In this document: positions 1-64,000 of the stretch, in pieces | Layout: the number at the start of each line of letters is the position of its first letter | Numbering within the stretch: position 1 is the first letter of the stretch | NCBI RefSeq assembly: GCF_016863035.1 | Contig: NZ_BOOC01000001.1 | Location: 124,001 to 188,000, forward strand | From: Microbispora corallina | Lineage (GTDB): Bacteria; Actinomycetota; Actinomycetes; Streptosporangiales; Streptosporangiaceae | Length of the DNA stretch: 64,000 nucleotides | Direction: 5' to 3' | Notes under the pieces: generated by a model | What the model was told of the DNA's origin: nothing | The model's database searches: none | What the model saw: only the letters and a program-made list of their open reading frames with translations | Made by a program: the position numbers and the translations under genes

Positions 1-173
1 CAGTACAGCCCCGTCAGGAACAGGAAGGGGCAGGTGGGGTAGTGCCCGGGCCGGTTGGGGTCGACGACCCCGACGTACACGAAGGCCGCGGCGGTCGCGG
101 CCGCCACACCGAGCGGCGCGAGGACCGACCGGAGCCGGTCCGCCCCGCGCCGCCCGGGGACGATCGCCGCCAT
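1..173 (-). CDS. DUF2752 family membrane protein, partial
   Basis: Only the first 57 codons are present; the C-terminus lies beyond the left edge. The visible part has a basic N-terminus, one hydrophobic segment (about residues 18-35) and the family hallmark RPGHYPTCPFLFLTGLY, which in DUF2752 proteins is normally followed by a CPGCG motif that would fall just outside the window. The ATG follows the stop of the CD225 gene by 4 nt, so the two are probably co-transcribed. The function of DUF2752 is unknown. Its place downstream of hisI and the Trp-associated membrane gene suggests trp genes follow beyond the edge (inference). Confidence 0.85.
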   Translation of the reverse strand, partial: MAAIVPGRRGADRLRSVLAPLGVAAATAAAFVYVGVVDPNRPGHYPTCPFLFLTGLY

Positions 174-177
174 GGCC

Positions 178-576
178 TCAGTATGACGAGCTCGAGGTGC
201 TGAAGCTGAACACGCCGGCCACCACGACCAGAACGATGTACAGCACCAGGACCACGAGACCGGCCGCTAGGGAGGCGATCCACCACTTCTTCGCCGACTC
301 GGAGGCCGCCACGGCGCCCTGGTAGTCGCCGGCGGTCCACTTCGAGTTGACCTGGCTGGCGAAGACGATCGAGACGATGCCCAGGGGCAGGCAGCAGAAG
401 ATCGTGGTGAGGATGGCCATCACCAGGTGGTTGTTGGGCGGCGTGGGGCCGGCCCCGTATCCCCCCGGAGGACCGTAGCCGCCGGGCGGCGGGTAGCCTC
501 CGGGCGGTCCGTATCCCCCTCCGGGCGGCTGGGCCCCGTAGCCCCCCGTGTCGCCCGGCTGATTTCCGTAGCTCAT
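178..576 (-). CDS. CD225/dispanin domain membrane protein
   Basis: This 132-aa protein has a Gly/Pro/Tyr-rich N-terminal half (about residues 1-60, repeated GGYGPPG-type units), then two hydrophobic segments separated by a short loop with the CD225 pattern, including IFCCLPLGIVSIVFA and a KKWW motif before the second helix. The start is taken at MSYGNQ because AGGAG lies 6 nt upstream; a longer in-frame ATG at 597 lacks that spacing. CD225 proteins are small membrane proteins of unclear function in actinobacteria. It is likely co-transcribed with the DUF2752 gene. Confidence 0.85.
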   Translation of the reverse strand: MSYGNQPGDTGGYGAQPPGGGYGPPGGYPPPGGYGPPGGYGAGPTPPNNHLVMAILTTIFCCLPLGIVSIVFASQVNSKWTAGDYQGAVAASESAKKWWIASLAAGLVVLVLYIVLVVVAGVFSFSTSSSSY

Positions 577-724
577 TGGATACTCCTGTGAGATCACTGA
601 TTGCGGCGAGAGCTTAGCGACGGGCCCGCCATAAGGTCGGGATAAGTCCAGTTTGTGGACAAGTTGTGATCTGAGCCCGGCAACGATCGGCGTCAGGCCG
701 CCGGCCCGGGGCCCTCACAGGGTG

Positions 725-1411
725 TCACGAGGAACGGTCCCGCGGAGGCTCGATCGTGGGATCCGCCCCCTCGTCGAGGGCGTCCCACATCGCGCGCTCG
801 CTCCGCGGCGCCCGCTCGCGCCCCGGGGTGCGGGCGGGACCGCCTCCGGCGGGCCGGTCGTACCGGCTGGACATTCCCGGCCAGCGCCCTCCGGCCACGG
901 CCGCGACGACGCCCGCCGCGACCAGGACCAGCCCGCCCGCCACGGCGGCGAGCGGCCACGCCCACGTCACGGAGTGCGCGACCGCTCCGCCCGAGGGCAC
1001 CATCGCGGTCGAGGCGTGCTCCCGGGCCGTCCCGGCGATGGTCTCCGCCCGCGTGCCGCTCCAGGCCCCGGCCGCGGCCGCGAGCCCGCACAGGGAGATC
1101 ACCGCCCCGATCACGCGGCGGGCGATCCCCCGCGTGGCCAGCACGGCGACCGCCGCGGCGAGCGCGGCCAGCACGGAGGGGGTCAGGGAGGCGACCAGCT
1201 CGCCCCCGGACAGGGAGACGCGGCCGGCCGACAGGGGGCCGGCCTGCGCGGAGAAGGTCACGGCCGCCCAGGTCCGTCCCGCGGCCAGCAGCGCGAGACC
1301 GCCTCCGGCCGCGCAGGCGGCGAGCCAGACGAGCAGCGACCGGCGGGCCGCCCGCGCGGGGTCGCGCGGCCCGGCCGCCGCCGCCGCGTCCGGCGCCCGC
1401 CCGCCGCTCAT
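725..1411 (-). CDS. Trp biosynthesis-associated membrane protein (TIGR02234 family)
   Basis: The 228-aa protein has four hydrophobic segments (roughly residues 25-47, 75-95, 100-120 and 152-175), a Trp/Ala-rich exported loop and a long charged, Arg/Pro-rich cytoplasmic tail. This matches the actinobacterial family found in tryptophan operons. The ATG overlaps the hisI stop codon (ATGA), so the genes are translationally coupled. trpE, which often sits between these two genes in relatives, is missing here. The family's biochemical role is not known. Confidence 0.8.
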
Positions 1412-1770
1412 GCGCCGCCCGCGCCCGCCACGTGCGCGTCGAGCACGTCGGCGTCGAAGCACGTGCGGTCGCCGGTGTGGCAGGCCGCTCCCACCTGGTC
1501 GACCTTGAGCAGCACGGTGTCGCCGTCGCAGTCGAGCGCGACGTGCTTCACCCACTGGACGTGGCCGGAGGTGTCGCCCTTCACCCAGTACTCCCCGCGG
1601 CTGCGGGACCAGTAGGTCGCCCGGCCGGTCGTCAGCGTGCGGTGCAGGGCCTCGTCGTCCATCCAGGCGAGCATCAGCACCTCGCCGGTGTCGTGCTGCT
1701 GGACGATCGCGGGCACCAGGCCGTCCGGGGTCCGCCTGAGGCGGTCGGCGATCTTCTGGTCGAGGGCCAT
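1408..1770 (-). CDS. hisI: phosphoribosyl-AMP cyclohydrolase
   Basis: This 120-aa cytoplasmic enzyme opens the purine ring of phosphoribosyl-AMP, the third step of histidine synthesis. Family motifs are all visible: the [10 protein letters not shown] region, [11 protein letters not shown], the CDGDT segment with zinc-binding Asp/Cys residues near position 80, and [10 protein letters not shown] near the C-terminus with the remaining Cys ligands. It is a stand-alone cyclohydrolase; no HisE pyrophosphohydrolase domain is attached. It lies 16 kb from the main his operon and heads a transcription unit with the Trp-associated membrane gene. Confidence 0.97.
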
Positions 1771-1776
1771 GGGCCA

Positions 1777-1782
1777 ATTGTG
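1777..1782 (-). promoter_or_regulatory. candidate -10 element of a leaderless hisI promoter
   Basis: On the minus strand CACAAT is followed by 6 nt and the hisI ATG. This spacing puts transcription start at or next to the start codon. No good -35 is visible, so support is modest. Confidence 0.35.
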
Positions 1783-1865
1783 CCGCAGCGGTCCCGTGCC
1801 CCCGCCGTGCCCCCGCCGTACCCCCGCCCGCCGTGCCCGCCTGGGCACGCGCGGGACCGCGGGCG

Positions 1866-2630
1866 TCAGGCGCCCGTGACGAGGGACAGGGGCAGCTCGC
1901 CCACCGGCCGCACCGTGTAGCCCTCGCCGCCCCGGTAGACGGAACCGGCGGTCCAGCGGGCGGTGTTGGAGGCGACCACGCGGCCCCCCGCGTTCACGAG
2001 GAACGCGGGCGCGGGGATCCCGCGCAGCGCGGGCAGCACGGCGCCCTCGAACCGGCGGACGAACACGTCGGCGGCCGCCACGCCCGCGAAGGCCCCCTCG
2101 ACCGTCACGGGCACGGAGAGGGTGAGGCTGTACTCGTCGGTGCACAGGTAGTCGACGTACGGACCGCAGACGGTGAGCTCCGCGCCGGACAGCGGGCCTG
2201 TGTACCAGTCCCAGTGCGTGTAGTCGTAGAAGGCGCTGCTCGACGGGTCGAGGTCGCGCAGCAGTTGAACGGGGTCGCCGGCCGGGTTCTCCTGCCACCA
2301 CTCCAGGTACCAGGGCGCGTCGGCAAGCAGGCCGGGGGCGGCGATGAAGCCGATCCCGGCGATCAGCGCGGGCAGCGCCGGGACGCGGCCGGCGTCGAGG
2401 CGGGACCACAGCAGCGGCCGCAGCGCCGCGAGGTCGGCGACGACGGGCCGGCGGCCGCCCGCCGGGCGCAGGGACGCGACGGTGGCGGCGCGCACCTCGC
2501 GCAGCGCCGCGAACACGCCCTCGGCCGCCTCGCGGACCCGCGCCACGGCCTCGGCGGCGTGGTCCCGGACGGCGGGCGCTTCCGGGACCGGGACGGGTAC
2601 GGGGGCGGCCACAGGGGCGTTCGCGGTCAT
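1866..2630 (-). CDS. Cache (PDC) domain sensor-like protein
   Basis: The 254-aa protein has a Pro/Val-rich start, a helical segment with many Arg/Ala (about residues 20-75), then a Cache/PDC-like fold: [16 protein letters not shown], the WYLEWWQ aromatic stretch, [10 protein letters not shown], and a second strand set around YSLTLSVPV and [10 protein letters not shown]. These are typical extracellular small-molecule sensor elements, but no signal peptide or transmembrane helix is present, so it is probably cytoplasmic. It starts 5 nt after the GntR-family gene and faces the amine importer, which suggests it binds the importer's substrate (inference). Confidence 0.7.
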
Positions 2631-2635
2631 CTCGT

Positions 2636-3385
2636 CTACTCCTGAAGCAGCAGCCGAAGCTCGATGAGGTGTTCTGTCGCGTCGAGCACGTGCCGCTCGG
2701 CGACGGCCCTCGCGCGGTCGCCGTCGCCGTCCTCGATGGCGCCGGCGATGGCCCTGTGCTGTGCCGCCATCTCATCGTGCCCGCTCAGGGAGCGTCGCGG
2801 AAGCCAGAGCAACGGTCCGATGTCGGCCTGTAACCGGATCTCCTCCCGGGTGAGCCTGGCCGACTGCGAGGCGGCCGCCACCTCGATGTGGAACCGTCCG
2901 TCGAGCCGCCGCAGCAGCGCGTACGCCTCGGGGGCCGGCTCGCACCCGTCGCCGAGGGCGGCGGCCGCGGCGGCCATCTCGTCGAGGGAGCGCCGCAACG
3001 GCGCGACGTCGCCGGGCAGCGCGCGCCGGGCGGCGAGCCGGGCGGCCGAGCCCGCGATGGCCGCGTAGTGGTCGCCGAAGTCGCGGATCTCGTCGGCCGC
3101 GAGCGTCCGCAGCCGGATCCCGGGGTCGAGCTCGGGCGGCACCCGGACGAAGCTGCCGCCGCCGCGGCCGCGGCGGGTCTCCACCATCCCCCGCTGCCGC
3201 AGCGCCATCAGCGCCTCCCGCAGGGTGACCGTCGACACGCCGAGGCGGCCGGCGAGCTCGGCCTCGCTGGGCAGCTGCTCCCCGTCGGCGAGCAGGCCGA
3301 CGGCGATGGCGTCGGCGAGACGGCGGACCACGGCGTCGACCCTCGCGGTGCTGTCCACCGGCGAGAAGACGGCCAGGCGTGCCAT
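2636..3385 (-). CDS. FadR-subfamily GntR transcriptional regulator
   Basis: The 249-aa protein has an N-terminal winged helix ([21 protein letters not shown], then [21 protein letters not shown] wing, about residues 25-85) and an all-helical FCD-type effector domain. The effector domain holds conserved Asp/His positions (GRFHIEVAA and the C-terminal [10 protein letters not shown]). Start chosen at MARLAVF; a longer in-frame start at 3487 would reach into the divergent promoter. It probably controls the divergent polyamine-type ABC operon and itself. Confidence 0.85.
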
Positions 3386-3473
3386 GTTCACGGGCGCCCC
3401 CGCTGTCGTCGGCTCGTCCGGGTCCCGCTCCGGCGCCGGGAGGAAAGTTAACACAGTGATACCGGGCGGACCC

Positions 3474-3502
3474 TTTACGAGAAACATTTAACTCCATATG
3501 TT
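3474..3502 (+). promoter_or_regulatory. promoter of the amine ABC operon (leaderless)
   Basis: TTTACG (3474-3479), a 17-nt spacer and TATGTT (3497-3502) form a good sigma-70 type promoter. The -10 ends 7 nt before the ATG at 3510, so the mRNA should begin at or beside the start codon. This argues against the upstream in-frame ATG at 3498, which lies inside the -10 hexamer. Confidence 0.65.
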
Positions 3503-3509
3503 TCCGTTC

Positions 3510-4568
3510 ATGCCAGACCAAGCAGTCAGCCTCCGGGGCCTGCGCAAGAGCTTCGGCGCCGTGCAGGCCGTCGCGGGCGTCGACCTCGACGTGGCGGACG
3601 GGGAGTTCTTCGCCATGCTCGGGCCGTCGGGCTCGGGCAAGACGACCGTGCTGCGCATGATCGCCGGGTTCGAGGCGCCCACGGCGGGGACGGTCGAGCT
3701 GGGCGGCCGCGACGTCACCCGCCTCGCGCCGTTCGAGCGCGACGTGAACACCGTCTTCCAGGACTACGCCCTGTTCCCCCACATGAGCGTGCTGCAGAAC
3801 GTCGAGTACGGCCTGCGGGTGAAGAAGGTCCCCCGGGGGCCGCGCCGCGAGCGGGCCCTCGACGCGCTGCGCTCGGTCCGGCTGGAGGGATTCGAGGGGC
3901 GCCGCCCGGCACAGCTGTCGGGGGGCCAGCGGCAGCGGGTGGCGCTCGCGCGCGCCCTCGTGAACCGGCCCCGGGTGCTCCTGCTGGACGAGCCGCTCGG
4001 CGCGCTCGACCTCAAGCTCCGCGAGGAGATGCAGGTCGAGCTGAAGGCCATCCAGCGGGAGGTCGGCATCACGTTCCTGTTCGTCACCCACGACCAGGAG
4101 GAGGCGCTCACCATGAGCGACCGGGTGGCGGTGTTCAACCAGGGCCGGATCGAGCAGGTCGGCACGCCCGCGGAGATCTACGAGCGGCCCGCGACGGCGT
4201 TCGTCGCCGGGTTCGTCGGCACCTCGAACCTGATCTCCGGCGAGGCCGCGGTCGCCGTGCTCGGCCGGGAGGGCACCTACAGCGTGCGCCCGGAGAAGCT
4301 GCGGGTCGTTCCGGGCGACGGGACGCCCGGGCCGGACGAGCACAGCGCCGCCGGGACGGTCCGCGAGGTGGTCTACGCCGGGCCGTCGACGCGGTTCGTG
4401 GTCGACCTCGACGCGGGCGGCCGGCTGATCGCCCTCCAGCAGAACCTGCAGGTCTCGTCCATGGACGTGATGGCCCTGCGGGGCGCCAGGGTCACGCTCG
4501 CCTGGCACCGCCGCCACGAGTTCCCCGTCGCCGCCCCCGATCCCGACCCCGTGGCCGCCGGCGGCTGA
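3510..4568 (+). CDS. polyamine-type ABC importer, ATP-binding subunit
   Basis: The 352-aa PotA-like ATPase powers the importer encoded by the next three genes. Walker [10 protein letters not shown] (near residue 40), the [15 protein letters not shown] signature, Walker [12 protein letters not shown] and the H-loop [14 protein letters not shown] are intact. A C-terminal TOBE-type regulatory domain (about residues 240-345) includes FVGTSNLI and YSVRPEKL. The start at MPDQAV is chosen from the promoter spacing. The substrate could be a polyamine, GABA or a related amine; the sequence does not decide this. Confidence 0.93.
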
Positions 4569-4626
4569 CCGCCGGCGCCGCCCCCTCCGGCACCACCCGC
4601 ACGCGCACAACCCCAAGGAGAACACG

Positions 4627-5853
4627 ATGCGGTCCCCCCGCCCGCGCCTCGCGCGGCCCAGCCTCGTCGTCACCGCAGCGCTGGCGCTCGCCGCCGTCGC
4701 CGGCTGCGGCGGCTCGTCCACCACCACCGGATCGGCCCCCGCGGGGGCCGGCGGCGCCTTCACCCCGCCGAAGATCGAGGCGCTGAAGTCCCTCGGCGCA
4801 GGCGAGGGCCAGGTCAACCTCGTGGCCTGGGCCGGGTACGCCGAGGACGGCTCCAACGACCCCAAGGTCGACTGGGTCCACCCGTTCGAGAAGGCCACCG
4901 GCTGCACGGTCAACACCAAGACCGCCGGGACCTCCGACGAGATGGTCAACCTCATGAAGACCGGCGAGTACGACGCCGTCTCCGCCTCCGGCGACGCCTC
5001 GCTGCGCCTCATCGCGTCCGGGACGGTCGCCCCGGTCAACACCGACCTGATCCCGAACTACAAGGACGTGTTCGACGGCCTCAAGCTCAAGCCGTGGAAC
5101 TCGGTCAACGGCGTCGCGTACGGCGTGCCGCACGGCCGGGGCGCCAACCTGCTGATGTGGCGGTCCGACAAGGTCAGCCCGGCGCCCGACTCGTGGAGCG
5201 TCGTCTTCGACCCCAACTCGCCGTACAAGGGGAAGGTCACGGCCTACGACTCGCCGATCTACATCGCCGACGCGGCCCTGTACCTGATGTCGGCCAAGCC
5301 CGAGCTCGGGATCAAGGACCCGTACGCGCTGGACGACAAGCAGCTCCAGGCCGCTGTCGACCTGCTCAAGCAGCAGAAGTCGATCATCGGCGAGTACTGG
5401 TCCGACTACACGAAGGCCGTGCAGTCGTTCAAGGGCGGCGACACGGTCGTGGGCACGACCTGGCAGGTCATCGCCAACCTCGTCAAGGCGGAGAAGGCCC
5501 CGGTCGACGTCACGCTGCCCAAGGAGGGCTCGACCGGCTGGTCGGACACCTGGATGGTGGCGGCGAAGGCCAAGCACCCCACCTGCGCGTACAAGTGGAT
5601 GGACTGGATCATCTCCCCCAAGGCCAACGCCCAGGTGGCCGAGTGGTTCGGCGAGGCGCCGTCCAACTCCAAGGCGTGCCAGGAGACCTCCGACAAGTCG
5701 TTCTGCGACACCTACCACGCGACCGACGAGAGCTACTTCTCCAAGGTCCACTACTGGACCACGCCGATCGCCCAGTGCCTCGACGGCCGCACGGACGTGA
5801 AGTGCACGGACTACTCGCAGTGGACCCGCGCCTGGACCGAGATCAAGGGCTGA
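4627..5853 (+). CDS. polyamine-type ABC importer, substrate-binding lipoprotein
   Basis: The 408-aa PotD-like binding protein has a lipoprotein signal with lipobox LAAVAGC (Cys near residue 26), so it is anchored outside the membrane. The mature domain shows the family pattern: NLVAWAGYAED, WVHPFEKATGC, the NLMKTGEYDAV ligand region, VPHGRGANLL and a C-terminal WMDWIISPKANAQV. Cys pairs in the C-terminal half (CQETSDKSFC) may form disulfides. AAGGAG precedes the ATG by 6 nt. It captures the amine substrate for the two downstream permeases. Confidence 0.93.
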   Translation: MRSPRPRLARPSLVVTAALALAAVAGCGGSSTTTGSAPAGAGGAFTPPKIEALKSLGAGEGQVNLVAWAGYAEDGSNDPKVDWVHPFEKATGCTVNTKTAGTSDEMVNLMKTGEYDAVSASGDASLRLIASGTVAPVNTDLIPNYKDVFDGLKLKPWNSVNGVAYGVPHGRGANLLMWRSDKVSPAPDSWSVVFDPNSPYKGKVTAYDSPIYIADAALYLMSAKPELGIKDPYALDDKQLQAAVDLLKQQKSIIGEYWSDYTKAVQSFKGGDTVVGTTWQVIANLVKAEKAPVDVTLPKEGSTGWSDTWMVAAKAKHPTCAYKWMDWIISPKANAQVAEWFGEAPSNSKACQETSDKSFCDTYHATDESYFSKVHYWTTPIAQCLDGRTDVKCTDYSQWTRAWTEIKG

Positions 5854-5914
5854 CGCTCCCCCCGCCCGCCCGGGAGGCGGCTCCCGGGCGGGCGGCCGAA
5901 CTGGAGGACCACCA

Positions 5915-6775
5915 ATGACGACACCGGTCGTCGCCGCCGGGCCCCGGCGGCGGGCGGCGGCGTTCCTGCACCGGCACGCCGGCGTACGGCTGTCGCTGCT
6001 GCTGTCGGCCCCGCTGGCCTGGCTGGGCCTGGCGTACCTGGGCGCCCTCGCGGCCCTGTTCGTCACCGCGTTCTGGTCGACCGACGTCTTCACCGGCGAC
6101 GTCGTGCGCGTCTTCACCTGGGCCAACTTCCACGACCTGGTCACCGGCGACGTCTACCGGACGGTGGCCCTGCGCTCGGTCGGGGTGGCGGTCGCGGTGA
6201 CCGCGATCGACCTGGTGATCGCGTTCCCGATGGCGTTCGCGATGGCCAAGGTCGCCTCGCCCCGGGCGCAGCGGTGGCTGGTCATCCTGGTGCTCACCCC
6301 GCTGTGGGCGTCGTACCTGGTCAAGGCGTACGCCTGGCGGGTCATGCTGTCGTCGGACGGCGTCCTCGGCTGGGGGTACGGGCTGACGGCCACGATCCTG
6401 ACCCTGTCGTACCTCTGGCTGCCGTACATGATCCTGCCGATCTACGCGGGCCTGGAGCGGCTGCCCGGGTCGCTGCTGGACGCGGCCGGGGACCTCGGCG
6501 CCCGGGGGTGGCGGACCTTCCGCACGGTCGTGTGGCCGCTGACGTTCCCGGCCGTCGTGGCCGGCTCGATCTTCACGTTCTCCCTGTCGCTGGGCGACTA
6601 CATCACCGTGAAGATCGTGGGCGGCAAGTCCCAGCTCATCGGCAACGTGGTCTACGACAACATCGGCGCGGCCAACAACCTCCCGTTCGCGGCCGCCGTG
6701 GCGACCGTGCCAGTCGTGATCATGCTGGTGTACCTCGCGGCCGTGCGGCGCACCGGCGCCCTGGACAACCTCTGA
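5915..6775 (+). CDS. polyamine-type ABC importer, permease subunit 1
   Basis: The 286-aa PotB-like membrane protein has six hydrophobic segments. The ATPase-contacting EAA loop reads AAGDLGARGWRTFRTVVWPLTFPAV (in part) near residues 192-215. GGAGG lies before the ATG. It pairs with the next gene to form the heterodimeric channel. Confidence 0.92.
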   Translation: MTTPVVAAGPRRRAAAFLHRHAGVRLSLLLSAPLAWLGLAYLGALAALFVTAFWSTDVFTGDVVRVFTWANFHDLVTGDVYRTVALRSVGVAVAVTAIDLVIAFPMAFAMAKVASPRAQRWLVILVLTPLWASYLVKAYAWRVMLSSDGVLGWGYGLTATILTLSYLWLPYMILPIYAGLERLPGSLLDAAGDLGARGWRTFRTVVWPLTFPAVVAGSIFTFSLSLGDYITVKIVGGKSQLIGNVVYDNIGAANNLPFAAAVATVPVVIMLVYLAAVRRTGALDNL

Positions 6776-6785
6776 AGGAGGCCCG

Positions 6786-7592
6786 GTGAACCTCTCCCGC
6801 ACGGCCAGGATCGCGCTCCGGGCGGCGCTCGCGGCCGGCCTCGCCGTCGTCTACGTGCCGCTGGCCGTGGTGCTGCTCAACTCGTTCAACTCCGACCGGA
6901 CGTTCGGGTGGCCGCCCGCCGGCCTCACGCTGCGCTGGTGGGGGACGGCCCTGGAGTCGGCGGGCCTGCGCGACGCGCTGTGGACCTCGGTCGAGGCGGG
7001 CCTCGGGGCGACGGCCGTCGCGCTCGTGCTCGGCACGATGGCGGCCTTCGCCGTGCAGCGGTACCGGTTCTTCGGCCGCGACACGGTCTCGCTGGTGATC
7101 GTCCTGCCGATCGCGCTGCCAGGCATCGTGACCGGCATCGCCCTCAGCAACACCTTCCACGCGGTGCTCGGCGTGCCCCTCGGCCTGCTGACCGTGATCG
7201 TCGGCCACGCCACCTTCTGCGTGGTGACCGTCTACAACAACGTGCTGGCCCGGCTGCGCCGCATGGGGCTGTCCCTGGAGGAGGCCTCGGCCGACCTGGG
7301 AGCCGACACGTTCACCACGTTCCGCCTGGTGACGTTCCCGATGATGCGCTCGGCGCTGCTCGCCGGGGGCCTGCTGGCCTTCGCCCTGTCGTTCGACGAG
7401 ATCATCGTGACCACGTTCACGGCCGGCGCGGGCGTCCGCACGCTGCCGATCTGGATCTTCGAGAACCTCTTCCGGCCCAACCAGGCGCCCGTCGTCAACG
7501 TGGTCGCGGCCGCCCTCATCGTGCTGTCGGTGATCCCGATCTACCTGGCCCAGCGCCTGTCCGGCGACAACGCCCGCGTCCAGGGCGGGTAA
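6786..7592 (+). CDS. polyamine-type ABC importer, permease subunit 2
   Basis: This 268-aa PotC-like protein has six transmembrane segments and an EAA loop (EASADLGADTFTTFRLVTFP) around residues 163-183. The FDEIIVTTF motif after it is typical of PotC. The GTG start has GGAGG 5 nt upstream and lies 10 nt after the previous stop. It is the last gene of the operon and is followed by a strong hairpin. Confidence 0.92.
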   Translation: MNLSRTARIALRAALAAGLAVVYVPLAVVLLNSFNSDRTFGWPPAGLTLRWWGTALESAGLRDALWTSVEAGLGATAVALVLGTMAAFAVQRYRFFGRDTVSLVIVLPIALPGIVTGIALSNTFHAVLGVPLGLLTVIVGHATFCVVTVYNNVLARLRRMGLSLEEASADLGADTFTTFRLVTFPMMRSALLAGGLLAFALSFDEIIVTTFTAGAGVRTLPIWIFENLFRPNQAPVVNVVAAALIVLSVIPIYLAQRLSGDNARVQGG

Positions 7593-7605
7593 GGGCAGCC
7601 GCTGA

Positions 7606-7644
7606 CCGGCCCTCGCGCGCTTTGGCACGGCCGCGGAGGGCCGG
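7606..7644 (+). terminator. hairpin after the amine ABC operon
   Basis: CCGGCCCTC (7606-7614) pairs with GAGGGCCGG (7636-7644). A competing stem joins CCTCGCGC (7611-7618) to GCGCGAGG (7646-7653). No U-run follows, as is common in high-GC actinomycetes. It could also end the minus-strand remnant. Confidence 0.45.
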
Positions 7645-7653
7645 GGCGCGAGG

Positions 7654-7824
7654 TCAGCTCTCGATGAACTGGTGGTCGGTTCTGATCCGGCCGTCCTCGC
7701 CCAGTGTGAGGAAGTCGAAACCGACCGAGTCCACCTCGCCGGAGGCGGTTCTCACCATCTCCCAGTGGAAGCGGAACGCCGCCGTGCCGGCGGCCGGGAT
7801 GGCGGCGTTCCACCCCGGCGCCGG
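7654..7824 (-). pseudogene. 3' remnant of an NTF2/SnoaL-like gene
   Basis: Reading leftwards, about 56 codons end in a natural TGA and match the C-terminal end of SnoaL-like (NTF2 fold) proteins: an AAFRFHWEMV strand, EVDSVGFDFLTL, then GRIRTDHQFIES. Upstream the frame is closed by a stop at 7822-7824, and no start codon with the missing N-terminal part exists before the exporter gene at 7885. A short piece in another frame (ISQAWNGAY, about 7845-7875) resembles an NTF2 N-terminus, as if an internal deletion had joined the two ends. No function is expected. Confidence 0.55.
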
Positions 7825-7884
7825 TCACGGTCACGACGCTGCCGCTTCGACTGTAGGCGCCGTTCCACGCCTGGCTGATCGCGC

Positions 7885-9678
7885 CTACGAGGTCACGGCG
7901 CTGGTCCAGGAGGCGTACAGGTCGGCGTAGACGCCGGGCTCCTCCACCAGGACGTCGTGCGGGCCGCGCTGCACGACGCGGCCGTGTTGGAAGACGAGGA
8001 CCTCGTCGGCCGCCTGGGCGGTCGACAGGCGGTGGGCGATGGAGACGGCGGTGCGGCCGCGGGTGACGCCGTCGAGGGCGCGGGCCAGCCGCACCTCGGT
8101 GGCCGGGTCGACGGCGGAGGTGGCCTCGTCGAGCAGCAGCAGGTCCGGGTCGGCCAGGTAGGCCCGCGCGAGCGCGACGAGCTGGCGCTCGCCGGCCGAC
8201 AGCGACTCGCCGCGCTGCCCGACCGGGGTGTCGAGGCCCGCGGGCAGGCCGTCGAGCCAGTCGGCCAGCCCCAGCTCGGTGAGCGCGAGCCGCACGTCGT
8301 CCAGGGTGGCCGAGGGCCGGCCGAACCGGATGTTGTCCGCCAGCGTGGAGTCGAACAGGAACCCGTCCTGGGGCACCATGACGATCCGCTCCCGCAGGGA
8401 GGAGAACCTGACCTTCCGCAGGTCGACGCCGTCGACCAGGACCCGGCCCGAGGTGGGGTCCATGAGCCGGGTCAGCAGCTTGGCGAACGTCGTCTTGCCC
8501 GAGCCGGTCTCCCCCACGATCGCCACCCGGGTGCGCGGCACGATCTCCTCCGACACCTCGTGCAGCACCGGGGCTCCCCCCGGGTAGGCGAACCCGACGT
8601 CCTCGAACCGCACGGAGATCGGGCCGCGCGGCAGCGTCACGCCCTCGCCGGCCGGGTCGGCCACGTCGGCCGGGGTGTCGAGCACGCCGAGGACGCGCCG
8701 CCAGCCCGCGATCGCGTTCTGGGCCTCGTTGAGCACCTCGGTCGCCGTCTGCAGCGGGCTGATGAACAGCGTGATCAGGAACAGGAACGCGATGAGCCGC
8801 CCGGCGCTGATCGACCCCGCCGCGCCCAGCCCGACGCCGGCGACGACCACGAGGGCCACCGCGATCGACGCGACCAGTTCTGTGACGGGGAACGTGAACC
8901 CGATGATCTTCTGCGCCCTGGTCTGGGCCGCCCGCTGCCCGTCGACGGCCCGGTCGATCCGCTCGGACGTGCGGTCCTCGGAGCCGTAGGCCCGGATCAC
9001 CGCGCTGCCGACGACCGACTCGCTGACCGCGGCCAGCACGTCGCCGGTGCGCTCGCGCACCCGGATGTACGCCCGGGCCACGAGCCTCTGGAAGCGCGGC
9101 AGCGCCACCACCAGCGGCAGGAAGCACCCCCACACCAGCAGGGTGAGCTGCCAGGAGTAGACGGCCATCAGCACGGTCGCGACGAGGAGCTGGCCGAAAG
9201 CGACCACGATGACCAGGCCGCCCCACTGCATGAAGGCGCTGATCTGGTCGACGTCGCCGGTCACCCGCGAGACGAGCGCCCCGCGCCGCTCGCTGTTCTG
9301 GCTGAGCACCGACAGGTCGTGCACGTGCCGGAACGCCTTGCCCCGCAGGGTCGCCAGGCCCGACTCGGTCGAGCGGTAGAGCCGGACGTTCATGAGGTAG
9401 CCGCACAGGGCGGTCAGCAGGACGGCGAGGGCGCACAGGACGATGGCGTTCCGGATGAACGGCACGTCGGGGGCGCCGCCGCCCAGGCCCCGGTCGATCA
9501 CCTGCTGCACCGCGATCGGCACGATGACCTTGCCGACGGTGGCCAGGACGGCCAGCGCCAGGGTCCCGGCGAGGCCGCGGCGGAACTCGGGCGACAGCCG
9601 CATGCCGTGCCTGATCGTCTCCACGGCCGTACGCTCGGCCGCCCGCAGGCCGGTGGTCTCCTCCGTCACGGCGGTCAC
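7885..9678 (-). CDS. heterodimeric ABC exporter, catalytically competent subunit
   Basis: The 597-aa half-transporter has six transmembrane helices (about residues 40-320) followed by a nucleotide-binding domain. Walker A is GETGSGKTT, Walker B LLLLDEATSAVD with the catalytic Glu, and the H-loop SIAHRLST is intact. The signature reads LSAGERQ rather than LSGGQ. The GTG start overlaps the upstream gene's stop (GTGA). Together with that subunit it forms an exporter of unknown substrate, possibly drugs or lipids. Confidence 0.92.
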   Translation of the reverse strand: MTAVTEETTGLRAAERTAVETIRHGMRLSPEFRRGLAGTLALAVLATVGKVIVPIAVQQVIDRGLGGGAPDVPFIRNAIVLCALAVLLTALCGYLMNVRLYRSTESGLATLRGKAFRHVHDLSVLSQNSERRGALVSRVTGDVDQISAFMQWGGLVIVVAFGQLLVATVLMAVYSWQLTLLVWGCFLPLVVALPRFQRLVARAYIRVRERTGDVLAAVSESVVGSAVIRAYGSEDRTSERIDRAVDGQRAAQTRAQKIIGFTFPVTELVASIAVALVVVAGVGLGAAGSISAGRLIAFLFLITLFISPLQTATEVLNEAQNAIAGWRRVLGVLDTPADVADPAGEGVTLPRGPISVRFEDVGFAYPGGAPVLHEVSEEIVPRTRVAIVGETGSGKTTFAKLLTRLMDPTSGRVLVDGVDLRKVRFSSLRERIVMVPQDGFLFDSTLADNIRFGRPSATLDDVRLALTELGLADWLDGLPAGLDTPVGQRGESLSAGERQLVALARAYLADPDLLLLDEATSAVDPATEVRLARALDGVTRGRTAVSIAHRLSTAQAADEVLVFQHGRVVQRGPHDVLVEEPGVYADLYASWTSAVTS

Positions 9679-11495
9679 GCCACGACCTCCTCGTCGCTGT
9701 CGAGCGCGGCGCGCTCGGCCTCCTCGCGTTCGTAGGCCGTCACCAGCCTGCGGTAGCCCTCGCAGCGGGCCAGCAGCCGCTCGTGGGTCCCGTGGTCGGC
9801 CACGGCGCCGTGCTCCAGGTAGACGACCTCGTCGGCCAGCGCAATCGTCGCCATCCGGTAGGCCACCACGATCACCGTGGAGTCCCCCGCGCCGTCCCGC
9901 AGGCCGTACAGGATCCGCTTCTCCACCTGCGGGTCCACGCTGGAGGTCGCGTCGTCCAGGATGAGCAGCCGGGGGCGGCGCACGAGCGCCCGGGCGAGCG
10001 CGACGCGCTGCCGCTGGCCGCCCGACAGGGTCGCGCCGCGCTCGCCGACCTTGGTGTCCAGGCCGGACGGCAGCGCGCTGACGAACCCGTCCGCCTGCGC
10101 CAGCCGGAGCGCCGCCCAGATCGTCTCGTCGGGGACGGCGAGGCCGAGCGCGATGTTGCCCCGCACGGTGTCGTCGAACAGGAACGTCTGCTGGGGCACC
10201 AGGGCCACGGAGGCGCTGACGGCGCCCTTGGCCGCCTCGCGCAGGTCGGTCCCGTCGATCCGGACCGCGCCGGAGCCGGGGTCGATGAGCCGGGCGAGGA
10301 GCTGGGTGAGCGTGGACTTGCCCGAGCCGGTGGGCCCGACGACGGCGACCGTCCGCCCGGGCGCCACGGAGAACGTCACGTCCGTGAGGACCGGCGCCCC
10401 CTCGGCGTAGGCGTAGGTCACCCCCTCGGCCTCGATCGCGGCCGGGCCGGTCCCGTCGAGCTCCGCCGTGCCGTACTCCATGGAGCCGGTGGCGTCGAGG
10501 ACGTCCCGCACCCGGGTCCAGCCGACGACGCTGCGCGGCAGCTCCGCGAGGACCCAGCCCAGCGCGCGGATCGGGAACGCCAGCAGCGTGAAGAGGTAGG
10601 CGATCTGGATCAGCTCGCCGGCCGCGACGCCGCCCGACTCCAGCCGCACCGAGCCGACCAGCAGCACGGCCAGCACGCCCAGCGTGGGCAGCGCCTCCAG
10701 CAGCGGGTCGAACAGGCCGCGCACGCGGCCGACCGCGATGTTGGCGTCGCGCAGCTCGTCGGCCCGGGCGCGGAACCGCTCGGCCTCGTCGTCCTCGCGG
10801 CCGAGCGTCTTCACCACGAGCGCGCCGTCGAAGCTCTCGTGGGCGACCTCGCTCACCTCGGCCCGCAGCTGCTGCGCCCGCATCGCGAGCGGCGAGAGGC
10901 GGCGCTGGTAGACGAGGTTGAGCACGGCCACGGCCGGGAAGATCAGGAAGCCGACGACCGCGAGCACCGGGTCGACCAGCACGATGGCGGTGGCGGCGGT
11001 CACGAGCATCACGACGACGCCGACGGCCATCGGCAGCGGCGCGAGCGGCGCCCAGGCGGCCTCGACGTCGGCGTTGGCGTTCGACAGCAGCTGCCCGGTC
11101 GGGTGCCGGTGGTGCCAGCTCAGGGGCAGCTTCAGGTACTGGCGGGTGACCGCGCGGCGGGTGCGGGCCTGCATCCGGTACTGCATGACGCCGGCCAGGA
11201 TGCGGCGCCCCATGATCCCGGCGGCCTTGAGGACGGCGACGCCGACGATCAGCAGCGCGGAGACCACGAGCGTGCTCCCGCCGATCCCGCCGCGGGCGAA
11301 CGCGGGCAGGACGGCGTTGTCGGTCGCCCAGCCGAGCGCCCAGGACGACGCCACCGTCATCCCGCCGTACACGGCGCTCGCGAGCACGGCGGCGGTGAAG
11401 ATCCGGGGTTCCGCCTTCACGGCCACGCCGATGACCCGCAGACCTCGGAGCATGACGGAGCTGTTCTCCCGCGCGGGGGACTCCTTGGTCGGCAC
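9675..11495 (-). CDS. heterodimeric ABC exporter, degenerate-site subunit
   Basis: This 606-aa half-transporter has a membrane domain (about residues 25-310) and an ATP-binding domain with Walker A GPTGSGKST and a perfect LSGGQRQR signature. The catalytic Glu after Walker B is Asp (LLILDDATSSVD) and the H-loop His is Tyr (VVAYRMATI), so its own Walker-side ATP site should be non-hydrolytic. This pairs logically with the altered signature of the partner subunit, as in TM287/288-type exporters. GTG at 11495 was chosen because GAGAGGA lies upstream; the longer frame begins in unrelated-looking Arg/Pro-rich sequence. Confidence 0.9.
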   Translation of the reverse strand: MPTKESPARENSSVMLRGLRVIGVAVKAEPRIFTAAVLASAVYGGMTVASSWALGWATDNAVLPAFARGGIGGSTLVVSALLIVGVAVLKAAGIMGRRILAGVMQYRMQARTRRAVTRQYLKLPLSWHHRHPTGQLLSNANADVEAAWAPLAPLPMAVGVVVMLVTAATAIVLVDPVLAVVGFLIFPAVAVLNLVYQRRLSPLAMRAQQLRAEVSEVAHESFDGALVVKTLGREDDEAERFRARADELRDANIAVGRVRGLFDPLLEALPTLGVLAVLLVGSVRLESGGVAAGELIQIAYLFTLLAFPIRALGWVLAELPRSVVGWTRVRDVLDATGSMEYGTAELDGTGPAAIEAEGVTYAYAEGAPVLTDVTFSVAPGRTVAVVGPTGSGKSTLTQLLARLIDPGSGAVRIDGTDLREAAKGAVSASVALVPQQTFLFDDTVRGNIALGLAVPDETIWAALRLAQADGFVSALPSGLDTKVGERGATLSGGQRQRVALARALVRRPRLLILDDATSSVDPQVEKRILYGLRDGAGDSTVIVVAYRMATIALADEVVYLEHGAVADHGTHERLLARCEGYRRLVTAYEREEAERAALDSDEEVVA

Positions 11496-11733
11496 GCGGA
11501 GCGTTCCTCTCGCTCGGGGACGGTATACGCATGGGACGGTACACAGGCCGGGGGCACCCGCGGATCGGCCGCCCGGCCGACGCGTTACCAAGCCTTTAGT
11601 CCTAGTTACTCCCTATCATCCCGATCAAGCGGATTATTCCGGCCACGTGCCCTGCTCCGGCGGACGCCCCGGCGCGGCCCCCGGACACAGCCGTCACGCG
11701 GCGGCGGAACGCGGGGGCGGGGAGCGCGGGGCA

Positions 11734-11739
11734 TAGGGT
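11734..11739 (+). promoter_or_regulatory. candidate -10 of a leaderless promoter
   Basis: TAGGGT ends 6 nt before the GTG of the TIGR03085 gene, the TANNNT spacing of leaderless actinobacterial mRNAs. There is no Shine-Dalgarno sequence before this GTG. Confidence 0.45.
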
Positions 11740-11745
11740 GATCGC

Positions 11746-12381
11746 GTGACACACGTCCGGGCTGAGCGCGCCGCGCTCAGCGACCTGCTGGACCGGCTCG
11801 GTCCCGACGCGCCCACGCTCTGCGCGGGCTGGACGACCGCCGACCTCGCCGCCCACCTCGTGCTCCGCGAGCGCCGCCCCGACGCCGCCGCGGGCATCGC
11901 CCTGCCGTTCCTGGCCGGCCACACCCGCTCGGTGCAGGAGGGGCTCAAGCGCCGCCACTCCTACCCCGCGCTCGTGAGCCTCGTCCGGGAGGGCCCGCCC
12001 GCCTGGTCGCCGTACGGGCTGGTGCCCGGGCTCGACGCGGCCGTGAACACGCTGGAGCTGTTCGTCCACCACGAGGACGTCCGGAGGGCTCAGCCGGGCT
12101 GGGAGCCCCGGCGATTGCCCGCCGAGCAGGAGGACCTGTTCTGGGACCGCGTCAGGCGGGGGGCGCGGCTGTTCCTGCGCCGCTCACCGGTCGGGGTCGT
12201 GCTCCGCCGGCCCGACGGCACGCGGGCGCCCGGCAGGCGGGCGGAACCGGCCGTCGTGGTCACCGGGGAGCCCTCCGAGCTGCTGCTTTTCGCCTTCGGG
12301 CGGCAGGCCCACGCCAGGGTCGGCTACGACGGCGAGCCGGACGCCGTGGCCCGGCTGCGGGAGGCCCCGTTCGGCATGTGA
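11746..12381 (+). CDS. TIGR03085 family protein (DinB/maleylpyruvate isomerase-like fold)
   Basis: The 211-aa cytoplasmic protein shows the whole family pattern: ERAALSDLLDRLGPDAPTL, the GWTTADLAAHLVLRERRPDA segment, ALPFLAGHT, and the metal-site-like ELFVHHEDVRRAQPGWEPR. The C-terminal FGRQAHARV region completes it. His residues in AAHL and FVHHED would be metal ligands in the related mycothiol-dependent DinB superfamily. The substrate is unknown. It stands alone, transcribed from a probable leaderless promoter. Confidence 0.85.
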   Translation: MTHVRAERAALSDLLDRLGPDAPTLCAGWTTADLAAHLVLRERRPDAAAGIALPFLAGHTRSVQEGLKRRHSYPALVSLVREGPPAWSPYGLVPGLDAAVNTLELFVHHEDVRRAQPGWEPRRLPAEQEDLFWDRVRRGARLFLRRSPVGVVLRRPDGTRAPGRRAEPAVVVTGEPSELLLFAFGRQAHARVGYDGEPDAVARLREAPFGM

Positions 12382-12468
12382 CGGCATAAGGGCGATCTCC
12401 CCGAATTCCGCACTTAAAGATTGGGCATGGGGCAGCATGAGGGCAGCGCACGATGTTTGGAGCTCCCC

Positions 12469-12633
12469 ATGAACGTCAAAAAGGTGCTGACCTATCTGGT
12501 GGTGGCCTTCGTGATCTTCTATTTGTTCACGCAGCCCGCCAACGCCGCCGCGGCCGTGAAGAGCCTGTTCGGCGGCGTCAGCACGGGCGCCGAGCGCCTG
12601 TCGGCCTTCTTCACCTCGCTGGTCTCCGGCTGA
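12469..12633 (+). CDS. 54-aa membrane microprotein (copy 1 of a tandem pair)
   Basis: The protein begins with two Lys after MNV, has one hydrophobic helix (VLTYLVVAFVIFYLF, residues 6-20), a QPANAAAAV stretch, and a predicted amphipathic tail (KSLFGGVSTGAERLSAFFTS). TTGGAG is 5-6 nt before the ATG; an upstream in-frame ATG at 12421 has no such site. It is paralogous to the gene at 12840 (shared pattern KKVLTY, FYL, QP, AVK, F, TGA, RL, FFT). Similar short proteins appear familiar from actinomycetes, but I know of no function. Confidence 0.75.
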   Translation: MNVKKVLTYLVVAFVIFYLFTQPANAAAAVKSLFGGVSTGAERLSAFFTSLVSG

Positions 12634-12839
12634 GCCCCGGCGCCGGGTCGTCCGCGCTCCCGGCGGTCGGCGGCTGATCGGCGGGCGATCGGCCCGGGGC
12701 GGTGCGCACCCTTCTCAACCTGCGAGACGGCGCCCATACCAAGGTCGGGATGGAACGGGCTCATGGCTTCCCGGCTAGTTATGATCATTCCTGTCGCCGG
12801 GTACAAACGACCGGGAAACCGACCGCAGGAGGCCCCCCT

Positions 12840-13001
12840 ATGCAGGTCAAGAAGGTTCTTACGTACGCGGCCATCGCGTTCGTGGTCTTCTACCTCTACA
12901 GCCAACCGCAGGCCGCCGCCGGTGCTGTGAAGGGCGTGTTCAGCACCGTCAACACGGGCGCGAGCCGCTTGGCGACCTTCTTCACGACGGTTCTGAGATG
13001 A
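12840..13001 (+). CDS. 53-aa membrane microprotein (copy 2 of a tandem pair)
   Basis: Same plan as the preceding paralogue: MQVKKVLTY, one transmembrane helix ending in FYLYSQP, then AVKGVFSTVNTGASRLATFF and a short tail. GGAGG lies 7 nt before the ATG, a near-ideal ribosome site. The 206-nt gap between the copies has its own candidate -10 (TATGAT, 12780-12785), so the two may be separately expressed. The conserved Lys pair and the TGA-RL-FFT tail suggest selection on both parts. Function unknown. Confidence 0.75.
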   Translation: MQVKKVLTYAAIAFVVFYLYSQPQAAAGAVKGVFSTVNTGASRLATFFTTVLR

Positions 13002-13162
13002 CCTGACGCCGCTGAGGAGCTGACGGGAGCCGCCCATCGCCCTGGCCGGCGCGAGCCGGCCGCTCTCCCCCACGGCACGCCGTACCGGCCGGGACGTCTC
13101 GCCCCCGGGACGGCGGCACGGCGGCTCTTCCATCGACGGCCTCGCCGTGTTACGCAGTCAGG

Positions 13163-14566
13163 ATGACAGAGCGCCACAGCGTCGCCGACGCCCAGCGGCT
13201 CGACCCGGCCGCCCGGCGGATCCTCGAACGGGCCGAGATCGACGGCGTCGAGCTCGTCCGCTTCATCTACGCCGACCACGGAGGCGTGATCCGGGGCAAG
13301 TCGGCCGGGCGGCGCCGTCTCGCCGACCGGCTGGTCACGGGCATCGGCCACACGGTCGGCATGATGGCGATGTCCATGCTCGACCATCTCCAGCCGGTCG
13401 AGGGCATGGGCCCGGTGGGCGAGGTGCGCATCGTCCCCGACCCCGCGACGTACGTCCCGCTCCCCTATGCGAGCGGCGCGGCGGCCATGGTCTCCGACCT
13501 CCGCCGGGTCGACGGCGGCCCGTGGGAGGCCTGTCCCCGCACGTTCCTCAAGGACGCGGTCGCGGCGCTCGGCTCGGAGGGGTACGCCCTCGTCGCCGCG
13601 TTCGAGCCGGAGTTCACGCTCGGGCGGCGGCTGCCCGACCCGGCGGGCGGGCCCGACCGCCTCATCCCCCTCGACGACAGCCTGTGCTACGCCACCTCGG
13701 GCTTCGACCTCGCCCACGACTACACGATGCAGCTGATCCGGGCTTTGGAGGCCCAGGGGGTCGCGATCGAGCACTACTACCCCGAGCTCGGGGCCGGGCA
13801 GCAGGAGCTGTCCATCCGGCCCGCGACGGCCCTGCGGGCAGCCGACAACCAGGTGCTCTACCGGGAGACCGTGCGCGGCGTGGCCTTCCGGATGGCGATG
13901 TGGGCGAGCCTCGCCCCCAAACCGCTCCCCGACCAGGCCGGCAACGGCGCCCACCTGCACGTCTCGCTGTGGGACGAGCCCCTGGAGCGCAACCTGTTCG
14001 CCGACGGCGGGGGCGGGCTGTCGGACCTCGGGCGCCGCTTCATGGCCGGCGTCCTGCATCACCTGCCCGCCCTGGTGGCGCTCACCTGCGCGAGCGTGAA
14101 CAGCTACCGCCGCCTCCAGCCGAGCATGTGGGCCGGGGCCTACGCCTGCCACGGCCTGGACAACCGCGAGGCGGCCGTCCGCGTCTGCTCGCCCATGGCC
14201 GGCAACGTCGAGGCCACGACCAACCTGGAGATCAAGCCGTCGGACTCCAGCGCCAACCCGTACCTGTCGCTCGGCGCGGTCATCCACGCCGGGCTCGACG
14301 GGATCCGCCGCGAACTCGACCCGGGGGAGCCCGTCGGCGTCGATCCGGCGACGCTGGACGACGAGGAGCGGGCCCGCCTCGGCTGCGCGCGGCTGCCCGC
14401 CTCCCTCGGGGAGGCGCTCGACGCGCTGGAGGCCGACGAGCTTCTGATGGAGGCCCTCGGCCCCCTGCGGCGCACCGCCTACCTCGCCGTCAAACGGTCG
14501 GAGGTGGCGGACTTCGCCGGTCAGGACGCGGCGTACGAGGCCTTCCACCACTTCCGGGTCTTCTGA
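13163..14566 (+). CDS. glutamine synthetase family protein (probable gamma-glutamyl-amine ligase)
   Basis: This 467-aa protein has the glutamine synthetase beta-grasp (RFIYADHGGVIRGKS near residue 35) and catalytic domain. Metal and ATP site motifs include FEPEFTL, the EHYYPELGAGQQELSI strand, NGAHLHVSLWD and the SYRRLQPSMWAGAYACHG arginine region. It is close in length to GlnA, but several motifs differ from canonical assimilatory enzymes, as in GlnT/PuuA-like ligases that glutamylate amines. The polyamine-type importer 6 kb away fits that idea but is not adjacent. Confidence 0.8.
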   Translation: MTERHSVADAQRLDPAARRILERAEIDGVELVRFIYADHGGVIRGKSAGRRRLADRLVTGIGHTVGMMAMSMLDHLQPVEGMGPVGEVRIVPDPATYVPLPYASGAAAMVSDLRRVDGGPWEACPRTFLKDAVAALGSEGYALVAAFEPEFTLGRRLPDPAGGPDRLIPLDDSLCYATSGFDLAHDYTMQLIRALEAQGVAIEHYYPELGAGQQELSIRPATALRAADNQVLYRETVRGVAFRMAMWASLAPKPLPDQAGNGAHLHVSLWDEPLERNLFADGGGGLSDLGRRFMAGVLHHLPALVALTCASVNSYRRLQPSMWAGAYACHGLDNREAAVRVCSPMAGNVEATTNLEIKPSDSSANPYLSLGAVIHAGLDGIRRELDPGEPVGVDPATLDDEERARLGCARLPASLGEALDALEADELLMEALGPLRRTAYLAVKRSEVADFAGQDAAYEAFHHFRVF

Positions 14567-14575
14567 CCCGCCCGC

Positions 14576-14953
14576 TCAGAAGGCGTACGGGCCGAACCGC
14601 GCCCAGGCCACGACGGCGGCCAGGAGCAGCAGCACGACGTTGAACGCGATGGGCGGCCACTCCTTGCGGCGCCCGTGGGTGGCGGCCGCGCCGATCATGA
14701 GCAGGACGACGCCCACGGCCGCGAGCGGCGTGAGCACGGGCGCGATCCCGGTCAGCCCGGGGAGGACGAGGCCGAGCGCGGCCAGCACCTCCAGCGCCCC
14801 GATCGTCTTCAGCACCGGCGGGGAGAAGTCCTCCGCCCACGCCATGTTGGGGGTCGCGGCGAGGGCCTCCTTCGACTTGGCCAGCTTGCCCGCTCCCCCC
14901 ACCAGGAAGGCGAGGGCGAGCAGCACCTGAATGATCCATATGGCGACGTTCAC
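14576..14953 (-). CDS. DoxX family membrane protein
   Basis: The 125-aa protein has four hydrophobic segments and the family pattern AFLVGGAGKLAKSKE, ALEVLAALGLVLP and a C-terminal transmembrane helix. The GTG start at 14953 has AGGAG 6 nt upstream; the longer frame with an ATG at 14986 runs back across the promoter. It diverges from a LacI-type gene, and the shared region carries two matching palindromes, so it is likely that repressor's target. DoxX proteins are often linked to redox or respiratory functions; the role here is not established. Confidence 0.85.
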   Translation of the reverse strand: MNVAIWIIQVLLALAFLVGGAGKLAKSKEALAATPNMAWAEDFSPPVLKTIGALEVLAALGLVLPGLTGIAPVLTPLAAVGVVLLMIGAAATHGRRKEWPPIAFNVVLLLLAAVVAWARFGPYAF

Positions 14954-14970
14954 ACGTGTCTCCTCAAAAC

Positions 14971-14982
14971 TTGAAGCGTCAA
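14971..14982. promoter_or_regulatory. operator-like palindrome O1 (DoxX/LacI region)
   Basis: TTGA-AGCG-TCAA has the same half-sites and spacing as O2 at 15005-15016, with centres 34 bp apart. O1 covers the predicted DoxX transcription start. Confidence 0.5.
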
Positions 14983-14986
14983 GCAA

Positions 14987-15016
14987 AGGCTAGAGAGTAA
15001 GTATTTGACACGTCAA
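14987..15016 (-). promoter_or_regulatory. DoxX promoter overlapping operator O2
   Basis: On the minus strand TTGACG (15016-15011), an 18-nt spacer and TAGCCT (14992-14987) form the promoter. The palindrome TTGA-CACG-TCAA at 15005-15016 (O2) covers its -35, so a bound LacI-type dimer would block the polymerase. Confidence 0.5.
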
Positions 15017-15020
15017 GTAG

Positions 15021-15050
15021 TTGCCGTACGGCGGGGGACGCGGGTGTAAT
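15021..15050 (+). promoter_or_regulatory. leaderless promoter of the LacI-type gene
   Basis: TTGCCG (15021-15026), an 18-nt spacer and TGTAAT (15045-15050) precede GTG 15057 by 6 nt. Operator O2 ends 4 nt before this -35, which suggests autoregulation. Confidence 0.5.
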
Positions 15051-15056
15051 CGCTTC

Positions 15057-16076
15057 GTGGCTCCCGTCAGCATCAGGGAGGTCGCCGCGCGTGCCGGGGT
15101 CTCCCCCGGGACGGTCTCCAACGTGCTGAACCGTCCCGAGAAGGTCGCGGCGGCGACCCGGGATCGGGTCGAGCGGGCCGTCCGCGAGCTGGGGTTCGTG
15201 CGCCACGGCTCGGCGTCGTCACTGCGCGCGGGCCGCACCAGGACGATCGGCCTGTCCGTCATCGACATCGGCAACCCCTTCTTCACCGAGGTCGCGGCCG
15301 GCGTGGAGGACGTGGCGAGCGAGCTCGGGTACGCCGTGATCCTCGGCAACTCCGCCGGCGACCCGGCCAAGGAGGAGCGCAACCTCCTGGTTCTGGCCGA
15401 GCAGCGGGTGCGCGGCGTGCTCATCACCCCCACCGGCGACGACCCCGCCCCCGTCGACCGGATCCGGGCGCGGGGCATCGACCTCGTCCTGGTGGACCAC
15501 CCCGCCCACCGGCCCGACATGTGCTCGGTCGCGGTCGACGACGTCGCGGGCGGGTCGCTCGCGGCCGCCCACCTGCTGGACCGCGGCGCCCGCCGGATCG
15601 CGTACGTCGGCGGGCCGCCGTCGATCCGGCAGTGCCGCGACCGGCTGGAGGGCGCCCGCCGGGCCGTGCGGCGGGCCGGGACGGACCCCGTGCCTGCGCT
15701 CGCCGAGCTGGCGATGCCCGCCATGACCGGGCGGTGCGGGCAGGAGGCCGCCGAGGCGCTGCTCGCGGAGCGGCCGCTGCCGGACGCCGTGTTCTGCGCC
15801 AACGACCTGCTGGCGCTGGGGATGCTGCGCGGGCTGCTGCAGGCCGGGGTGCGGGTGCCCGGCGACGTGGCGCTGATCGGCTACGACGACATCGACTTCG
15901 CGGCCGCCTCGGCCGTGACGCTCACCTCGATCCGCCAGCCGACCCGCCGCCTCGGCCGGATCGCCACCCGGCTGCTGCTGGACGAGTGCGGCGACCCCGA
16001 GGGCCACGTCCACCAGCAGATCATGTTCCATCCCGAGCTGGTGGTGCGCGAGTCGACGTCCCGGCCGCCGGACTAG
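15057..16076 (+). CDS. LacI family transcriptional regulator
   Basis: The 339-aa repressor has a LacI helix-turn-helix at the N-terminus (SIREVAARAGVSPGTVSNVL, then NRPEKVAAATRDRV hinge) and a periplasmic-binding-protein-like effector domain (IGLSVIDIGNPFF through VALIGYDDIDFA). GTG 15057 is chosen from the leaderless promoter and because LacI proteins usually begin just before the SIREVA-type helix. No sugar genes flank it. The divergent DoxX gene and the paired operators are the only visible targets. Its stop overlaps the convergent gene's stop in CTAG. Confidence 0.92.
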   Translation: MAPVSIREVAARAGVSPGTVSNVLNRPEKVAAATRDRVERAVRELGFVRHGSASSLRAGRTRTIGLSVIDIGNPFFTEVAAGVEDVASELGYAVILGNSAGDPAKEERNLLVLAEQRVRGVLITPTGDDPAPVDRIRARGIDLVLVDHPAHRPDMCSVAVDDVAGGSLAAAHLLDRGARRIAYVGGPPSIRQCRDRLEGARRAVRRAGTDPVPALAELAMPAMTGRCGQEAAEALLAERPLPDAVFCANDLLALGMLRGLLQAGVRVPGDVALIGYDDIDFAAASAVTLTSIRQPTRRLGRIATRLLLDECGDPEGHVHQQIMFHPELVVRESTSRPPD

Positions 16077-17026
16077 GGGGTGCCCGCCGCGCCCTTCCGG
16101 CGGCAGGCGGCCTCCCCGGGCGGCGCCGGCCCGTCGCCCCGGCCGTCCAGGTGACGGAAGGCCTCCGGCGCCGGATCCGCTCCGGCGCGCAGAGCCGCCT
16201 CCAGCCGCCCGGCCTCGGCGGCGAACGCGTCGATCCGCCCGGCCGCGCCTGCGCATCCGGCCGAGGCGGCCACCAGTTCCTCGTATCGGGGGATCAGGTC
16301 GCGCAGCCCCTCGATCTGCGCGCGGGCCGCGTAGGCGCGCTCGGCACCCGCCACGTGCCCCGCGTAACGCTCCAGCGCCTCGACACGGGCGGCGACGGCG
16401 GCCTCGGCGCGGCGAAGCGCCCTCTCCAGCGGCTCGGCCGCCGCGCGCACCTCCGGGGTGGTCCCGTCCGCGACCAGGGCGGCGTGCTCGGCCCGCAGCG
16501 CGGACAGCGCGGCGAGGATCCGGGCGACCTCCCACTCCTCGGCGGGCAGGGCGATCCGGTCGCGGACGTCGTCGAGCAGGCCGTCGGCGCCGACCCGGGA
16601 GGACAGCACCGTGCGGACGGCCCGCCGGGCGCGGCCGACCAGGGCCAGCGCCGGCCCGTCGAACTCCGGCGGCAGCAGGTAGCGGCCGTCGTAGCGGCGC
16701 GCGGCGGCGCGCACCCGGCCCCGGCGGGCGGCGGAGCGGGCGGCTCCGTAGAGGCCGGCGCCCGCCGGGGCCGCCACCAGGCCCGTGACGAGCGGGCCCG
16801 GGCGCGCCACGAGCAGGAGCAGGACGGTCAGCGCGAGCACCGGCCACAGGGCGGCGGCCAGGAGACGGCGGCCGCTGCGGCGGGCGGCCTCACCGGACCA
16901 CAGGCGCGCCAGGAGGTCCTCATTGGCCCGCAGGAGCCCGGCCGCCGGGGCTGGCACGGCGGGGTCGACGACGACGCCCGGATGTCCCGGCTCCGATGCG
17001 ACCTGCCCCGCCACTGCCACCCGCAC
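16073..17026 (-). CDS. uncharacterised membrane protein with C-terminal helical domain
   Basis: The 317-aa protein has an N-terminal cytoplasmic stretch, two adjacent hydrophobic segments (about residues 53-92, with ARPGP between them) and a long Ala/Glu/Arg-rich region (residues 130-290) predicted to be alpha-helical or coiled coil. It starts at GTG 17026. I do not recognise a family. The gene ends tail-to-tail with the LacI gene, sharing 4 nt. Confidence 0.7.
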   Translation of the reverse strand: MRVAVAGQVASEPGHPGVVVDPAVPAPAAGLLRANEDLLARLWSGEAARRSGRRLLAAALWPVLALTVLLLLVARPGPLVTGLVAAPAGAGLYGAARSAARRGRVRAAARRYDGRYLLPPEFDGPALALVGRARRAVRTVLSSRVGADGLLDDVRDRIALPAEEWEVARILAALSALRAEHAALVADGTTPEVRAAAEPLERALRRAEAAVAARVEALERYAGHVAGAERAYAARAQIEGLRDLIPRYEELVAASAGCAGAAGRIDAFAAEAGRLEAALRAGADPAPEAFRHLDGRGDGPAPPGEAACRRKGAAGTP

Positions 17027-17109
17027 TCCCCCGGCCGCGGTCTCCCCCCGGCCGCGGTGGGAAGATCATAACCGCGCGCCGCCTCCGGCTCCCCGTTGCA
17101 CGCTCACCC

Positions 17110-17166
17110 GGGCGTGGCGGTGCTCAGCGGGCGTGGCGGCGGTCAGCGGGCGTGGCGGTGCTCGGC
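17110..17166. repeat. three 19-bp tandem repeats at the 3' end of the chorismate mutase gene
   Basis: Copies at 17110-17128, 17129-17147 and 17148-17166 differ by one to three bases each. The chorismate mutase stop codon lies in the middle copy, so the leftmost copy is a duplication placed beyond the stop. Confidence 0.7.
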
Positions 17167-17430
17167 GAGCTCGTACTCGACGAAGGCGCCGATCATGGCC
17201 CGCCAGACGGCCTCGGCCACCTCCGGGGACAGCCCGGTGCGCGAGGCCCGCTCCCGGGCCGCGGCCAGCACGCGCTCCACCCGGTCCGGCGCCCGTACGG
17301 CCTGCTCGTCGCCCTTGAACGCGGCGGCGGCCCGGACCAGCCGCTGCCGGTCGGCGAGCAGCGTGGTCATGCGGGCGTCGAGTTCGTCGATGCGGCGGCG
17401 GACCTCCTCGAGCGAGGTGGGTTCGGACAC
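17143..17430 (-). CDS. chorismate mutase (AroQ type)
   Basis: The 95-aa all-helical enzyme converts chorismate to prephenate on the way to Phe and Tyr. The AroQ pattern is present: RRRIDELDARMTTLLADRQR, a Lys in AAFKGDEQAVRAPDRVERVL, and the C-terminal FVEYELAEH helix. The GTG start has GGGAGG 5 nt upstream. The last residues (EHRHAR) are encoded by a tandem repeat. A second chorismate mutase domain occurs in the fusion at 54293. An isochorismate pyruvate-lyase-like activity cannot be excluded. Confidence 0.85.
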   Translation of the reverse strand: MSEPTSLEEVRRRIDELDARMTTLLADRQRLVRAAAAFKGDEQAVRAPDRVERVLAAARERASRTGLSPEVAEAVWRAMIGAFVEYELAEHRHAR

Positions 17431-17728
17431 GAAAGCCTCCCGGTTGCGCGTGATCACCGGCCACCCTACTGGGATCGCGGCGGGGTTCCGGCCCAGGCCG
17501 CGGCCCGCGGCGACGCCCCCGTACGGCGCCGGTAAGGGCCGGTGCAACGGCCGCCCGTCCCTGGGACCCCGTGGGAAAAGACAGGCGCCGGAGAGGGAAA
17601 GGGATCCCCCGGCGGCCGCCCCGCATGCGGTCGATCCGCCTGGACCGGCCCCGGCGCGCCAGCTCACGATGGAAGGGCCAATCCGGATCGCCGCACTCCG
17701 CGGCCGTGGATCGGACAGGAGGCACTCT

Positions 17729-18037
17729 ATGCCCGCCAAGCGATTCCCGAGCATGCTCGGCCTCGCCGTCGTCACCGCCTTCGGCCTCGTGGCGCTGCAG
17801 TCGGGCGAGGGGTACGCCGCCCCCGCCGCCCCCTCGTCGTCCACCGGCCTCGCCGTCGTCGCCGTCCCGGCCGACTTCGTCCAGGGCGACGACGACACCG
17901 CGAGCGACGACTGGTCCGGCCACGGCTCCCAGGAGCAGAGGCAGCAGCAGGAGCAGGAGCAGAGCCAGTCGGGCGGCAGCTCTTCGGAGAGCTCGACCGA
18001 CAGCGGCACCGGGAGCAGCTCCAGCGACGACGACTGA
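17729..18037 (+). CDS. small secreted acidic Ser/Gln-rich protein
   Basis: The 102-aa protein has a signal peptide (positive MPAKRF, hydrophobic GLAVVTAFGLVAL, cleavage near GYA-AP) and a mature chain that is acidic and low-complexity: GDDDTASDDW, a Gln/Glu run, then Ser/Asp to the end. AGGAGG precedes the ATG by 7 nt. It has no recognised domain and is probably disordered outside the cell. Confidence 0.7.
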   Translation: MPAKRFPSMLGLAVVTAFGLVALQSGEGYAAPAAPSSSTGLAVVAVPADFVQGDDDTASDDWSGHGSQEQRQQQEQEQSQSGGSSSESSTDSGTGSSSSDDD

Positions 18038-18048
18038 CCGCCTTGGGT

Positions 18049-18073
18049 GGGGCGCGGCCCCGGGCCGCGCCCC
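18049..18073. terminator. bidirectional hairpin between convergent genes
   Basis: GGGGCGCGGC (18049-18058) pairs with GCCGCGCCCC (18064-18073) around a 5-nt loop. It lies between the stops of the secreted protein gene and hisF and can serve both. Confidence 0.6.
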
Positions 18074-18086
18074 CCTCACGAAGTGA

Positions 18087-18857
18087 TCAGCGGACCGGGT
18101 GACCGGCCGCCCGGAGGGTCTCCTTGACGTCGTGGATCTTCAGCTGGCCGAAGTGGAACACCGACGCCGCCAGGACGGCGTCCGCCCCGGCCTCGACCGC
18201 GGGCGGGAAGTCCTCCAGCCGCCCGGCCCCGCCCGACGCGATCACCGGCACCGTGACGGCGGCGCGGACCGCGCGCAGCATCTCCAGGTCGTAGCCCGAC
18301 CGGGTGCCGTCGCCGTCCATCGAGTTCAGCAGGATCTCCCCGACGCCGAGCTCTTCGCCGCGCCGGGCCCACCCGACCGCGTCGATGCCGGTGCCCCGCC
18401 TGCCGCCGTGGGTCGTCACCTCGAACCCGGACGGCGTGGGCGGGCCGTCGACGACCCGGCGGGCGTCCACGGACAGCACGACGCACTGCGACCCGAACCG
18501 CCGGGACGCCTCGGTCAGCAGCTCCGGCCGGGCGATGGCGGCCGTGTTGATCCCGACCTTGTCGGCCCCGGCCCGCAGCAGCCGGTCGACGTCCTCGACC
18601 GCCCGCACTCCCCCGCCGACCGTCAGCGGGATGAAGACCTGCTCGGCCGTGCGGCGGACCACGTCGAGCATGGTCTCCCGCTCACCGGACGAGGCCGTGA
18701 TGTCGAGGAACGTCAGCTCGTCGGCCCCTTCGGCGTCGTAGCGCCTGGCCAGCTCGACGGGGTCGCCCGCGTCGCGCAGGTTCTCGAAGTTGACGCCCTT
18801 CACCACGCGCCCGGCGTCCACGTCGAGGCAGGGGATGACCCGCACCGCGACCGTCAT
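18087..18857 (-). CDS. hisF: imidazole glycerol phosphate synthase, cyclase subunit
   Basis: The 256-aa (beta/alpha)8 barrel uses ammonia from HisH to close the imidazole ring, giving IGP and AICAR. The N-terminal [18 protein letters not shown] carries the catalytic Asp, and the second Asp is in [15 protein letters not shown]. Phosphate-binding loops are GGGVR and IASGGAG. Its start overlaps the ridA stop (ATGA). It is the last gene of the his operon. Confidence 0.97.
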
Positions 18858-19297
18858 GCCGTCACCTCCCCCGCGGGCTCACCGTCCCCATGGGCCCGGC
18901 CCCCCGCCCGGTACGCCTCGACCTCCACCTCTACCAGCATGCGCGCGTCCACCAGGCCGGCGACCTGGACGCTGGTGCAGGCCGGGCGGACCACGCCGAA
19001 GATCTCCCCGTGGGCCCGGCCCACGGCGTCGAAGTCGTCGGCGTTCACGACGAACAGGCGGGTGCGGACCACGTCGGCGAGCGACGTGCCGGCCTTCTCG
19101 ACCGCGTCGAGCGCGATGGAGAACGCCGTGAGCGTCTGCCGGTAGGCGTCGCCCACGTGCTGCACCTCGCCGCCGACCGTGGCGGTGCACCCGGACACGA
19201 GCACGTGCGGCCCGGCCACGACGGCGCGGGCGTAGCCGTAGCGGTCCTCCCAGGGGCCGCCGGACGAGATGCGCCCGGGGGGCATGCTGCCGCTCAT
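18854..19297 (-). CDS. RidA family deaminase (reactive enamine/imine hydrolase-like)
   Basis: The 147-aa protein has the YjgF/RidA fold motifs: [52 protein letters not shown], and the C-terminal Arg-less variant [16 protein letters not shown]. The conserved substrate-binding Arg of true RidA (usually before the last Glu) reads DARMLVEVE, so it may be retained. It overlaps both priA and hisF by ATGA junctions and so is part of the his transcription unit. It may detoxify enamine intermediates of amino acid metabolism (inference). Confidence 0.85.
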
Positions 19298-20019
19298 CCC
19301 GCGCTCACCGCCGCCAGTGCCTCCTCCAGCGTGAACGCCTGGGCGTACAGCGCCTTACCGACGATGGCGCCCTCGACGCCCTCGGGGACGAGCGTGGCCA
19401 GCGCCCGCAGGTCGTCGAGCGAGGAGACCCCGCCGCTGGCGACCACCGGCCTGTCGGTCCGCGCGCAGACCTGACGGAGCAGGTCGAGGTTGGGGCCCCG
19501 GAGCGTGCCGTCCTTGGTCACGTCGGTCACCACGTAGCGCGGGCAGCCCTCCGACTCCAGCCGGTCGAGCACCTCCCACAGGTCGCCGCCGTCCTGGGTC
19601 CAGCCGCGGGCGGCGAGGGTCGTGCCCCGCACGTCGAGGCCCACGGCGATGCGGTCGCCGTACTCGGCGATCGCCTTGGCGCACCACGCCGGGTCCTCCA
19701 GGGCGGCCGTGCCGATGTTCACCCGGCGGCAGCCGGTGGACAGCGCGGCCGTCAGCGAGGCGTCGTCGCGGATGCCGCCCGACAGCTCGACGTTCACGTC
19801 GAGCGTGCCGACGACGGAGGCCAGAAGCTCGCGGTTGGTGCCCCTGCCGAAGGCGGCGTCGAGATCGACCAGGTGGACCCACTCGGCGCCGGCCTCCTGC
19901 CAGGCGAGAGCCGCGGCCAAGGGGTCGCCGTACGACGTCTCCGTCCCCGCCTCCCCCTGGACCAGACGGACGGCCTGGCCGTCCGCTACATCGACGGCCG
20001 GGAGCAATACGAGCGACAT
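19294..20019 (-). CDS. priA: bifunctional ProFAR/PRA isomerase
   Basis: This 241-aa (beta/alpha)8 enzyme carries out the HisA step (ProFAR to PRFAR) and, in actinobacteria, also the TrpF step of tryptophan synthesis. [18 protein letters not shown] holds the catalytic Asp, the second Asp is in [15 protein letters not shown], and phosphate loops are ELSGGIRD and VASGGVSS. No separate trpF is in the window. The call of PriA over HisA rests on lineage and context. Confidence 0.93.
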
Positions 20020-20024
20020 TTCGG

Positions 20025-20363
20025 TCAGGACCTCCGGTCAAAGACGATGGTGACGAGCACCGGGACGAGCAGCAGCGACACGAGCAGCACGCCGAGCCGG
20101 GCCATCCAGGAGTCGAGCAGGATCCAGGCCAGCACCTGGACCAGGAACCAGAGCACGGCGAGCACACCGTTCTGGGTGCGGCGCCGGCGGGCCCGGTAGC
20201 CGCCCTGCCGGGCGACCCGCACAGGACGCGGGAGCACCGCGGTCACCCGGCCGCGCAGCTCGCGCCGCCTTGCCGCCCGCGCCTCCCGCTCGGCCCGCAC
20301 GGCCGCCTCACGGGCGCGTTCGGCCTCGCGCTCCGCCCTGCGGCGGGCCCGCTCCCTGCTCAT
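20025..20363 (-). CDS. small membrane protein of the his operon
   Basis: The 112-aa protein has a long Arg/Glu/Ala-rich N-terminal helix (residues 1-60) and two hydrophobic segments (about 65-84 and 86-105). GAGGAGG lies 4 nt before the ATG, within a sequence duplicated just upstream. The ATG overlaps the stop of the preceding micro-ORF (ATGA), and priA begins 5 nt after its stop. Family and function not recognised. Confidence 0.75.
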
Positions 20364-20443
20364 GCCACCTCCTCGCCTGACGGCTCGGAGCCGCATTCGC
20401 GAACGGCGCTGTGCCTACTGATTCGCTCGCTTCGCTCGCTCAT
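20360..20443 (-). CDS. 27-aa micro-ORF (copy B) in the hisH to membrane-gene gap
   Basis: ATG to TGA reads MSERSERISRHSAVREC, then [10 protein letters not shown]. It has GAGGAGG 4 nt upstream, and its stop overlaps the next gene's ATG (ATGA). The 3' part is nearly identical to copy A. It could be a translated coupling cistron or simply a by-product of a duplicated ribosome site; expression is unproven. Confidence 0.4.
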   Translation of the reverse strand: MSERSERISRHSAVRECGSEPSGEEVA

Positions 20444-20483
20444 GCCACCTCCTCGCCTGACGGCTCGGAGCCGCATCCGCGAA
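20361..20483. repeat. 43-bp direct repeat, 80-bp period
   Basis: 20361-20403 and 20441-20483 are identical except for one base. Each copy carries, on the minus strand, a [10 protein letters not shown]-coding end, a GAGGAGG ribosome site and an ATG. Confidence 0.85.
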
Positions 20484-20514
20484 TCGCGCAGTGCCTGTCG
20501 ACTCGCTCGCTCAT
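20440..20514 (-). CDS. 24-aa micro-ORF (copy A) after hisH
   Basis: ATG to TGA reads MSERVDRHCAIRGCG, then [15 protein letters not shown] lies 4 nt before its ATG, 25 nt after the hisH stop, and its TGA overlaps the ATG of copy B. Preservation of frame, ribosome site and ATGA junction in both copies is the only evidence for translation. Confidence 0.4.
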   Translation of the reverse strand: MSERVDRHCAIRGCGSEPSGEEVA

Positions 20515-20539
20515 GCCGCCTCCCGGGCGGCGGGGCCGG

Positions 20540-21181
20540 TCACAGTGTGCTCAGCCAATTGGACAGCAGAACTGCTCCGGCGTCGCCGGATTTCTCGGGA
20601 TGGAACTGGGTGGCCATCAAAGGGCCGTTCTCGACGGCCGCGACGAACGGGACGCCGTGCTCCGACCAGGTCACCAGCGGCGGGGTGAAGCCGTCGCCGG
20701 CCTCCAGCCTCCACTCACGCACGCCGTACGAGTGGACGAAGTAGAAGCGGGTGTCCGCGTCGAGCCCACGGAACAGCACACTGCCCTCGGGCACGGTGAC
20801 CGTGTTCCACCCCATGTGAGGCAGGACGGGGGCGTCGAGGCGCTCGACCGTCCCCGGCCACTCGCCGCAGCCCTCGGTGTGGACGCCGTGCTCGACGCCC
20901 TTCTCGAACAGGATCTGCATGCCCACACAGATGCCGAGCACGGGACGGCCCCCGGCGAGGCGGCGGCCCACGATCTGGTCGCCGCGGACGGCCTTCAGCC
21001 CCTCCATGCAGGCCGCGAACGCGCCGACGCCGGGGACCACGAGGCCCTCGGCGTCGAGGGCGGCGTCGAAGTCGGCCGTCACGGTCACGTCGGCCCCGGC
21101 CCGGGCCAGCGCCCGCTCGGCCGAGCGCAGGTTGCCCGACCCGTAGTCGAGGACGACGACGCGCCTGCCTACTGCCACCAC
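20540..21181 (-). CDS. hisH: imidazole glycerol phosphate synthase, glutaminase subunit
   Basis: The 213-aa class I glutamine amidotransferase supplies ammonia to HisF. The nucleophile Cys is in [11 protein letters not shown], the oxyanion strand [10 protein letters not shown] is present, and the catalytic His/Glu are in [10 protein letters not shown]. It starts at GTG 21181 ([17 protein letters not shown]), overlapping the 50-aa gene by 13 nt in a different frame. Confidence 0.96.
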
Positions 21182-21320
21182 ATCACCCCCGCCGTGATCG
21201 CCAGCGCGGCTCCGACACCGGCCAGCGCGGCCATCAGCTTCAGCCCCTGCCTGATGCCGGAGATGACGCCGCCGATCAGGAAGAGGCCCACGAAGATCAT
21301 TCCGCCGGATGCGAACGTCA

Positions 21321-21321
<1 letters not shown>
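21169..21321 (-). CDS. 50-aa hydrophobic protein between hisB and hisH
   Basis: ATG 21321 overlaps the hisB stop (ATGA) and the frame ends at TAG 21169 inside the hisH start region. The protein has two hydrophobic segments ([16 protein letters not shown] and [19 protein letters not shown]) joined by a short basic linker RQGLKL, a helical-hairpin membrane protein. It is tightly coupled on both sides, so translation is likely. No family recognised. Confidence 0.65.
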
Positions 21322-24433
<3,112 letters not shown>

Positions 24434-24439
24434 TCACCC

Positions 24440-24498
24440 TTGACAGGATTTCGGTCACCAATCCACACTTTCGGGCAACAACCGTCAGTTCCGGTCAC
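24440..24498 (+). promoter_or_regulatory. promoter/operator region of the glycerol operon
   Basis: TTGACA (24440-24445) is a consensus -35; the -10 (CACACT after 18 nt) is weak. Two copies of TTYCGGTCAC (24449-24458 and 24489-24498) flank the expected start and may bind the DeoR-type regulator. Confidence 0.4.
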
Positions 24499-24511
24499 AA
24501 GGATGGTCTCC

Positions 24512-25276
24512 GTGCTTCCCGCTCAGCGCCGTCAGCGGATCGTCGAGGCCCTCGCCCTGGCGGGGACGGTGCGCACGGAGGACCTGGCCGGGGCGCTCGG
24601 CGTCTCCCCCGAGACCGTCCGGCGTGACCTCGCGATCCTGGAGCGGCGGGCGCTGCTGGTGCGCGTGCACGGCGGAGCCGTCGCCGCCCCCTCGGCCGCC
24701 GGCGAGGAGCCGTCCCACCTGGAGCGCTCGACGGCCCAGGCCGAGGCCAAGGCCGTCATCGGGGCCCTGGCCGCCCGGCTCCCGCGGCCGGGGCAGACCG
24801 TCGTGATCGACGTCGGCACGACCGCCGTCCACGCGGCCCGCGCGCTGCCCGCGTCGTTCCGCGGCGTGGTGGCGACCTGCTCGCTGCTGGTCGCCGCGGA
24901 GCTCGCCGGCCGCCCGGGGGTCGAGGTGCTTGTCTCCGGCGGGCGGGTCCGGCAGGGGGACCTCGCCGTCTCCAACGCCCACACTCTGGCCTTCTTCGGG
25001 GACCTGCGGGCCGACGTCGCGCTGCTCGGCTCCGGCGGCGTGGACGCCCGGGCCGGGCTGACCGACCACCACCTCGACGAGGTCGCGACCAGGCGGGTGA
25101 TCCTCGCGACCACGGCCAGGACCTACGTGCTCGCCGACACCACCAAGCACGGCCGGGTCGCCGCCCACCGGGTGTGCGGCCTGGACGGCTTCTCCGGTCT
25201 GGTGGCGGACGGACCACCTCCGCCCGCGCTCGCGTCCGCCCTGGTCAGGGCGGGTGCGGAGGTCATCGCGCCCTAG
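24512..25276 (+). CDS. DeoR family transcriptional regulator
   Basis: The 254-aa repressor has a winged helix (AQRRQRIVEALALAG, then VSPETVRRDLAILERR, residues 3-45) and a DeoR C-terminal sugar-phosphate sensor with DVGTTAVHAARAL, a VSGGRVRQG loop and the closing VLADTTKHG motif. GTG 24512 is chosen because AAGGA lies 8 nt upstream and DeoR proteins typically begin LPAQRR; an ATG 9 nt earlier is the alternative. It heads the glycerol operon and probably senses a phosphorylated intermediate such as glycerol 3-phosphate. Confidence 0.88.
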   Translation: MLPAQRRQRIVEALALAGTVRTEDLAGALGVSPETVRRDLAILERRALLVRVHGGAVAAPSAAGEEPSHLERSTAQAEAKAVIGALAARLPRPGQTVVIDVGTTAVHAARALPASFRGVVATCSLLVAAELAGRPGVEVLVSGGRVRQGDLAVSNAHTLAFFGDLRADVALLGSGGVDARAGLTDHHLDEVATRRVILATTARTYVLADTTKHGRVAAHRVCGLDGFSGLVADGPPPPALASALVRAGAEVIAP

Positions 25277-25328
25277 ACCGGCCCGGACCCGCCTCTCCCC
25301 CGCTCCTCCCCCAGCCAGGAGACGATCC

Positions 25329-26783
25329 ATGTCCGACCTTCCCGTCCTCGCGATCGACCAGGGCACCTCGGGGACCAAGGCCGTCGTCGCCGCCCCCGGC
25401 GGCGAGATCCTGGCCCTGGCCGAGGAGCCGGTCCGGCCGTCGTACCTGCCTGGAGGCCGGGTCGAGCAGGACCCCGCCGAACTGCTCGCCTCGGTGCTGA
25501 CCGCCGGCCGCCGGGCCGTGGAGGCGGCGGGACGGCCCGTCGGGGCGGTGTCGCTGGCCAACCAGGGCGAGACCGTCCTCGCCTGGGACCCGGCGACCGG
25601 GCGGCCGCTGTCCACGGCCCTCGTCTGGCAGGATCGCAGGGCCGAGGACGTCTGCGCCGCCCTGGCCGGGCACGCGGACAGGGTCGCGGCGCTCACCGGG
25701 CTCGTGCTCGACCCCTACTTCTCCGCCCCCAAGATGGCCTGGCTGCGCCGCGAGGTCACGGCGGAGGGCGTGGTGACCACCAGCGACGCGTGGCTGGTCC
25801 ACCGCCTCACCGGGGAGTTCGTCACCGACGCCGCGACCGCGAGCCGCTCGCTGCTGCTCGACGTCGACGCCGTGGAGTGGAGTCCGGAGCTGCTCGGGCT
25901 GTTCGGCCTGTCCGGGGAGCGCATGCCGCGGATCGCCGCGTGCGACGAGATCGTGGGCACGACCCGGGCCTTCGGCGGCGAGATCCCCGTGGGCGGGCTG
26001 ATCGTGGACCAGCAGGCCGCGCTGCTCGCCGAGGGTTGCCTGCTGCCGGGTGAGGCGAAGTGCACGTACGGGACCGGGGCGTTCCTGCTGGCCAACACCG
26101 GGGACCGGGCCGTGCGCCCGGCCTCCGGGCTGACGTCCTCGGTGGCCTGGCGGGCCCGGGGCGCGACGGCGTACTGCGTCGACGGCCAGGTCTACACGGC
26201 CGCCTCCGCCGTGCGGTGGCTGGGCGAGCTGGGGCTCCTCGGCGGCGCGGGCGACCTCGACGCCGCGGCCGCGGTCGGCAGCGAGGGGACGCTGTTCGTG
26301 CCCGCCCTGGCGGGGCTCGCCGCGCCCTGGTGGCGGCCGGACGCCGCCGCCGCCTTCCTCGGCATGACGCTGTCCACCCGGCCCGGCCACCTGGTGCGGG
26401 CCGTGGTCGAGGGCGTCGCCGCCCAGGTGGCCGAGCTGGCCCGGGTGGTGGCCGGCGACCTCGGCGGCCCGCTGTCCCGGCTGCGCGCGGACGGCGGACT
26501 CACCCGCTCCGCCGCGCTCATGCAGGCGCAGGCCGACCTGCTGCAGATTCCCGTGGACGTCTACCCGTCGCCGCACGCGACCGCCCTCGGCGCCGCCGCG
26601 ACGGCCCGCCTCGCGCTCGACCCCACCCTGGGCCTGGCCGACGCCGTGCCGGCCTGGGCACCGTCGAAGACGTACGAGCCGCGCTGGCCGGCCGACCGGG
26701 CCGGGGAGTTCCTCGCCCGCTGGCGGGCCGGCGTCGAGGCCGCGATCGGCACGGCCCGCGCCGCGACGGGAGGGAACGGATGA
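25329..26783 (+). CDS. glpK: FGGY carbohydrate kinase, probable glycerol kinase
   Basis: The 484-aa kinase phosphorylates glycerol to glycerol 3-phosphate using ATP. N-terminal phosphate loop DQGTSGTKA, the LVWQDRR and DPYFSAPKMAWL substrate-side motifs, the GlpK-type VDQQAALLAEG and TYGTGAFLLANTG, and the ATP motif ADGGLTRSAALMQ are present. AGGAG precedes the ATG. The substrate is called from these motifs and from the dehydrogenase genes that follow; another polyol is possible. Confidence 0.85.
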   Translation: MSDLPVLAIDQGTSGTKAVVAAPGGEILALAEEPVRPSYLPGGRVEQDPAELLASVLTAGRRAVEAAGRPVGAVSLANQGETVLAWDPATGRPLSTALVWQDRRAEDVCAALAGHADRVAALTGLVLDPYFSAPKMAWLRREVTAEGVVTTSDAWLVHRLTGEFVTDAATASRSLLLDVDAVEWSPELLGLFGLSGERMPRIAACDEIVGTTRAFGGEIPVGGLIVDQQAALLAEGCLLPGEAKCTYGTGAFLLANTGDRAVRPASGLTSSVAWRARGATAYCVDGQVYTAASAVRWLGELGLLGGAGDLDAAAAVGSEGTLFVPALAGLAAPWWRPDAAAAFLGMTLSTRPGHLVRAVVEGVAAQVAELARVVAGDLGGPLSRLRADGGLTRSAALMQAQADLLQIPVDVYPSPHATALGAAATARLALDPTLGLADAVPAWAPSKTYEPRWPADRAGEFLARWRAGVEAAIGTARAATGGNG

Positions 26784-28189
26784 GCACGGACGGGATGCGG
26801 AACGGCCCGCTTCCGGTGGACAACGTGGACGTGGCCGTGATCGGCGCGGGCGTGGTCGGCGCGGCCGTCGCCCGCGAGCTGGCGGGGTACGACCTGTCGG
26901 TCGCCCTGGTCGAGGCGCGGTGCGACGTCGGCGACGGGACGAGCAAGGCCAACACCGCGATCCTGCACACCGGCTTCGACGCCACGCCGGGGACGCTGGA
27001 GTCCCGGCTGGTCCGCCGCGGCTACGACCTGCTCGGCGCGTACGCCGCCGCGACCGGCATCCCGGTCGAGCGGACGGGCGCCGTGCTGGTGGCCTGGACC
27101 GAGGAGGAGCTGGCCGCGCTGCCCGGACTGGCGGCGAAGGCGGCCGCCAACGGCTGCCGCGACTGCGCGGCCGCCGGTCCCGACGAGGTCTACGCGATGG
27201 TGCCCGCGCTCGGGCCGGGCGTGCTCGGCGGGCTCACGGTGCCCGGGGAGTCGATCGTCTGCCCGTGGACGACCACGCTCGCGTTCGCCACGGAGGCGCT
27301 CGCCCGGGGCGTCCACCTGCTGCTGAACGCCCGGGTGGAGGCGGTCGCGCGGGACGGCGGGCAGACCGTGCTGTCCACCTCCCGGGGGCCGCTGCGGGCC
27401 CGCTGGGTCGTCAACGCCGCCGGCCTCGGCTCCGACGTGGTCGACGGCCTGTTCGGGCACCGCCGGTTCACGATCACGCCCCGCCGGGGCGAGCTGCTCG
27501 TGTTCGACAAGGCGGCCCGGCCGCTCGCCGACCGCATCGTGCTGCCCGTGCCCGGCTCGCGCGGCAAGGGCGTGCTGATCAGCCCCACCGTCTACGGCAA
27601 CGTGATGCTCGGGCCGACCGCCGAGGAGCTGGAGGACCGCACCGACACCTCCACCTCCGAGGACGGGTTCGCGTTCCTGGCCGGCAAGGGCCGCCGGCTG
27701 ATGCCCGCGCTGCTGGAGGAGGAGGTCACCGCCGCCTACGCCGGGCTGCGGGCGGCCACCGAGCACGGCGACTACCAGGTGCACCTCGACCCCGCCGGGC
27801 GCTACCTCGTGCTCGGGGGCATCCGCTCGACCGGGCTGACCGCGTCCATGGCGCTCGCCGAGCACGCCGCCGGGCTGCTGGCCGGGGCGGGGCTCGCCCT
27901 CGAGCCCAGGGCGGGGCTGCCAGGGCCGCCGCGCATGCCGAACATCGGGGAGGCGTTCCCCCGGCCGTACCAGCGGGCGGACCTCGTCGAGCGCGACCCG
28001 GCGTACGGGACGGTCGTGTGCTTCTGCGAGCGGGTCACGGCCGGGGAGGTCAGGGACGCCCTGGCCGCGGCGCTGCCACCCGGCGACCTGGACGGGCTGC
28101 GCCGCCGGACGAGGGCCACGATGGGCCGCTGCCAGGGCTTCCACTGCGGGGCCGAGATCGACCGCCTGCTCCGGGAGGGCGCCCGATGA
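26780..28189 (+). CDS. FAD-dependent glycerol-3-phosphate dehydrogenase, GlpA-like, with C-terminal [2Fe-2S] domain
   Basis: The 469-aa protein has an FAD Rossmann motif (VAVIGAGVVGAAVAREL), a DAO-type substrate domain (residues 20-370) and a C-terminal BFD-like domain with CFC near the start and CQGFHC near the end, four Cys suited to a [2Fe-2S] cluster. It resembles the GlpA subunit of anaerobic glycerol-3-phosphate dehydrogenase. Its ATG overlaps the kinase stop (ATGA). It would oxidise glycerol 3-phosphate to dihydroxyacetone phosphate with the next protein as partner. Confidence 0.8.
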   Translation: MSTDGMRNGPLPVDNVDVAVIGAGVVGAAVARELAGYDLSVALVEARCDVGDGTSKANTAILHTGFDATPGTLESRLVRRGYDLLGAYAAATGIPVERTGAVLVAWTEEELAALPGLAAKAAANGCRDCAAAGPDEVYAMVPALGPGVLGGLTVPGESIVCPWTTTLAFATEALARGVHLLLNARVEAVARDGGQTVLSTSRGPLRARWVVNAAGLGSDVVDGLFGHRRFTITPRRGELLVFDKAARPLADRIVLPVPGSRGKGVLISPTVYGNVMLGPTAEELEDRTDTSTSEDGFAFLAGKGRRLMPALLEEEVTAAYAGLRAATEHGDYQVHLDPAGRYLVLGGIRSTGLTASMALAEHAAGLLAGAGLALEPRAGLPGPPRMPNIGEAFPRPYQRADLVERDPAYGTVVCFCERVTAGEVRDALAAALPPGDLDGLRRRTRATMGRCQGFHCGAEIDRLLREGAR

Positions 28190-29430
28190 GCCGCACCGTC
28201 ATCACCGCGGACGTGGCCGTCGCCGGGGCCGGGCCGTCCGGCCTGACCGCGGCGGGCGGGCTCGCGGCCGCCGGGCTGCGCGTCCTCGTGCTCGACCGGG
28301 AGCGGGAGGCGGGCGGGATCCCCCGGCACAGCGACCACACGGGCTACGGGATCCGCGACCTCGGCCGGATCATGACCGGCCCGGCGTACGCCCGGCTGCT
28401 CGCGGCCCGCGCGCGCGAGGCCGGCGCGGCGCTCCGCACCTCCGCCATGGTCACCGGCTGGGCCGGCGAGCGGGCCCTCGACGTCACGACCCCCCAGGGG
28501 CTCCTCCGGGTGGAGGCGGGCGCCGTGGTGCTCGCCACCGGGGCGCGGGAACGGCCCCGCACGGCCCGTATGGTCCCCGGCGACCGGCCGCCGGGCGTGC
28601 TGACCACCGGGCAGCTCCAGAACCTCGTCCACCTGCACGGGCGGGCGGTGGGCGGCCGCGCCGTCGTCGTGGGCGCCGAGCCGGTGAGCTGGTCGGCCGT
28701 GCTCACCCTCCGCCGGGCCGGCTGCCGCACGGTCCTGATGACCAGCGAGCACGCCCGCCCCGAGTCGTACGCGGCCTTCAGCGTGCCGGGGCGGGCCGTG
28801 CTCGGCGTGCCGGTGGCCACCGGGACCCGGGTCGTCCGCGTCGCCGGGCACGACGCCGTGGAGGCCGTCGAGGTGGAGGACCTGCGCACCGGCGCACGGC
28901 GTACGGTCCCCTGCGACACGGTCGTCTTCACCGGCGACTGGATCCCGGACGACGAGCTCGCCCGGGCGGCCGGGCTCGCGACGGACCCGGGGAGCCGCGC
29001 CCCGATGGTCGACAACACGCTCGCCACCAGCCGTCCCGGCGTCTTCGCCGTGGGCAACCTGGTCCACCCCGTGGACACGGCCGACGTCGCGGCCCTCGAC
29101 GGCCGCCACGTCGTCCGGCACGTGCTGCGCCACCTCGGCGGCGGCACCCCGGCCGGGCGGGCGATCCCGCTGCTGGCCGGGGCGCCGTTCACCTGGGTGT
29201 CGCCGGGGCTGGCGCGGCCGGGCGCGGGGGCGCCGCCGCGCGGCCGGATCCTGCTGTGGCCGGCCGAGCACCGGGCGCTCGCCCGCGTCGTGGTGACGCA
29301 GGACGGCCGCGTGGTGGCCCGCCGGACGCTGCCGTGGCCGGTCTCCCCCGGCCGCGTCCTGCGGGTGCCGTCGTCGGCGCTGTCCGGCGCCGACCCCCGC
29401 GGCGGGCCGATCACGATCTCCCTGGCGTGA
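28186..29430 (+). CDS. NAD(P)/FAD-dependent oxidoreductase, partner of the GlpA-like subunit
   Basis: The 414-aa flavoprotein has the FAD motif VAVAGAGPSGLTAAGGLAAAG, the VVLATGARERPR strand, a second dinucleotide-binding region (GGRAVVVGAEPVSW) and the closing GVFAVGNLVHPVD. It resembles HcnB/pyridine-nucleotide-disulfide oxidoreductase-like partner subunits. The last ~80 residues form an extra beta-rich piece. It overlaps the previous gene (ATGA). It may pass electrons from the GlpA-like [2Fe-2S] centre to NAD or another acceptor (inference). Confidence 0.75.
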   Translation: MSRTVITADVAVAGAGPSGLTAAGGLAAAGLRVLVLDREREAGGIPRHSDHTGYGIRDLGRIMTGPAYARLLAARAREAGAALRTSAMVTGWAGERALDVTTPQGLLRVEAGAVVLATGARERPRTARMVPGDRPPGVLTTGQLQNLVHLHGRAVGGRAVVVGAEPVSWSAVLTLRRAGCRTVLMTSEHARPESYAAFSVPGRAVLGVPVATGTRVVRVAGHDAVEAVEVEDLRTGARRTVPCDTVVFTGDWIPDDELARAAGLATDPGSRAPMVDNTLATSRPGVFAVGNLVHPVDTADVAALDGRHVVRHVLRHLGGGTPAGRAIPLLAGAPFTWVSPGLARPGAGAPPRGRILLWPAEHRALARVVVTQDGRVVARRTLPWPVSPGRVLRVPSSALSGADPRGGPITISLA

Positions 29431-29447
29431 GCCCCGCCGGGGTCCGG

Positions 29448-30785
29448 TCAGGCCGGGGAGAGCCGGAACGACTGGGCCGCCCCGCCGTCGCACGTGCGCT
29501 GCACCAGCTGGACGCTGTCGGCCGCCGAGGAGCCGGCGCTCATGCACCTGCCGCTCAGCCTGCTCACGAAGTGGTAGTAGCCGCCGCCCTCGGCGACCGG
29601 CTGCCACTGCTGGTTGGAGCCCCCGCCGTACGCCCAGAGCTGCAGGGGGGCGCCGTCGGCGGTGGAGACGTCCTTCACGTCGATCACCTGGGCCGCGTTG
29701 TTGCGATTGCCGATCCGGGCGTAGCCGCCGCTGGTCGGCTGGATCTGGTACTGCTGCGCGTACGTGCCGTTGCAGGTGTACTGCTGGACGACCGTGCCGT
29801 TGGCGGTGGAGGCGGCCCGGGCGTCCACGCACGTCCCGTTGCCCTTGTTCACCAGCGCGTACCACGCCGTCGGGGAGATCGTGCCGGACGGCGAGGGCGA
29901 GGGGGACGGCGAGGGGCTGGGGCTGGTGGGCGTGGTGACGCCGCCGAGCCACAGCAGTCCGTCGATGACGAACCGGTTCTGCACCTCACTGCCGAACGTG
30001 GAGGACAACGTGGTGTTGGTGCCGTAGTCCATCGCGTTGTGCCCGAAGTTCGCGTACAGCATCCGGTAGTTCTTGTTGGTCCAGATGATCGGGTAGTAGC
30101 CGCTGTACCAGGTCTGGCTGGGGTCGGTGCCGACGGGGAAGCTCGACGGGTCGATCGACGCGAGGATCCTGATGTCCGGGTTGGTCCTCAGGTCGTTGGT
30201 CCAGCTGTACCACTCGCTCACCGACGAGGTGAACGTGGCGGGCAGCCGGGCCGTGGACGGGTGCGGGCCGCCCTCGACCCGCAGCGTCTCCGCGGTCGGG
30301 CCCCAGCTGTTGCTCCTGAAGGCGCCCGTGCCGAGGAACTCCTGGTGGTACCAGGGCCAGCTCCCCGGGTCGGTCGTGAACGCGGACACGTGGAAGCCCA
30401 TCCAGGCGCCGCCGCCGCGCATGTACTGCTCGAACGCCGACCGCTGGGACGCGGTCTGCGGCAGGTCGTCGAGGAACAGCACGACCTGGTACTGGGCCAG
30501 CGTCGAGGCGTTCAGCTGGTCCCAGTTGTTGGTGGCCGTGTAGGAGAAGCCGTTGTCCGCCGCGGCCTGCGGGAACCACCGGTTGGCCTCCTGCACGAAG
30601 CTGATGTGCGCCGGGTCCCAGGTGCCGTTGTAGAAGGCGAGGACCTTGAACCGGGGGGCCGCCGCCGCCCGGGCACCGGCCTGGGCCGGCACGACCAGGC
30701 CTGCCACGACCGCGAGCAGGGCGGCCAGCCGCACCCACCTGCTCGTCCACACGGGCCTCGCGCCCGTCCTGCCGTCTCCGCGCAT
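29448..30785 (-). CDS. secreted ThuA-domain protein with ricin-type lectin domain
   Basis: The 445-aa protein has a signal peptide (basic start, hydrophobic LAALLAVVAGLVV, cleavage near AQA/GARA), a ThuA-like domain (about 45-285, starting KVLAFYNGTWDPAHISF, with GFHVSAF and the C-terminal GHNAMDYG), a Pro/Ser linker and a beta-trefoil ricin B (CBM13) domain with three QxW-like repeats (QQYQI, NQQWQ, AQSFR). It is probably an extracellular carbohydrate-binding enzyme-like protein; ThuA has no firm general activity. Confidence 0.88.
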   Translation of the reverse strand: MRGDGRTGARPVWTSRWVRLAALLAVVAGLVVPAQAGARAAAAPRFKVLAFYNGTWDPAHISFVQEANRWFPQAAADNGFSYTATNNWDQLNASTLAQYQVVLFLDDLPQTASQRSAFEQYMRGGGAWMGFHVSAFTTDPGSWPWYHQEFLGTGAFRSNSWGPTAETLRVEGGPHPSTARLPATFTSSVSEWYSWTNDLRTNPDIRILASIDPSSFPVGTDPSQTWYSGYYPIIWTNKNYRMLYANFGHNAMDYGTNTTLSSTFGSEVQNRFVIDGLLWLGGVTTPTSPSPSPSPSPSPSGTISPTAWYALVNKGNGTCVDARAASTANGTVVQQYTCNGTYAQQYQIQPTSGGYARIGNRNNAAQVIDVKDVSTADGAPLQLWAYGGGSNQQWQPVAEGGGYYHFVSRLSGRCMSAGSSAADSVQLVQRTCDGGAAQSFRLSPA

Positions 30786-30907
30786 CCGCGTCGTCCTCTC
30801 GTCGGGGGGTGGGGGCGGTCGTCCGCTCTCCAGCCATATGCGGAGGGGACACCGCGCCCGCCTCCGGGCACGGTGGGACGACCGGCGTTCCGGGAGGTTT
30901 GGTGACG

Positions 30908-30941
30908 ACTTGATTCAAGTAGTAGTCAGAGTAATTGTCAA
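30908..30941 (-). promoter_or_regulatory. promoter of the ThuA-lectin gene with a palindrome over the -10
   Basis: On the minus strand TTGACA (30941-30936), a 17-nt spacer and TTGAAT (30918-30913) form a strong promoter. ACTTGA-N-TCAAGT (30908-30920) is a perfect palindrome covering the -10, so a repressor binding there would block initiation. Confidence 0.6.
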
Positions 30942-30960
30942 GGTTCTTTACGATTATTGC

Positions 30961-31566
30961 TCACGTGGTCGCCGGGCTGACGTCCTGCTCGCGCCCCGGA
31001 GGCCCGGCGACCGGCGCGCGGGACGGCACGAGCGGGAGGACCCTGACCAGCAGCAGGCCGAAGCCGAGCTGGAACGTCGCCTCCCCGTGGATGAGCAGGC
31101 CGTCGGGCTGGAGCACGAAGACGGCCGCGAGGATCCCTCCGCCGAGCTGGACCAGCAGGAACGCGACGCCGAGCACGTCCCCGTGCGCCCAGGCGACCAG
31201 GCGCGTCCCCAGCACGAGCTGGAGCGCGAACAGGGCCGCCCCCAGCCCTCGGTGCGCCCAGTCGACAGCCCCGCCCAGGGTGTACGGGGTCAGCACGATC
31301 CCGATCAGCAGGGCCACGAAGACGTCGGCCATCCGCCGCACGTGCTCCGGAGCGGGGGTGGCGGCCGCCACGCCGCGCAGCCCCCTGCGGATGAACAGCG
31401 CCGCGCCCACGAGGGCCCCCACGTACGGCGTGACCGTCAGCCAGTGGACGCCGTAGTAGCTCATCCCGTTGTTCGCCGCGAGCCCCTCCGGCCGGAGCAC
31501 CACGCAGAGCGCGATGCCTCCGAACAGACAGGCCTCTCCCCTGACGACGTCGCCGACCGCCCTCAT
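30961..31566 (-). CDS. multi-pass membrane protein, uncharacterised
   Basis: The 201-aa protein has about six hydrophobic segments spread from residue 12 to 185 and a short Pro/Arg-rich tail. His and Asp residues sit between helices (GVHWLT, DWAHRGLG, AWAHGD, IHGEATFQ), a pattern seen in heme- or quinone-linked membrane proteins, but no family is recognised. It is preceded by an unusually AT-rich region (about 31590-31650) that probably contains its promoter. Confidence 0.7.
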   Translation of the reverse strand: MRAVGDVVRGEACLFGGIALCVVLRPEGLAANNGMSYYGVHWLTVTPYVGALVGAALFIRRGLRGVAAATPAPEHVRRMADVFVALLIGIVLTPYTLGGAVDWAHRGLGAALFALQLVLGTRLVAWAHGDVLGVAFLLVQLGGGILAAVFVLQPDGLLIHGEATFQLGFGLLLVRVLPLVPSRAPVAGPPGREQDVSPATT

Positions 31567-31707
31567 CGACAGCCCTTCCCCCGGCCATCCTTATTGGACC
31601 GTTAAAGACCTTATAAAGCCATATTGTTCCCTTTAGATCATCAAGGAGGGGCCGCCGGTCGTCCACAGGCCCCGGGAACGCGGCGGAGTCGGCGGCCGGG
31701 CCGCCGT

Positions 31708-31713
31708 TAGGCT
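31708..31713 (+). promoter_or_regulatory. candidate -10 of a leaderless ybaK promoter
   Basis: TAGGCT lies 7 nt before GTG 31721 and no ribosome site is present. Confidence 0.45.
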
Positions 31714-31720
31714 TGCGGAC

Positions 31721-32218
31721 GTGAGCAGGACCAAGAGCAAGGGCGGCCAGGGCACTCCGGCGACGGTCGCCCTCACCCGGGCCGAGGCGGAGTTCACCCT
31801 CCACCCCTACGACCACGACCCGAACGCCCAGGCGTACGGCGAGGAGGCGGCCGACGCCCTCGGCGTGCCGTACGAGCGGATCTTCAAGACGCTGGTCGCC
31901 GAGACCGAGGGGGGTCTCGCGGTGGCGGTGGTGCCGGTCGCGGGCAAGCTGGACCTCAAGGCGTTCGCGGCCGCGCTGAAGGGCAAGCGGGCCGCGATGG
32001 CCGACGCGGCCAAGGTGGAGCGGGTCACCGGCTACGTGGTGGGCGGCATCAGCCCCCTCGGCCAGCGCAAGCGGCTGCCGACGGTGGTGGACGAGTCGGC
32101 GCTCGGGTTCGAGACGATCTACTTCTCGGCCGGCCGCCGCGGCCTGCAGATCGAGACGGCTCCGGCCACCCTCGTCCGGCTCACCGGGGCGGCGACCGCC
32201 CCCATCGCCAAGCTCTGA
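31721..32218 (+). CDS. ybaK: YbaK/EbsC family aminoacyl-tRNA deacylase (Cys-tRNA(Pro) type)
   Basis: The 165-aa editing domain hydrolyses mischarged tRNA, in YbaK mainly Cys-tRNA(Pro). The family pattern is complete: an ALGVPYERIFKTLVAE segment, VAVVPVAGKLDLKAFA, the Lys of RAAMADAAKVERVTGY and GGISPLGQRKRLPTVVDE, then FSAGRRGLQIE. Key Lys residues of the active pocket are retained. It is a single gene with a probable leaderless mRNA. Confidence 0.92.
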   Translation: MSRTKSKGGQGTPATVALTRAEAEFTLHPYDHDPNAQAYGEEAADALGVPYERIFKTLVAETEGGLAVAVVPVAGKLDLKAFAAALKGKRAAMADAAKVERVTGYVVGGISPLGQRKRLPTVVDESALGFETIYFSAGRRGLQIETAPATLVRLTGAATAPIAKL

Positions 32219-32314
32219 GCCTGTCGACAATTGCCATCGCCCGCGCCCGGCCCCGCCCCCGAGACTCGGGGGCGTGAGCCGGAGGCGCGAGCCGTACGCA
32301 TGGGGGGCCGAGAC

Positions 32315-33703
32315 GTGAGCGAGCTGGTGGACCTCACCGCCACCGAGATGTCGGCGCTGCTGCGCGACCGCCGGGTGAGCGCGGTCGAGCTGGTCGAGGC
32401 GCACCTGCGCCGGATCGGCGAGGCGAACGGCCGGGTCAACGCCATCGTGACGCTGACGGCCGAGCGGGCGCTGGAGGAGGCGAGACGCGCCGACGACGAT
32501 CTCGCGCGCGGCCGCTGGCGGGGCCCGCTGCACGGCCTGCCGGTCGCCCACAAGGACCTGGCCGACACGGCCGGGGTCCGCACCACGTACGGCTCCCGCC
32601 TGTTCGCCGACCACGTGCCCGACCGGGACGACCCGCTGGTGCGGCGGATCCGCGAGGCCGGGGGCATCGCGCTCGGCAAGACCAACACCCCCGAGTTCGG
32701 CACCGGCTCCCACACGGTCAACGAGGTGTTCGGCGCCACCCGCAACCCGTACGACACCTCGCGCAGCGCGGGCGGCAGCAGCGGCGGGGCCGCGGCGGCG
32801 CTCGCGACCCGCATGGTCGCGCTGGCCGACGGCTCCGACATGGGGGGCTCGCTGCGCAATCCGGCGTCGTTCTGCAACGTGGCCGGGCTGCGGCCGACGC
32901 CCGGGCGGGTGCCGTCCCGCTCGGAGACGGCCGCGTGGTTCACGCTGTCGGTGCCGGGACCGATGGCCCGCACGGTCGCCGACCTGGCCCTGTTCATGTC
33001 GGCCGTCGCGGGCTTCGACCCGTCCTCGCCCTACTCCGTACGGGAGGACGGCTCGGTCTTCGCCGGGCCGCTCGACCTCGACCTGTCGGGGGTGCGGATC
33101 GCCTACAGCCCCGACCTCGGCGGCCTGCCGGTCGACCCGGAGACGGCGCGGGTGACGGCGGGGGCCGCCGGGGTGCTCGCGGGGCTCGGGGCCAAGGTCG
33201 AGCAGGTCGACCTCGACCTGTCCGGAGCCGACGAGGCGTTCCGCACGTACCGGTCGTGGTACTACGCGCTGGCCTTCGGCGACCTGCCCGAGGTCGGCCC
33301 CAACGTGGCGTGGAACGTCGAGCGGGGGCGCGAGGTGACCGGCGCCGACCTCGCCCGCGCCGAGCGGCTGCGGACCGCGCTGTTCCACCGGATGGGCGCG
33401 TTCTTCGATGAGCACGACTTCCTCGTCGCCCCGGTCAGCCAGGTGCCGCCGTTCCCCGTCGAGCAGCCGTACGTCACGGAGGTCGCGGGGGTGGCGATGC
33501 CCGACTACCTGGCCTGGATGCGCTCGTGCTACTGGATCAGCGTGCTGCACGCGCCCGCGATGTCGGTGCCCTGCGGGTTCACCTCCGGCGGCCTGCCGGT
33601 GGGGGTCCAGATCGTCGGCAGGCCCTGGGCCGACTTCGACGTCCTGCGGCTGGGGCACGCCTTCGAGCGGGCGACCGGCCACTGGCGGACCGCGCCGGCC
33701 TGA
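32315..33703 (+). CDS. amidase signature family enzyme
   Basis: The 462-aa hydrolase has the Ser-cisSer-Lys catalytic set: Lys in GLPVAHKDLAD, and the serines in SAGGSSGGAAAALA and GSDMGGSLRNPA. The C-terminal half includes PCGFTSGGLPVGVQIVG. It cleaves amide bonds; the substrate is unknown and GatA is unlikely because gatB/gatC are absent. GTG 32315 is chosen since homologues begin close to SEL-DLTA; ATG 32300 is an alternative. Confidence 0.88.
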   Translation: MSELVDLTATEMSALLRDRRVSAVELVEAHLRRIGEANGRVNAIVTLTAERALEEARRADDDLARGRWRGPLHGLPVAHKDLADTAGVRTTYGSRLFADHVPDRDDPLVRRIREAGGIALGKTNTPEFGTGSHTVNEVFGATRNPYDTSRSAGGSSGGAAAALATRMVALADGSDMGGSLRNPASFCNVAGLRPTPGRVPSRSETAAWFTLSVPGPMARTVADLALFMSAVAGFDPSSPYSVREDGSVFAGPLDLDLSGVRIAYSPDLGGLPVDPETARVTAGAAGVLAGLGAKVEQVDLDLSGADEAFRTYRSWYYALAFGDLPEVGPNVAWNVERGREVTGADLARAERLRTALFHRMGAFFDEHDFLVAPVSQVPPFPVEQPYVTEVAGVAMPDYLAWMRSCYWISVLHAPAMSVPCGFTSGGLPVGVQIVGRPWADFDVLRLGHAFERATGHWRTAPA

Positions 33704-33716
33704 GTCCCCGCCCGGG

Positions 33717-34220
33717 TCACTCCCCCCGATGGCGGTAGCTCGCCACGAACTCGACGACCCAGAACACGCCGGTGGCCAGCAGCGGCCAGGCGAACATCAC
33801 GCCGTGGGCGGTGACGGTGAGCGACGAGGTGGCGGTGAGCCCGGCGGGCCCGGCCGCGTGGGCGGTCCCCTTGGCCGTGCGGCCGACCAGCAGGGCGACG
33901 TACCCGGCGAGCAGGCCGCCGCCGGCCAGCGCCACCAGGGCCTCGACCGGCCGGCGTCGCGACAGGACGTACGCGCCGGCGCCGCTGAGCAGCCCGGCCG
34001 CCCCGGTCACGACCGCGAACCAGCCGTCCGCGTCGATCAGCGTCTGCGTCTCCGGGTCGGCGAGCTGCGGGCCGCCGTCGATCAGCACGTACCGCGTGGC
34101 GGGCGCCAGGGCGGACCACACGAGGCCCGCGACCGCGCCGAGCAGGGCCAGAACCAGCACGGTCACGGCGATCGCCGCCAGATTGACCCGGAGATGCCGC
34201 ACCGTCCAGATGGTACCCAC
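33717..34220 (-). CDS. membrane protein, DUF2567-like
   Basis: The 167-aa protein has four hydrophobic segments and an exported loop ATRYVLIDGGPQLADPETQ, followed by DADGWFAVVTG. The loop-plus-DADGWF pattern resembles actinobacterial DUF2567 proteins. It starts at GTG 34220. The gene is convergent with the amidase and divergent from murA, 62 nt away. Function unknown. Confidence 0.65.
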   Translation of the reverse strand: MGTIWTVRHLRVNLAAIAVTVLVLALLGAVAGLVWSALAPATRYVLIDGGPQLADPETQTLIDADGWFAVVTGAAGLLSGAGAYVLSRRRPVEALVALAGGGLLAGYVALLVGRTAKGTAHAAGPAGLTATSSLTVTAHGVMFAWPLLATGVFWVVEFVASYRHRGE

Positions 34221-34282
34221 ACGGTGATCGCACCCGGTCCCGTTAGTCTTGCTCAGAACGAGCGGCAGCCGAGGAGAGCAGC

Positions 34283-35587
34283 GTGACTGAAGAGGTATGG
34301 CAGATCGACCCGTCGGGCCCGCTGCGCGGGGACGTCGAGGTCCGCGGATCGAAGAACGCGGTGTCCAAGCACATGGTCGCCGCCATGCTCGGCACGGGCC
34401 CCAGCACGCTGCACAACGCGCCCGAGGTCGGCGAGGTGGGCCTCACCGCCGCCATGCTGGAGGCGCTCGGCATCCACGTGGACATCACTCCCGGCGAGAT
34501 CACCATCGAGCGCGGCCCGGAGATCCGCCCCCGGGTGCCCGAGGAGTACACCGGGCTCAACCGGATCCCGATCCTCATGCTCGGCCCACTGCTCCACCTG
34601 GCGGGCGAGGCGTTCGTCCCGCTGGTCGGCGGCGACCCCATCGGGCGGCGGCCGGTCAACTTCCACGTCGAGGCGCTGCAGTCGATGGGCGCCGAGATCG
34701 AGGTCGGCGAGAGCGGCATAACGGCCAAGGCGACCCGGCTGCGCGGCAGCCGCATCACGCTGCCCTACCCGAGCGTCGGCGCCACCGAGACCATCCTGAT
34801 GACGGCCGTGCTCGCCGAGGGCAAGACGGTCATCAAGGGCGCCGCCATGGAGCCGGAGGTCGTCGAGCTCGCGCTGTTCCTCCAGCGGATGGGCGCGATG
34901 ATCGAGCTCAGCCCCGACCGCCGCATCGTCATCGAGGGCGTCGAGCGCCTGCACGGGGCCTCCACCTGGCTCGCGGGCGACCGCATCGAGGCGTTCTCCT
35001 ACCTCGTGGCCGGGCTCGTGACGGGCGGCGAGGTGCGGGTGCACGGCTGCCCGCAGGACCGGCTCGTCACCGCGATCACCACGCTCGCCCGGATGGGCGC
35101 CAGGTTCGAGATCACCGACGACTGGCTGACCGCGTCGGCCCCCGACGGCCTGCGGGCGGCGGCCGTGCAGACCGACACCCACCCCGGCTTCATGACCGAC
35201 TGGCAGACCCCGCTGATGGTGCTGTTCACCCGGGCCGAGGGCATGTCGGTGCTGCACGAGACCGTCTTCGAGAACCGGCTCGTGTACGTCCCCGCGCTGC
35301 AGAAGATGGGCTGCGAGATCGAGGTGTTCGCGCAGTGCCTGGGCGGGCCCGCCTGCCGCTACCACGACACCAACGCCAAGCACTCGGCCGTCGTCCGCGG
35401 CGTGTCCAACCTGCGCGGGGCCGACGTCACGCTGCCCGACATCCGCGCCGGCTTCTCCGCCGTCCTCGCGGCCGCGGTCGCCGAGGGCACCTCGACGCTG
35501 CGCGGCGTCAACCACATCGAACGGGGCTACCACCGGCCGTACGACCAGTTCACCTCGCTCGGGCTGAAGATCAACAGGCTTACGTAA
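34283..35587 (+). CDS. murA: UDP-N-acetylglucosamine 1-carboxyvinyltransferase homologue
   Basis: The 434-aa EPT-fold protein would transfer enolpyruvyl from PEP to UDP-GlcNAc, the first committed step of peptidoglycan synthesis. GSKNAVSKHM near residue 22 and the catalytic-site Asp region HPGFMTDWQTPLM are present. The usual PEP-attacking Cys (GGC-IG in E. coli) is Asp118 here (LVGGDPIGRRP), the natural variant linked to fosfomycin resistance in mycobacteria. It has a GAGGAG site and GTG start. It may be a second MurA-type paralogue rather than the housekeeping one. Confidence 0.85.
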   Translation: MTEEVWQIDPSGPLRGDVEVRGSKNAVSKHMVAAMLGTGPSTLHNAPEVGEVGLTAAMLEALGIHVDITPGEITIERGPEIRPRVPEEYTGLNRIPILMLGPLLHLAGEAFVPLVGGDPIGRRPVNFHVEALQSMGAEIEVGESGITAKATRLRGSRITLPYPSVGATETILMTAVLAEGKTVIKGAAMEPEVVELALFLQRMGAMIELSPDRRIVIEGVERLHGASTWLAGDRIEAFSYLVAGLVTGGEVRVHGCPQDRLVTAITTLARMGARFEITDDWLTASAPDGLRAAAVQTDTHPGFMTDWQTPLMVLFTRAEGMSVLHETVFENRLVYVPALQKMGCEIEVFAQCLGGPACRYHDTNAKHSAVVRGVSNLRGADVTLPDIRAGFSAVLAAAVAEGTSTLRGVNHIERGYHRPYDQFTSLGLKINRLT

Positions 35588-35639
35588 AGCTTTGGGGGCC
35601 GCGCGTTTGGGAAGGGGTCGCGGGCCGCACTGATATCCC

Positions 35640-38228
35640 GTGACCTCTCGTCTCCTCAGCGCCGCGGCCGTGCTGGGCCTGTGCGGCGCCGCCGGGGGGC
35701 TGCTGGTCGCCGGGCTGGTCATGCCGATGGTGAGCGGGGCCGGCCTGGCCGCCAAGGGCGCCGCGTCGACGTTCACCGAGCTGCCTCCGCCGCCCCGCGA
35801 GGACCCGCTGCCCGAGATGACCCGGCTGCTCGACCGCGACGGCAGGCAGATCGCCCAGTTCTACTACCAGAACCGCCAGTCGGTGCCGCTGCGCGAGGTC
35901 GCCCCCGTCATGCGGCAGGCCATCGTCGCGATCGAGGACTCCCGGTTCTACGAGCACGGCGGGCTCGACATCAAGGGCACACTGCGGGCCCTGGTCGCCA
36001 ACACCCAGGCGGGCGGCATCCGGCAGGGCGGCTCGTCGATCAGCCAGCAGCTCGTGAAGAACATCATGGTCAACCAGGCCGAGTCGGACCAGGAGCGGGC
36101 CCTCGCCCGGGTGCGCAACGTCCGGCGAAAGCTCGACGAGCTGCGGTACGCGCTCGCGCTGGAGAGGAAGTACACCAAGGACCAGATCCTGGAGCGCTAC
36201 CTCAACATCGCCTACTTCGGCGCGGGGGCCTTCGGCGTCCAGTCGGCGGCGCAGCGGTTCTTCGGGGTCGACGCCGGCCGCCTCGACCTGATCCAGGCGG
36301 CCACGCTCGCGGGCGCCGTCCGCACGCCGTACGACACCGACCCGTCCCTCGGGGACGCCCAGCGGGAACGGCTGAGGGCGCGGCGCGACCTCGTGCTGAA
36401 CCGCATGGCCGAGCTGAGGGTGATCACGCCCGAGGCGGCGAAGGCCGCCACGGCGAGGCCGCTGGGGCTGCGCATGCGCCCCGAGCCGGGCGGCTGCTCG
36501 GGCAGCGCCTACCCGTTCTTCTGCGTGTACGTCGAGCACGAGGTGCTGACGAACCCGGCGTTCGGCTACACCAGGGCCGACCGGGAGCGCCGCCTCCAGC
36601 GGGGCGGGCTCACGATCTGGACCACGGTCGACCCGGCGGCGCAGCGGGCCGCCGAGCGGGCCATCGCGGCCCGGGTGAACCCGCGGGACGACCAGGTGGC
36701 GGCCGAGACCATGGTCGAGCCGGGCACCGGGCTCATCAGGGCGATGGCCACCAGCAAGCACTACGGCCGCAACCCGCACGACCGCGACATCGGGCCGAAC
36801 ACCACCTACAACCTGGCGGCCGACACCGCGCACGGCGGCGGGCTCGGCCTGCAGGCCGGGTCGACGTTCAAGGCGTTCACGCTGGCCACGGCCCTGTCGG
36901 AGGGGATGCGGTTCGGCGACGGCTTCCAGACGCCCGGGTCGTTCGTGCCCGGCAGCGGCTACCGCGACTGCGCGGGCCGCGCGGTCAACGCCCCCCGGAC
37001 GACCATCTACAACGCGAGCGGCGAGGGCCGCGGCGGGCCGTACAGCCTGGAGCTCGGCACCTGGAAGTCGGTCAACATCTTCTACATGAAGCTGGAGCGT
37101 CAGGTCGGCCTGTGCAATGTCGTCCGGACGGCGCGGGCGCTCGGCATCCGGCGGGCGGACGGCGAGCCGCTGCACGAGGTGCCGACGTTCACGCTCGGCG
37201 TCAACGAGATGGACCCCACCACGGTCGCCGCCGCCTTCGCCTCGTTCGCCTCCCGCGGGCGGTACTGCCGGCCGCTGGCGATCACCGCGATCGTGGAGCG
37301 GGACGGCACCCGCACCGACGTGCCCCCGGCCTGCGTGACCGCGCTCGACCCGGCCATCGCCGACGCCGTCAACCACGTCCTGTCCGGGGTCTTCACCAAG
37401 GGCACGATGCGGGGCCAGTCGATCGGGCGTCCGTCGGCCGGCAAGACCGGCACGAACAACGGCTACACGTCGGCCTGGTTCGCCGGGTACACCCCGAACC
37501 TGGCCGCCGCGGTCAGCCTCGGCGACATCCGCGGCTCCTACCGCTACCCCCTTAGGGGCGTGACGATCGGCGGCCGCTACTACGGCGCCGTCCAGGGGGC
37601 CTCGCTCCCCGGCCCCATCTGGGTCGACTCCATGCGGGCGGCGCTGCGCCGCACCCCCGCCACCCGGTTCGCGCCGCCCGACATGTCGCGGTTCGGCGGC
37701 GGCTTCACCCCGGGCCTGAAGGAGGCCCTGGAGAAGGAGCGGAAGAAGAACAAGAAGAAGAAGGAAGAGCGGGAGAAGCGGGACCACGCGAACTCCGGCG
37801 ACGACGTCTCGGCGGGAGGGCAGGACGCCGGGCCGGGCCAGCTCGCCACCGGGCAGCCGGCGACGGCCACCGGGGACGACGTGCCCCGCGTCGAGGTCCC
37901 GGCCGTCCACGTCACCCACCTGGCCGAGCCCCGCGCCGCCGCGCCGGCGCCGCCCCGCACGGGCGTCCACAGCGGGGACGACCGGAGCGCCGCGAAGGCG
38001 CGCGCCGGGCACCACCGGCACCGGTGGACCCCCACGGGCCGCCGCGCGGAGGCTCCGCGTGGCGGTCACGCCCAGCACGCCCAGCACGCCCAGCATGCCC
38101 CGCACGCCGCGGCCGCCGCCATGGCCCCCCGCCACGGGCGCGGCGCCCATCCGCGCGGCGCTGCGGGCTCGGGCGGCCGGCACCCCGCCGAACACCGCCA
38201 CGGCGGCGGGCCCCGCCGTCACCGCTGA
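35640..38228 (+). CDS. class A penicillin-binding protein (transglycosylase/transpeptidase)
   Basis: The 862-aa bifunctional enzyme polymerises and cross-links peptidoglycan outside the membrane. It has one N-terminal signal anchor (residues 5-30), a GT51 domain with catalytic Glu99 (EDSRFYEHGG) and QQLVKN, and a transpeptidase domain with STFK (Ser408), SVN (Ser477) and KTGT (Lys602). The tail after 690 is Lys-rich, then Ala/Pro-rich and ends in a His-rich stretch with HAQ repeats encoded by a 9-bp tandem repeat. It begins 52 nt after murA, probably co-transcribed. Confidence 0.93.
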   Translation: MTSRLLSAAAVLGLCGAAGGLLVAGLVMPMVSGAGLAAKGAASTFTELPPPPREDPLPEMTRLLDRDGRQIAQFYYQNRQSVPLREVAPVMRQAIVAIEDSRFYEHGGLDIKGTLRALVANTQAGGIRQGGSSISQQLVKNIMVNQAESDQERALARVRNVRRKLDELRYALALERKYTKDQILERYLNIAYFGAGAFGVQSAAQRFFGVDAGRLDLIQAATLAGAVRTPYDTDPSLGDAQRERLRARRDLVLNRMAELRVITPEAAKAATARPLGLRMRPEPGGCSGSAYPFFCVYVEHEVLTNPAFGYTRADRERRLQRGGLTIWTTVDPAAQRAAERAIAARVNPRDDQVAAETMVEPGTGLIRAMATSKHYGRNPHDRDIGPNTTYNLAADTAHGGGLGLQAGSTFKAFTLATALSEGMRFGDGFQTPGSFVPGSGYRDCAGRAVNAPRTTIYNASGEGRGGPYSLELGTWKSVNIFYMKLERQVGLCNVVRTARALGIRRADGEPLHEVPTFTLGVNEMDPTTVAAAFASFASRGRYCRPLAITAIVERDGTRTDVPPACVTALDPAIADAVNHVLSGVFTKGTMRGQSIGRPSAGKTGTNNGYTSAWFAGYTPNLAAAVSLGDIRGSYRYPLRGVTIGGRYYGAVQGASLPGPIWVDSMRAALRRTPATRFAPPDMSRFGGGFTPGLKEALEKERKKNKKKKEEREKRDHANSGDDVSAGGQDAGPGQLATGQPATATGDDVPRVEVPAVHVTHLAEPRAAAPAPPRTGVHSGDDRSAAKARAGHHRHRWTPTGRRAEAPRGGHAQHAQHAQHAPHAAAAAMAPRHGRGAHPRGAAGSGGRHPAEHRHGGGPRRHR

Positions 38229-38235
38229 ACCGTCC

Positions 38236-38459
38236 CCGCCCCACCGCCCCACCGTCCCGCCGTGCCACCGTGCCACCGTGCCACCGTGCCACCGTGCCAC
38301 CGTGCCACCGTGCCACCGCGCCACCGCGCCACCGCGCCACCGCGCCACCGCGCCACCGTGCCACCGCGCCACCGCGCCACCGCGCCACCGGGCCGCCGCG
38401 CCACCGGGCCGCCGTGCTGCCGTACCGCCCCGCCGCCGCGCCACCGTGCCGCCGGCTCG
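38236..38459. repeat. degenerate octanucleotide tandem array (28 units)
   Basis: Starting at 38236, 28 consecutive 8-bp units follow the consensus CCGYGCCA. Units 4-10 are identical CCGTGCCA, units 11-15 and 17-19 are CCGCGCCA, and the ends are more divergent. It fills most of the 365-nt gap between the PBP gene and the LGFP-like gene, a region with no convincing gene. Because 8 is not a multiple of 3, all frames stay open through it, producing spurious repeat-rich ORFs on both strands. Confidence 0.95.
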
Positions 38460-38593
38460 TCGCCTCGGACCGTGGCAGGAGACTCGCGGGAACGACAGGG
38501 AAATCCCTGAGATCGTCGAAGGGGTGCCCAGGAGGTGGCGGGCGGGCCCTCCGGCGCATCGTGGACCCATCGAAAACGACGAAGGAGACCACG

Positions 38594-39181
38594 ATGACTC
38601 GCACCGCCAGCGCCCTTCTCCTCGGCGCCGCCGCCCTCGCCACCGTCCTCCCGGCCGCCTCGCCCGCGCAGGCCGCCACCGCGTGCTCCATCAAGCCGTA
38701 CGGCCTGATCGGCGACTACTGGACCGCCATGGGGGGCGCGAACGGCGTCTTCGGCTGCCCCACCTCGGCCGAGTACAGCCTGCCGAACAAGAACGGCCGC
38801 AAGCAGCGCTTCACCAACGGCCAGATCGCCTGGTCCCCCGACCAGGGCCCCAACATGATCGTCGCGGCGTACGAGGCCAACGGCAAGGCGGTGTTCCGCT
38901 GGGGTCCCACCACCCCGTTCAACTACGACTACTGGCGGGTCTACTGGACCGCGGACCCCACGCAGAACCTGCCCTCCTCCCTGGCCCTCATCTACCCCAC
39001 GTACACGGTCAAGAGCGGCTCGCGCACCAGCGGGAAGGTGACCCACTCCCGGCCCAGCGGCGTGACCAACAGCAACGGCTACGCCTCGACCTACACGTTC
39101 TGGGTCAAGGGATGCGACAGCAAGGTCCTCGGCGACACCTGCCGCCAGGGCTACACGCTGCCCGTCTCGGTGAACGTCTGA
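38594..39181 (+). CDS. secreted LGFP-like repeat protein
   Basis: The 195-aa protein has a signal peptide (cleavage after SPAQA, about residue 27) and an LGFP-like region: LIGDYWTAMGGANGVFGCPT, then GRKQRFTNGQIAWSP. LGFP repeats occur in actinobacterial exoproteins thought to contact the cell wall. The rest (FRWGPTTPFNYDYWRVYW and on) is not assigned. Cys residues (CS, CPT, CDS, CRQ) could form two disulfides. AAGGAG precedes the ATG. Confidence 0.75.
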   Translation: MTRTASALLLGAAALATVLPAASPAQAATACSIKPYGLIGDYWTAMGGANGVFGCPTSAEYSLPNKNGRKQRFTNGQIAWSPDQGPNMIVAAYEANGKAVFRWGPTTPFNYDYWRVYWTADPTQNLPSSLALIYPTYTVKSGSRTSGKVTHSRPSGVTNSNGYASTYTFWVKGCDSKVLGDTCRQGYTLPVSVNV

Positions 39182-39247
39182 CCGCCCCGGCCGGCCGCCC
39201 GCGGAGGCCGGGGCCCGATCCCCGCCGGCCGTGCCACACTGGCTCCC

Positions 39248-39925
39248 ATGCGCGTGGTGATCTGCGACGACTCGGCCCTGTTCCGCAAGGGCCTGGCGCT
39301 CCTGCTCGACCACGTCGGCGTCACCGTCGTGGCGCAGGCCGGCGACACCGCCGAGCTCGCGTCCATGCTGGAGACCCGGCCCGCGGACGCCGCCGTCCTC
39401 GACGTGCGGATGCCGCCCACCTTCACCGACGAGGGGCTGGTGGCGGCCGTGGAACTGAAGAAGCGGTACCCCGCCCTCGGCGTGCTCGTCCTGTCGACGT
39501 ACGCCGAGGGCGCTTTCGCCGCGCGGCTGCTCGAGGCGAGCCCGCGCGGCGTCGGCTATCTGCTGAAGGACCGGGTCGACGACGCGGCCGCGCTGCGGGA
39601 CGCGCTGGAGCGGGTGGCGTCCGGCGGCGTCGCGGTCGACCCCGAGATCGTGGGCCAGCTGTTCGAGCTGCGCCGGGCGGAGGCGATGGCCGACCGGCTC
39701 ACGCCGCGGGAGCGCGACGTGCTGCGCCTGATGGCCGAGGGCAGGTCCAACGCGGCGATCGCGCGGACGCTGTTCCTCGGCGCGAAGACGGTCGAGGCGC
39801 ACATCGCGGCGGTGCTGAACAAGCTTGACCTGAGCCAGACCCCCGACGACAACCGCCGCGTCCTCGCGGTGCTCACGTGGCTGCGCATGGAGGGGACCGG
39901 TGCCCATCAGAATCGTGATCGCTGA
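39248..39925 (+). CDS. NarL/LuxR-type response regulator 1
   Basis: The 225-aa regulator has a receiver domain with the acidic pair in VVICDDSAL, phospho-Asp in VLDVRMPP, Thr in LSTYAEG and Lys in LLKDRVD, followed by a LuxR helix-turn-helix (LTPRERDVLRLMAEG, then SNAAIARTLFLGAKTVEAHI). It should dimerise and bind DNA when phosphorylated. The next gene overlaps it by 26 nt. A candidate cognate kinase is encoded at 42387. Confidence 0.93.
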   Translation: MRVVICDDSALFRKGLALLLDHVGVTVVAQAGDTAELASMLETRPADAAVLDVRMPPTFTDEGLVAAVELKKRYPALGVLVLSTYAEGAFAARLLEASPRGVGYLLKDRVDDAAALRDALERVASGGVAVDPEIVGQLFELRRAEAMADRLTPRERDVLRLMAEGRSNAAIARTLFLGAKTVEAHIAAVLNKLDLSQTPDDNRRVLAVLTWLRMEGTGAHQNRDR

Positions 39926-40580
39926 GGACTCGATGCTCGTCCGCGAGGGCGTGCGGCGGGTCCTCGACCTGCAGCCCGACCTGCGGGTGGTCGCGACCTG
40001 CGCCGATCTGCCCCAGCTCATGGCGGCGGTGGACGAGCACGACCCCGACGTGGTGGTCACCGACATCCGGATGCCGCCCCTGTCGTCCGACGAGGGGATC
40101 AGGGCGGCCACCGAGCTGCGCGCGTCCCGGCCGGGGGTCGGCGTGGTCGTGCTGTCCCAGTACGCCGAGCCCGCGTACGCGACGCCGCTGCTGGCCGGGG
40201 GGAGCAGCGGCCGGGCGTACCTGCTGAAGGAGCGGGTGAGCGACCCGCACCAGCTCATCGAGGCGGTGCGGACGGTGGCCCGGGGCGGCTCCGTGATCGA
40301 CCCGGCCGTGGTGGAGGCCCTGGTGGCCGACTCCGCGCACACCCGGTCGTCGCCGCTGGGCCGGCTGACGACGCGTGAGCGCGAGGTGCTGGGGCAGATC
40401 GCGCAGGGGAAGAGCAACGCCGCCGTGGGGTCCGCGCTCTTCCTCACCGAGCGGGCCGTGGAGAAGCACATCAACACGTTGTTCGCCAAGCTCGGGCTGG
40501 GCACGGAGCCGGACGTGAACCGGCGGGTGATGGCGGTGCTGATGTACCTGGCCGACCACGGTGGTGCTAGCACGCGGTGA
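39900..40580 (+). CDS. NarL/LuxR-type response regulator 2
   Basis: The 226-aa paralogue of the preceding regulator starts at GTG 39900, inside the upstream gene. Receiver residues are in IVIAEDSM, VVTDIRMPP and LLKERVS, with Ser in place of Thr in VLSQYAEP. The LuxR domain is LTTREREVLGQIAQG, then SNAAVGSALFLTERAVEKHI. Overlap implies coupled translation and roughly equal amounts of the two regulators. Confidence 0.93.
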   Translation: MPIRIVIAEDSMLVREGVRRVLDLQPDLRVVATCADLPQLMAAVDEHDPDVVVTDIRMPPLSSDEGIRAATELRASRPGVGVVVLSQYAEPAYATPLLAGGSSGRAYLLKERVSDPHQLIEAVRTVARGGSVIDPAVVEALVADSAHTRSSPLGRLTTREREVLGQIAQGKSNAAVGSALFLTERAVEKHINTLFAKLGLGTEPDVNRRVMAVLMYLADHGGASTR

Positions 40581-40632
40581 CCGTGGTGGTCCCGCCCTTG
40601 GACGGGAGACGGCGTTCCGGGAGGCTGGAGGT

Positions 40633-40992
40633 ATGACAGGGGTCGACGTGCTCATCGTGGACGACCAGGCGCCGTTCCGGTCGGTCGCCCGCGCGCTGAT
40701 CCGGCTGCTGCCGGGGTGGCGCGTGGTGGGCGAGGCCGTGACCGGCGAGGACGCCCTGACCCTGGCTCTCGGCGACCGGCCGTCGATGATCCTGATGGAC
40801 ATCAACCTGCCCGGGATGAGCGGCATCGAGGCGACGCGCCGCATCCTGGCCGAGGCCCCCGACATGAAGATCGTGCTGGTGTCCACGTACGCCGTGGAGG
40901 ACCTGCCGCCTGACGCTGTCAGCTGCGGCGCGCTCGCCTACGTCCGCAAGGACGACCTCACTCCGGCGCTGCTGCGCGGGCTTCCCGTCTGA
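40633..40992 (+). CDS. stand-alone receiver domain protein
   Basis: The 119-aa protein is a single receiver domain with no output domain: VLIVDDQAPF acidic pair, phospho-Asp in LMDINLPGMSG, Thr in LVSTYAVE and Lys in YVRKDDL. All phosphorylation residues are intact. It could act as a phosphate sink or as a CheY-like protein-binding output for the neighbouring kinase. GGAGG lies just before the ATG. Its last 35 nt overlap the convergent oxidoreductase gene. Confidence 0.85.
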   Translation: MTGVDVLIVDDQAPFRSVARALIRLLPGWRVVGEAVTGEDALTLALGDRPSMILMDINLPGMSGIEATRRILAEAPDMKIVLVSTYAVEDLPPDAVSCGALAYVRKDDLTPALLRGLPV

Positions 40993-42394
40993 GGGCCAGG
41001 CGGGCGGCCTGCCACCCGCCCATGCCGTGCACGCCCGGGCCGGGCGGGGTGCTCGCGGAGCAGATGTACAGGCCGGGCACCGGGGTGGCCCACGGGTGCG
41101 GGGAGTGGACGGGACGGCCCACGAACTGGCCCAGGTCACCCGACCCGCCGCCGATGTCGCCGCCCACCAGGTTCGCGTTGCGGGCCTCCAGGGCCGTCGT
41201 GTCCATGACCCGGCGGGCCAGGACGAGGTCGCGGAAGCCGGGGGCGAACCGCTCGACCTGCGCCTCGACCGCCTCGGTCATGTCCACGGCCGAGCCGTTC
41301 GGCACGTGGCAGTACGCCCACAGGACGTGCCGTCCGGCCGGGGCGCGGGAGGGGTCGGCCACACAGGGCTGGACGAGGAGCACGTAGGGCCGTTCCGGAT
41401 GGCGTCCCCGGGCGACCTCGGCCTCGCCGTGCGCGATCTCCTCCAGGTCGCCGCCGAGGTGCACCGTCGCGGCCTCCCCCACCGCGGGGTCGGTCCACGG
41501 CACCGGGCCCGACAACGCCCAGTCGAGCTTGAACACCCCGGGGCCGTACCGGAACCGGGTCAGCCTCCTCCGGTAGCCGGGGGGCAGCCTGTCGCCGGCG
41601 ACGGCCAGAACCTGGCGCGGCGTGAGGTCCAGCAGGATCGTCCGGGCCCGGGGCACCTCCCCGAGGTCGCGGACGCGGTGGCCGGTCACCGCCTCGCCGC
41701 CGAGCTCCCTGAGCCGCCCGACCAGCGCGTCGGCGAGCCGCTGGGAGCCGCCGCGCACCACCGGCCACCCCACGTGGTGGGCGAGCGCGGCCAGCATCAG
41801 GCCGTAGCCGCCGGTGATCGGGGCGCGCAGGTCGAGCATCGAGTGCGCGGCCATCCCCGCGAGCGCGGCCCGCGCCGGCGCCGTGCGGAACGCCGTACGG
41901 GCGAGCACGGTCGCGGGGAGGACGGCGAGCGCGCCGAACCGGGCGGCCCGCAGCGGCGCGCGCGGCACCGACAGCGGGGCGAGCAGCGTGTCGACCAGCG
42001 GGTCTCCCCCGCGGGCGGTCGCGCCCACGGTGGCGCGCCAGGCGGCGGCGTCCCGGCCGAGCCCCAGCGCGGTCTCCTCCGCCGACCGGTGGACCAGCAC
42101 CGCCGGCCGCTTGTCGAGCGGGTGGGCGGCCTGCACGCGGGGGTGGGCCCAGGTGACGCCCAGCTCCCCGGTGATGCGGCGGAACGCGGGCGAGGCCCGC
42201 GCGAGCGGCAGCACGGTGGCGCACACGTCGTGCCGGAAGCCGGGCAGCGTCAGCTCCTCGGTGCGCAGGCCGCCGCCGAACGCGCCGGCGGCCTCCAGCA
42301 GCAGGACGCGCCGGCCGGCCTCGGCCATCGTGACGGCCGCCACCAGCCCGTTCGGGCCCGAGCCGACCACAACCGCGTCGAAGCCGTCAGCCAT
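40958..42394 (-). CDS. phytoene desaturase-like NAD(P)/FAD oxidoreductase
   Basis: The 478-aa flavoprotein has the FAD motif DAVVVGSGPNGLVAAVTMAEAG, the RTEELTLPGFRHDVCA substrate-domain start and a C-terminal GVHGMGGWQAARLAL FAD segment, as in the Crt-type amine oxidase family. No carotenoid genes are near. It starts 8 nt inside the kinase gene, so it is probably the last gene of the cyclase/ABC/kinase operon. Substrate unknown. Confidence 0.85.
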   Translation of the reverse strand: MADGFDAVVVGSGPNGLVAAVTMAEAGRRVLLLEAAGAFGGGLRTEELTLPGFRHDVCATVLPLARASPAFRRITGELGVTWAHPRVQAAHPLDKRPAVLVHRSAEETALGLGRDAAAWRATVGATARGGDPLVDTLLAPLSVPRAPLRAARFGALAVLPATVLARTAFRTAPARAALAGMAAHSMLDLRAPITGGYGLMLAALAHHVGWPVVRGGSQRLADALVGRLRELGGEAVTGHRVRDLGEVPRARTILLDLTPRQVLAVAGDRLPPGYRRRLTRFRYGPGVFKLDWALSGPVPWTDPAVGEAATVHLGGDLEEIAHGEAEVARGRHPERPYVLLVQPCVADPSRAPAGRHVLWAYCHVPNGSAVDMTEAVEAQVERFAPGFRDLVLARRVMDTTALEARNANLVGGDIGGGSGDLGQFVGRPVHSPHPWATPVPGLYICSASTPPGPGVHGMGGWQAARLALRREARAAAPE

Positions 42395-44288
42395 CGACGG
42401 GCACCTCTCCCCTGATCGTCGTTCCGGCGCCGGGCGCCGACTCGACGAACAGCCGTCCGCCGAGCGCGCCGAGCCGGTCGGTCATGTTGACGAACCCGTG
42501 CCCCTGCCCGCCGCCCGGGTCGAAGCCCCTCCCGTCGTCGGCGACGCTGAAGCGCAGCACGCCGTCGTCGGCGGCGATGCGGACCTCCACCGAAGCGCCC
42601 TGCCCGGCGTGCTTGCCCGCGTTCTGGATCGCCTCCAGGCAGCAGAAGTAGACGGCGGCCTCGACCTGCTCCGGATAGCGCCGGGTCAGGCCCACCTCCA
42701 CGGTGTACGGCAGGCGGACGCGCCGGGTGACCGAGCGCAGCGCCTCGCCGAGCCCGTGGTCGCGCAGCAGCGGCGGGTAGATGCCGTGGGCCAGCTCGCG
42801 GAACGCGGCGTTGGTCTGCTGCACGTCGCTGCGCAGCTCCTCCAGGAGCTCGGCGGCCATGGCCGCGTCCTCCTTGAGGATCTCCCGCGCGAGGCCGAGC
42901 TTGACCGAGAGGGCCACGAGATGCTGCTGGGCGCCGTCGTGCAGGTCGCGCTCGATCGCCCGGCGTGAGGCGTCGGCGGCCGTGACGATGCGCAGCCGGG
43001 AGGCCTGCAGCTCCTCGTTGCGCTGCCGCAGCTCCTCCAGGGAGGCCTGCAGGGCGGAGTCCAGCCGCATGTTGTGCAGGGCCAGGCCGACCTGGCGGGC
43101 CAGCTCGATGAGCACGCGGTCGTCCTCGTCGGAGAACTCGACGCCCTCGCGCGGCCGCCGGACGACCAGCAGGCCGAGCAGGTCGCCCAGGTGGGCGGTG
43201 GGCGCCACCCGGATGGGGGCCTCCCGGTCCTCGACGAGGGCGGGCAGCCAGACCGACAGCCAGGCCGTGCCGCCGATGCGGGTCCGGCCGACGACCAGGC
43301 GCTCCTTGTCGTTCAGGGTCAGCACGGCCGGGGGGCGCTCCGGGACGCTGACCGTCCGGTGGAGCACGCCGTCGGTGCCGACCCACACCTCGGCGCCCGC
43401 CTGCCCGAGCGCCGCGCGCAGCGACTCCACGAGCTGGAGCAGCAGCTCGTCGAACGGCACCGCGCGGCTCATCCGCGCGCCGAACGAGGCGAGCGCCTCC
43501 TCCGGCGTCTGCCCGCGCCTGCCGAGCAGCGAGACGCCGAGCGAGACGAGCCGGAAGCGCACGGGCAGGGCGAGCACGACCGCGGTGAGGGCGGCGACCA
43601 CGCTGGCCAGCAGCACCTCGCGCTCGGCCCCGACGGGCTCGCGGGCCAGGCCGACGACCACGACCAGGTAGACGGCCACCACCAGCAGCGCGAGCCCCGC
43701 GACGACCACGGCCTCGACGAGCGCCCGCTCGGCCAGCCGGGCCGTGCCGGACGCCTGCGCCAGGGCGAGCCCGGCCGGGAGCACCGCCATCGCGAGCAGC
43801 GCCCACGGGAGCACGTTCTCGGGCATGCCGAGCAGCAGATGCACGGCGTAGATCACGATCTGGGCGGCGGACGTCACGACTCCGGCCGCGGCGATCCACT
43901 GGAGCGTCCGGCGGCGGGGCGCCGGGGCGCTCGGGCAGCGCGCGAGGACCGCGACCAGCGCCACCGTCGCGCCCCCCACGGTGGCGGCGACCACGGCCGG
44001 CGGCGTCACCGGCAGCCGGACGGCCCAGGCCGCCGCCCCCAGCCAGGCCAGTCCGGCGATCGAACGGCGGGGCGCGGTGCGAAGCTCTCCGTCAGGCAGC
44101 GACAGACCACAGGTCAGCCACGCGGCGACGGCGAGCGGCGCGAGGACGGGCCACACGGTGGCAGCTGCCTGCGCGGCCGCGACCAGGATCGCGGCGCGGG
44201 CGAGGCCCGGCCTGTCGCCGAGCAGCGCCGCCACCGCCGCCAGGATCCAGACGGCGACGACGACGACGGATGCGGCGATCACGGTCAC
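42387..44288 (-). CDS. membrane GAF sensor histidine kinase (NarL-system type)
   Basis: The 633-aa kinase has an N-terminal membrane region of about ten hydrophobic segments (residues 5-265), a GAF-like domain (about 285-420), a coiled helix, the HisKA_3 dimerisation motif RDLHDGAQQHLVAL with His450, and a HATPase_c domain (CLEAIQNAGKHAG, then DDGRGFDP and GHGFVNM). GTG 44288 overlaps the permease stop (GTGA). It probably phosphorylates some or all of the four nearby receiver proteins. Confidence 0.92.
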   Translation of the reverse strand: MTVIAASVVVVAVWILAAVAALLGDRPGLARAAILVAAAQAAATVWPVLAPLAVAAWLTCGLSLPDGELRTAPRRSIAGLAWLGAAAWAVRLPVTPPAVVAATVGGATVALVAVLARCPSAPAPRRRTLQWIAAAGVVTSAAQIVIYAVHLLLGMPENVLPWALLAMAVLPAGLALAQASGTARLAERALVEAVVVAGLALLVVAVYLVVVVGLAREPVGAEREVLLASVVAALTAVVLALPVRFRLVSLGVSLLGRRGQTPEEALASFGARMSRAVPFDELLLQLVESLRAALGQAGAEVWVGTDGVLHRTVSVPERPPAVLTLNDKERLVVGRTRIGGTAWLSVWLPALVEDREAPIRVAPTAHLGDLLGLLVVRRPREGVEFSDEDDRVLIELARQVGLALHNMRLDSALQASLEELRQRNEELQASRLRIVTAADASRRAIERDLHDGAQQHLVALSVKLGLAREILKEDAAMAAELLEELRSDVQQTNAAFRELAHGIYPPLLRDHGLGEALRSVTRRVRLPYTVEVGLTRRYPEQVEAAVYFCCLEAIQNAGKHAGQGASVEVRIAADDGVLRFSVADDGRGFDPGGGQGHGFVNMTDRLGALGGRLFVESAPGAGTTIRGEVPVDG

Positions 44289-46723
44289 TCCGCCCGCAGC
44301 ACGTGGGCGACCCGCAGCCGGGCGGCCATCGTGCCCGGCCACGCGGCCAGCGCGTTGGCCGTCAGAAGTGTCAGCGGCCACACGAGCAGCACGGCGCCCA
44401 GGGCGAGCGGCGCGACGTACAGCAGGGGGAACACGTCCGCGAGGAGCCGCCACAGCGTCCGCCCGAGCGCCACCCCGAGGGGAACGCCGAACAGCAGCCC
44501 GACGGCCGCGACCAGGCTGGCCTGGGTGACGACGGTCCAGCGCGCCTGCCAGCGGGTCATCCCGAGCGCCCGCAGCACGGCCATCTCGTGCCTTCGCCGC
44601 CGTACGGCCGTGGCGAGCGCGTGCCCGACGGCCCCCGTGGCCAGCAGCCCGAGGAAGCCGGCGAGCAGCGTGGGCAGCTCCTCCACGTCCCGGATCTGCG
44701 GCACCTCGAGCAGCGGGCTGGGCGGCGCGAACGTGATGAACCCGCCCCCGGCGTCCTTGGCCGCGGCGTTCAGCCGGGGGGCGACCGCCTTCGGATCGGC
44801 ATCCGGCCGCAGGGCGGCCAGGGCGCCGTGGAACTTGAACGAGTAGTGCGCCCCGCTGTACAGGACCTTGTGCCCCTCGGGGGTGATCCAGCCGCCGTCG
44901 GTGCGCTCGTTGTGAGGTCCGGCGGGCACGAACCCGATCCCGGTGACGGTCATCCGCACCGGCGCCGTCCCGCCCCGGAGCTCGACCTGACCGCCGACCT
45001 CCGCCCCCAGGTCGCGGGCGCTGAAGGGCGCGAGCACGATCTCGCCGGCCTTCGCCGGGAGCCTGCCCTCCGTGAGCACGACCGGGAAGGCCGCGCCGCC
45101 CACCGGCGCGTAGGTGTAGGTCGTGACGGAGACCGTCTTCTGCCCGGGCCTCTGATTGGCGGACTCGGCCACGGCGCTGACGGCGTCCTCGATCGCCTGG
45201 ACGGCCGGATCGCGGGCCACCGCGCCGAGCGCCGCCGTGACCGCCGCCGCGGACCCGAAGTCCTGCCCGTTCATGCCTATGTACGCTTCCAGCTGATGGG
45301 TCCGTCCGAACCTGACCGGGTTGGCGGCGGCGTCCTTCACGCCGGCGGAGAACGTGAAGGCCGCCAGCACGCCGAGCACCCCCGCGACCGCTCCGACGAG
45401 CGCGGGCCGCACCGGCACCGCGCTGCCACCGCGGCCCGGCTCCAGCGCGAACCGCGCTCCGACCACCATCGGCACAGGCAGGCCCATGCGCGACGCGAGC
45501 AGGGCGACGGCGGAGCGCCGGCCTGTGCTGTCGCCTCCGGACAGGAAGACCGCGGCCGCGGCCGCCGACCCCGCGAGGACGAGGGCCGGGGTCACGAGCC
45601 AGCCCGTGCCGAGCACGAGCCAGTCGACGTCGAACCCCGGATCGGGCTCGCGCAGCGCCGCCGCCCCGATGGGCATCCAGATGGAGGCGACCGCCGCTCC
45701 GGCCACGCCGATCGTCGTCCCCACGAGGGCGGCCACGAACGGCCCCGCCGCCGCCGAGGCCAGGGCCTGGCGGGGCGTGAGCCCCACCGCGCGCAGCGTG
45801 CGCAGGTCACTCGCCGTCGCCGCGGCGTACCTGGCGACCGACTGACCGATCAGGACGATCGCGGCGGTGAGCGCGGCCAGCCCGAACGCGAGCAGGGCCA
45901 CCGCCTCGAAGCTCACGAGCCGGCGGGCGGGCCCGCCGAACTTCTCGGCGTTGTCCCATATCTGGATGTCGCTGCGCCCGGTGAGACGTGTCAGATCCCC
46001 GCGGAACGCCGCCTCGTCCAGCGATCCGCGCTTGAGGCGGACCAGGGCGTTGATGTACCCCACGTCGGGGTCGAGGAAGTTCCTCGGGTAGGTCCGATAG
46101 AGAGCGGGGGTACAGAGGATGCCCGGCGCCTCGCCGATGTTCTCGGAGTACCACGCGGATCGGATGATCCCGACGATGGTGGCCCGGACGCGAGGCCCCG
46201 TGGGTTCCTGGGTCGTGGGGTCGAAGTCTTCGCTCGCCGCCTGCTCGACCGACATGAGCTTGAGGACGACCTGGTCGCCGACACCCTTGCCGTACACGGC
46301 GGGGAATCGGGAGCTGACCACGACCTCGTCGACGCGGCGCGGGTCGGGGAGCCGCCCCTCCAGGACCTTCGGCACCTCGATGGTGCGCAGGCCCTCGTCG
46401 TCGGCCGGAGGGAAACCCCCGCCGTTGTCGGCCAGCGGGACGCCCTCGACGGCGAAGCCGGACACGGGGAAGGTGGTCAGCGCGGCGACCTCGGGGAGCG
46501 CGCGCACCTTGTCCCAGTCGAAGTGCGGCTGGTTGGGCAGGACCGCGAGCGTCGCGGGCAGCGTCTCGGCGTACAGGCGGTCGACGGCCGTGGCGCCGCG
46601 GCGCGCGCCCGCGACGGCGGTGAGGACGGTCGCGGTGGCGAACGCCACGAGCAGCGCCAGCACGGCGAGCGACCGCCATCGCCGGCGCAGCTCCAGGCGG
46701 AGCCAGGTCAGCACCACGCCCAT
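44285..46723 (-). CDS. FtsX-like ABC transporter permease
   Basis: The 812-aa membrane protein has an N-terminal helix, a large extracellular domain (about 45-235), three helices, a linker, a second extracellular domain (about 480-670) and a C-terminal FtsX core (VGHALATAVRRRRHEMAVL and on). This is the long MacB/LolC-type architecture with duplicated FtsX domains. It works with the ATPase encoded 52 nt upstream, probably in export or mechanotransmission rather than import. Confidence 0.9.
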   Translation of the reverse strand: MGVVLTWLRLELRRRWRSLAVLALLVAFATATVLTAVAGARRGATAVDRLYAETLPATLAVLPNQPHFDWDKVRALPEVAALTTFPVSGFAVEGVPLADNGGGFPPADDEGLRTIEVPKVLEGRLPDPRRVDEVVVSSRFPAVYGKGVGDQVVLKLMSVEQAASEDFDPTTQEPTGPRVRATIVGIIRSAWYSENIGEAPGILCTPALYRTYPRNFLDPDVGYINALVRLKRGSLDEAAFRGDLTRLTGRSDIQIWDNAEKFGGPARRLVSFEAVALLAFGLAALTAAIVLIGQSVARYAAATASDLRTLRAVGLTPRQALASAAAGPFVAALVGTTIGVAGAAVASIWMPIGAAALREPDPGFDVDWLVLGTGWLVTPALVLAGSAAAAAVFLSGGDSTGRRSAVALLASRMGLPVPMVVGARFALEPGRGGSAVPVRPALVGAVAGVLGVLAAFTFSAGVKDAAANPVRFGRTHQLEAYIGMNGQDFGSAAAVTAALGAVARDPAVQAIEDAVSAVAESANQRPGQKTVSVTTYTYAPVGGAAFPVVLTEGRLPAKAGEIVLAPFSARDLGAEVGGQVELRGGTAPVRMTVTGIGFVPAGPHNERTDGGWITPEGHKVLYSGAHYSFKFHGALAALRPDADPKAVAPRLNAAAKDAGGGFITFAPPSPLLEVPQIRDVEELPTLLAGFLGLLATGAVGHALATAVRRRRHEMAVLRALGMTRWQARWTVVTQASLVAAVGLLFGVPLGVALGRTLWRLLADVFPLLYVAPLALGAVLLVWPLTLLTANALAAWPGTMAARLRVAHVLRAE

Positions 46724-46775
46724 GCGTCCTCCTCGGCGGCGCGCCCGCGGCCGCGCGAGCGGTACTCCGGCTCGG

Positions 46776-47471
46776 TCATGCCGACTCGACCCTCCCGTCG
46801 CGCATGCGCACGGCGCGGTCCGCGCCCGCGGCGACGTCGGGAGAGTGGGTCACCATGATGATCGTCTGCCCGTCGTCGTGCAGCCTGCGGAACAGTTCGA
46901 GCACCTCCAGGCCCCCCTCGCTGTCGAGCGCGCCGGTCGGCTCGTCGGCCAGCAGCAGCGTCGGCTCGTTCACCAGGGCGCGGGCGATGGCCAGCCGCTG
47001 CCGCTGACCGCCGGACAGCACCGCCGGCACCTGGTCGGCGCGGTCGGCCAGGCCGAGCAGGTCGAGCAGGTCGCGGGCGCGGGTCTCGGCGGCGCGCCGC
47101 TTCATGCCGCCCAGCACCCCTGGCATGACCAGGTTGTCCAGCGCGGACACCCCGTCGAGCAGGTTGAAGAACTGGAACACGAACCCGATGTGGTGCCTGC
47201 GGAACCGGGCCAGCCAATCCTCGTCGCGGCCGTCGACCCGCTCCCCCGCCACCTCCACGGTGCCCTCGTCCACCTGCTCCAGCCCGGCGATCACGTTGAG
47301 CAGCGTCGACTTGCCGCACCCCGAGGGGCCCATGACGGCGACGAACTCCCCGCGCCGCACGTCGAGGTCCACGCCGCGCAGCGCGCGCACCGGGGCGAGC
47401 TCCGCGGCGAACGTCCGCCTGGCCCCTCTGATCTGGACTGCGACGGTCGTGGTCACGTCTGTGGCGGGCAT
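46776..47471 (-). CDS. ABC transporter ATP-binding protein (MacB/LolD type)
   Basis: The 231-aa ATPase has Walker A GPSGCGKST, the Q-loop FQFFNLLDGVSALDN, the signature [15 protein letters not shown], Walker B LLLADEPTGALD and H-loop VTHSPDVA. It energises the FtsX-like permease. It begins 1 nt after the stop of the cyclase gene. Confidence 0.93.
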   Translation of the reverse strand: MPATDVTTTVAVQIRGARRTFAAELAPVRALRGVDLDVRRGEFVAVMGPSGCGKSTLLNVIAGLEQVDEGTVEVAGERVDGRDEDWLARFRRHHIGFVFQFFNLLDGVSALDNLVMPGVLGGMKRRAAETRARDLLDLLGLADRADQVPAVLSGGQRQRLAIARALVNEPTLLLADEPTGALDSEGGLEVLELFRRLHDDGQTIIMVTHSPDVAAGADRAVRMRDGRVESA

Positions 47472-47472
47472 C

Positions 47473-48783
47473 TCACATCACCTCGAGGTGGTAGGCGGTC
47501 ACGGGGGTGGCGCGGCCCTTGACGAGCCGCGGGCCGAGCGGGCGCCAGGCCCACCCGCCCGCCGCCGCCCGGACCGTCGCGTCGGAGGCCACGACGCCGG
47601 CCGGCCGGGCCAGGTCCTGCATGCGCTGCGCAAGGTTCACGGTGTCTCCGACGAGGGTGTACTCCACCCGTTCATCGCTTCCGAGTAGGGCCGCCGCTAC
47701 CTCCCCCGTGGAAAGTCCGATGCCGAGTGTGAAGGGCGTGCGTCCCTGCGCCGCCCACTCGGCGTCGAGGCGGCGTTGCCGCACGTGCATCTCGCGGGCC
47801 GCGTGGACGGCCCTCGCGGCGTGGTCGGGGGCCGGGTCGGGCGCGCCGAAGACGGCCATCACGGCGTCGCCCACGTACTGCATGACCGTGCCCCCCGCGG
47901 TGAGGATCGCCGCGTTCATGGCCCGCCGGTGGGCGTTGAGCTGGCCGGCGAGGACGGCCGGGTCGGTGGCCTCGGCGATGGCCGAGTAGCCCCGCACGTC
48001 GGACATGAGCACGGTCACGACCAGCCGGTCGGTGCGGTCGACGGCGCCCCGGTCGCGCAGCAGCTTGTCGGCCAGGCCGCCCGGGAGCAGCCGCGACAGC
48101 GTCTCGCCCTGCTCGTCGCGGCGCAGGATCGCGGTGTGCAGCATCCGCAGGCGGCGCAGCGCGCCCTGCCGCCCCGCGCTCGCGCCCTTGGCGAGCGTCA
48201 GGAACAGCTGCTCGATCGCGGCGTTGACGGCCTCGGGCGGCTCCCCCCGGGACACGGCGATCGCCTTCACCGTACGGCCCGCCGCCACCTGGCCGAGCAG
48301 GTCCTCCTCGCCGGGCGACAGCTGGCCCTCGTCCCGGGCCGGCGCCACCAGCTCCTGGACGATCAGGGGGTCGATGAGCGAGCCGCCCACGGCGACCTCG
48401 CGGATCGCCCTGCCGAGCAGGCCCGCGTCGGCGACCCGGTCCTTGAGGAGGTAGGCGTACCCGGCGGCGCCCTCGCCGAGCAGCCGGATCGCGTAGTCGG
48501 GGTCGTCGTACTGGCTGAGCACCACCACGCCGGTGCCGGGCAGGCGCTTGCGCACCTCGCGCGCCGCCTCGATCCCCTCGTCCTGGTAGGTCGGGGGCAT
48601 CCTGATGTCCGTGACGACGACCTGCGGGCGCAGCCGCGTGGCGCCCGCCACCAGTTCGGCGTAGTCGGCGGCCAGCCCCACGATCTCCAGGGCGGGGTCG
48701 CGGCCGAGCAGCGCGCGCACGCCCTCGCGGACGATGAGGTTGTCGTCCGCGAGCACCACCGTGATGCGTTCCACGAGCTGCAT
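47473..48783 (-). CDS. response regulator with C-terminal class III nucleotide cyclase domain
   Basis: The 436-aa protein joins three parts: a receiver domain (LADDN acidic pair, TDIRMPPTYQDEG phospho-Asp, LLKDRVA Lys); a middle segment resembling a decayed LuxR helix-turn-helix (LSPGEEDLLGQVAAG, residues 153-205); and an adenylate/guanylate cyclase domain (about 245-436). Metal-binding Asp262 (MSDVRGY) and Asp306 (YVGDAV) and the transition-state Asn/Arg pair (VNLAQRM) are present, so it should be active. It would couple kinase signals to cAMP or cGMP synthesis. Confidence 0.9.
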   Translation of the reverse strand: MQLVERITVVLADDNLIVREGVRALLGRDPALEIVGLAADYAELVAGATRLRPQVVVTDIRMPPTYQDEGIEAAREVRKRLPGTGVVVLSQYDDPDYAIRLLGEGAAGYAYLLKDRVADAGLLGRAIREVAVGGSLIDPLIVQELVAPARDEGQLSPGEEDLLGQVAAGRTVKAIAVSRGEPPEAVNAAIEQLFLTLAKGASAGRQGALRRLRMLHTAILRRDEQGETLSRLLPGGLADKLLRDRGAVDRTDRLVVTVLMSDVRGYSAIAEATDPAVLAGQLNAHRRAMNAAILTAGGTVMQYVGDAVMAVFGAPDPAPDHAARAVHAAREMHVRQRRLDAEWAAQGRTPFTLGIGLSTGEVAAALLGSDERVEYTLVGDTVNLAQRMQDLARPAGVVASDATVRAAAGGWAWRPLGPRLVKGRATPVTAYHLEVM

Positions 48784-48811
48784 TACATCCTGGCCTGAAG
48801 CTTCCAGGAAG

Positions 48812-48845
48812 GGTGCCAGGACGACGGACGGGGGGTGCTGGCACC
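48812..48845. promoter_or_regulatory. inverted repeat in the cyclase/cNMP-receptor divergent promoter
   Basis: GGTGCCAG (48812-48819) and CTGGCACC (48838-48845) form a perfect 8-bp inverted repeat with an 18-nt spacer, midway between the two divergent genes. It is a candidate binding site for one of the local response regulators. Confidence 0.45.
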
Positions 48846-48893
48846 ACCACCGGTCCGCAAGGTGACGCCCTCGCCCGGAGCGGCCGGGATTCC

Positions 48894-48899
48894 TACGTT
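48894..48899 (+). promoter_or_regulatory. candidate -10 of a leaderless promoter for the cNMP-binding gene
   Basis: TACGTT ends 6 nt before ATG 48906, and no ribosome site precedes that ATG. This supports the chosen start over the longer frame from 48813. Confidence 0.5.
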
Positions 48900-48905
48900 C
48901 AGAGC

Positions 48906-49904
48906 ATGCGAGTCGAATCGACGATCACCTCGATCTCCTGGATCCCGTCCGAGGCCGTCGGGGGCTACACGAAGCCGGCCTTCACCGTGGGCCTGACGCA
49001 CTACGACGATCCGCCGCCCGACGCGATAAACGACCTGGACGCGCTGCGGGACGCCGACCGGTTCCGGTTCGCCAACCGGCTCACGGTGTGGGCCGAGTTC
49101 GACGGCGACCGGGTGACCGGCCACGGCGCCGGCGGCGGCCTGGTCATGGGCGCCACCACCGTGCGGCTGGGCCCGCTGGGCGTGACGTTCGCCGCGCTCG
49201 GCCTTCCCGACCTGCGGCCGGAGCCCCAAATGGGCGACGGGTGGATCAGGTTCACGCAGACCGCCGGGGGCCGGACGGCGTTGCCGTTCCCGCGCCGCAT
49301 CGCGCGGCCGCCCTATCTGCGGCTGCAGTCGCCGCTGGTGTGGACGACGCTCTCGGTGACCCTGTACGCGGACGGCCGGGCGGAGGCCATGCTGGAGGGC
49401 GCCAGCCCGTTCCCCCGGCACTGGGTCTACGGCCCGGACCACCGCCTGACGATGAAGGCCGGTCTCACCGACTTCGCGGCCTGGGCGACCCAGGAGGGAC
49501 CCGCCCGGACGCCCTGGGGCGACGAGGACTCCCCCGTGCTGGTCACCGCCGCCGAGACCGCGCTGGAGCGGGAGCTGTCCCTGCTCATCATGCGCGGCGG
49601 CGCCCGGCCACTGATCCGCTCGCTGCCCGCCGGCTCCTGCCTGGTGCGGCAGGGCGAGCCGGGCTCCTCCCTGTTCCTGCTGCTCGACGGCGTCCTCGGC
49701 GTGGACGTGGACGGCCGTTCCCTGCCGGAGCTCGGCCCGGGCGCGATCCTGGGCGAGCGCGCCGTGCTGGAGGGCGGCACCCGCACCGCGACCCTGACCG
49801 CGCTCACGCCGATCAGGGTGGCGGAGGCCCCGGCGGAGTCGGTCGACCGGGAGGCGCTGACCCGGCTCGCCCAGGGACACCACCGAGAGGACCAGCTGAC
49901 GTGA
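48906..49904 (+). CDS. cyclic nucleotide-binding domain protein
   Basis: The 332-aa protein has an N-terminal part of unknown family (about 1-200, rich in beta-strand sequence, with YLRLQSPLVWTTLSVTLYADG) and a C-terminal Crp-type cNMP-binding domain: AGSCLVRQGEPGSSLFLLLDG, then LGPGAILGERAVLEGGTRTATLTAL, which includes the phosphate-binding cassette (GERAVLEGGTRTA). There is no DNA-binding domain. Next to a cyclase gene, it is likely a receptor for that cyclase's product. It overlaps the next gene by GTGA. Confidence 0.85.
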   Translation: MRVESTITSISWIPSEAVGGYTKPAFTVGLTHYDDPPPDAINDLDALRDADRFRFANRLTVWAEFDGDRVTGHGAGGGLVMGATTVRLGPLGVTFAALGLPDLRPEPQMGDGWIRFTQTAGGRTALPFPRRIARPPYLRLQSPLVWTTLSVTLYADGRAEAMLEGASPFPRHWVYGPDHRLTMKAGLTDFAAWATQEGPARTPWGDEDSPVLVTAAETALERELSLLIMRGGARPLIRSLPAGSCLVRQGEPGSSLFLLLDGVLGVDVDGRSLPELGPGAILGERAVLEGGTRTATLTALTPIRVAEAPAESVDREALTRLAQGHHREDQLT

Positions 49905-50674
49905 GGCTCGCGATGCTCGGCGTCCGCGGCTCGACCCCGGCGCCGGGCTCAGCCTTCACCCGGTACGGCGGCAACACCAGTTGCGTCGCCGTGCTGCCCG
50001 GCGACGGCGACGCCCCCGCCCTGGTCCTCGACGCGGGCACCGGCCTGCGGGGGCTCGGCGGGCTGCTCGGCGACGCGGCGTTCCACGGGTCGATCGTGCT
50101 CACCCACCTGCACTGGGACCACGTGCAGGGCCTGCCCTTCTGCCCGGCGCTCGACCGCCCCGACGCCCGGGTCGACCTGTACCTGCCGTCGCCGCGGCCG
50201 CTGGAGACGCTGACACGGGTCATGTCGCCGCCGCACTTCCCGATCACGCCGGACGGCCTGGGCGGCGCCTGGCGGTTCCTGACGTCGGCCTCCCGCACGA
50301 TCGAGGGCTTCGACGTCACGGTCGCCGAGATCTCCCACAAGGGCGGCGTCACCCTCGGCGTCCGCGTCGAGCGCGACGGCCGGTCGGTCGCGTACCTGCC
50401 CGACCACTGCCCGCAGGCGGGATGCGAGGCCGCGGCCGAGCTGGCCGCCGGCGTGGACCTGCTGCTCCACGACGGCCAGTTCCTGCCCGGGGAGCAGGCC
50501 ATGGCCGACGCCTACGGCCACGCCACGACCGCGGACGCGGCCGCCTTCGCCGCGCGCTGCGGCGTCCGCCGGCTCGTCCTCACCCACCACGCCCCCACAC
50601 GGACGGACGACGCGCTGGACGTGCTGGCCAAGGAGTTCGAGGTCGCCCGCGAGGGCGACGTCCTCGTCCCCTGA
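49901..50674 (+). CDS. metallo-beta-lactamase-fold hydrolase (PhnP-like)
   Basis: The 257-aa cytoplasmic enzyme begins LAMLGVRGSTPAPG, the PhnP/RNase Z-like start, with Zn-binding THLHWDH (His69, His71, Asp73, His74), a later His in ISHKGG, Asp in LPDHCP and LLLHDGQF, and His in LTHHAPT. PhnP-type members hydrolyse cyclic phosphodiesters. Being translationally coupled to a cNMP-binding protein, it may hydrolyse a cyclic nucleotide (inference); other phosphodiesters are equally possible. Confidence 0.85.
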   Translation: MRLAMLGVRGSTPAPGSAFTRYGGNTSCVAVLPGDGDAPALVLDAGTGLRGLGGLLGDAAFHGSIVLTHLHWDHVQGLPFCPALDRPDARVDLYLPSPRPLETLTRVMSPPHFPITPDGLGGAWRFLTSASRTIEGFDVTVAEISHKGGVTLGVRVERDGRSVAYLPDHCPQAGCEAAAELAAGVDLLLHDGQFLPGEQAMADAYGHATTADAAAFAARCGVRRLVLTHHAPTRTDDALDVLAKEFEVAREGDVLVP

Positions 50675-50686
50675 GCCCGGTGGGGG

Positions 50687-53600
50687 TCAGGCGAGGCAGG
50701 CGGGCCCGAGGAGCTGCTTCAGGTCGCCCATCAGGGCCGGCGACGGGGTCACCCGGAGCCGGTCGTCGAGGCGCATGACCGTGGTGCGCGGCCCGTTGTG
50801 CACCTGGAGGTGCACCTCGGTCGTACCGGGGTGCGTGGTCAGCACCTCCTTGAGCCGTCCCACGACCGGCGGCGTGCACCGGGCGATCGGCATGCTCACC
50901 ACGAGCGGGCCGCCCGACTCGGCCGTGAGGTCCGGCGCCGTCACCTCCATGGCGATGACCTTGGCCACGTCCTCGCGCTTGTCGAGACGCCCCTTCACGA
51001 AGACGATCGCGTCCTCGGCGAGGATCGTGGCGCACAGCTGGTACGCCGACGGGAAGATCATCACCTCGATGGAGCCCTCCAGGTCCTCCAAGGTGGTGAG
51101 GACCCAGGTGTCGCCCTTCTTGGTGACCTTGCGCTGCACGCCCGACAGGATGCCGCCGACCGTGACGACCTGGCCGTCCGGGCGGCTGTCGTCCTGGAGG
51201 GCGGCGATCGAGCAGTCGGCGCCGGAGGCGAGGATGTGCTCGACGCCCAGCAGCGGGTGGTCGGACACGTACAGCCCGAGCATCTCCCGCTCGAACTGCA
51301 GCAGCGTCGTCTTGTCCCACTCCCCCGGCGGGATCTGCACGTCGAAGGTCTGGTCCTCCGCGCCGTCGATCGCGCCGAACAGCGAGTCCTGCCCGATGGC
51401 CTCGTTCTTCTTGATGTCGATGATCGCGTCGACCGCCTGCTCGTGCACCATCAGCAGGCCCTTGCGGACGTGGCCGAACGAGTCGAACGCCCCCGACTTG
51501 ATCAGCGACTCGATGACCCGCTTGTTGCACACGATGGCGGGCACCTTGCGCAGGAAGTCCTTGAAGTCGGAGAATCGGCCCTTCTCCTTGCGGGCCGCGA
51601 TCACGCCGTCGACGACGTTGGCGCCGACGTTGCGGACGGCCGACAGGCCGAATCGGATGTCGCTGCCACGCGGGGTGAAGTCGAAGTCGGAGTCGTTGAC
51701 GTCCGGCGGGAGCACCTTGATGCCCATGCGGCGGCACTCGTTGAGGTAGAGGGCCGACTTGTCCTTGTCGTCCTTGACCGAGGTCAGCAGGGCCGCCATG
51801 TACTCGGCCGGGTAGTTGGCCTTGAGGTAGGCCGTCCAGTAGGAGACCAGGCCGTACCCGGCGGTGTGGGCCTTGTTGAAGGCGTAGTCGGAGAACGGCA
51901 GCAGGATGTCCCACAGCGCCTTGATGGCGGCCGCGGAGTAGCCGTTCTCCTTCATGCCCTTCTCGAAGAACTCGAACTGCTTGTCCAGCTCGGACTTCTT
52001 CTTCTTGCCCATGGCGCGGCGGAGCAGGTCGGCGCCGCCGAGGGTGTAGTTGGCCACCTTCTGGGCGATGGCCATGACCTGCTCCTGATACACGATCAGG
52101 CCGTGCGTCGTGTCGAGGATGTCCCGCAGGGGCTCCTCGAGCTCGGGGTGGATCGGCGTGATCTCCTGCTGCCGGTTCTTGCGCAGCGCGTAGTTGGTGT
52201 GCGAGTTCGCGCCCATCGGGCCGGGCCGGTAGAGCGCGAGGGCCGCGGAGATGTCCTCGAAGTTGTCGGGCTTCATCAGCCGCAGCAGCGTGCGCATGCC
52301 GCCGCCGTCCAGCTGGAAGATGCCGAGGGTGTCGCCCTTGGCCAGCAGTTCGTACGTCGTGCCGTCGTCGAGCGGCAGGTCGAGCAGCTCGATCCTGTTG
52401 CCGGTGTTGCCCTCGATCATCTTGAGGCAGTCGTCGATGATCGTGAGGTTGCGCAGGCCCAGGAAGTCCATCTTCAGCAGGCCGAGCGTCTCGCAGGTCG
52501 GGTAGTCGAACTGCGTGATGATCGCGCCGTCGGAGTCGCGGCGCATGATCGGGATGTGGTCGGTCAGCGGCTCGGCGGACATGATGACGCCGGCCGCGTG
52601 CACGCCGGTCTGCCGGATCAGGCCCTCCAGGCCGCGCCCGAGGTCGATCGTCGACTTGACGTCGACGTCCTCCTCGTACAGCTTGCGCAGCTCGCCGGCC
52701 TCGTTGTACCGGGGGTGGTCGGAGTCGAAGATGCCCGACAGCGGGATGTCCTTGCCCATCACCGCCGGGGGGAACGCCTTGGAGACGCGGTCGCCCAGCG
52801 CGTACGGGTAGCCGAGGACGCGGCCCGCGTCCTTCACGGCCGCCTTCGCCTTGATGGTGCCGAACGTCGCGATCATGGCGACCTTGTCGGCGCCCCACTT
52901 GTCGGTCACGTAGCGGATCACGTCGGCGCGCCGGCGCTCGTCGAAGTCGATGTCGATGTCGGGCATCGAGACGCGCTCGGGGTTGAGGAAGCGCTCGAAG
53001 ATCAGGCCGTGCGGGATCGGGTCGAGGTCGGTGATCCCCAGCGCGTACGCGACCAGCGAGCCGGCGGCCGAGCCGCGGCCCGGGCCGACGCGGATGCCGT
53101 TGGTCTTGGCCCACATGATGAAGTCGGCGACCACGAGGAAGTAGCTCGGGAAGCCCATCTGCAGGATGACGGAGATCTCGTTCTCGACCCAGGTGCGGTG
53201 CTCGTCGTCCACACCCTCAGGGAAGCGGCGCCGCATGCCCTCCCAGACCTGCTCCCGGAAGTACGCCTCCTCGGTCATGCCCTCCGGGATGGGGTAGGTG
53301 GGCATCAGGTTCTTGTACGGGAAGAACCCCTCGGGATCGACCTTCTCCGCCACGAGCAGGGTGTTGCGGCAACCCTCCTGCCACAGGTCGGAGGAGTCGA
53401 CGGCGCGCATCTCGTCGGCCGACTTGAGGTAGTAGCCGGTGCCGTCGAACCGGAACCGGTCCGGGTCGCTGAGCTGCTTGCCGGTCTGGATGCACAGGAG
53501 GGCGTCGTGGCCGGCGGCGTCCGACTCGTACGTGTAGTGGGAGTCGTTGGTGACGACAGGCGGGATGTCCAGCTCCCGGCTGATCCGGGTGAGCCCGTCG

Positions 53601-54205
53601 CGGACCCGCCGCTCGATGTCGAGACCGTGGTCCATGATCTCCAGGAAGTAGTTGTCCTTCCCGAAGATGTCCTGGTACTTCGCGGCGGCCTTGAGCGCCG
53701 CGTCGTACTGGCCGAGCCGCAGGCGGGTCTGCACCTCTCCCGACGGGCAGCCGGTGGTGGCCATGAGCCCCTCGGCGTGCTCGGCGAGCAGGTCGTCGTC
53801 CATCCGGGCCCACTTGCGGACGAAGCCCTCGGTGTAGGCGCGGGAGCTCAGCTTCATGAGGTTCTGCAGCCCGGTCCTGTTGCGGGCCCAGATCGTCATG
53901 TGGGTGTAGTAGCCGCCGGCCGACACGTCGTCGCTCTTCTGGTGCGGCTCGCCCCACAGCACCGGCTTCTTGTGCAGCCGCGACTCCGGTGCGACGTACG
54001 CCTCGATGCCGAGGATCGGCTTGACGCCGGCGGCGCTCGCCTGCTTGAAGAAGTCGTACGCGCCGTGCATGTTGCCGTGGTCGGTGATCGCGATCGCGGG
54101 CATGCCGAGCTCGCCCACGAGTTTGAACATCTGCTTCAGCCGGGCGGCGCCGTCGAGCATCGAGTACTCGGTGTGGACGTGCAGATGCACAAACGAATCA
54201 CCCAT
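50687..54205 (-). CDS. dnaE: DNA polymerase III alpha subunit
   Basis: The 1172-aa replicative polymerase has an N-terminal PHP domain ([27 protein letters not shown]), the polymerase core with catalytic Asp416 and Asp418 in [10 protein letters not shown], helix-hairpin-helix and a C-terminal OB domain. The length and lack of an exonuclease domain match DnaE1. GGGGG lies 6 nt before the ATG. It is essential for chromosome replication and stands as its own unit. Confidence 0.97.
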
Positions 54206-54292
54206 GAGACCCCCAACATCGCCGCCGCTGCCCAGGTGCGGATCAGAGCCTACGCGCGATCCCGTACCCGTGGGACTCAGGTGATTCAGATC

Positions 54293-55231
54293 CTATCCGT
54301 CCCCGCGGCGGCCCAGGTCAGGGCCGCCTCGCTCCTCCTCGGCCAGGCGGAGGCCCGCTTCGATCACGGCGTTCATGACGGGCCGCAGCAGCTCCTCGCC
54401 GAGGCGCGGCGCCCGGCGGGCCATGGCGGCGACGAGGCGGCGCTCGCGGTCCATGTCGCGTCCGCGGAAGCCGCCCACGGGCTTGAGCCGCTGCACGGTC
54501 CCGGCGAGGGCCGCGCGCCGGTCGAGCAGCGTCGCGAGGGCCGCGTCGACGCGGTCGATCGCGCCCCGGGCGGCGTCCAGGCAGCCGGGCTCCTCACGCC
54601 GGACGAGCGGCGCGAGCACGGTCGCCGCCTCGCGGGCCTCGTCCGCCGCCGCCGCGGTCCCCGCCGTCCCCGGGCCGAGCATCAGGCCGTCGGCGCCCGC
54701 CGCCACGGCCGCGGCGGCGAGCGAGCCGTCCTCGCCGAGCGCCGCGAGGACCGGGCGGCCCGACCGCTCCCGCGCGGCCCGCAGCAGGGCGAGGTCGAGC
54801 GTCACCCCGCCCAGGTGGGTACGGCTGCCCGACTCGCAGAGCGCCACGCGGTCGTTGCCCTCGGCCCGGCAGTACTCGGCCACGGCCAGCCACTCCTCCA
54901 GCGTGGCGGCCTGGCCGCGCTGCACGACGACCGGCAGCCCGAGCCGCGCCGCCGCGCGGACCAGCGCGAAGTCCTGCATCCAGGCCGCTCCGATCACCAC
55001 GCCGTCGGCGTGCCCGGCGATCGCCGGCAGGTCGGCGGCCGAGAACGGCTCCACGAGCAGCGGGCCCGCCCACTCGGTCCGGGCCTTGGCGATCGCCTCG
55101 TCCGCGGCGACCCGGCCGTGCGCCTCCCGCAGGCTCAGCCACCGCGCGTCGTCGCCGCCGATCACCCCGACGGGGTGTCCGTGTCCGACGGTCAACGTCC
55201 CGATCCGTACGGCACAGGGGTCTTCGGTCAT
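54293..55231 (-). CDS. DAHP-synthase-like domain fused to chorismate mutase
   Basis: The 312-aa protein has an N-terminal half resembling class I-beta DAHP synthase (VVIGAAWMQDFALV, VVVQRGQAATLEEW, GNDRVALCESG, then TLDLALL) but lacking the N-terminal PEP/metal motifs and with altered key residues, so aldolase activity is doubtful. The last ~85 residues are an AroQ chorismate mutase domain (DRVDAALATLLDRRAAL, Lys in QRLKP, DMDRERRL). AGGAG is 5 nt before the ATG. It lies downstream of an aromatic leader peptide and terminator, implying Phe/Tyr/Trp control. Confidence 0.75.
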   Translation of the reverse strand: MTEDPCAVRIGTLTVGHGHPVGVIGGDDARWLSLREAHGRVAADEAIAKARTEWAGPLLVEPFSAADLPAIAGHADGVVIGAAWMQDFALVRAAARLGLPVVVQRGQAATLEEWLAVAEYCRAEGNDRVALCESGSRTHLGGVTLDLALLRAARERSGRPVLAALGEDGSLAAAAVAAGADGLMLGPGTAGTAAAADEAREAATVLAPLVRREEPGCLDAARGAIDRVDAALATLLDRRAALAGTVQRLKPVGGFRGRDMDRERRLVAAMARRAPRLGEELLRPVMNAVIEAGLRLAEEERGGPDLGRRGDG

Positions 55232-55266
55232 CTCGGCTCCTCGATAGGCCGGTCGCCCGGAACCGG

Positions 55267-55298
55267 CTCGTCTGACAACGACACTCGTCTGACAACGA
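55267..55298. repeat. 15-bp direct repeat between attenuator and gene start
   Basis: CTCGTCTGACAACGA occurs at 55267-55281 and again at 55284-55298, directly downstream (in transcription sense) of the terminator. It may be a protein-binding site or a slippage duplication. Confidence 0.8.
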
Positions 55299-55325
55299 AA
55301 AAGGCAGAGGCGTCGCGCCTCTGCC
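55298..55325 (-). terminator. intrinsic terminator of the aromatic attenuator
   Basis: In the minus-strand transcript a perfect 10-bp stem GGCAGAGGCG/CGCCTCTGCC with a 3-nt loop is followed by five U residues. A U-run is unusual in this window and marks a factor-independent terminator. It sits between the leader peptide and the DAHP-synthase-like/chorismate mutase gene. Confidence 0.85.
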
Positions 55326-55329
55326 CTCA

Positions 55330-55388
55330 GCCGGCTCCGGATCCTGTCGCTAGCTCACCGTCGAGCGACCGGCCCTCCCGGAGCCGGC
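55330..55388 (-). promoter_or_regulatory. leader RNA stem of the aromatic attenuator
   Basis: GCCGGCTCCGG in the transcript (55388-55378, beginning in the Trp codon) pairs perfectly with CCGGAGCCGGC (55340-55330), which ends just before the terminator. An inner stem (55346-55351 with 55364-55369) lies within the loop. A ribosome on the leader peptide would disrupt this 11-bp stem. Confidence 0.6.
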
Positions 55389-55414
55389 CACGTAAAGGTG
55401 AAATACCGAGCCAT
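55355..55414 (-). CDS. aromatic leader peptide
   Basis: The 19-codon ORF reads MARYFTFTWPAPGGPVARR, with Tyr, Phe, Phe and Trp clustered in codons 4-9. AAGG lies 8 nt before the ATG. It precedes a stem structure and an intrinsic terminator upstream of a chorismate-pathway gene, the arrangement of ribosome-mediated transcription attenuation. The rest of the 322-nt gap (55415-55553) shows no other gene. Confidence 0.75.
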   Translation of the reverse strand: MARYFTFTWPAPGGPVARR

Positions 55415-55520
55415 GCGTCCGACCTTAGCAAACGCTCCAGCCGATCCGGGATGGCCTGTCTCATATTTCGGAATTGGGGTAGAGGGCACGGCGCGGTCAG
55501 GTTGATCCCTTTGCCATCCA

Positions 55521-55532
55521 TGGGACGATTCA
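55521..55532 (+). promoter_or_regulatory. 12-mer shared by the two Ser/Thr kinase genes
   Basis: TGGGACGATTCA lies 21 nt before the GTG of this kinase and an identical copy at 63101-63112 lies 20 nt before the GTG of the other. Equal position suggests a promoter or regulator site. Confidence 0.45.
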
Positions 55533-55553
55533 TGCGTCCAGGAAGGGGTTCGT

Positions 55554-58532
55554 GTGGCGCGTGCGGAAGGCCGGCTCGTCGGAGGCCGGTACCAGTTGAT
55601 GGAGCCGATCGGCCGTGGCGGCATGGGCGTGGTCTGGCGCGCGCATGACCGGCTGCTCGACCGCGCGGTGGCGGTCAAGGAGGTCCGCTACGACAGCGCG
55701 ATGGGCGACGAGCTCAGCGACCTCAACCGCAGGACCATGCGCGAGGCCCGGGCCGCCGGCCGGCTCACGCACCCCAACGTGGTCGTCGTCCACGACGTGA
55801 TCGAGGAGGACGAGCGCCCCTGGATCATCATGCAGCTCGTCCAGTCCCGGTCCCTCGGCCAGGTGATCAGAGAGGACGGCCCGCTCTCCCCGGAGCGGAC
55901 GATCGAGATCGGGCTGCAGATCCTCGACGCGCTGCGCGCCGCCCACCGGCAGGGCGTACTCCACCGGGACGTCAAGCCGGAGAACGTGCTGCTCACCGAC
56001 GACGGGCGGGTCGTGCTGACCGACTTCGGCATCGCCCGCCTGGAGGCAGACTCCACGATGACCCGGACGGGCCTGGTCGGCACGCCCGCGTTCATCGCCC
56101 CCGAACGGCTGCGGGGAGAGCCCGCCCAGCGGGAGTCGGATCTGTGGTCTCTGGGCGCGACCCTGTACACGGCCGTGGAGGGCAGGCCGCCCCACGACCG
56201 GGGCATGGCCATGGCCACGATGCACGCCGTGCTGAACGAGGACCCCGCCCCCGCCGCCCGCGCCGGGCGGCTCGGGCCCGTCCTGATGCGGATGCTGGCG
56301 AAGGAGCCCGCCGACCGTCCCGGGTACGACGAGCTCGCCCGGCTGCTCAAGCAGGCGCTGCGCGAGGCGGCCCTCCCCACGACCAAGCCCCTGCCGGCCG
56401 CCCCCGCGGAGGACGCGAGGCCGTCGGCGGGCAGGCAGCCGTACGCGTCGCCGGGCGAGCCCCCCTCCACCGGGTCCCGGGCGGGGAGCCCCTCGCGTCC
56501 GGCCGCGCCCTCACGCGACGCCGCGGGTGCCGCCGGAGGCGCGGGAGCGGCCGGTGGTGCGCGTGGTCCGGGCTCCCGCAAGACGCCGACAGGACCCTCC
56601 TCCTCGGACGGCCCGGCCTCGGGCGCCGACGACAAGGCTGCGGGCGGAGCCCCGGCGAAGGGCCGTCCGGCAGCCGGCGCGGGCGACGACCGCCCTGAAA
56701 GCGCAGCCGCCGGAGCGACAGGCGGTGCCGCAGGCGGGACCGCCGGAGACGCGGCGGCCGGGCCTCGGGCCGGGACCGCCTCTGGGACCGGGACCGCGGC
56801 CGGCGAGACAGACGGCGCGGCCGCCCGGGGGGCCGGCGCGGCCCGCACGCGGGCGGCGACCACAGCAGGCGCAGGCTCGACGGGCGCCGCGTCCGGCAGA
56901 GGGGCGAGCGCGTCCGGCACGGGGGGCACGGCCGCGTCCGGCGCGGGCGCGGCGGTCGCTCAGGAACGGTCGGGCGACGCCGGCGAGGACAGGCCCCCAG
57001 CCGGTCCTGAGCCGTCCGGCGCCTCCCAGGCCGCGACGGGCGCCTCCGGCTCTTCGCGCGTCACCGGGGACGAGGACGTGCCCGGCCCGGCCGAGGTGAC
57101 CTCGCCGATCCCCGTCGTCCAGGAGGATGTGCCGGAAGCGACGTCCGGGCCTGTCGCGGACGACGACACCGGTTCGGCCGGTCCGTCGTCATCCGGCGAG
57201 GAGGCTCCGGGCGTCGACGAGGGCCCGGCGGACGCGCCCGCCCGCGACGGCGCCACCCGGATCGCCCCCGCGGTGGGCCGTACCGGCGGCCAGGAGGGCC
57301 GCCCGGGCACCGGCGACCGGTCCGGGGCCGCGAAGGGCGCGGCCCCGGCGGCGCTCTCCGGGACGGCGGCGGGCTCGGGCAGCCGCGCGGAGCCTCCGGA
57401 CGGCGCAGCCGGGGCGGGCGGCAGCGGGAAGGCGGATGCCGCGGGCGACGCGGCCCAGGCGAGCATCGGCCGCCGCGAGACCGCCCCCGGCGCTGGCCGG
57501 GCGGGCACCACGGGCGGCGCCACTGCCGACGCCGGCCGAGACACACACGGAGACCTGGGCGACGCAAGCCGGGCGGGCACCAGCGGCAGCGGTGCGGCAC
57601 GCGGCGCGACGCCCGACGCCGGGCGGGCGGGCACGGCGGACCGGGCGGCCGCGAGCCGCGCCGTCGGCGACCTGGGCGCGGAGGGCGCCTTCCACCAGGG
57701 CGGCCGGTTGGCGCCGGACCCCGGGAACGGGGCGGGGGCGGCCGTGCCCACCCAGCGCGGCAGGGTCTGGAGCGGCGACTCGGCGACCGGGCCGGTCCGC
57801 CAGAGCCGCGCCCCCATGCTCAAGATCGCGCTGGTCCTCGTCCCGGCGCTGCTCGCCATCGCGGCCGTGGCCGGCTACCTCGGGCTGCGGGAAGGCGAGC
57901 GCAGTTCGGGCCAGGCGACCGGCCCCGCCACCACGGGCGGGCCGACCCACAAGGCCACGAACGGCGCCTCGCAGGCCCCGCCGTCCCCGGCCTCGTCGGC
58001 CCCGCCGTCCGCCTCGGCGTCGCCGAGCGACGAGGGCACGCCGTCCCCCTCCGCCACGTCCTCCCCCAGTCCCACGGCCTCGAAGCCGGCGGACGCGCCC
58101 GACGGCTGGCACCGGTACAAGGACTCGACGGGCTTCTCGATCGCCCTCCCCAAGGGCTGGAGCGCCTACAAGCGCAGCGGGACGGCGGTCTACTTCCACG
58201 GTCCCGGCACCTCCGGCTTCCTCCTGATCGACCAGACGAGCAGTCCCCGCAAGGACGCCAAGAAGGACTGGGAGAACCAGGAACGCGCGCGGCGGTCCAC
58301 GTTCGCCGACTACAAGCGCGTGAAGATCGAGTCGGTGGACTACTGGGACGAGGCGGCCGACTGGGAGTTCACGTTCGCGTCGGGCTCGGGCCGCCAGCAC
58401 GTGGTGAACCGGGGGTTCGTCACGGACAAGCACCACGGTTACGCCATCTACTGGAGCACCCCGAGCAGCAGCTGGGACGAGGACCACCACTACTTCGAGA
58501 CCTTCACCGCCACCTTCAAGCCGGCGAAGTGA
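55554..58532 (+). CDS. membrane Ser/Thr protein kinase with extracellular domain
   Basis: The 992-aa protein has a Hanks-type kinase domain (about 10-270): GRGGMGVVW glycine loop, catalytic Lys42 (VAVKEV), HRDVKPENVLL and DFGIA, then GTPAFIAPERL. A ~480-residue Ala/Gly/Ser-rich disordered region follows, one transmembrane helix (755-778), a Pro/Ser/Thr stretch, and a C-terminal extracellular domain (about 850-992, starting GWHRYKDSTGFSIALPKGW). No PASTA repeats. The extracellular part is probably the sensor; the ligand is unknown. Confidence 0.92.
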   Translation: MARAEGRLVGGRYQLMEPIGRGGMGVVWRAHDRLLDRAVAVKEVRYDSAMGDELSDLNRRTMREARAAGRLTHPNVVVVHDVIEEDERPWIIMQLVQSRSLGQVIREDGPLSPERTIEIGLQILDALRAAHRQGVLHRDVKPENVLLTDDGRVVLTDFGIARLEADSTMTRTGLVGTPAFIAPERLRGEPAQRESDLWSLGATLYTAVEGRPPHDRGMAMATMHAVLNEDPAPAARAGRLGPVLMRMLAKEPADRPGYDELARLLKQALREAALPTTKPLPAAPAEDARPSAGRQPYASPGEPPSTGSRAGSPSRPAAPSRDAAGAAGGAGAAGGARGPGSRKTPTGPSSSDGPASGADDKAAGGAPAKGRPAAGAGDDRPESAAAGATGGAAGGTAGDAAAGPRAGTASGTGTAAGETDGAAARGAGAARTRAATTAGAGSTGAASGRGASASGTGGTAASGAGAAVAQERSGDAGEDRPPAGPEPSGASQAATGASGSSRVTGDEDVPGPAEVTSPIPVVQEDVPEATSGPVADDDTGSAGPSSSGEEAPGVDEGPADAPARDGATRIAPAVGRTGGQEGRPGTGDRSGAAKGAAPAALSGTAAGSGSRAEPPDGAAGAGGSGKADAAGDAAQASIGRRETAPGAGRAGTTGGATADAGRDTHGDLGDASRAGTSGSGAARGATPDAGRAGTADRAAASRAVGDLGAEGAFHQGGRLAPDPGNGAGAAVPTQRGRVWSGDSATGPVRQSRAPMLKIALVLVPALLAIAAVAGYLGLREGERSSGQATGPATTGGPTHKATNGASQAPPSPASSAPPSASASPSDEGTPSPSATSSPSPTASKPADAPDGWHRYKDSTGFSIALPKGWSAYKRSGTAVYFHGPGTSGFLLIDQTSSPRKDAKKDWENQERARRSTFADYKRVKIESVDYWDEAADWEFTFASGSGRQHVVNRGFVTDKHHGYAIYWSTPSSSWDEDHHYFETFTATFKPAK

Positions 58533-58533
58533 G

Positions 58534-58560
58534 GCGGGCCCCCGGGAGCCGGGGGCCCGC
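58534..58560. terminator. bidirectional hairpin between convergent kinase and aminopeptidase genes
   Basis: GCGGGCCCCCGG (58534-58545) pairs with CCGGGGGCCCGC (58549-58560) around a GAG loop, a 12-bp perfect stem starting 2 nt after the kinase stop and ending 7 nt before the aminopeptidase stop. Confidence 0.75.
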
Positions 58561-58566
58561 GACGCT

Positions 58567-59988
58567 TCACCAGGAGGCGGGCTTGCCCTTCTGGTACAGC
58601 CAGACGTCGAAGAACGCGGTGAGGTCCATGCCCGACGCCTTCTGCGCCGCGTCGACGAACTCGGCGGTGCTCGCGTTGCCGTACCGGTGCCCGGCGACCC
58701 AGTCCTTGATCAGCTTGAAGAAGACGGCGTCGCCGATCTTGCCACGGAGGGCGTGGAGGGTCATCGCGCCCCGGTTGTAGGGGACGTTGCCGAACATGTC
58801 CTCAGGTCCGGGGTCGGCCGTGACGACCTGCCAGAACGACGAGGTCGCCGCCCGCCCGTAGTTGCTGGAACTCGCGAACGTCTGCTGCGCCGTCGCTCCG
58901 CCCGTGTGCTCGGTCCACAGCCAGGTGGCGTACGTGGCGAAGCCCTCGTTCAGCCAGATGTCCGACCAGCGGGCCGGGCTGACCGCGTCCCCGTACCACT
59001 GGTGGGCGAGCTCGTGGGCCATGGTCCCCACGCTGGGCGCGCTGGAGAAGATCGGCTTGGTCTGGCTCTCCAGCGCGTAGCCGACGTCCGGCGCGCGGTC
59101 GACGATCGCCCCGGCGGAGCCGAACGGGTACGGCCCGAAGATCGAGCTGAAGTACTCGAGGATGTCCGGGATCCTGGCCACGGCCGCGGCCGACTGGGTC
59201 GCCAGGCGGGGGTCGACGGCCGTGTAGACGGGGACCCCGCCCGGCGTGACCGACTCGGCGACGGTGAACGTCCCGAGGGTCACGGTGGCCAGGTAGGTCG
59301 CCATCGGCTCGGCCTGGTCCCAGACGAACGTGGTCCGGCCGCCGGCGGTGGTCTTCGACACGAGCCGCCCGTTGCCCACGGCCGTGACACCGTCGGGCAC
59401 GGTGACGTGGAACGTGAACGTGGCCTTGTCGGTCGGGTGGTCGTCGCCGGGGAACCAGGCGGGCGCGCCCTGCGGCTCGCCGGGCACGAACGCGCCGTCG
59501 TCGGTGGGCACCCAGCCCTCGATGGAGCCGTCCGGGTCGGTGATCACGGGCGGGGTCCCGGCGTACGACGCGACCACGGTGAACGTCTGACCCGCCTTGA
59601 GCTTGGGCCGCGGGCTCACGACGAGCTCCTGCCCGGCGCGGGTGAACGACGCCTTGTGCCCGTTCACGGTGAGGGACGTGACGTCCGGCCCGCGGAAGTC
59701 GAGGTCGAACGCGTCCATGTCCTGCGTGGCGGCCGCCGTGATCGTCGTCGTGGCGTCCATGTACCGCGTGGCCGGGTCGTAGGAGAGGGCGATGTCGTAG
59801 TGCCGCACGTCGTACCCGCCGTTGCCCTGGTCGGGGAAGTACGGGTCGCCGGCGCTGGGGGCGCCCGCCGTGTACCGCGGCTCGCCCGGGTTGCCCGGGG
59901 CCGCCAGGGCGGGGGCGGCCGCCGGGACGCCCGCCAGGGCGCCCAGGACGGTCGCGAGGGCCGTGCCGATGATCCGGCGCGATCTCAT
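58567..59988 (-). CDS. secreted M1 family metallopeptidase
   Basis: The 473-aa aminopeptidase-like protein has a signal peptide (RSRRIIGTALATVL, cleavage near ALA-AP). Zinc motif HELAH (His325, Glu326, His329) with Glu348 in NEGFA is intact. The exopeptidase GxMEN loop is replaced by YALESQ. It lacks the large C-terminal helical domain of full-length PepN, as usual for compact actinobacterial M1 enzymes. It probably trims peptides outside the cell, together with the neighbouring carboxypeptidase. Confidence 0.9.
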   Translation of the reverse strand: MRSRRIIGTALATVLGALAGVPAAAPALAAPGNPGEPRYTAGAPSAGDPYFPDQGNGGYDVRHYDIALSYDPATRYMDATTTITAAATQDMDAFDLDFRGPDVTSLTVNGHKASFTRAGQELVVSPRPKLKAGQTFTVVASYAGTPPVITDPDGSIEGWVPTDDGAFVPGEPQGAPAWFPGDDHPTDKATFTFHVTVPDGVTAVGNGRLVSKTTAGGRTTFVWDQAEPMATYLATVTLGTFTVAESVTPGGVPVYTAVDPRLATQSAAAVARIPDILEYFSSIFGPYPFGSAGAIVDRAPDVGYALESQTKPIFSSAPSVGTMAHELAHQWYGDAVSPARWSDIWLNEGFATYATWLWTEHTGGATAQQTFASSSNYGRAATSSFWQVVTADPGPEDMFGNVPYNRGAMTLHALRGKIGDAVFFKLIKDWVAGHRYGNASTAEFVDAAQKASGMDLTAFFDVWLYQKGKPASW

Positions 59989-60004
59989 GTGGTTCCTTTC
60001 GGCG

Positions 60005-60032
60005 GGTCCGGCCGGCCGCGACCGGCCGGACC
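60005..60032 (-). terminator. hairpin between the M14 and M1 peptidase genes
   Basis: GGTCCGGCCGG (60005-60015) pairs with CCGGCCGGACC (60022-60032) with a 6-nt loop. It lies downstream of the M14 gene and upstream of the M1 start, so the two genes may be separately transcribed. Confidence 0.6.
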
Positions 60033-60055
60033 CTCGTGTTTCTCGGTTGGTGCGA

Positions 60056-62869
60056 TCAGGCCACGACGGACCGGAGCGGGACTCCCGTCTCGCGCAGGTC
60101 ACTGATCAGGTCACGGAGGAACGGATGCTCGTCCGCCGCGAGGCCCTGGGGGTTGGGGATCGTGATGTACGACGACCCGCCGGCGCTCGCCGTCCGCGCG
60201 GTGCCGGTGTACTTCGCGACCACGGCCTGCGCCCGGGCGAGGTCGGCGTCGGCCACCTGGATGGTGATGGGCCGCCACTCCCCGCCGAGGTCGTCGGGCT
60301 CCGGCGCCTTCTCCGCGGCCGCGCGCCGGGCGTCCGCGCCGGGCGTCGGGGCCGCCGCCCGCTGCTGCGGCGCCTGCTGCGCGGGCGCGAGCAGCGCGTT
60401 GGCGACCAGGTGGATGCCGTTCTCGTTGTAGGCGCGGAACAGGGGGTTGTACGCGAACAGGACGGCGTGTCCGGCGCCGGCGGGCTCGTCGACGAGCGCG
60501 GTCGTTCCCTTGAGCGCGTCGGCCCCCACCGTGTAGCCGTTGGACCAGAACGTGCCGTCCGCCGGGTAGGTGAGGACGTTCACACCGGTCGTGCTGGGGT
60601 TGAGGATCGGGTCGCCGTTGTTGAACTGGAAGTCCTCCGCCGGCCGGCCGAGACCGATCGGACTGCCGGCGGCCACGTCCACGCGGAAGTGGGATCCGAT
60701 GACCTGGTAGCCGGTCGGCTTCGCCTTCTCCGTGGTGGAGGTGAGCCCGGCGGCGCGGGCGACCCGGGTGCCCTCGTTGCGCAGCCCGACGTACGTGCCG
60801 CCTGCGGCCACCCACGCCTTGAGGTTCGCCAGGCCCTGGGCGTCCAGGCCGCCGGTGGCGCTGCTGCCGTCGGGGACGACCAGGACGGTGCGCCGGGTGA
60901 AGGCGGGGGTGTTGCCGTTGACGTCGGCCGCCGTCACCGGGGTGAGGGTCAGCCCCCACCGCGCGCCGAGCACGTACCGCGCCTCGCCGTACGAGCCGGA
61001 GGTGGTCGAGATTCCGGTCCCGGCGAACAGGCCGACGTCGGGGGTGCGCAGGGCGGTCCCCGCCGCCGGGCGCGCGGCGCCCTCGACGGTCACGCCGGAC
61101 GAGTTGGCCAGCCTGTCCAGCGCGTCCAGGCCGACGGCGGAGGCGGGCAGGCTCACCACGCCGGTCGTGAGGTCGCGGGTGACGGGCACGCCCATCCCGA
61201 GGAGACGGAAGGTCAGCTCGGAGGCCGCCGCCGAGTCCATCGGGTAGGAGTAGGAGCCGCCGCGGGGCGCGGGCCCGGTCACGCCGCCGTCGCCGTCCTT
61301 CACGAGCTCGGCCTTCGGCTGCAGCGCGTCGCCGGTGTAGACGGTGTCCACGCCCATCAGCAGCGGGTTGCTCCACGACGAGACGTCGTAGAAGTACGGG
61401 AACGGGACGTACGGGTCCTCCCCCAGCAGCGCCTGGATCCAGTGCTTCTGCGGCTGGTCCATCGGGATCCAGTACGCGCCCTCGGGGACGGTCAGGTCAT
61501 GGGCGGAGCGGCCGCCGAAGATCCGCGCGTTCGGCACGGTGAGGGCCTTCTTGACGCGGTAGACCTCGACGTCCATGCCGCGCAGCCGGTCGACCAGCCG
61601 CCGTACGTCGCCGATCTGCCGGTCGGGGAGCAGGAAGTACGACCGGACCGTCACGTCCGGCACGGGGAACTGCACCGTGTTGGCCGGCTGGACGACCTGG
61701 TTGGGCTCGAGCGCGCCCCGCGCCCCCTCGTCGAGGGCCGTCCGCCAGATGTCGTAGTAGCCCTGGAGGACCTCCCGCTTGTTGGCGGCGGCCCAGCCGG
61801 TCGTGGCCCACTGGGTGTTGAACTGCTGCTGGACGCGGTCCTCGTCGGCCGAGGCGCTCCCCTTCTCGAACGTCATGCCGGCCGCGCCGAACCCGGTGGA
61901 CGGGACGGTGTCGCCGTATCCCATGTAGAACAGGTCGTAGGTGGCGTAGTTGAAGAAGCACTCGGTGGTGACCGTGGCGGTGCAGGCGCCGTTGTAGCCG
62001 AAGCCCGCCGCGTTGGCGGCGCCGATGCGGTTGATCCAGTCCACCGGCTGGTCGGCGATCTCGTGGTGGATCGGGTCGGCGTTGGGCGGGAAGAAGTACT
62101 GGCGGCCGCCCATCTCGTGGGCGTCGACGAACACCTGCGGCGGGTAGTCGCGCAGCATGTCGATCTTGCCGTCGGTCTCCGGCTGGGTGCGGGCGAACCA
62201 GTCGCGGTTGAGGTCGAACCCGTAGGCGTTCTGGCGGCGGCCCGCGTCCCGGCCGTCCGGGTTCTGGGTCGGCACGATGACGGTCACCAGGTCGTCGTTG
62301 CGCAGGGCCACGTCGCAGGACAGGCCGGAGGCCAGCTCGTAGAGGGTCTTGAGCGCGGCGTCGGCCCCGCTCTTCTCGCCTCCGTGGACGTTGCCCGCGA
62401 TCCACACGATCGCCGGGGTGTCCGCGGCGATGCGGGCGGCCTTGTCCGGCCGGAGAGACCGGGGATCCCGCAGCGACCTCACCTGATCGGCGATCTTGCG
62501 CAGCTGTCCCGGGGCCATGTTGTGCTCACTCGACACGATGGCGTACGGGAGGGCCTGGCCCGTCACGCTGTGGGCCACGGTGCCCGTGACCACCCTGCGG
62601 GACGCGCGTCCCACCGCGTCCACGTATTTGCCGATCTCCTCCGTCGTGACCACCCGGGGCTGGCCCTTCCCCAGGGGGAAGCCGAGAACGGACTCGGGGG
62701 TCGGCACCTCGCTGAGATGGGCGTTCTGATCCTGGACGCACCCCGGCTTCGCCGGGTTCGCGTGGGCGGGCGCGCTCATGGGCAGGACGAGCGCGGCGAG
62801 CGCCGTGACCGCGATTCCCACCGCCTTTCCGTACCTGGGTTTTCCGCACGTCGCTGTGCCTGGCCGCAT
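60056..62869 (-). CDS. secreted M14 family zinc carboxypeptidase
   Basis: The 937-aa protein has a signal peptide (cleavage after PAHA, about residue 37) and an M14 domain with zinc ligands His162, Glu165 (NVHGGEKSG) and His251 (DAHEMGG) and substrate Arg222 (DLNRDW). The remaining ~500 residues include a domain with a glutamine-amidotransferase-like look (VLVVPDGSSATGG, then LKAWVAAGGTYVG), followed by an Ala/Pro linker and a ~75-residue C-terminal beta-rich piece. GAGAGGA precedes ATG 62869. It would degrade peptides extracellularly. Confidence 0.9.
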   Translation of the reverse strand: MRPGTATCGKPRYGKAVGIAVTALAALVLPMSAPAHANPAKPGCVQDQNAHLSEVPTPESVLGFPLGKGQPRVVTTEEIGKYVDAVGRASRRVVTGTVAHSVTGQALPYAIVSSEHNMAPGQLRKIADQVRSLRDPRSLRPDKAARIAADTPAIVWIAGNVHGGEKSGADAALKTLYELASGLSCDVALRNDDLVTVIVPTQNPDGRDAGRRQNAYGFDLNRDWFARTQPETDGKIDMLRDYPPQVFVDAHEMGGRQYFFPPNADPIHHEIADQPVDWINRIGAANAAGFGYNGACTATVTTECFFNYATYDLFYMGYGDTVPSTGFGAAGMTFEKGSASADEDRVQQQFNTQWATTGWAAANKREVLQGYYDIWRTALDEGARGALEPNQVVQPANTVQFPVPDVTVRSYFLLPDRQIGDVRRLVDRLRGMDVEVYRVKKALTVPNARIFGGRSAHDLTVPEGAYWIPMDQPQKHWIQALLGEDPYVPFPYFYDVSSWSNPLLMGVDTVYTGDALQPKAELVKDGDGGVTGPAPRGGSYSYPMDSAAASELTFRLLGMGVPVTRDLTTGVVSLPASAVGLDALDRLANSSGVTVEGAARPAAGTALRTPDVGLFAGTGISTTSGSYGEARYVLGARWGLTLTPVTAADVNGNTPAFTRRTVLVVPDGSSATGGLDAQGLANLKAWVAAGGTYVGLRNEGTRVARAAGLTSTTEKAKPTGYQVIGSHFRVDVAAGSPIGLGRPAEDFQFNNGDPILNPSTTGVNVLTYPADGTFWSNGYTVGADALKGTTALVDEPAGAGHAVLFAYNPLFRAYNENGIHLVANALLAPAQQAPQQRAAAPTPGADARRAAAEKAPEPDDLGGEWRPITIQVADADLARAQAVVAKYTGTARTASAGGSSYITIPNPQGLAADEHPFLRDLISDLRETGVPLRSVVA

Positions 62870-62919
62870 GCTGTTCCTCTCGGGGAGCGGGGAAGACGAC
62901 ACCGGCGAAAGCCGAACGA

Positions 62920-62948
62920 AGCGTATAAGTTTGTAATAAAGCGGGCAA
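62920..62948 (-). promoter_or_regulatory. promoter of the M14 peptidase gene
   Basis: On the minus strand TTGCCC (62948-62943), a 17-nt spacer and TACGCT (62925-62920) lie in an AT-rich patch 51 nt before the start codon. Confidence 0.5.
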
Positions 62949-63100
62949 TAGTGTCGATTGTTAAATCTGGTGCATCCGATACGCGGGTGGACGACATCGC
63001 CCTCACAAAGGAAATTCGGCTCCGGTGAGAATCACTCCTCACGAGCCCTCACGCGCACACGCTTTGTGGCGCTTCCGCCAGCCGCCGCGCCTCTGAACTG

Positions 63101-63112
63101 TGGGACGATTCA
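63101..63112 (+). promoter_or_regulatory. second copy of the kinase-gene 12-mer
   Basis: TGGGACGATTCA, identical to 55521-55532, lies 20 nt before GTG 63133. Confidence 0.45.
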
Positions 63113-63132
63113 GGGGTTTCGAGGAGGGACAG

Positions 63133-64000
63133 GTGGACGAGGGGCGTCGGGTGGCGGGCAGGTACCACCTGCTCGAACCCATCGGGCGAGGGGGCATGGG
63201 CGTGGTCTGGCGCGCCCACGACGACCTGCTCGACCGCGCCGTGGCCGTCAAGGAGGTCCTGTACCACCCGACGAGCGAGGAGGACCGCGAGGCCTTCACC
63301 CGGCGCACGATCCGGGAGGCGCGGGCCGCCGGGCGCATCACCCATCCCAACGTCGTGGTCGTCCACGACGTCATCGAGGAGGACGGCCGGCCCTGGATCG
63401 TCATGCAGCTGGTCCGGGCGCGCTCGCTCGGCCAGGTGCTGCGCGAGCACGGCCCGCTGGTGCCCGAACGAGTGGCCTCGATCGGCCTGCAGGTCCTCGA
63501 CGCGCTCTGCACCGCGCACGCCGCCGGGGTGCTCCACCGCGACGTGAAGCCCGAGAACGTCCTGCTGAGCGGGGACAACCGGGTGGTGCTCACCGACTTC
63601 GGCATCGCGACGATGCCGGAGGAGACCGGGTTCACCATGACCGGCGCCATCACCGGGACCCCCGCGTTCCTGCCGCCCGAGCGCCTGAACGGCCTGCCCG
63701 CGACCCCGGAGTCCGACCTGTGGTCGCTCGGGGCGACCCTGTACGCCGCGGTGGAGGGCCGCCCGCCCTTCGACCGGAACTCCCCCATCGCGACGATGGC
63801 GGCCGTGCTCAACGACGAGCCGGAGCCGCCCCTGCGGGCGGGGCCGCTGACTCCGGTCCTGGACGGGCTGCTGCGGAAGGACCCCGACCGGCGGATGGAC
63901 GCGGTCGAGGTCTCCGAACTGCTCGAGGCCGTGATCGCCGGGCGCGGCCGGGACGTCCCGGACCCCCGCTCCGCGTGGGAGCGGGCCGCCGCCGCCGGGC
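63133..64000 (+). CDS. Ser/Thr protein kinase, partial (C-terminus beyond the window)
   Basis: The 289 visible codons encode a Hanks-type kinase domain: GRGGMGVVW, VAVKEV, HRDVKPENVLL, DFGIATMPEE and GTPAFLPPERL, closely paralogous to the kinase at 55554. GAGGAGG lies 5 nt before GTG 63133. The frame is open at the right edge, entering a likely Ala-rich linker, so a membrane helix and sensor domain may follow. Confidence 0.9.
   Translation, partial: MDEGRRVAGRYHLLEPIGRGGMGVVWRAHDDLLDRAVAVKEVLYHPTSEEDREAFTRRTIREARAAGRITHPNVVVVHDVIEEDGRPWIVMQLVRARSLGQVLREHGPLVPERVASIGLQVLDALCTAHAAGVLHRDVKPENVLLSGDNRVVLTDFGIATMPEETGFTMTGAITGTPAFLPPERLNGLPATPESDLWSLGATLYAAVEGRPPFDRNSPIATMAAVLNDEPEPPLRAGPLTPVLDGLLRKDPDRRMDAVEVSELLEAVIAGRGRDVPDPRSAWERAAAAG

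Follow-up and report, generated by a model that had tools for sequence, protein, structure and literature searches.

The window, that is, the whole 64,000-nucleotide stretch of Microbispora corallina DNA analyzed here, very probably carries on its minus strand, upstream of a chorismate mutase gene, an aroR-type attenuator of transcription, leaderless and ribosome-mediated, that responds mainly to the charging of tRNA-Phe and perhaps to that of tRNA-Tyr. This reading is built on a conserved leader ORF and its control codon, two helices (A:C and D:E), the spacing to a -10 hexamer, and the association with the gene (Table 1). The positions given in an earlier, sequence-only reading of the window for the leader ORF, an 11-bp stem, and a terminator are borne out by the letters: segment A begins on the third base of the Trp codon and pairs perfectly with segment C over 11 bp, and the terminator (GGCAGAGGCG-CGA-CGCCUCUGCC, 55325-55303) has 10 perfect bp, or 13 when outer and G-U pairs are counted, followed by a U5 tail that ends at 55298. 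An intrinsic terminator, recognized from sequence and covariation and predicted to cause termination, is thus present between the leader ORF and the gene. The leader itself is a short ORF with codons for the pathway product, and among ORFs of 10-35 codons on both strands of the window it is the only one with at least four aromatic codons in any six; 20 dinucleotide-shuffled windows contain 0.15 such ORFs on average, none of them close to a terminator. The 120-nt leader folds with -63.9 kcal/mol (z = -4.17), a value reached by none of 200 shuffles, and the distance from codon 7 to the start of A is 5 nt.

Table 1. Features of the leader element and of the gene behind it, in positions of the window (for the element, minus-strand nt 1 = 55414)
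Feature	Positions	Strand	Remarks and basis
-10 hexamer TAAGGT, extended (TGC before)	55422..55427	-	7 nt 5' of leader ATG
Leader ORF, MARYFTFTWPAPGGPVARR then stop	55355..55414	-	19 codons; YFTFTW = codons 4-9
Tyr (TAT) and Phe (TTC), codons 4-5	55400..55405	-	auxiliary control codons
Phe codon 7 (TTT)	55394..55396	-	the conserved control codon
Trp codon 9	55388..55390	-	not conserved; overlaps stem base
Segment A, GCCGGCUCCGG	55378..55388	-	alternative partners: B or C
Segment B, GGGCCGG	55369..55375	-	A:B alignment test
Segment C, CCGGAGCCGGC	55330..55340	-	covariation
Segment D, terminator 5' strand	55316..55325	-	covariation
Segment E, terminator 3' strand and U5 tail	55298..55312	-	covariation and sequence
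Hairpin GCCGGU...ACCGGC	55248..55267	-	after terminator, directly 5' of Shine-Dalgarno
Shine-Dalgarno GAGGAG	55237..55242	-	sequence
Controlled gene	54293..55231	-	partial DAHP-synthase-I-like domain and C-terminal chorismate mutase type II

The proposed mechanism runs as follows. Transcription would start at or adjoining the leader ATG, and a ribosome would load on the 5' end of the transcript. With Phe and Tyr plentiful, it would pass codons 4-7, reach the stop codon in the B-C loop, and leave, upon which A:C and D:E would form and the polymerase would stop at the U-tract. With tRNA-Phe uncharged, the ribosome would be expected to stall at the rare UUU codon 7, where a footprint of the usual size would cover the 5' half of A. 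A:C is the stem that such a ribosome would block, leaving C free beside D, so that the terminator would fail more often and chorismate mutase would be made. A candidate for the link between freed C and reduced termination is the weak C:D pairing (GCC:GGC and neighbours); mapped onto the classical scheme, A, C, D, and E would stand for segments 1, 2, 3, and 4, with 2:3 as the weak point. Translation of the leader, stalling, and the direction of the response are what we infer from the sequence.

To see how far the element is conserved, we turned to the host family, where a protein search finds the chorismate mutase gene in 124 of 297 genomes; upstream DNA was examined for 121 loci, the contig ending at the gene in G012, G075, and G200. 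The leader anchor is present in 41 of 41 seed loci, and the profile built from them matches 71 of 80 further loci. Leader peptide, stem, and terminator thus accompany this aromatic-pathway gene in 112 of the 121 orthologues (L062, a partial match, and L100, a weak one, are doubtful). L074, L090, and seven loci from a single genus, g34 (L115-L117 and L119-L122), make up the nine without a profile match. The frames of these seven are all 259 aa long and give matches from residue 55 or 56, so that gene start and leader may both be lost or moved. One genome of the g34 group, G141, has a weak covariance-model match (E 3.8e-4; place within the genome unchecked).

Setting aside L062 and L078 (no terminator by our rule) and L082 and L100 (no anchor) leaves 108 leaders, and covariation was assessed in the 52 non-redundant members of this set with anchored leader and terminator. 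Standard pairs occupy 98.0% of the 1352 cells over A:C, B:C, and D:E, and for 7 of 26 pairs there are one or more sequences with both sides changed, values that 0 of 500 shuffles reach. A:C is paired in 97.4% of cells and D:E in 98.8%, each with three pairs changed on both sides. A:B, at 99.2% paired, shows little variation (one pair changed on both sides, a value reached by 21 of 500 shuffles), and as an alternative pairing it is compatible with the alignment. Helix scans of two separate alignments, one of chorismate mutase leaders and one of DAHP synthase (DAHPS) leaders, rank D:E first in both and A:C second in the former and third in the latter. The start codon and frame of the leader are kept in relatives, 11 leaders having one extra codon, in frame, and in 94 of 108 loci the terminator hairpin runs into a stretch of four or more T residues. 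The alignment of related loci that the sequence-only reading had suggested as a check thus finds leader ORF and stems conserved and the helices covarying.

As the codon before A, 104 of 108 leaders have TTT, 3 have TTC, and 1 has GTC, counts that are conditional on a search anchor requiring one of a few such codons; the alignment beyond the 108 has TTT in L062, L078, and L082 as well, and not in L100. Up to the conserved codon, Tyr is present in 74 of 108 leaders and absent from 34, Trp is present in none, and there may be as few as one Phe codon per leader. Trp follows two codons after the conserved Phe in only 2 of 108, the window leader (L001) and L052. In four genes of the window, TTT makes up 1 of 84 Phe codons and TAT 1 of 72 Tyr codons. 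With TTT before the stem in 104 of 108 leaders and Trp in 2, the conserved signal is Phe, often with Tyr, and not all three aromatic amino acids.

The sequence-only reading had proposed ribosome-mediated attenuation sensing Tyr, Phe, and Trp together. Its mechanistic class is our best reading too, whereas we regard sensing of all three in this species as unlikely: codons 4-9 of the window leader do contain one Tyr, two Phe, and one Trp codon, stalling at codon 9 would likewise place a ribosome over A, and Trp is used in 26 of 42 DAHPS leaders of the same kind (see below), but the Trp codon of the two chorismate mutase leaders comes after the conserved Phe, inside the stem base. Moreover, chorismate mutase belongs to the Phe/Tyr branch of the pathway and not to the Trp branch. 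Trp codon 9 could nevertheless act in this species.

Since the leader ATG follows so closely on the -10 hexamer, the transcript is probably leaderless, with a predicted start at or adjoining the ATG. All 64 relatives that could be named have a TAnnnT hexamer 5-9 nt upstream of the leader start (7 nt in 44, 6 nt in 17), their starts having been picked with a preference for such a hexamer; a consensus scan for a sigma-70 -35/-10 pair before the leader gave none that passes. We also note that the leader frame is open further upstream, as a 107-aa ORF from a TTG (window 55355-55678, minus strand) that runs antisense to the start of a Ser/Thr kinase gene at 55554; because of this open frame, automatic annotation may miss the real start.

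As antiterminator, a pairing of UGCCCUC (55488-55482) with GAGGGCA (55328-55322) had been suggested. The two are complementary as letters, but the UGCCCUC strand lies ∼55 nt upstream of the -10 hexamer and so is probably absent from the transcript. When the 110 nt preceding the leader start were searched for a perfect 7-nt partner of the GAGGGCA stretch, the window locus was the only one of 108 to have one. We have therefore dropped this pairing.

Among the pairings examined in the 108 loci, none competes convincingly with D:E as an antiterminator. Local folds of C to D have a median of -5.1 kcal/mol (calculated without a shuffle control), compared with -19.2 kcal/mol for D:E, and the GCC:GGC core of C:D is 99.4% paired and invariant, so that covariation is silent on it; being weak and invariant, C:D was not accepted as antiterminator. 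Pairing of the 5' leader (CGUUU) with D shows no excess over shuffles and, by eye, breaks in a genus with GGCAGAGCC terminators, and C:E (CGGAG:CUCUG) appears in the helix scan but is, by eye, missing from leaders with other terminators, such as L203. Two further candidates were set aside: pairing between codons 8-9 and the bases that follow C (on average 1.22 of 3 flank pairs, versus 1.02 in shuffles, 0 of 1000 as high, over 107 loci and with kinship ignored) and frameshifted reading past the leader stop, for which the +1 frame is, by eye, not open in all groups. The presence of a GCC-GGC-GCC triple makes a short antiterminator possible.

Control could in principle be exerted mainly when the chorismate mutase mRNA is translated, by the hairpin that precedes the Shine-Dalgarno sequence and resembles A in its 5' strand. 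By eye, similar GCCGG-hairpins are present in most of the 24 loci looked at, and control of aroR is termed translational in the accessible text of PMC7356990; yet a strong terminator with a T run of at least 4 lies upstream of it in 94 of 108 loci. We hold this account to be the least probable of those weighed here. The 5' strand of the hairpin has two possible partners, C and the GGAGCC in the Shine-Dalgarno region.

The gene behind the leader had been described as DAHP-synthase-like/chorismate mutase. The chorismate mutase domain is confirmed (PF01817, 1.6e-9, residues 222-296), whereas the DAHPS part (PF00793, 1.7e-15, residues 57-184) is partial, covering profile positions 89-231 of 270, and looks catalytically dead. 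Alignments to two solved DAHP synthases give significant matches from residue 53 or 58, one of them adding a non-significant stretch at residues 7-26. Neither a GPC nor a KPRTSPY-type segment is present in the fused domain, which has other residues in place of the DPSHS-type stretch; we take these three to be catalytic segments of type-I DAHP synthase. GPC and KPRTSPY-type segments are present in three frames of the same genome that resemble complete type-I enzymes (named by motif and similarity, not by family scan), and the genome also has a type-II DAHPS above the Pfam cut-off. Given this separate type-II enzyme, the fused domain is probably either a relic without catalytic activity or a part with a regulatory role. 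Some leader-bearing chorismate mutases seem to be without the DAHPS-like part (matches start at residues 205-234), and the leader therefore goes with chorismate mutase, not with the fusion.

We then asked where else the element occurs. Applied to the host genome, a covariance model finds one copy, plus two weak antisense echoes at the same site; it matches 232 of 345 genomes of the order (E ≤0.001) and 64 of 394 of the class (E ≤0.01). Thirty-five matches were inspected singly (L181-L215), of which 9 lie before chorismate mutase, 23 before DAHPS, and 3 before neither: L197 ends before the gene, and the class-level matches L208 and L209, with neither gene in the DNA examined, are probably due to chance. 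Three genomes (G460, G487, and G505) have the element in front of each of the two genes; the chorismate mutase leaders there read MRTYTAF or MRTFLDF, and the DAHPS leaders have RSSYF, RYPYF, or RYSYF at their ends. One divergent case among the inspected loci is L207 (G676:C2), before DAHPS, in which, by eye, the C strand seems to form the next hairpin (GAGCCGG...CCGGCUC, without U-tract), possibly a simpler or divergent form of the arrangement.

For a wider search, we used a core pattern of 25 bases that fixes parts of A, C, and D and leaves the leader codons and the genes untouched, and applied it to 84,980 species, one genome each. It gave 67 matches, of which 66 lie before chorismate mutase or class-I DAHP synthase; the remaining one (L282, in a Desulfuromonadaceae MAG), with neither gene in the DNA examined, was attributed to chance. 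Matches before chorismate mutase come from Streptosporangium, Planobispora, Planomonospora, Microtetraspora, Actinomadura, and others, and those before DAHPS from Glycomyces, Jiangella, Phytoactinopolyspora, Dactylosporangium, Tomitella, some Streptomyces, Nonomuraea, and others. Because the pattern itself fixes A, C, and D, these named sets say nothing on the conservation of the three segments. Leaders could be read for 64 of the 66 (in L225 and L275 the start is too near the locus end): before chorismate mutase (n = 22), 0 have Trp, 11 Tyr, and 22 Phe, and before DAHPS (n = 42), 26 have Trp, 42 Tyr, and 39 Phe, neither set consisting of independent lineages. Since both kinds of leader are without Trp in G460, G487, and G505, the Trp contrast is not valid in every lineage. 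The DAHPS leaders write Tyr as TAT in 51 of 52 codons and Phe as TTT in 39 of 41, compared with 0 of 155 Tyr codons and 1 of 262 Phe codons in the genes that follow. Two structural observations apply to these loci: the control-codon region and the stop-codon loop are complementary and GCGC-rich, giving a helix (UCGGCG/CGCUGA), one of the smaller candidates ranked after D:E and A:C in the helix scan, that would form an alternative hairpin around A:B, and, by eye, a GGCGGG...CCCGCC hairpin often stands where chorismate mutase loci have the GCCGG-type hairpin.

These codon data also bear on whether the RNA might be a metabolite- or protein-binding element in which the ORF is incidental. In our judgement, A, C, D, and E look more conserved in primary sequence than pairing requires, and the tested pairings yielded no antiterminator; on the other hand, the frame is kept through one-codon insertions, TTT is swapped for TTC in 3 of 108 leaders, codon content tracks the downstream enzyme, the rare codons TAT and TTT are used, and there is no match in Rfam. 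We consider a binding element very unlikely. The Rfam 15 scan of the window at gathering score returned 0 matches to T-box or any other described RNA family, and a scan of seven loci with E up to 1 returned a single match, to a microRNA family at E 0.79.

An attenuator remains the preferred reading, and its closest known counterpart is the aroR leader before aroF (DAHP synthase) in Corynebacterium glutamicum, the original work on which is reportedly that of Neshat et al. in 2014. Like the window leader, aroR is a short ORF with aromatic control codons before an aromatic-pathway gene; it controls DAHP synthase, whereas the window gene is a chorismate mutase with a partial DAHPS-like domain. Descriptions of it appear in the accessible parts of PMC11802643, PMC7356990, PMC4046766, and PMC3890552. 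According to these excerpts, the aroF leader has Phe-Tyr-Phe (PMC4046766), and transcription rises on Phe limitation with no effect of Tyr availability (PMC11802643), which disagrees with the account of a translational control by phenylalanine and tyrosine (PMC7356990). The conserved Phe codon fits what the excerpts of PMC4046766 and PMC11802643 say of aroR.

Using a 27-base C. glutamicum aroF start with 3 mismatches, we located a Corynebacterium-like aroF leader (the genus is inferred) in 1 of 401 genomes of that family. It reads MFAARFYFMTGSGASPRKLAINCAS then stop (MFAARFYF...), with a -10 hexamer 8 nt upstream of the ATG; CCGGCUCCGG and CCGGAGUCG and then a terminator come ahead of a DAHP synthase start. 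In this one genome and by eye, the A/C core (CCGGCUCCGG/CCGGAGUCG) and the terminator are thus common to the aroR type and the window leader, whereas A:B pairing looks weaker and the terminator sequence differs.

Other known systems share less. The pheA leader of E. coli has many Phe codons and is not leaderless, and its enzyme is a chorismate mutase fused to prephenate dehydratase, unlike the window gene. The likeness, by description only, is Phe-tRNA-dependent attenuation of a chorismate-mutase-domain gene (excerpts of PMC11802643). The trp attenuators of Corynebacterium and Streptomyces have a leader peptide and a terminator, as in the window, and double or triple Trp codons, in contrast to the single conserved Phe codon here (Seliverstov et al., 2005; accessible text of PMC1262725). 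The same text describes short complementary triples shared by actinobacterial trp terminators and antiterminators, to which the GCC-GGC-GCC in C, D, and E corresponds, and states that RNA structures conserved ahead of phenylalanine or tyrosine operons were not seen. A literature search, mostly without subscription papers, found nothing on an actinomycete chorismate mutase attenuator; as the class is known and aroR is a known member before DAHPS, it is the chorismate mutase version and its codon set that appear to be new.

Several points count against an attenuator: 34 of 108 leaders have no Tyr and some have a single Phe codon, unlike the repeated control codons of trp leaders; there is no strong antiterminator; 9 of 121 orthologues are without a profile match; and aroR is called translational in the excerpted PMC7356990. 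The antiterminator that was expected and not found leaves a clear mechanistic question. A more tentative reading is that, in actinomycetes, DAHPS and chorismate mutase share a single ancestral leader RNA, by descent or transfer, and that codon swaps have re-tuned it: Trp, Tyr, and Phe for many DAHPS genes, Phe and Tyr for chorismate mutase. In this view the very strong terminator would be switched with no classical antiterminator involved, the removal of A:C itself being the signal.

The covariance model provides a description of an element without a match in Rfam 15, and dependence on Phe becomes directly testable. If the shared-leader reading is true, codon choice matched to the position of the enzyme in the pathway would amount to a natural experiment on how attenuator specificity changes, and actinomycetes, antibiotic producers included, would share an RNA switch on two committed steps of aromatic metabolism.
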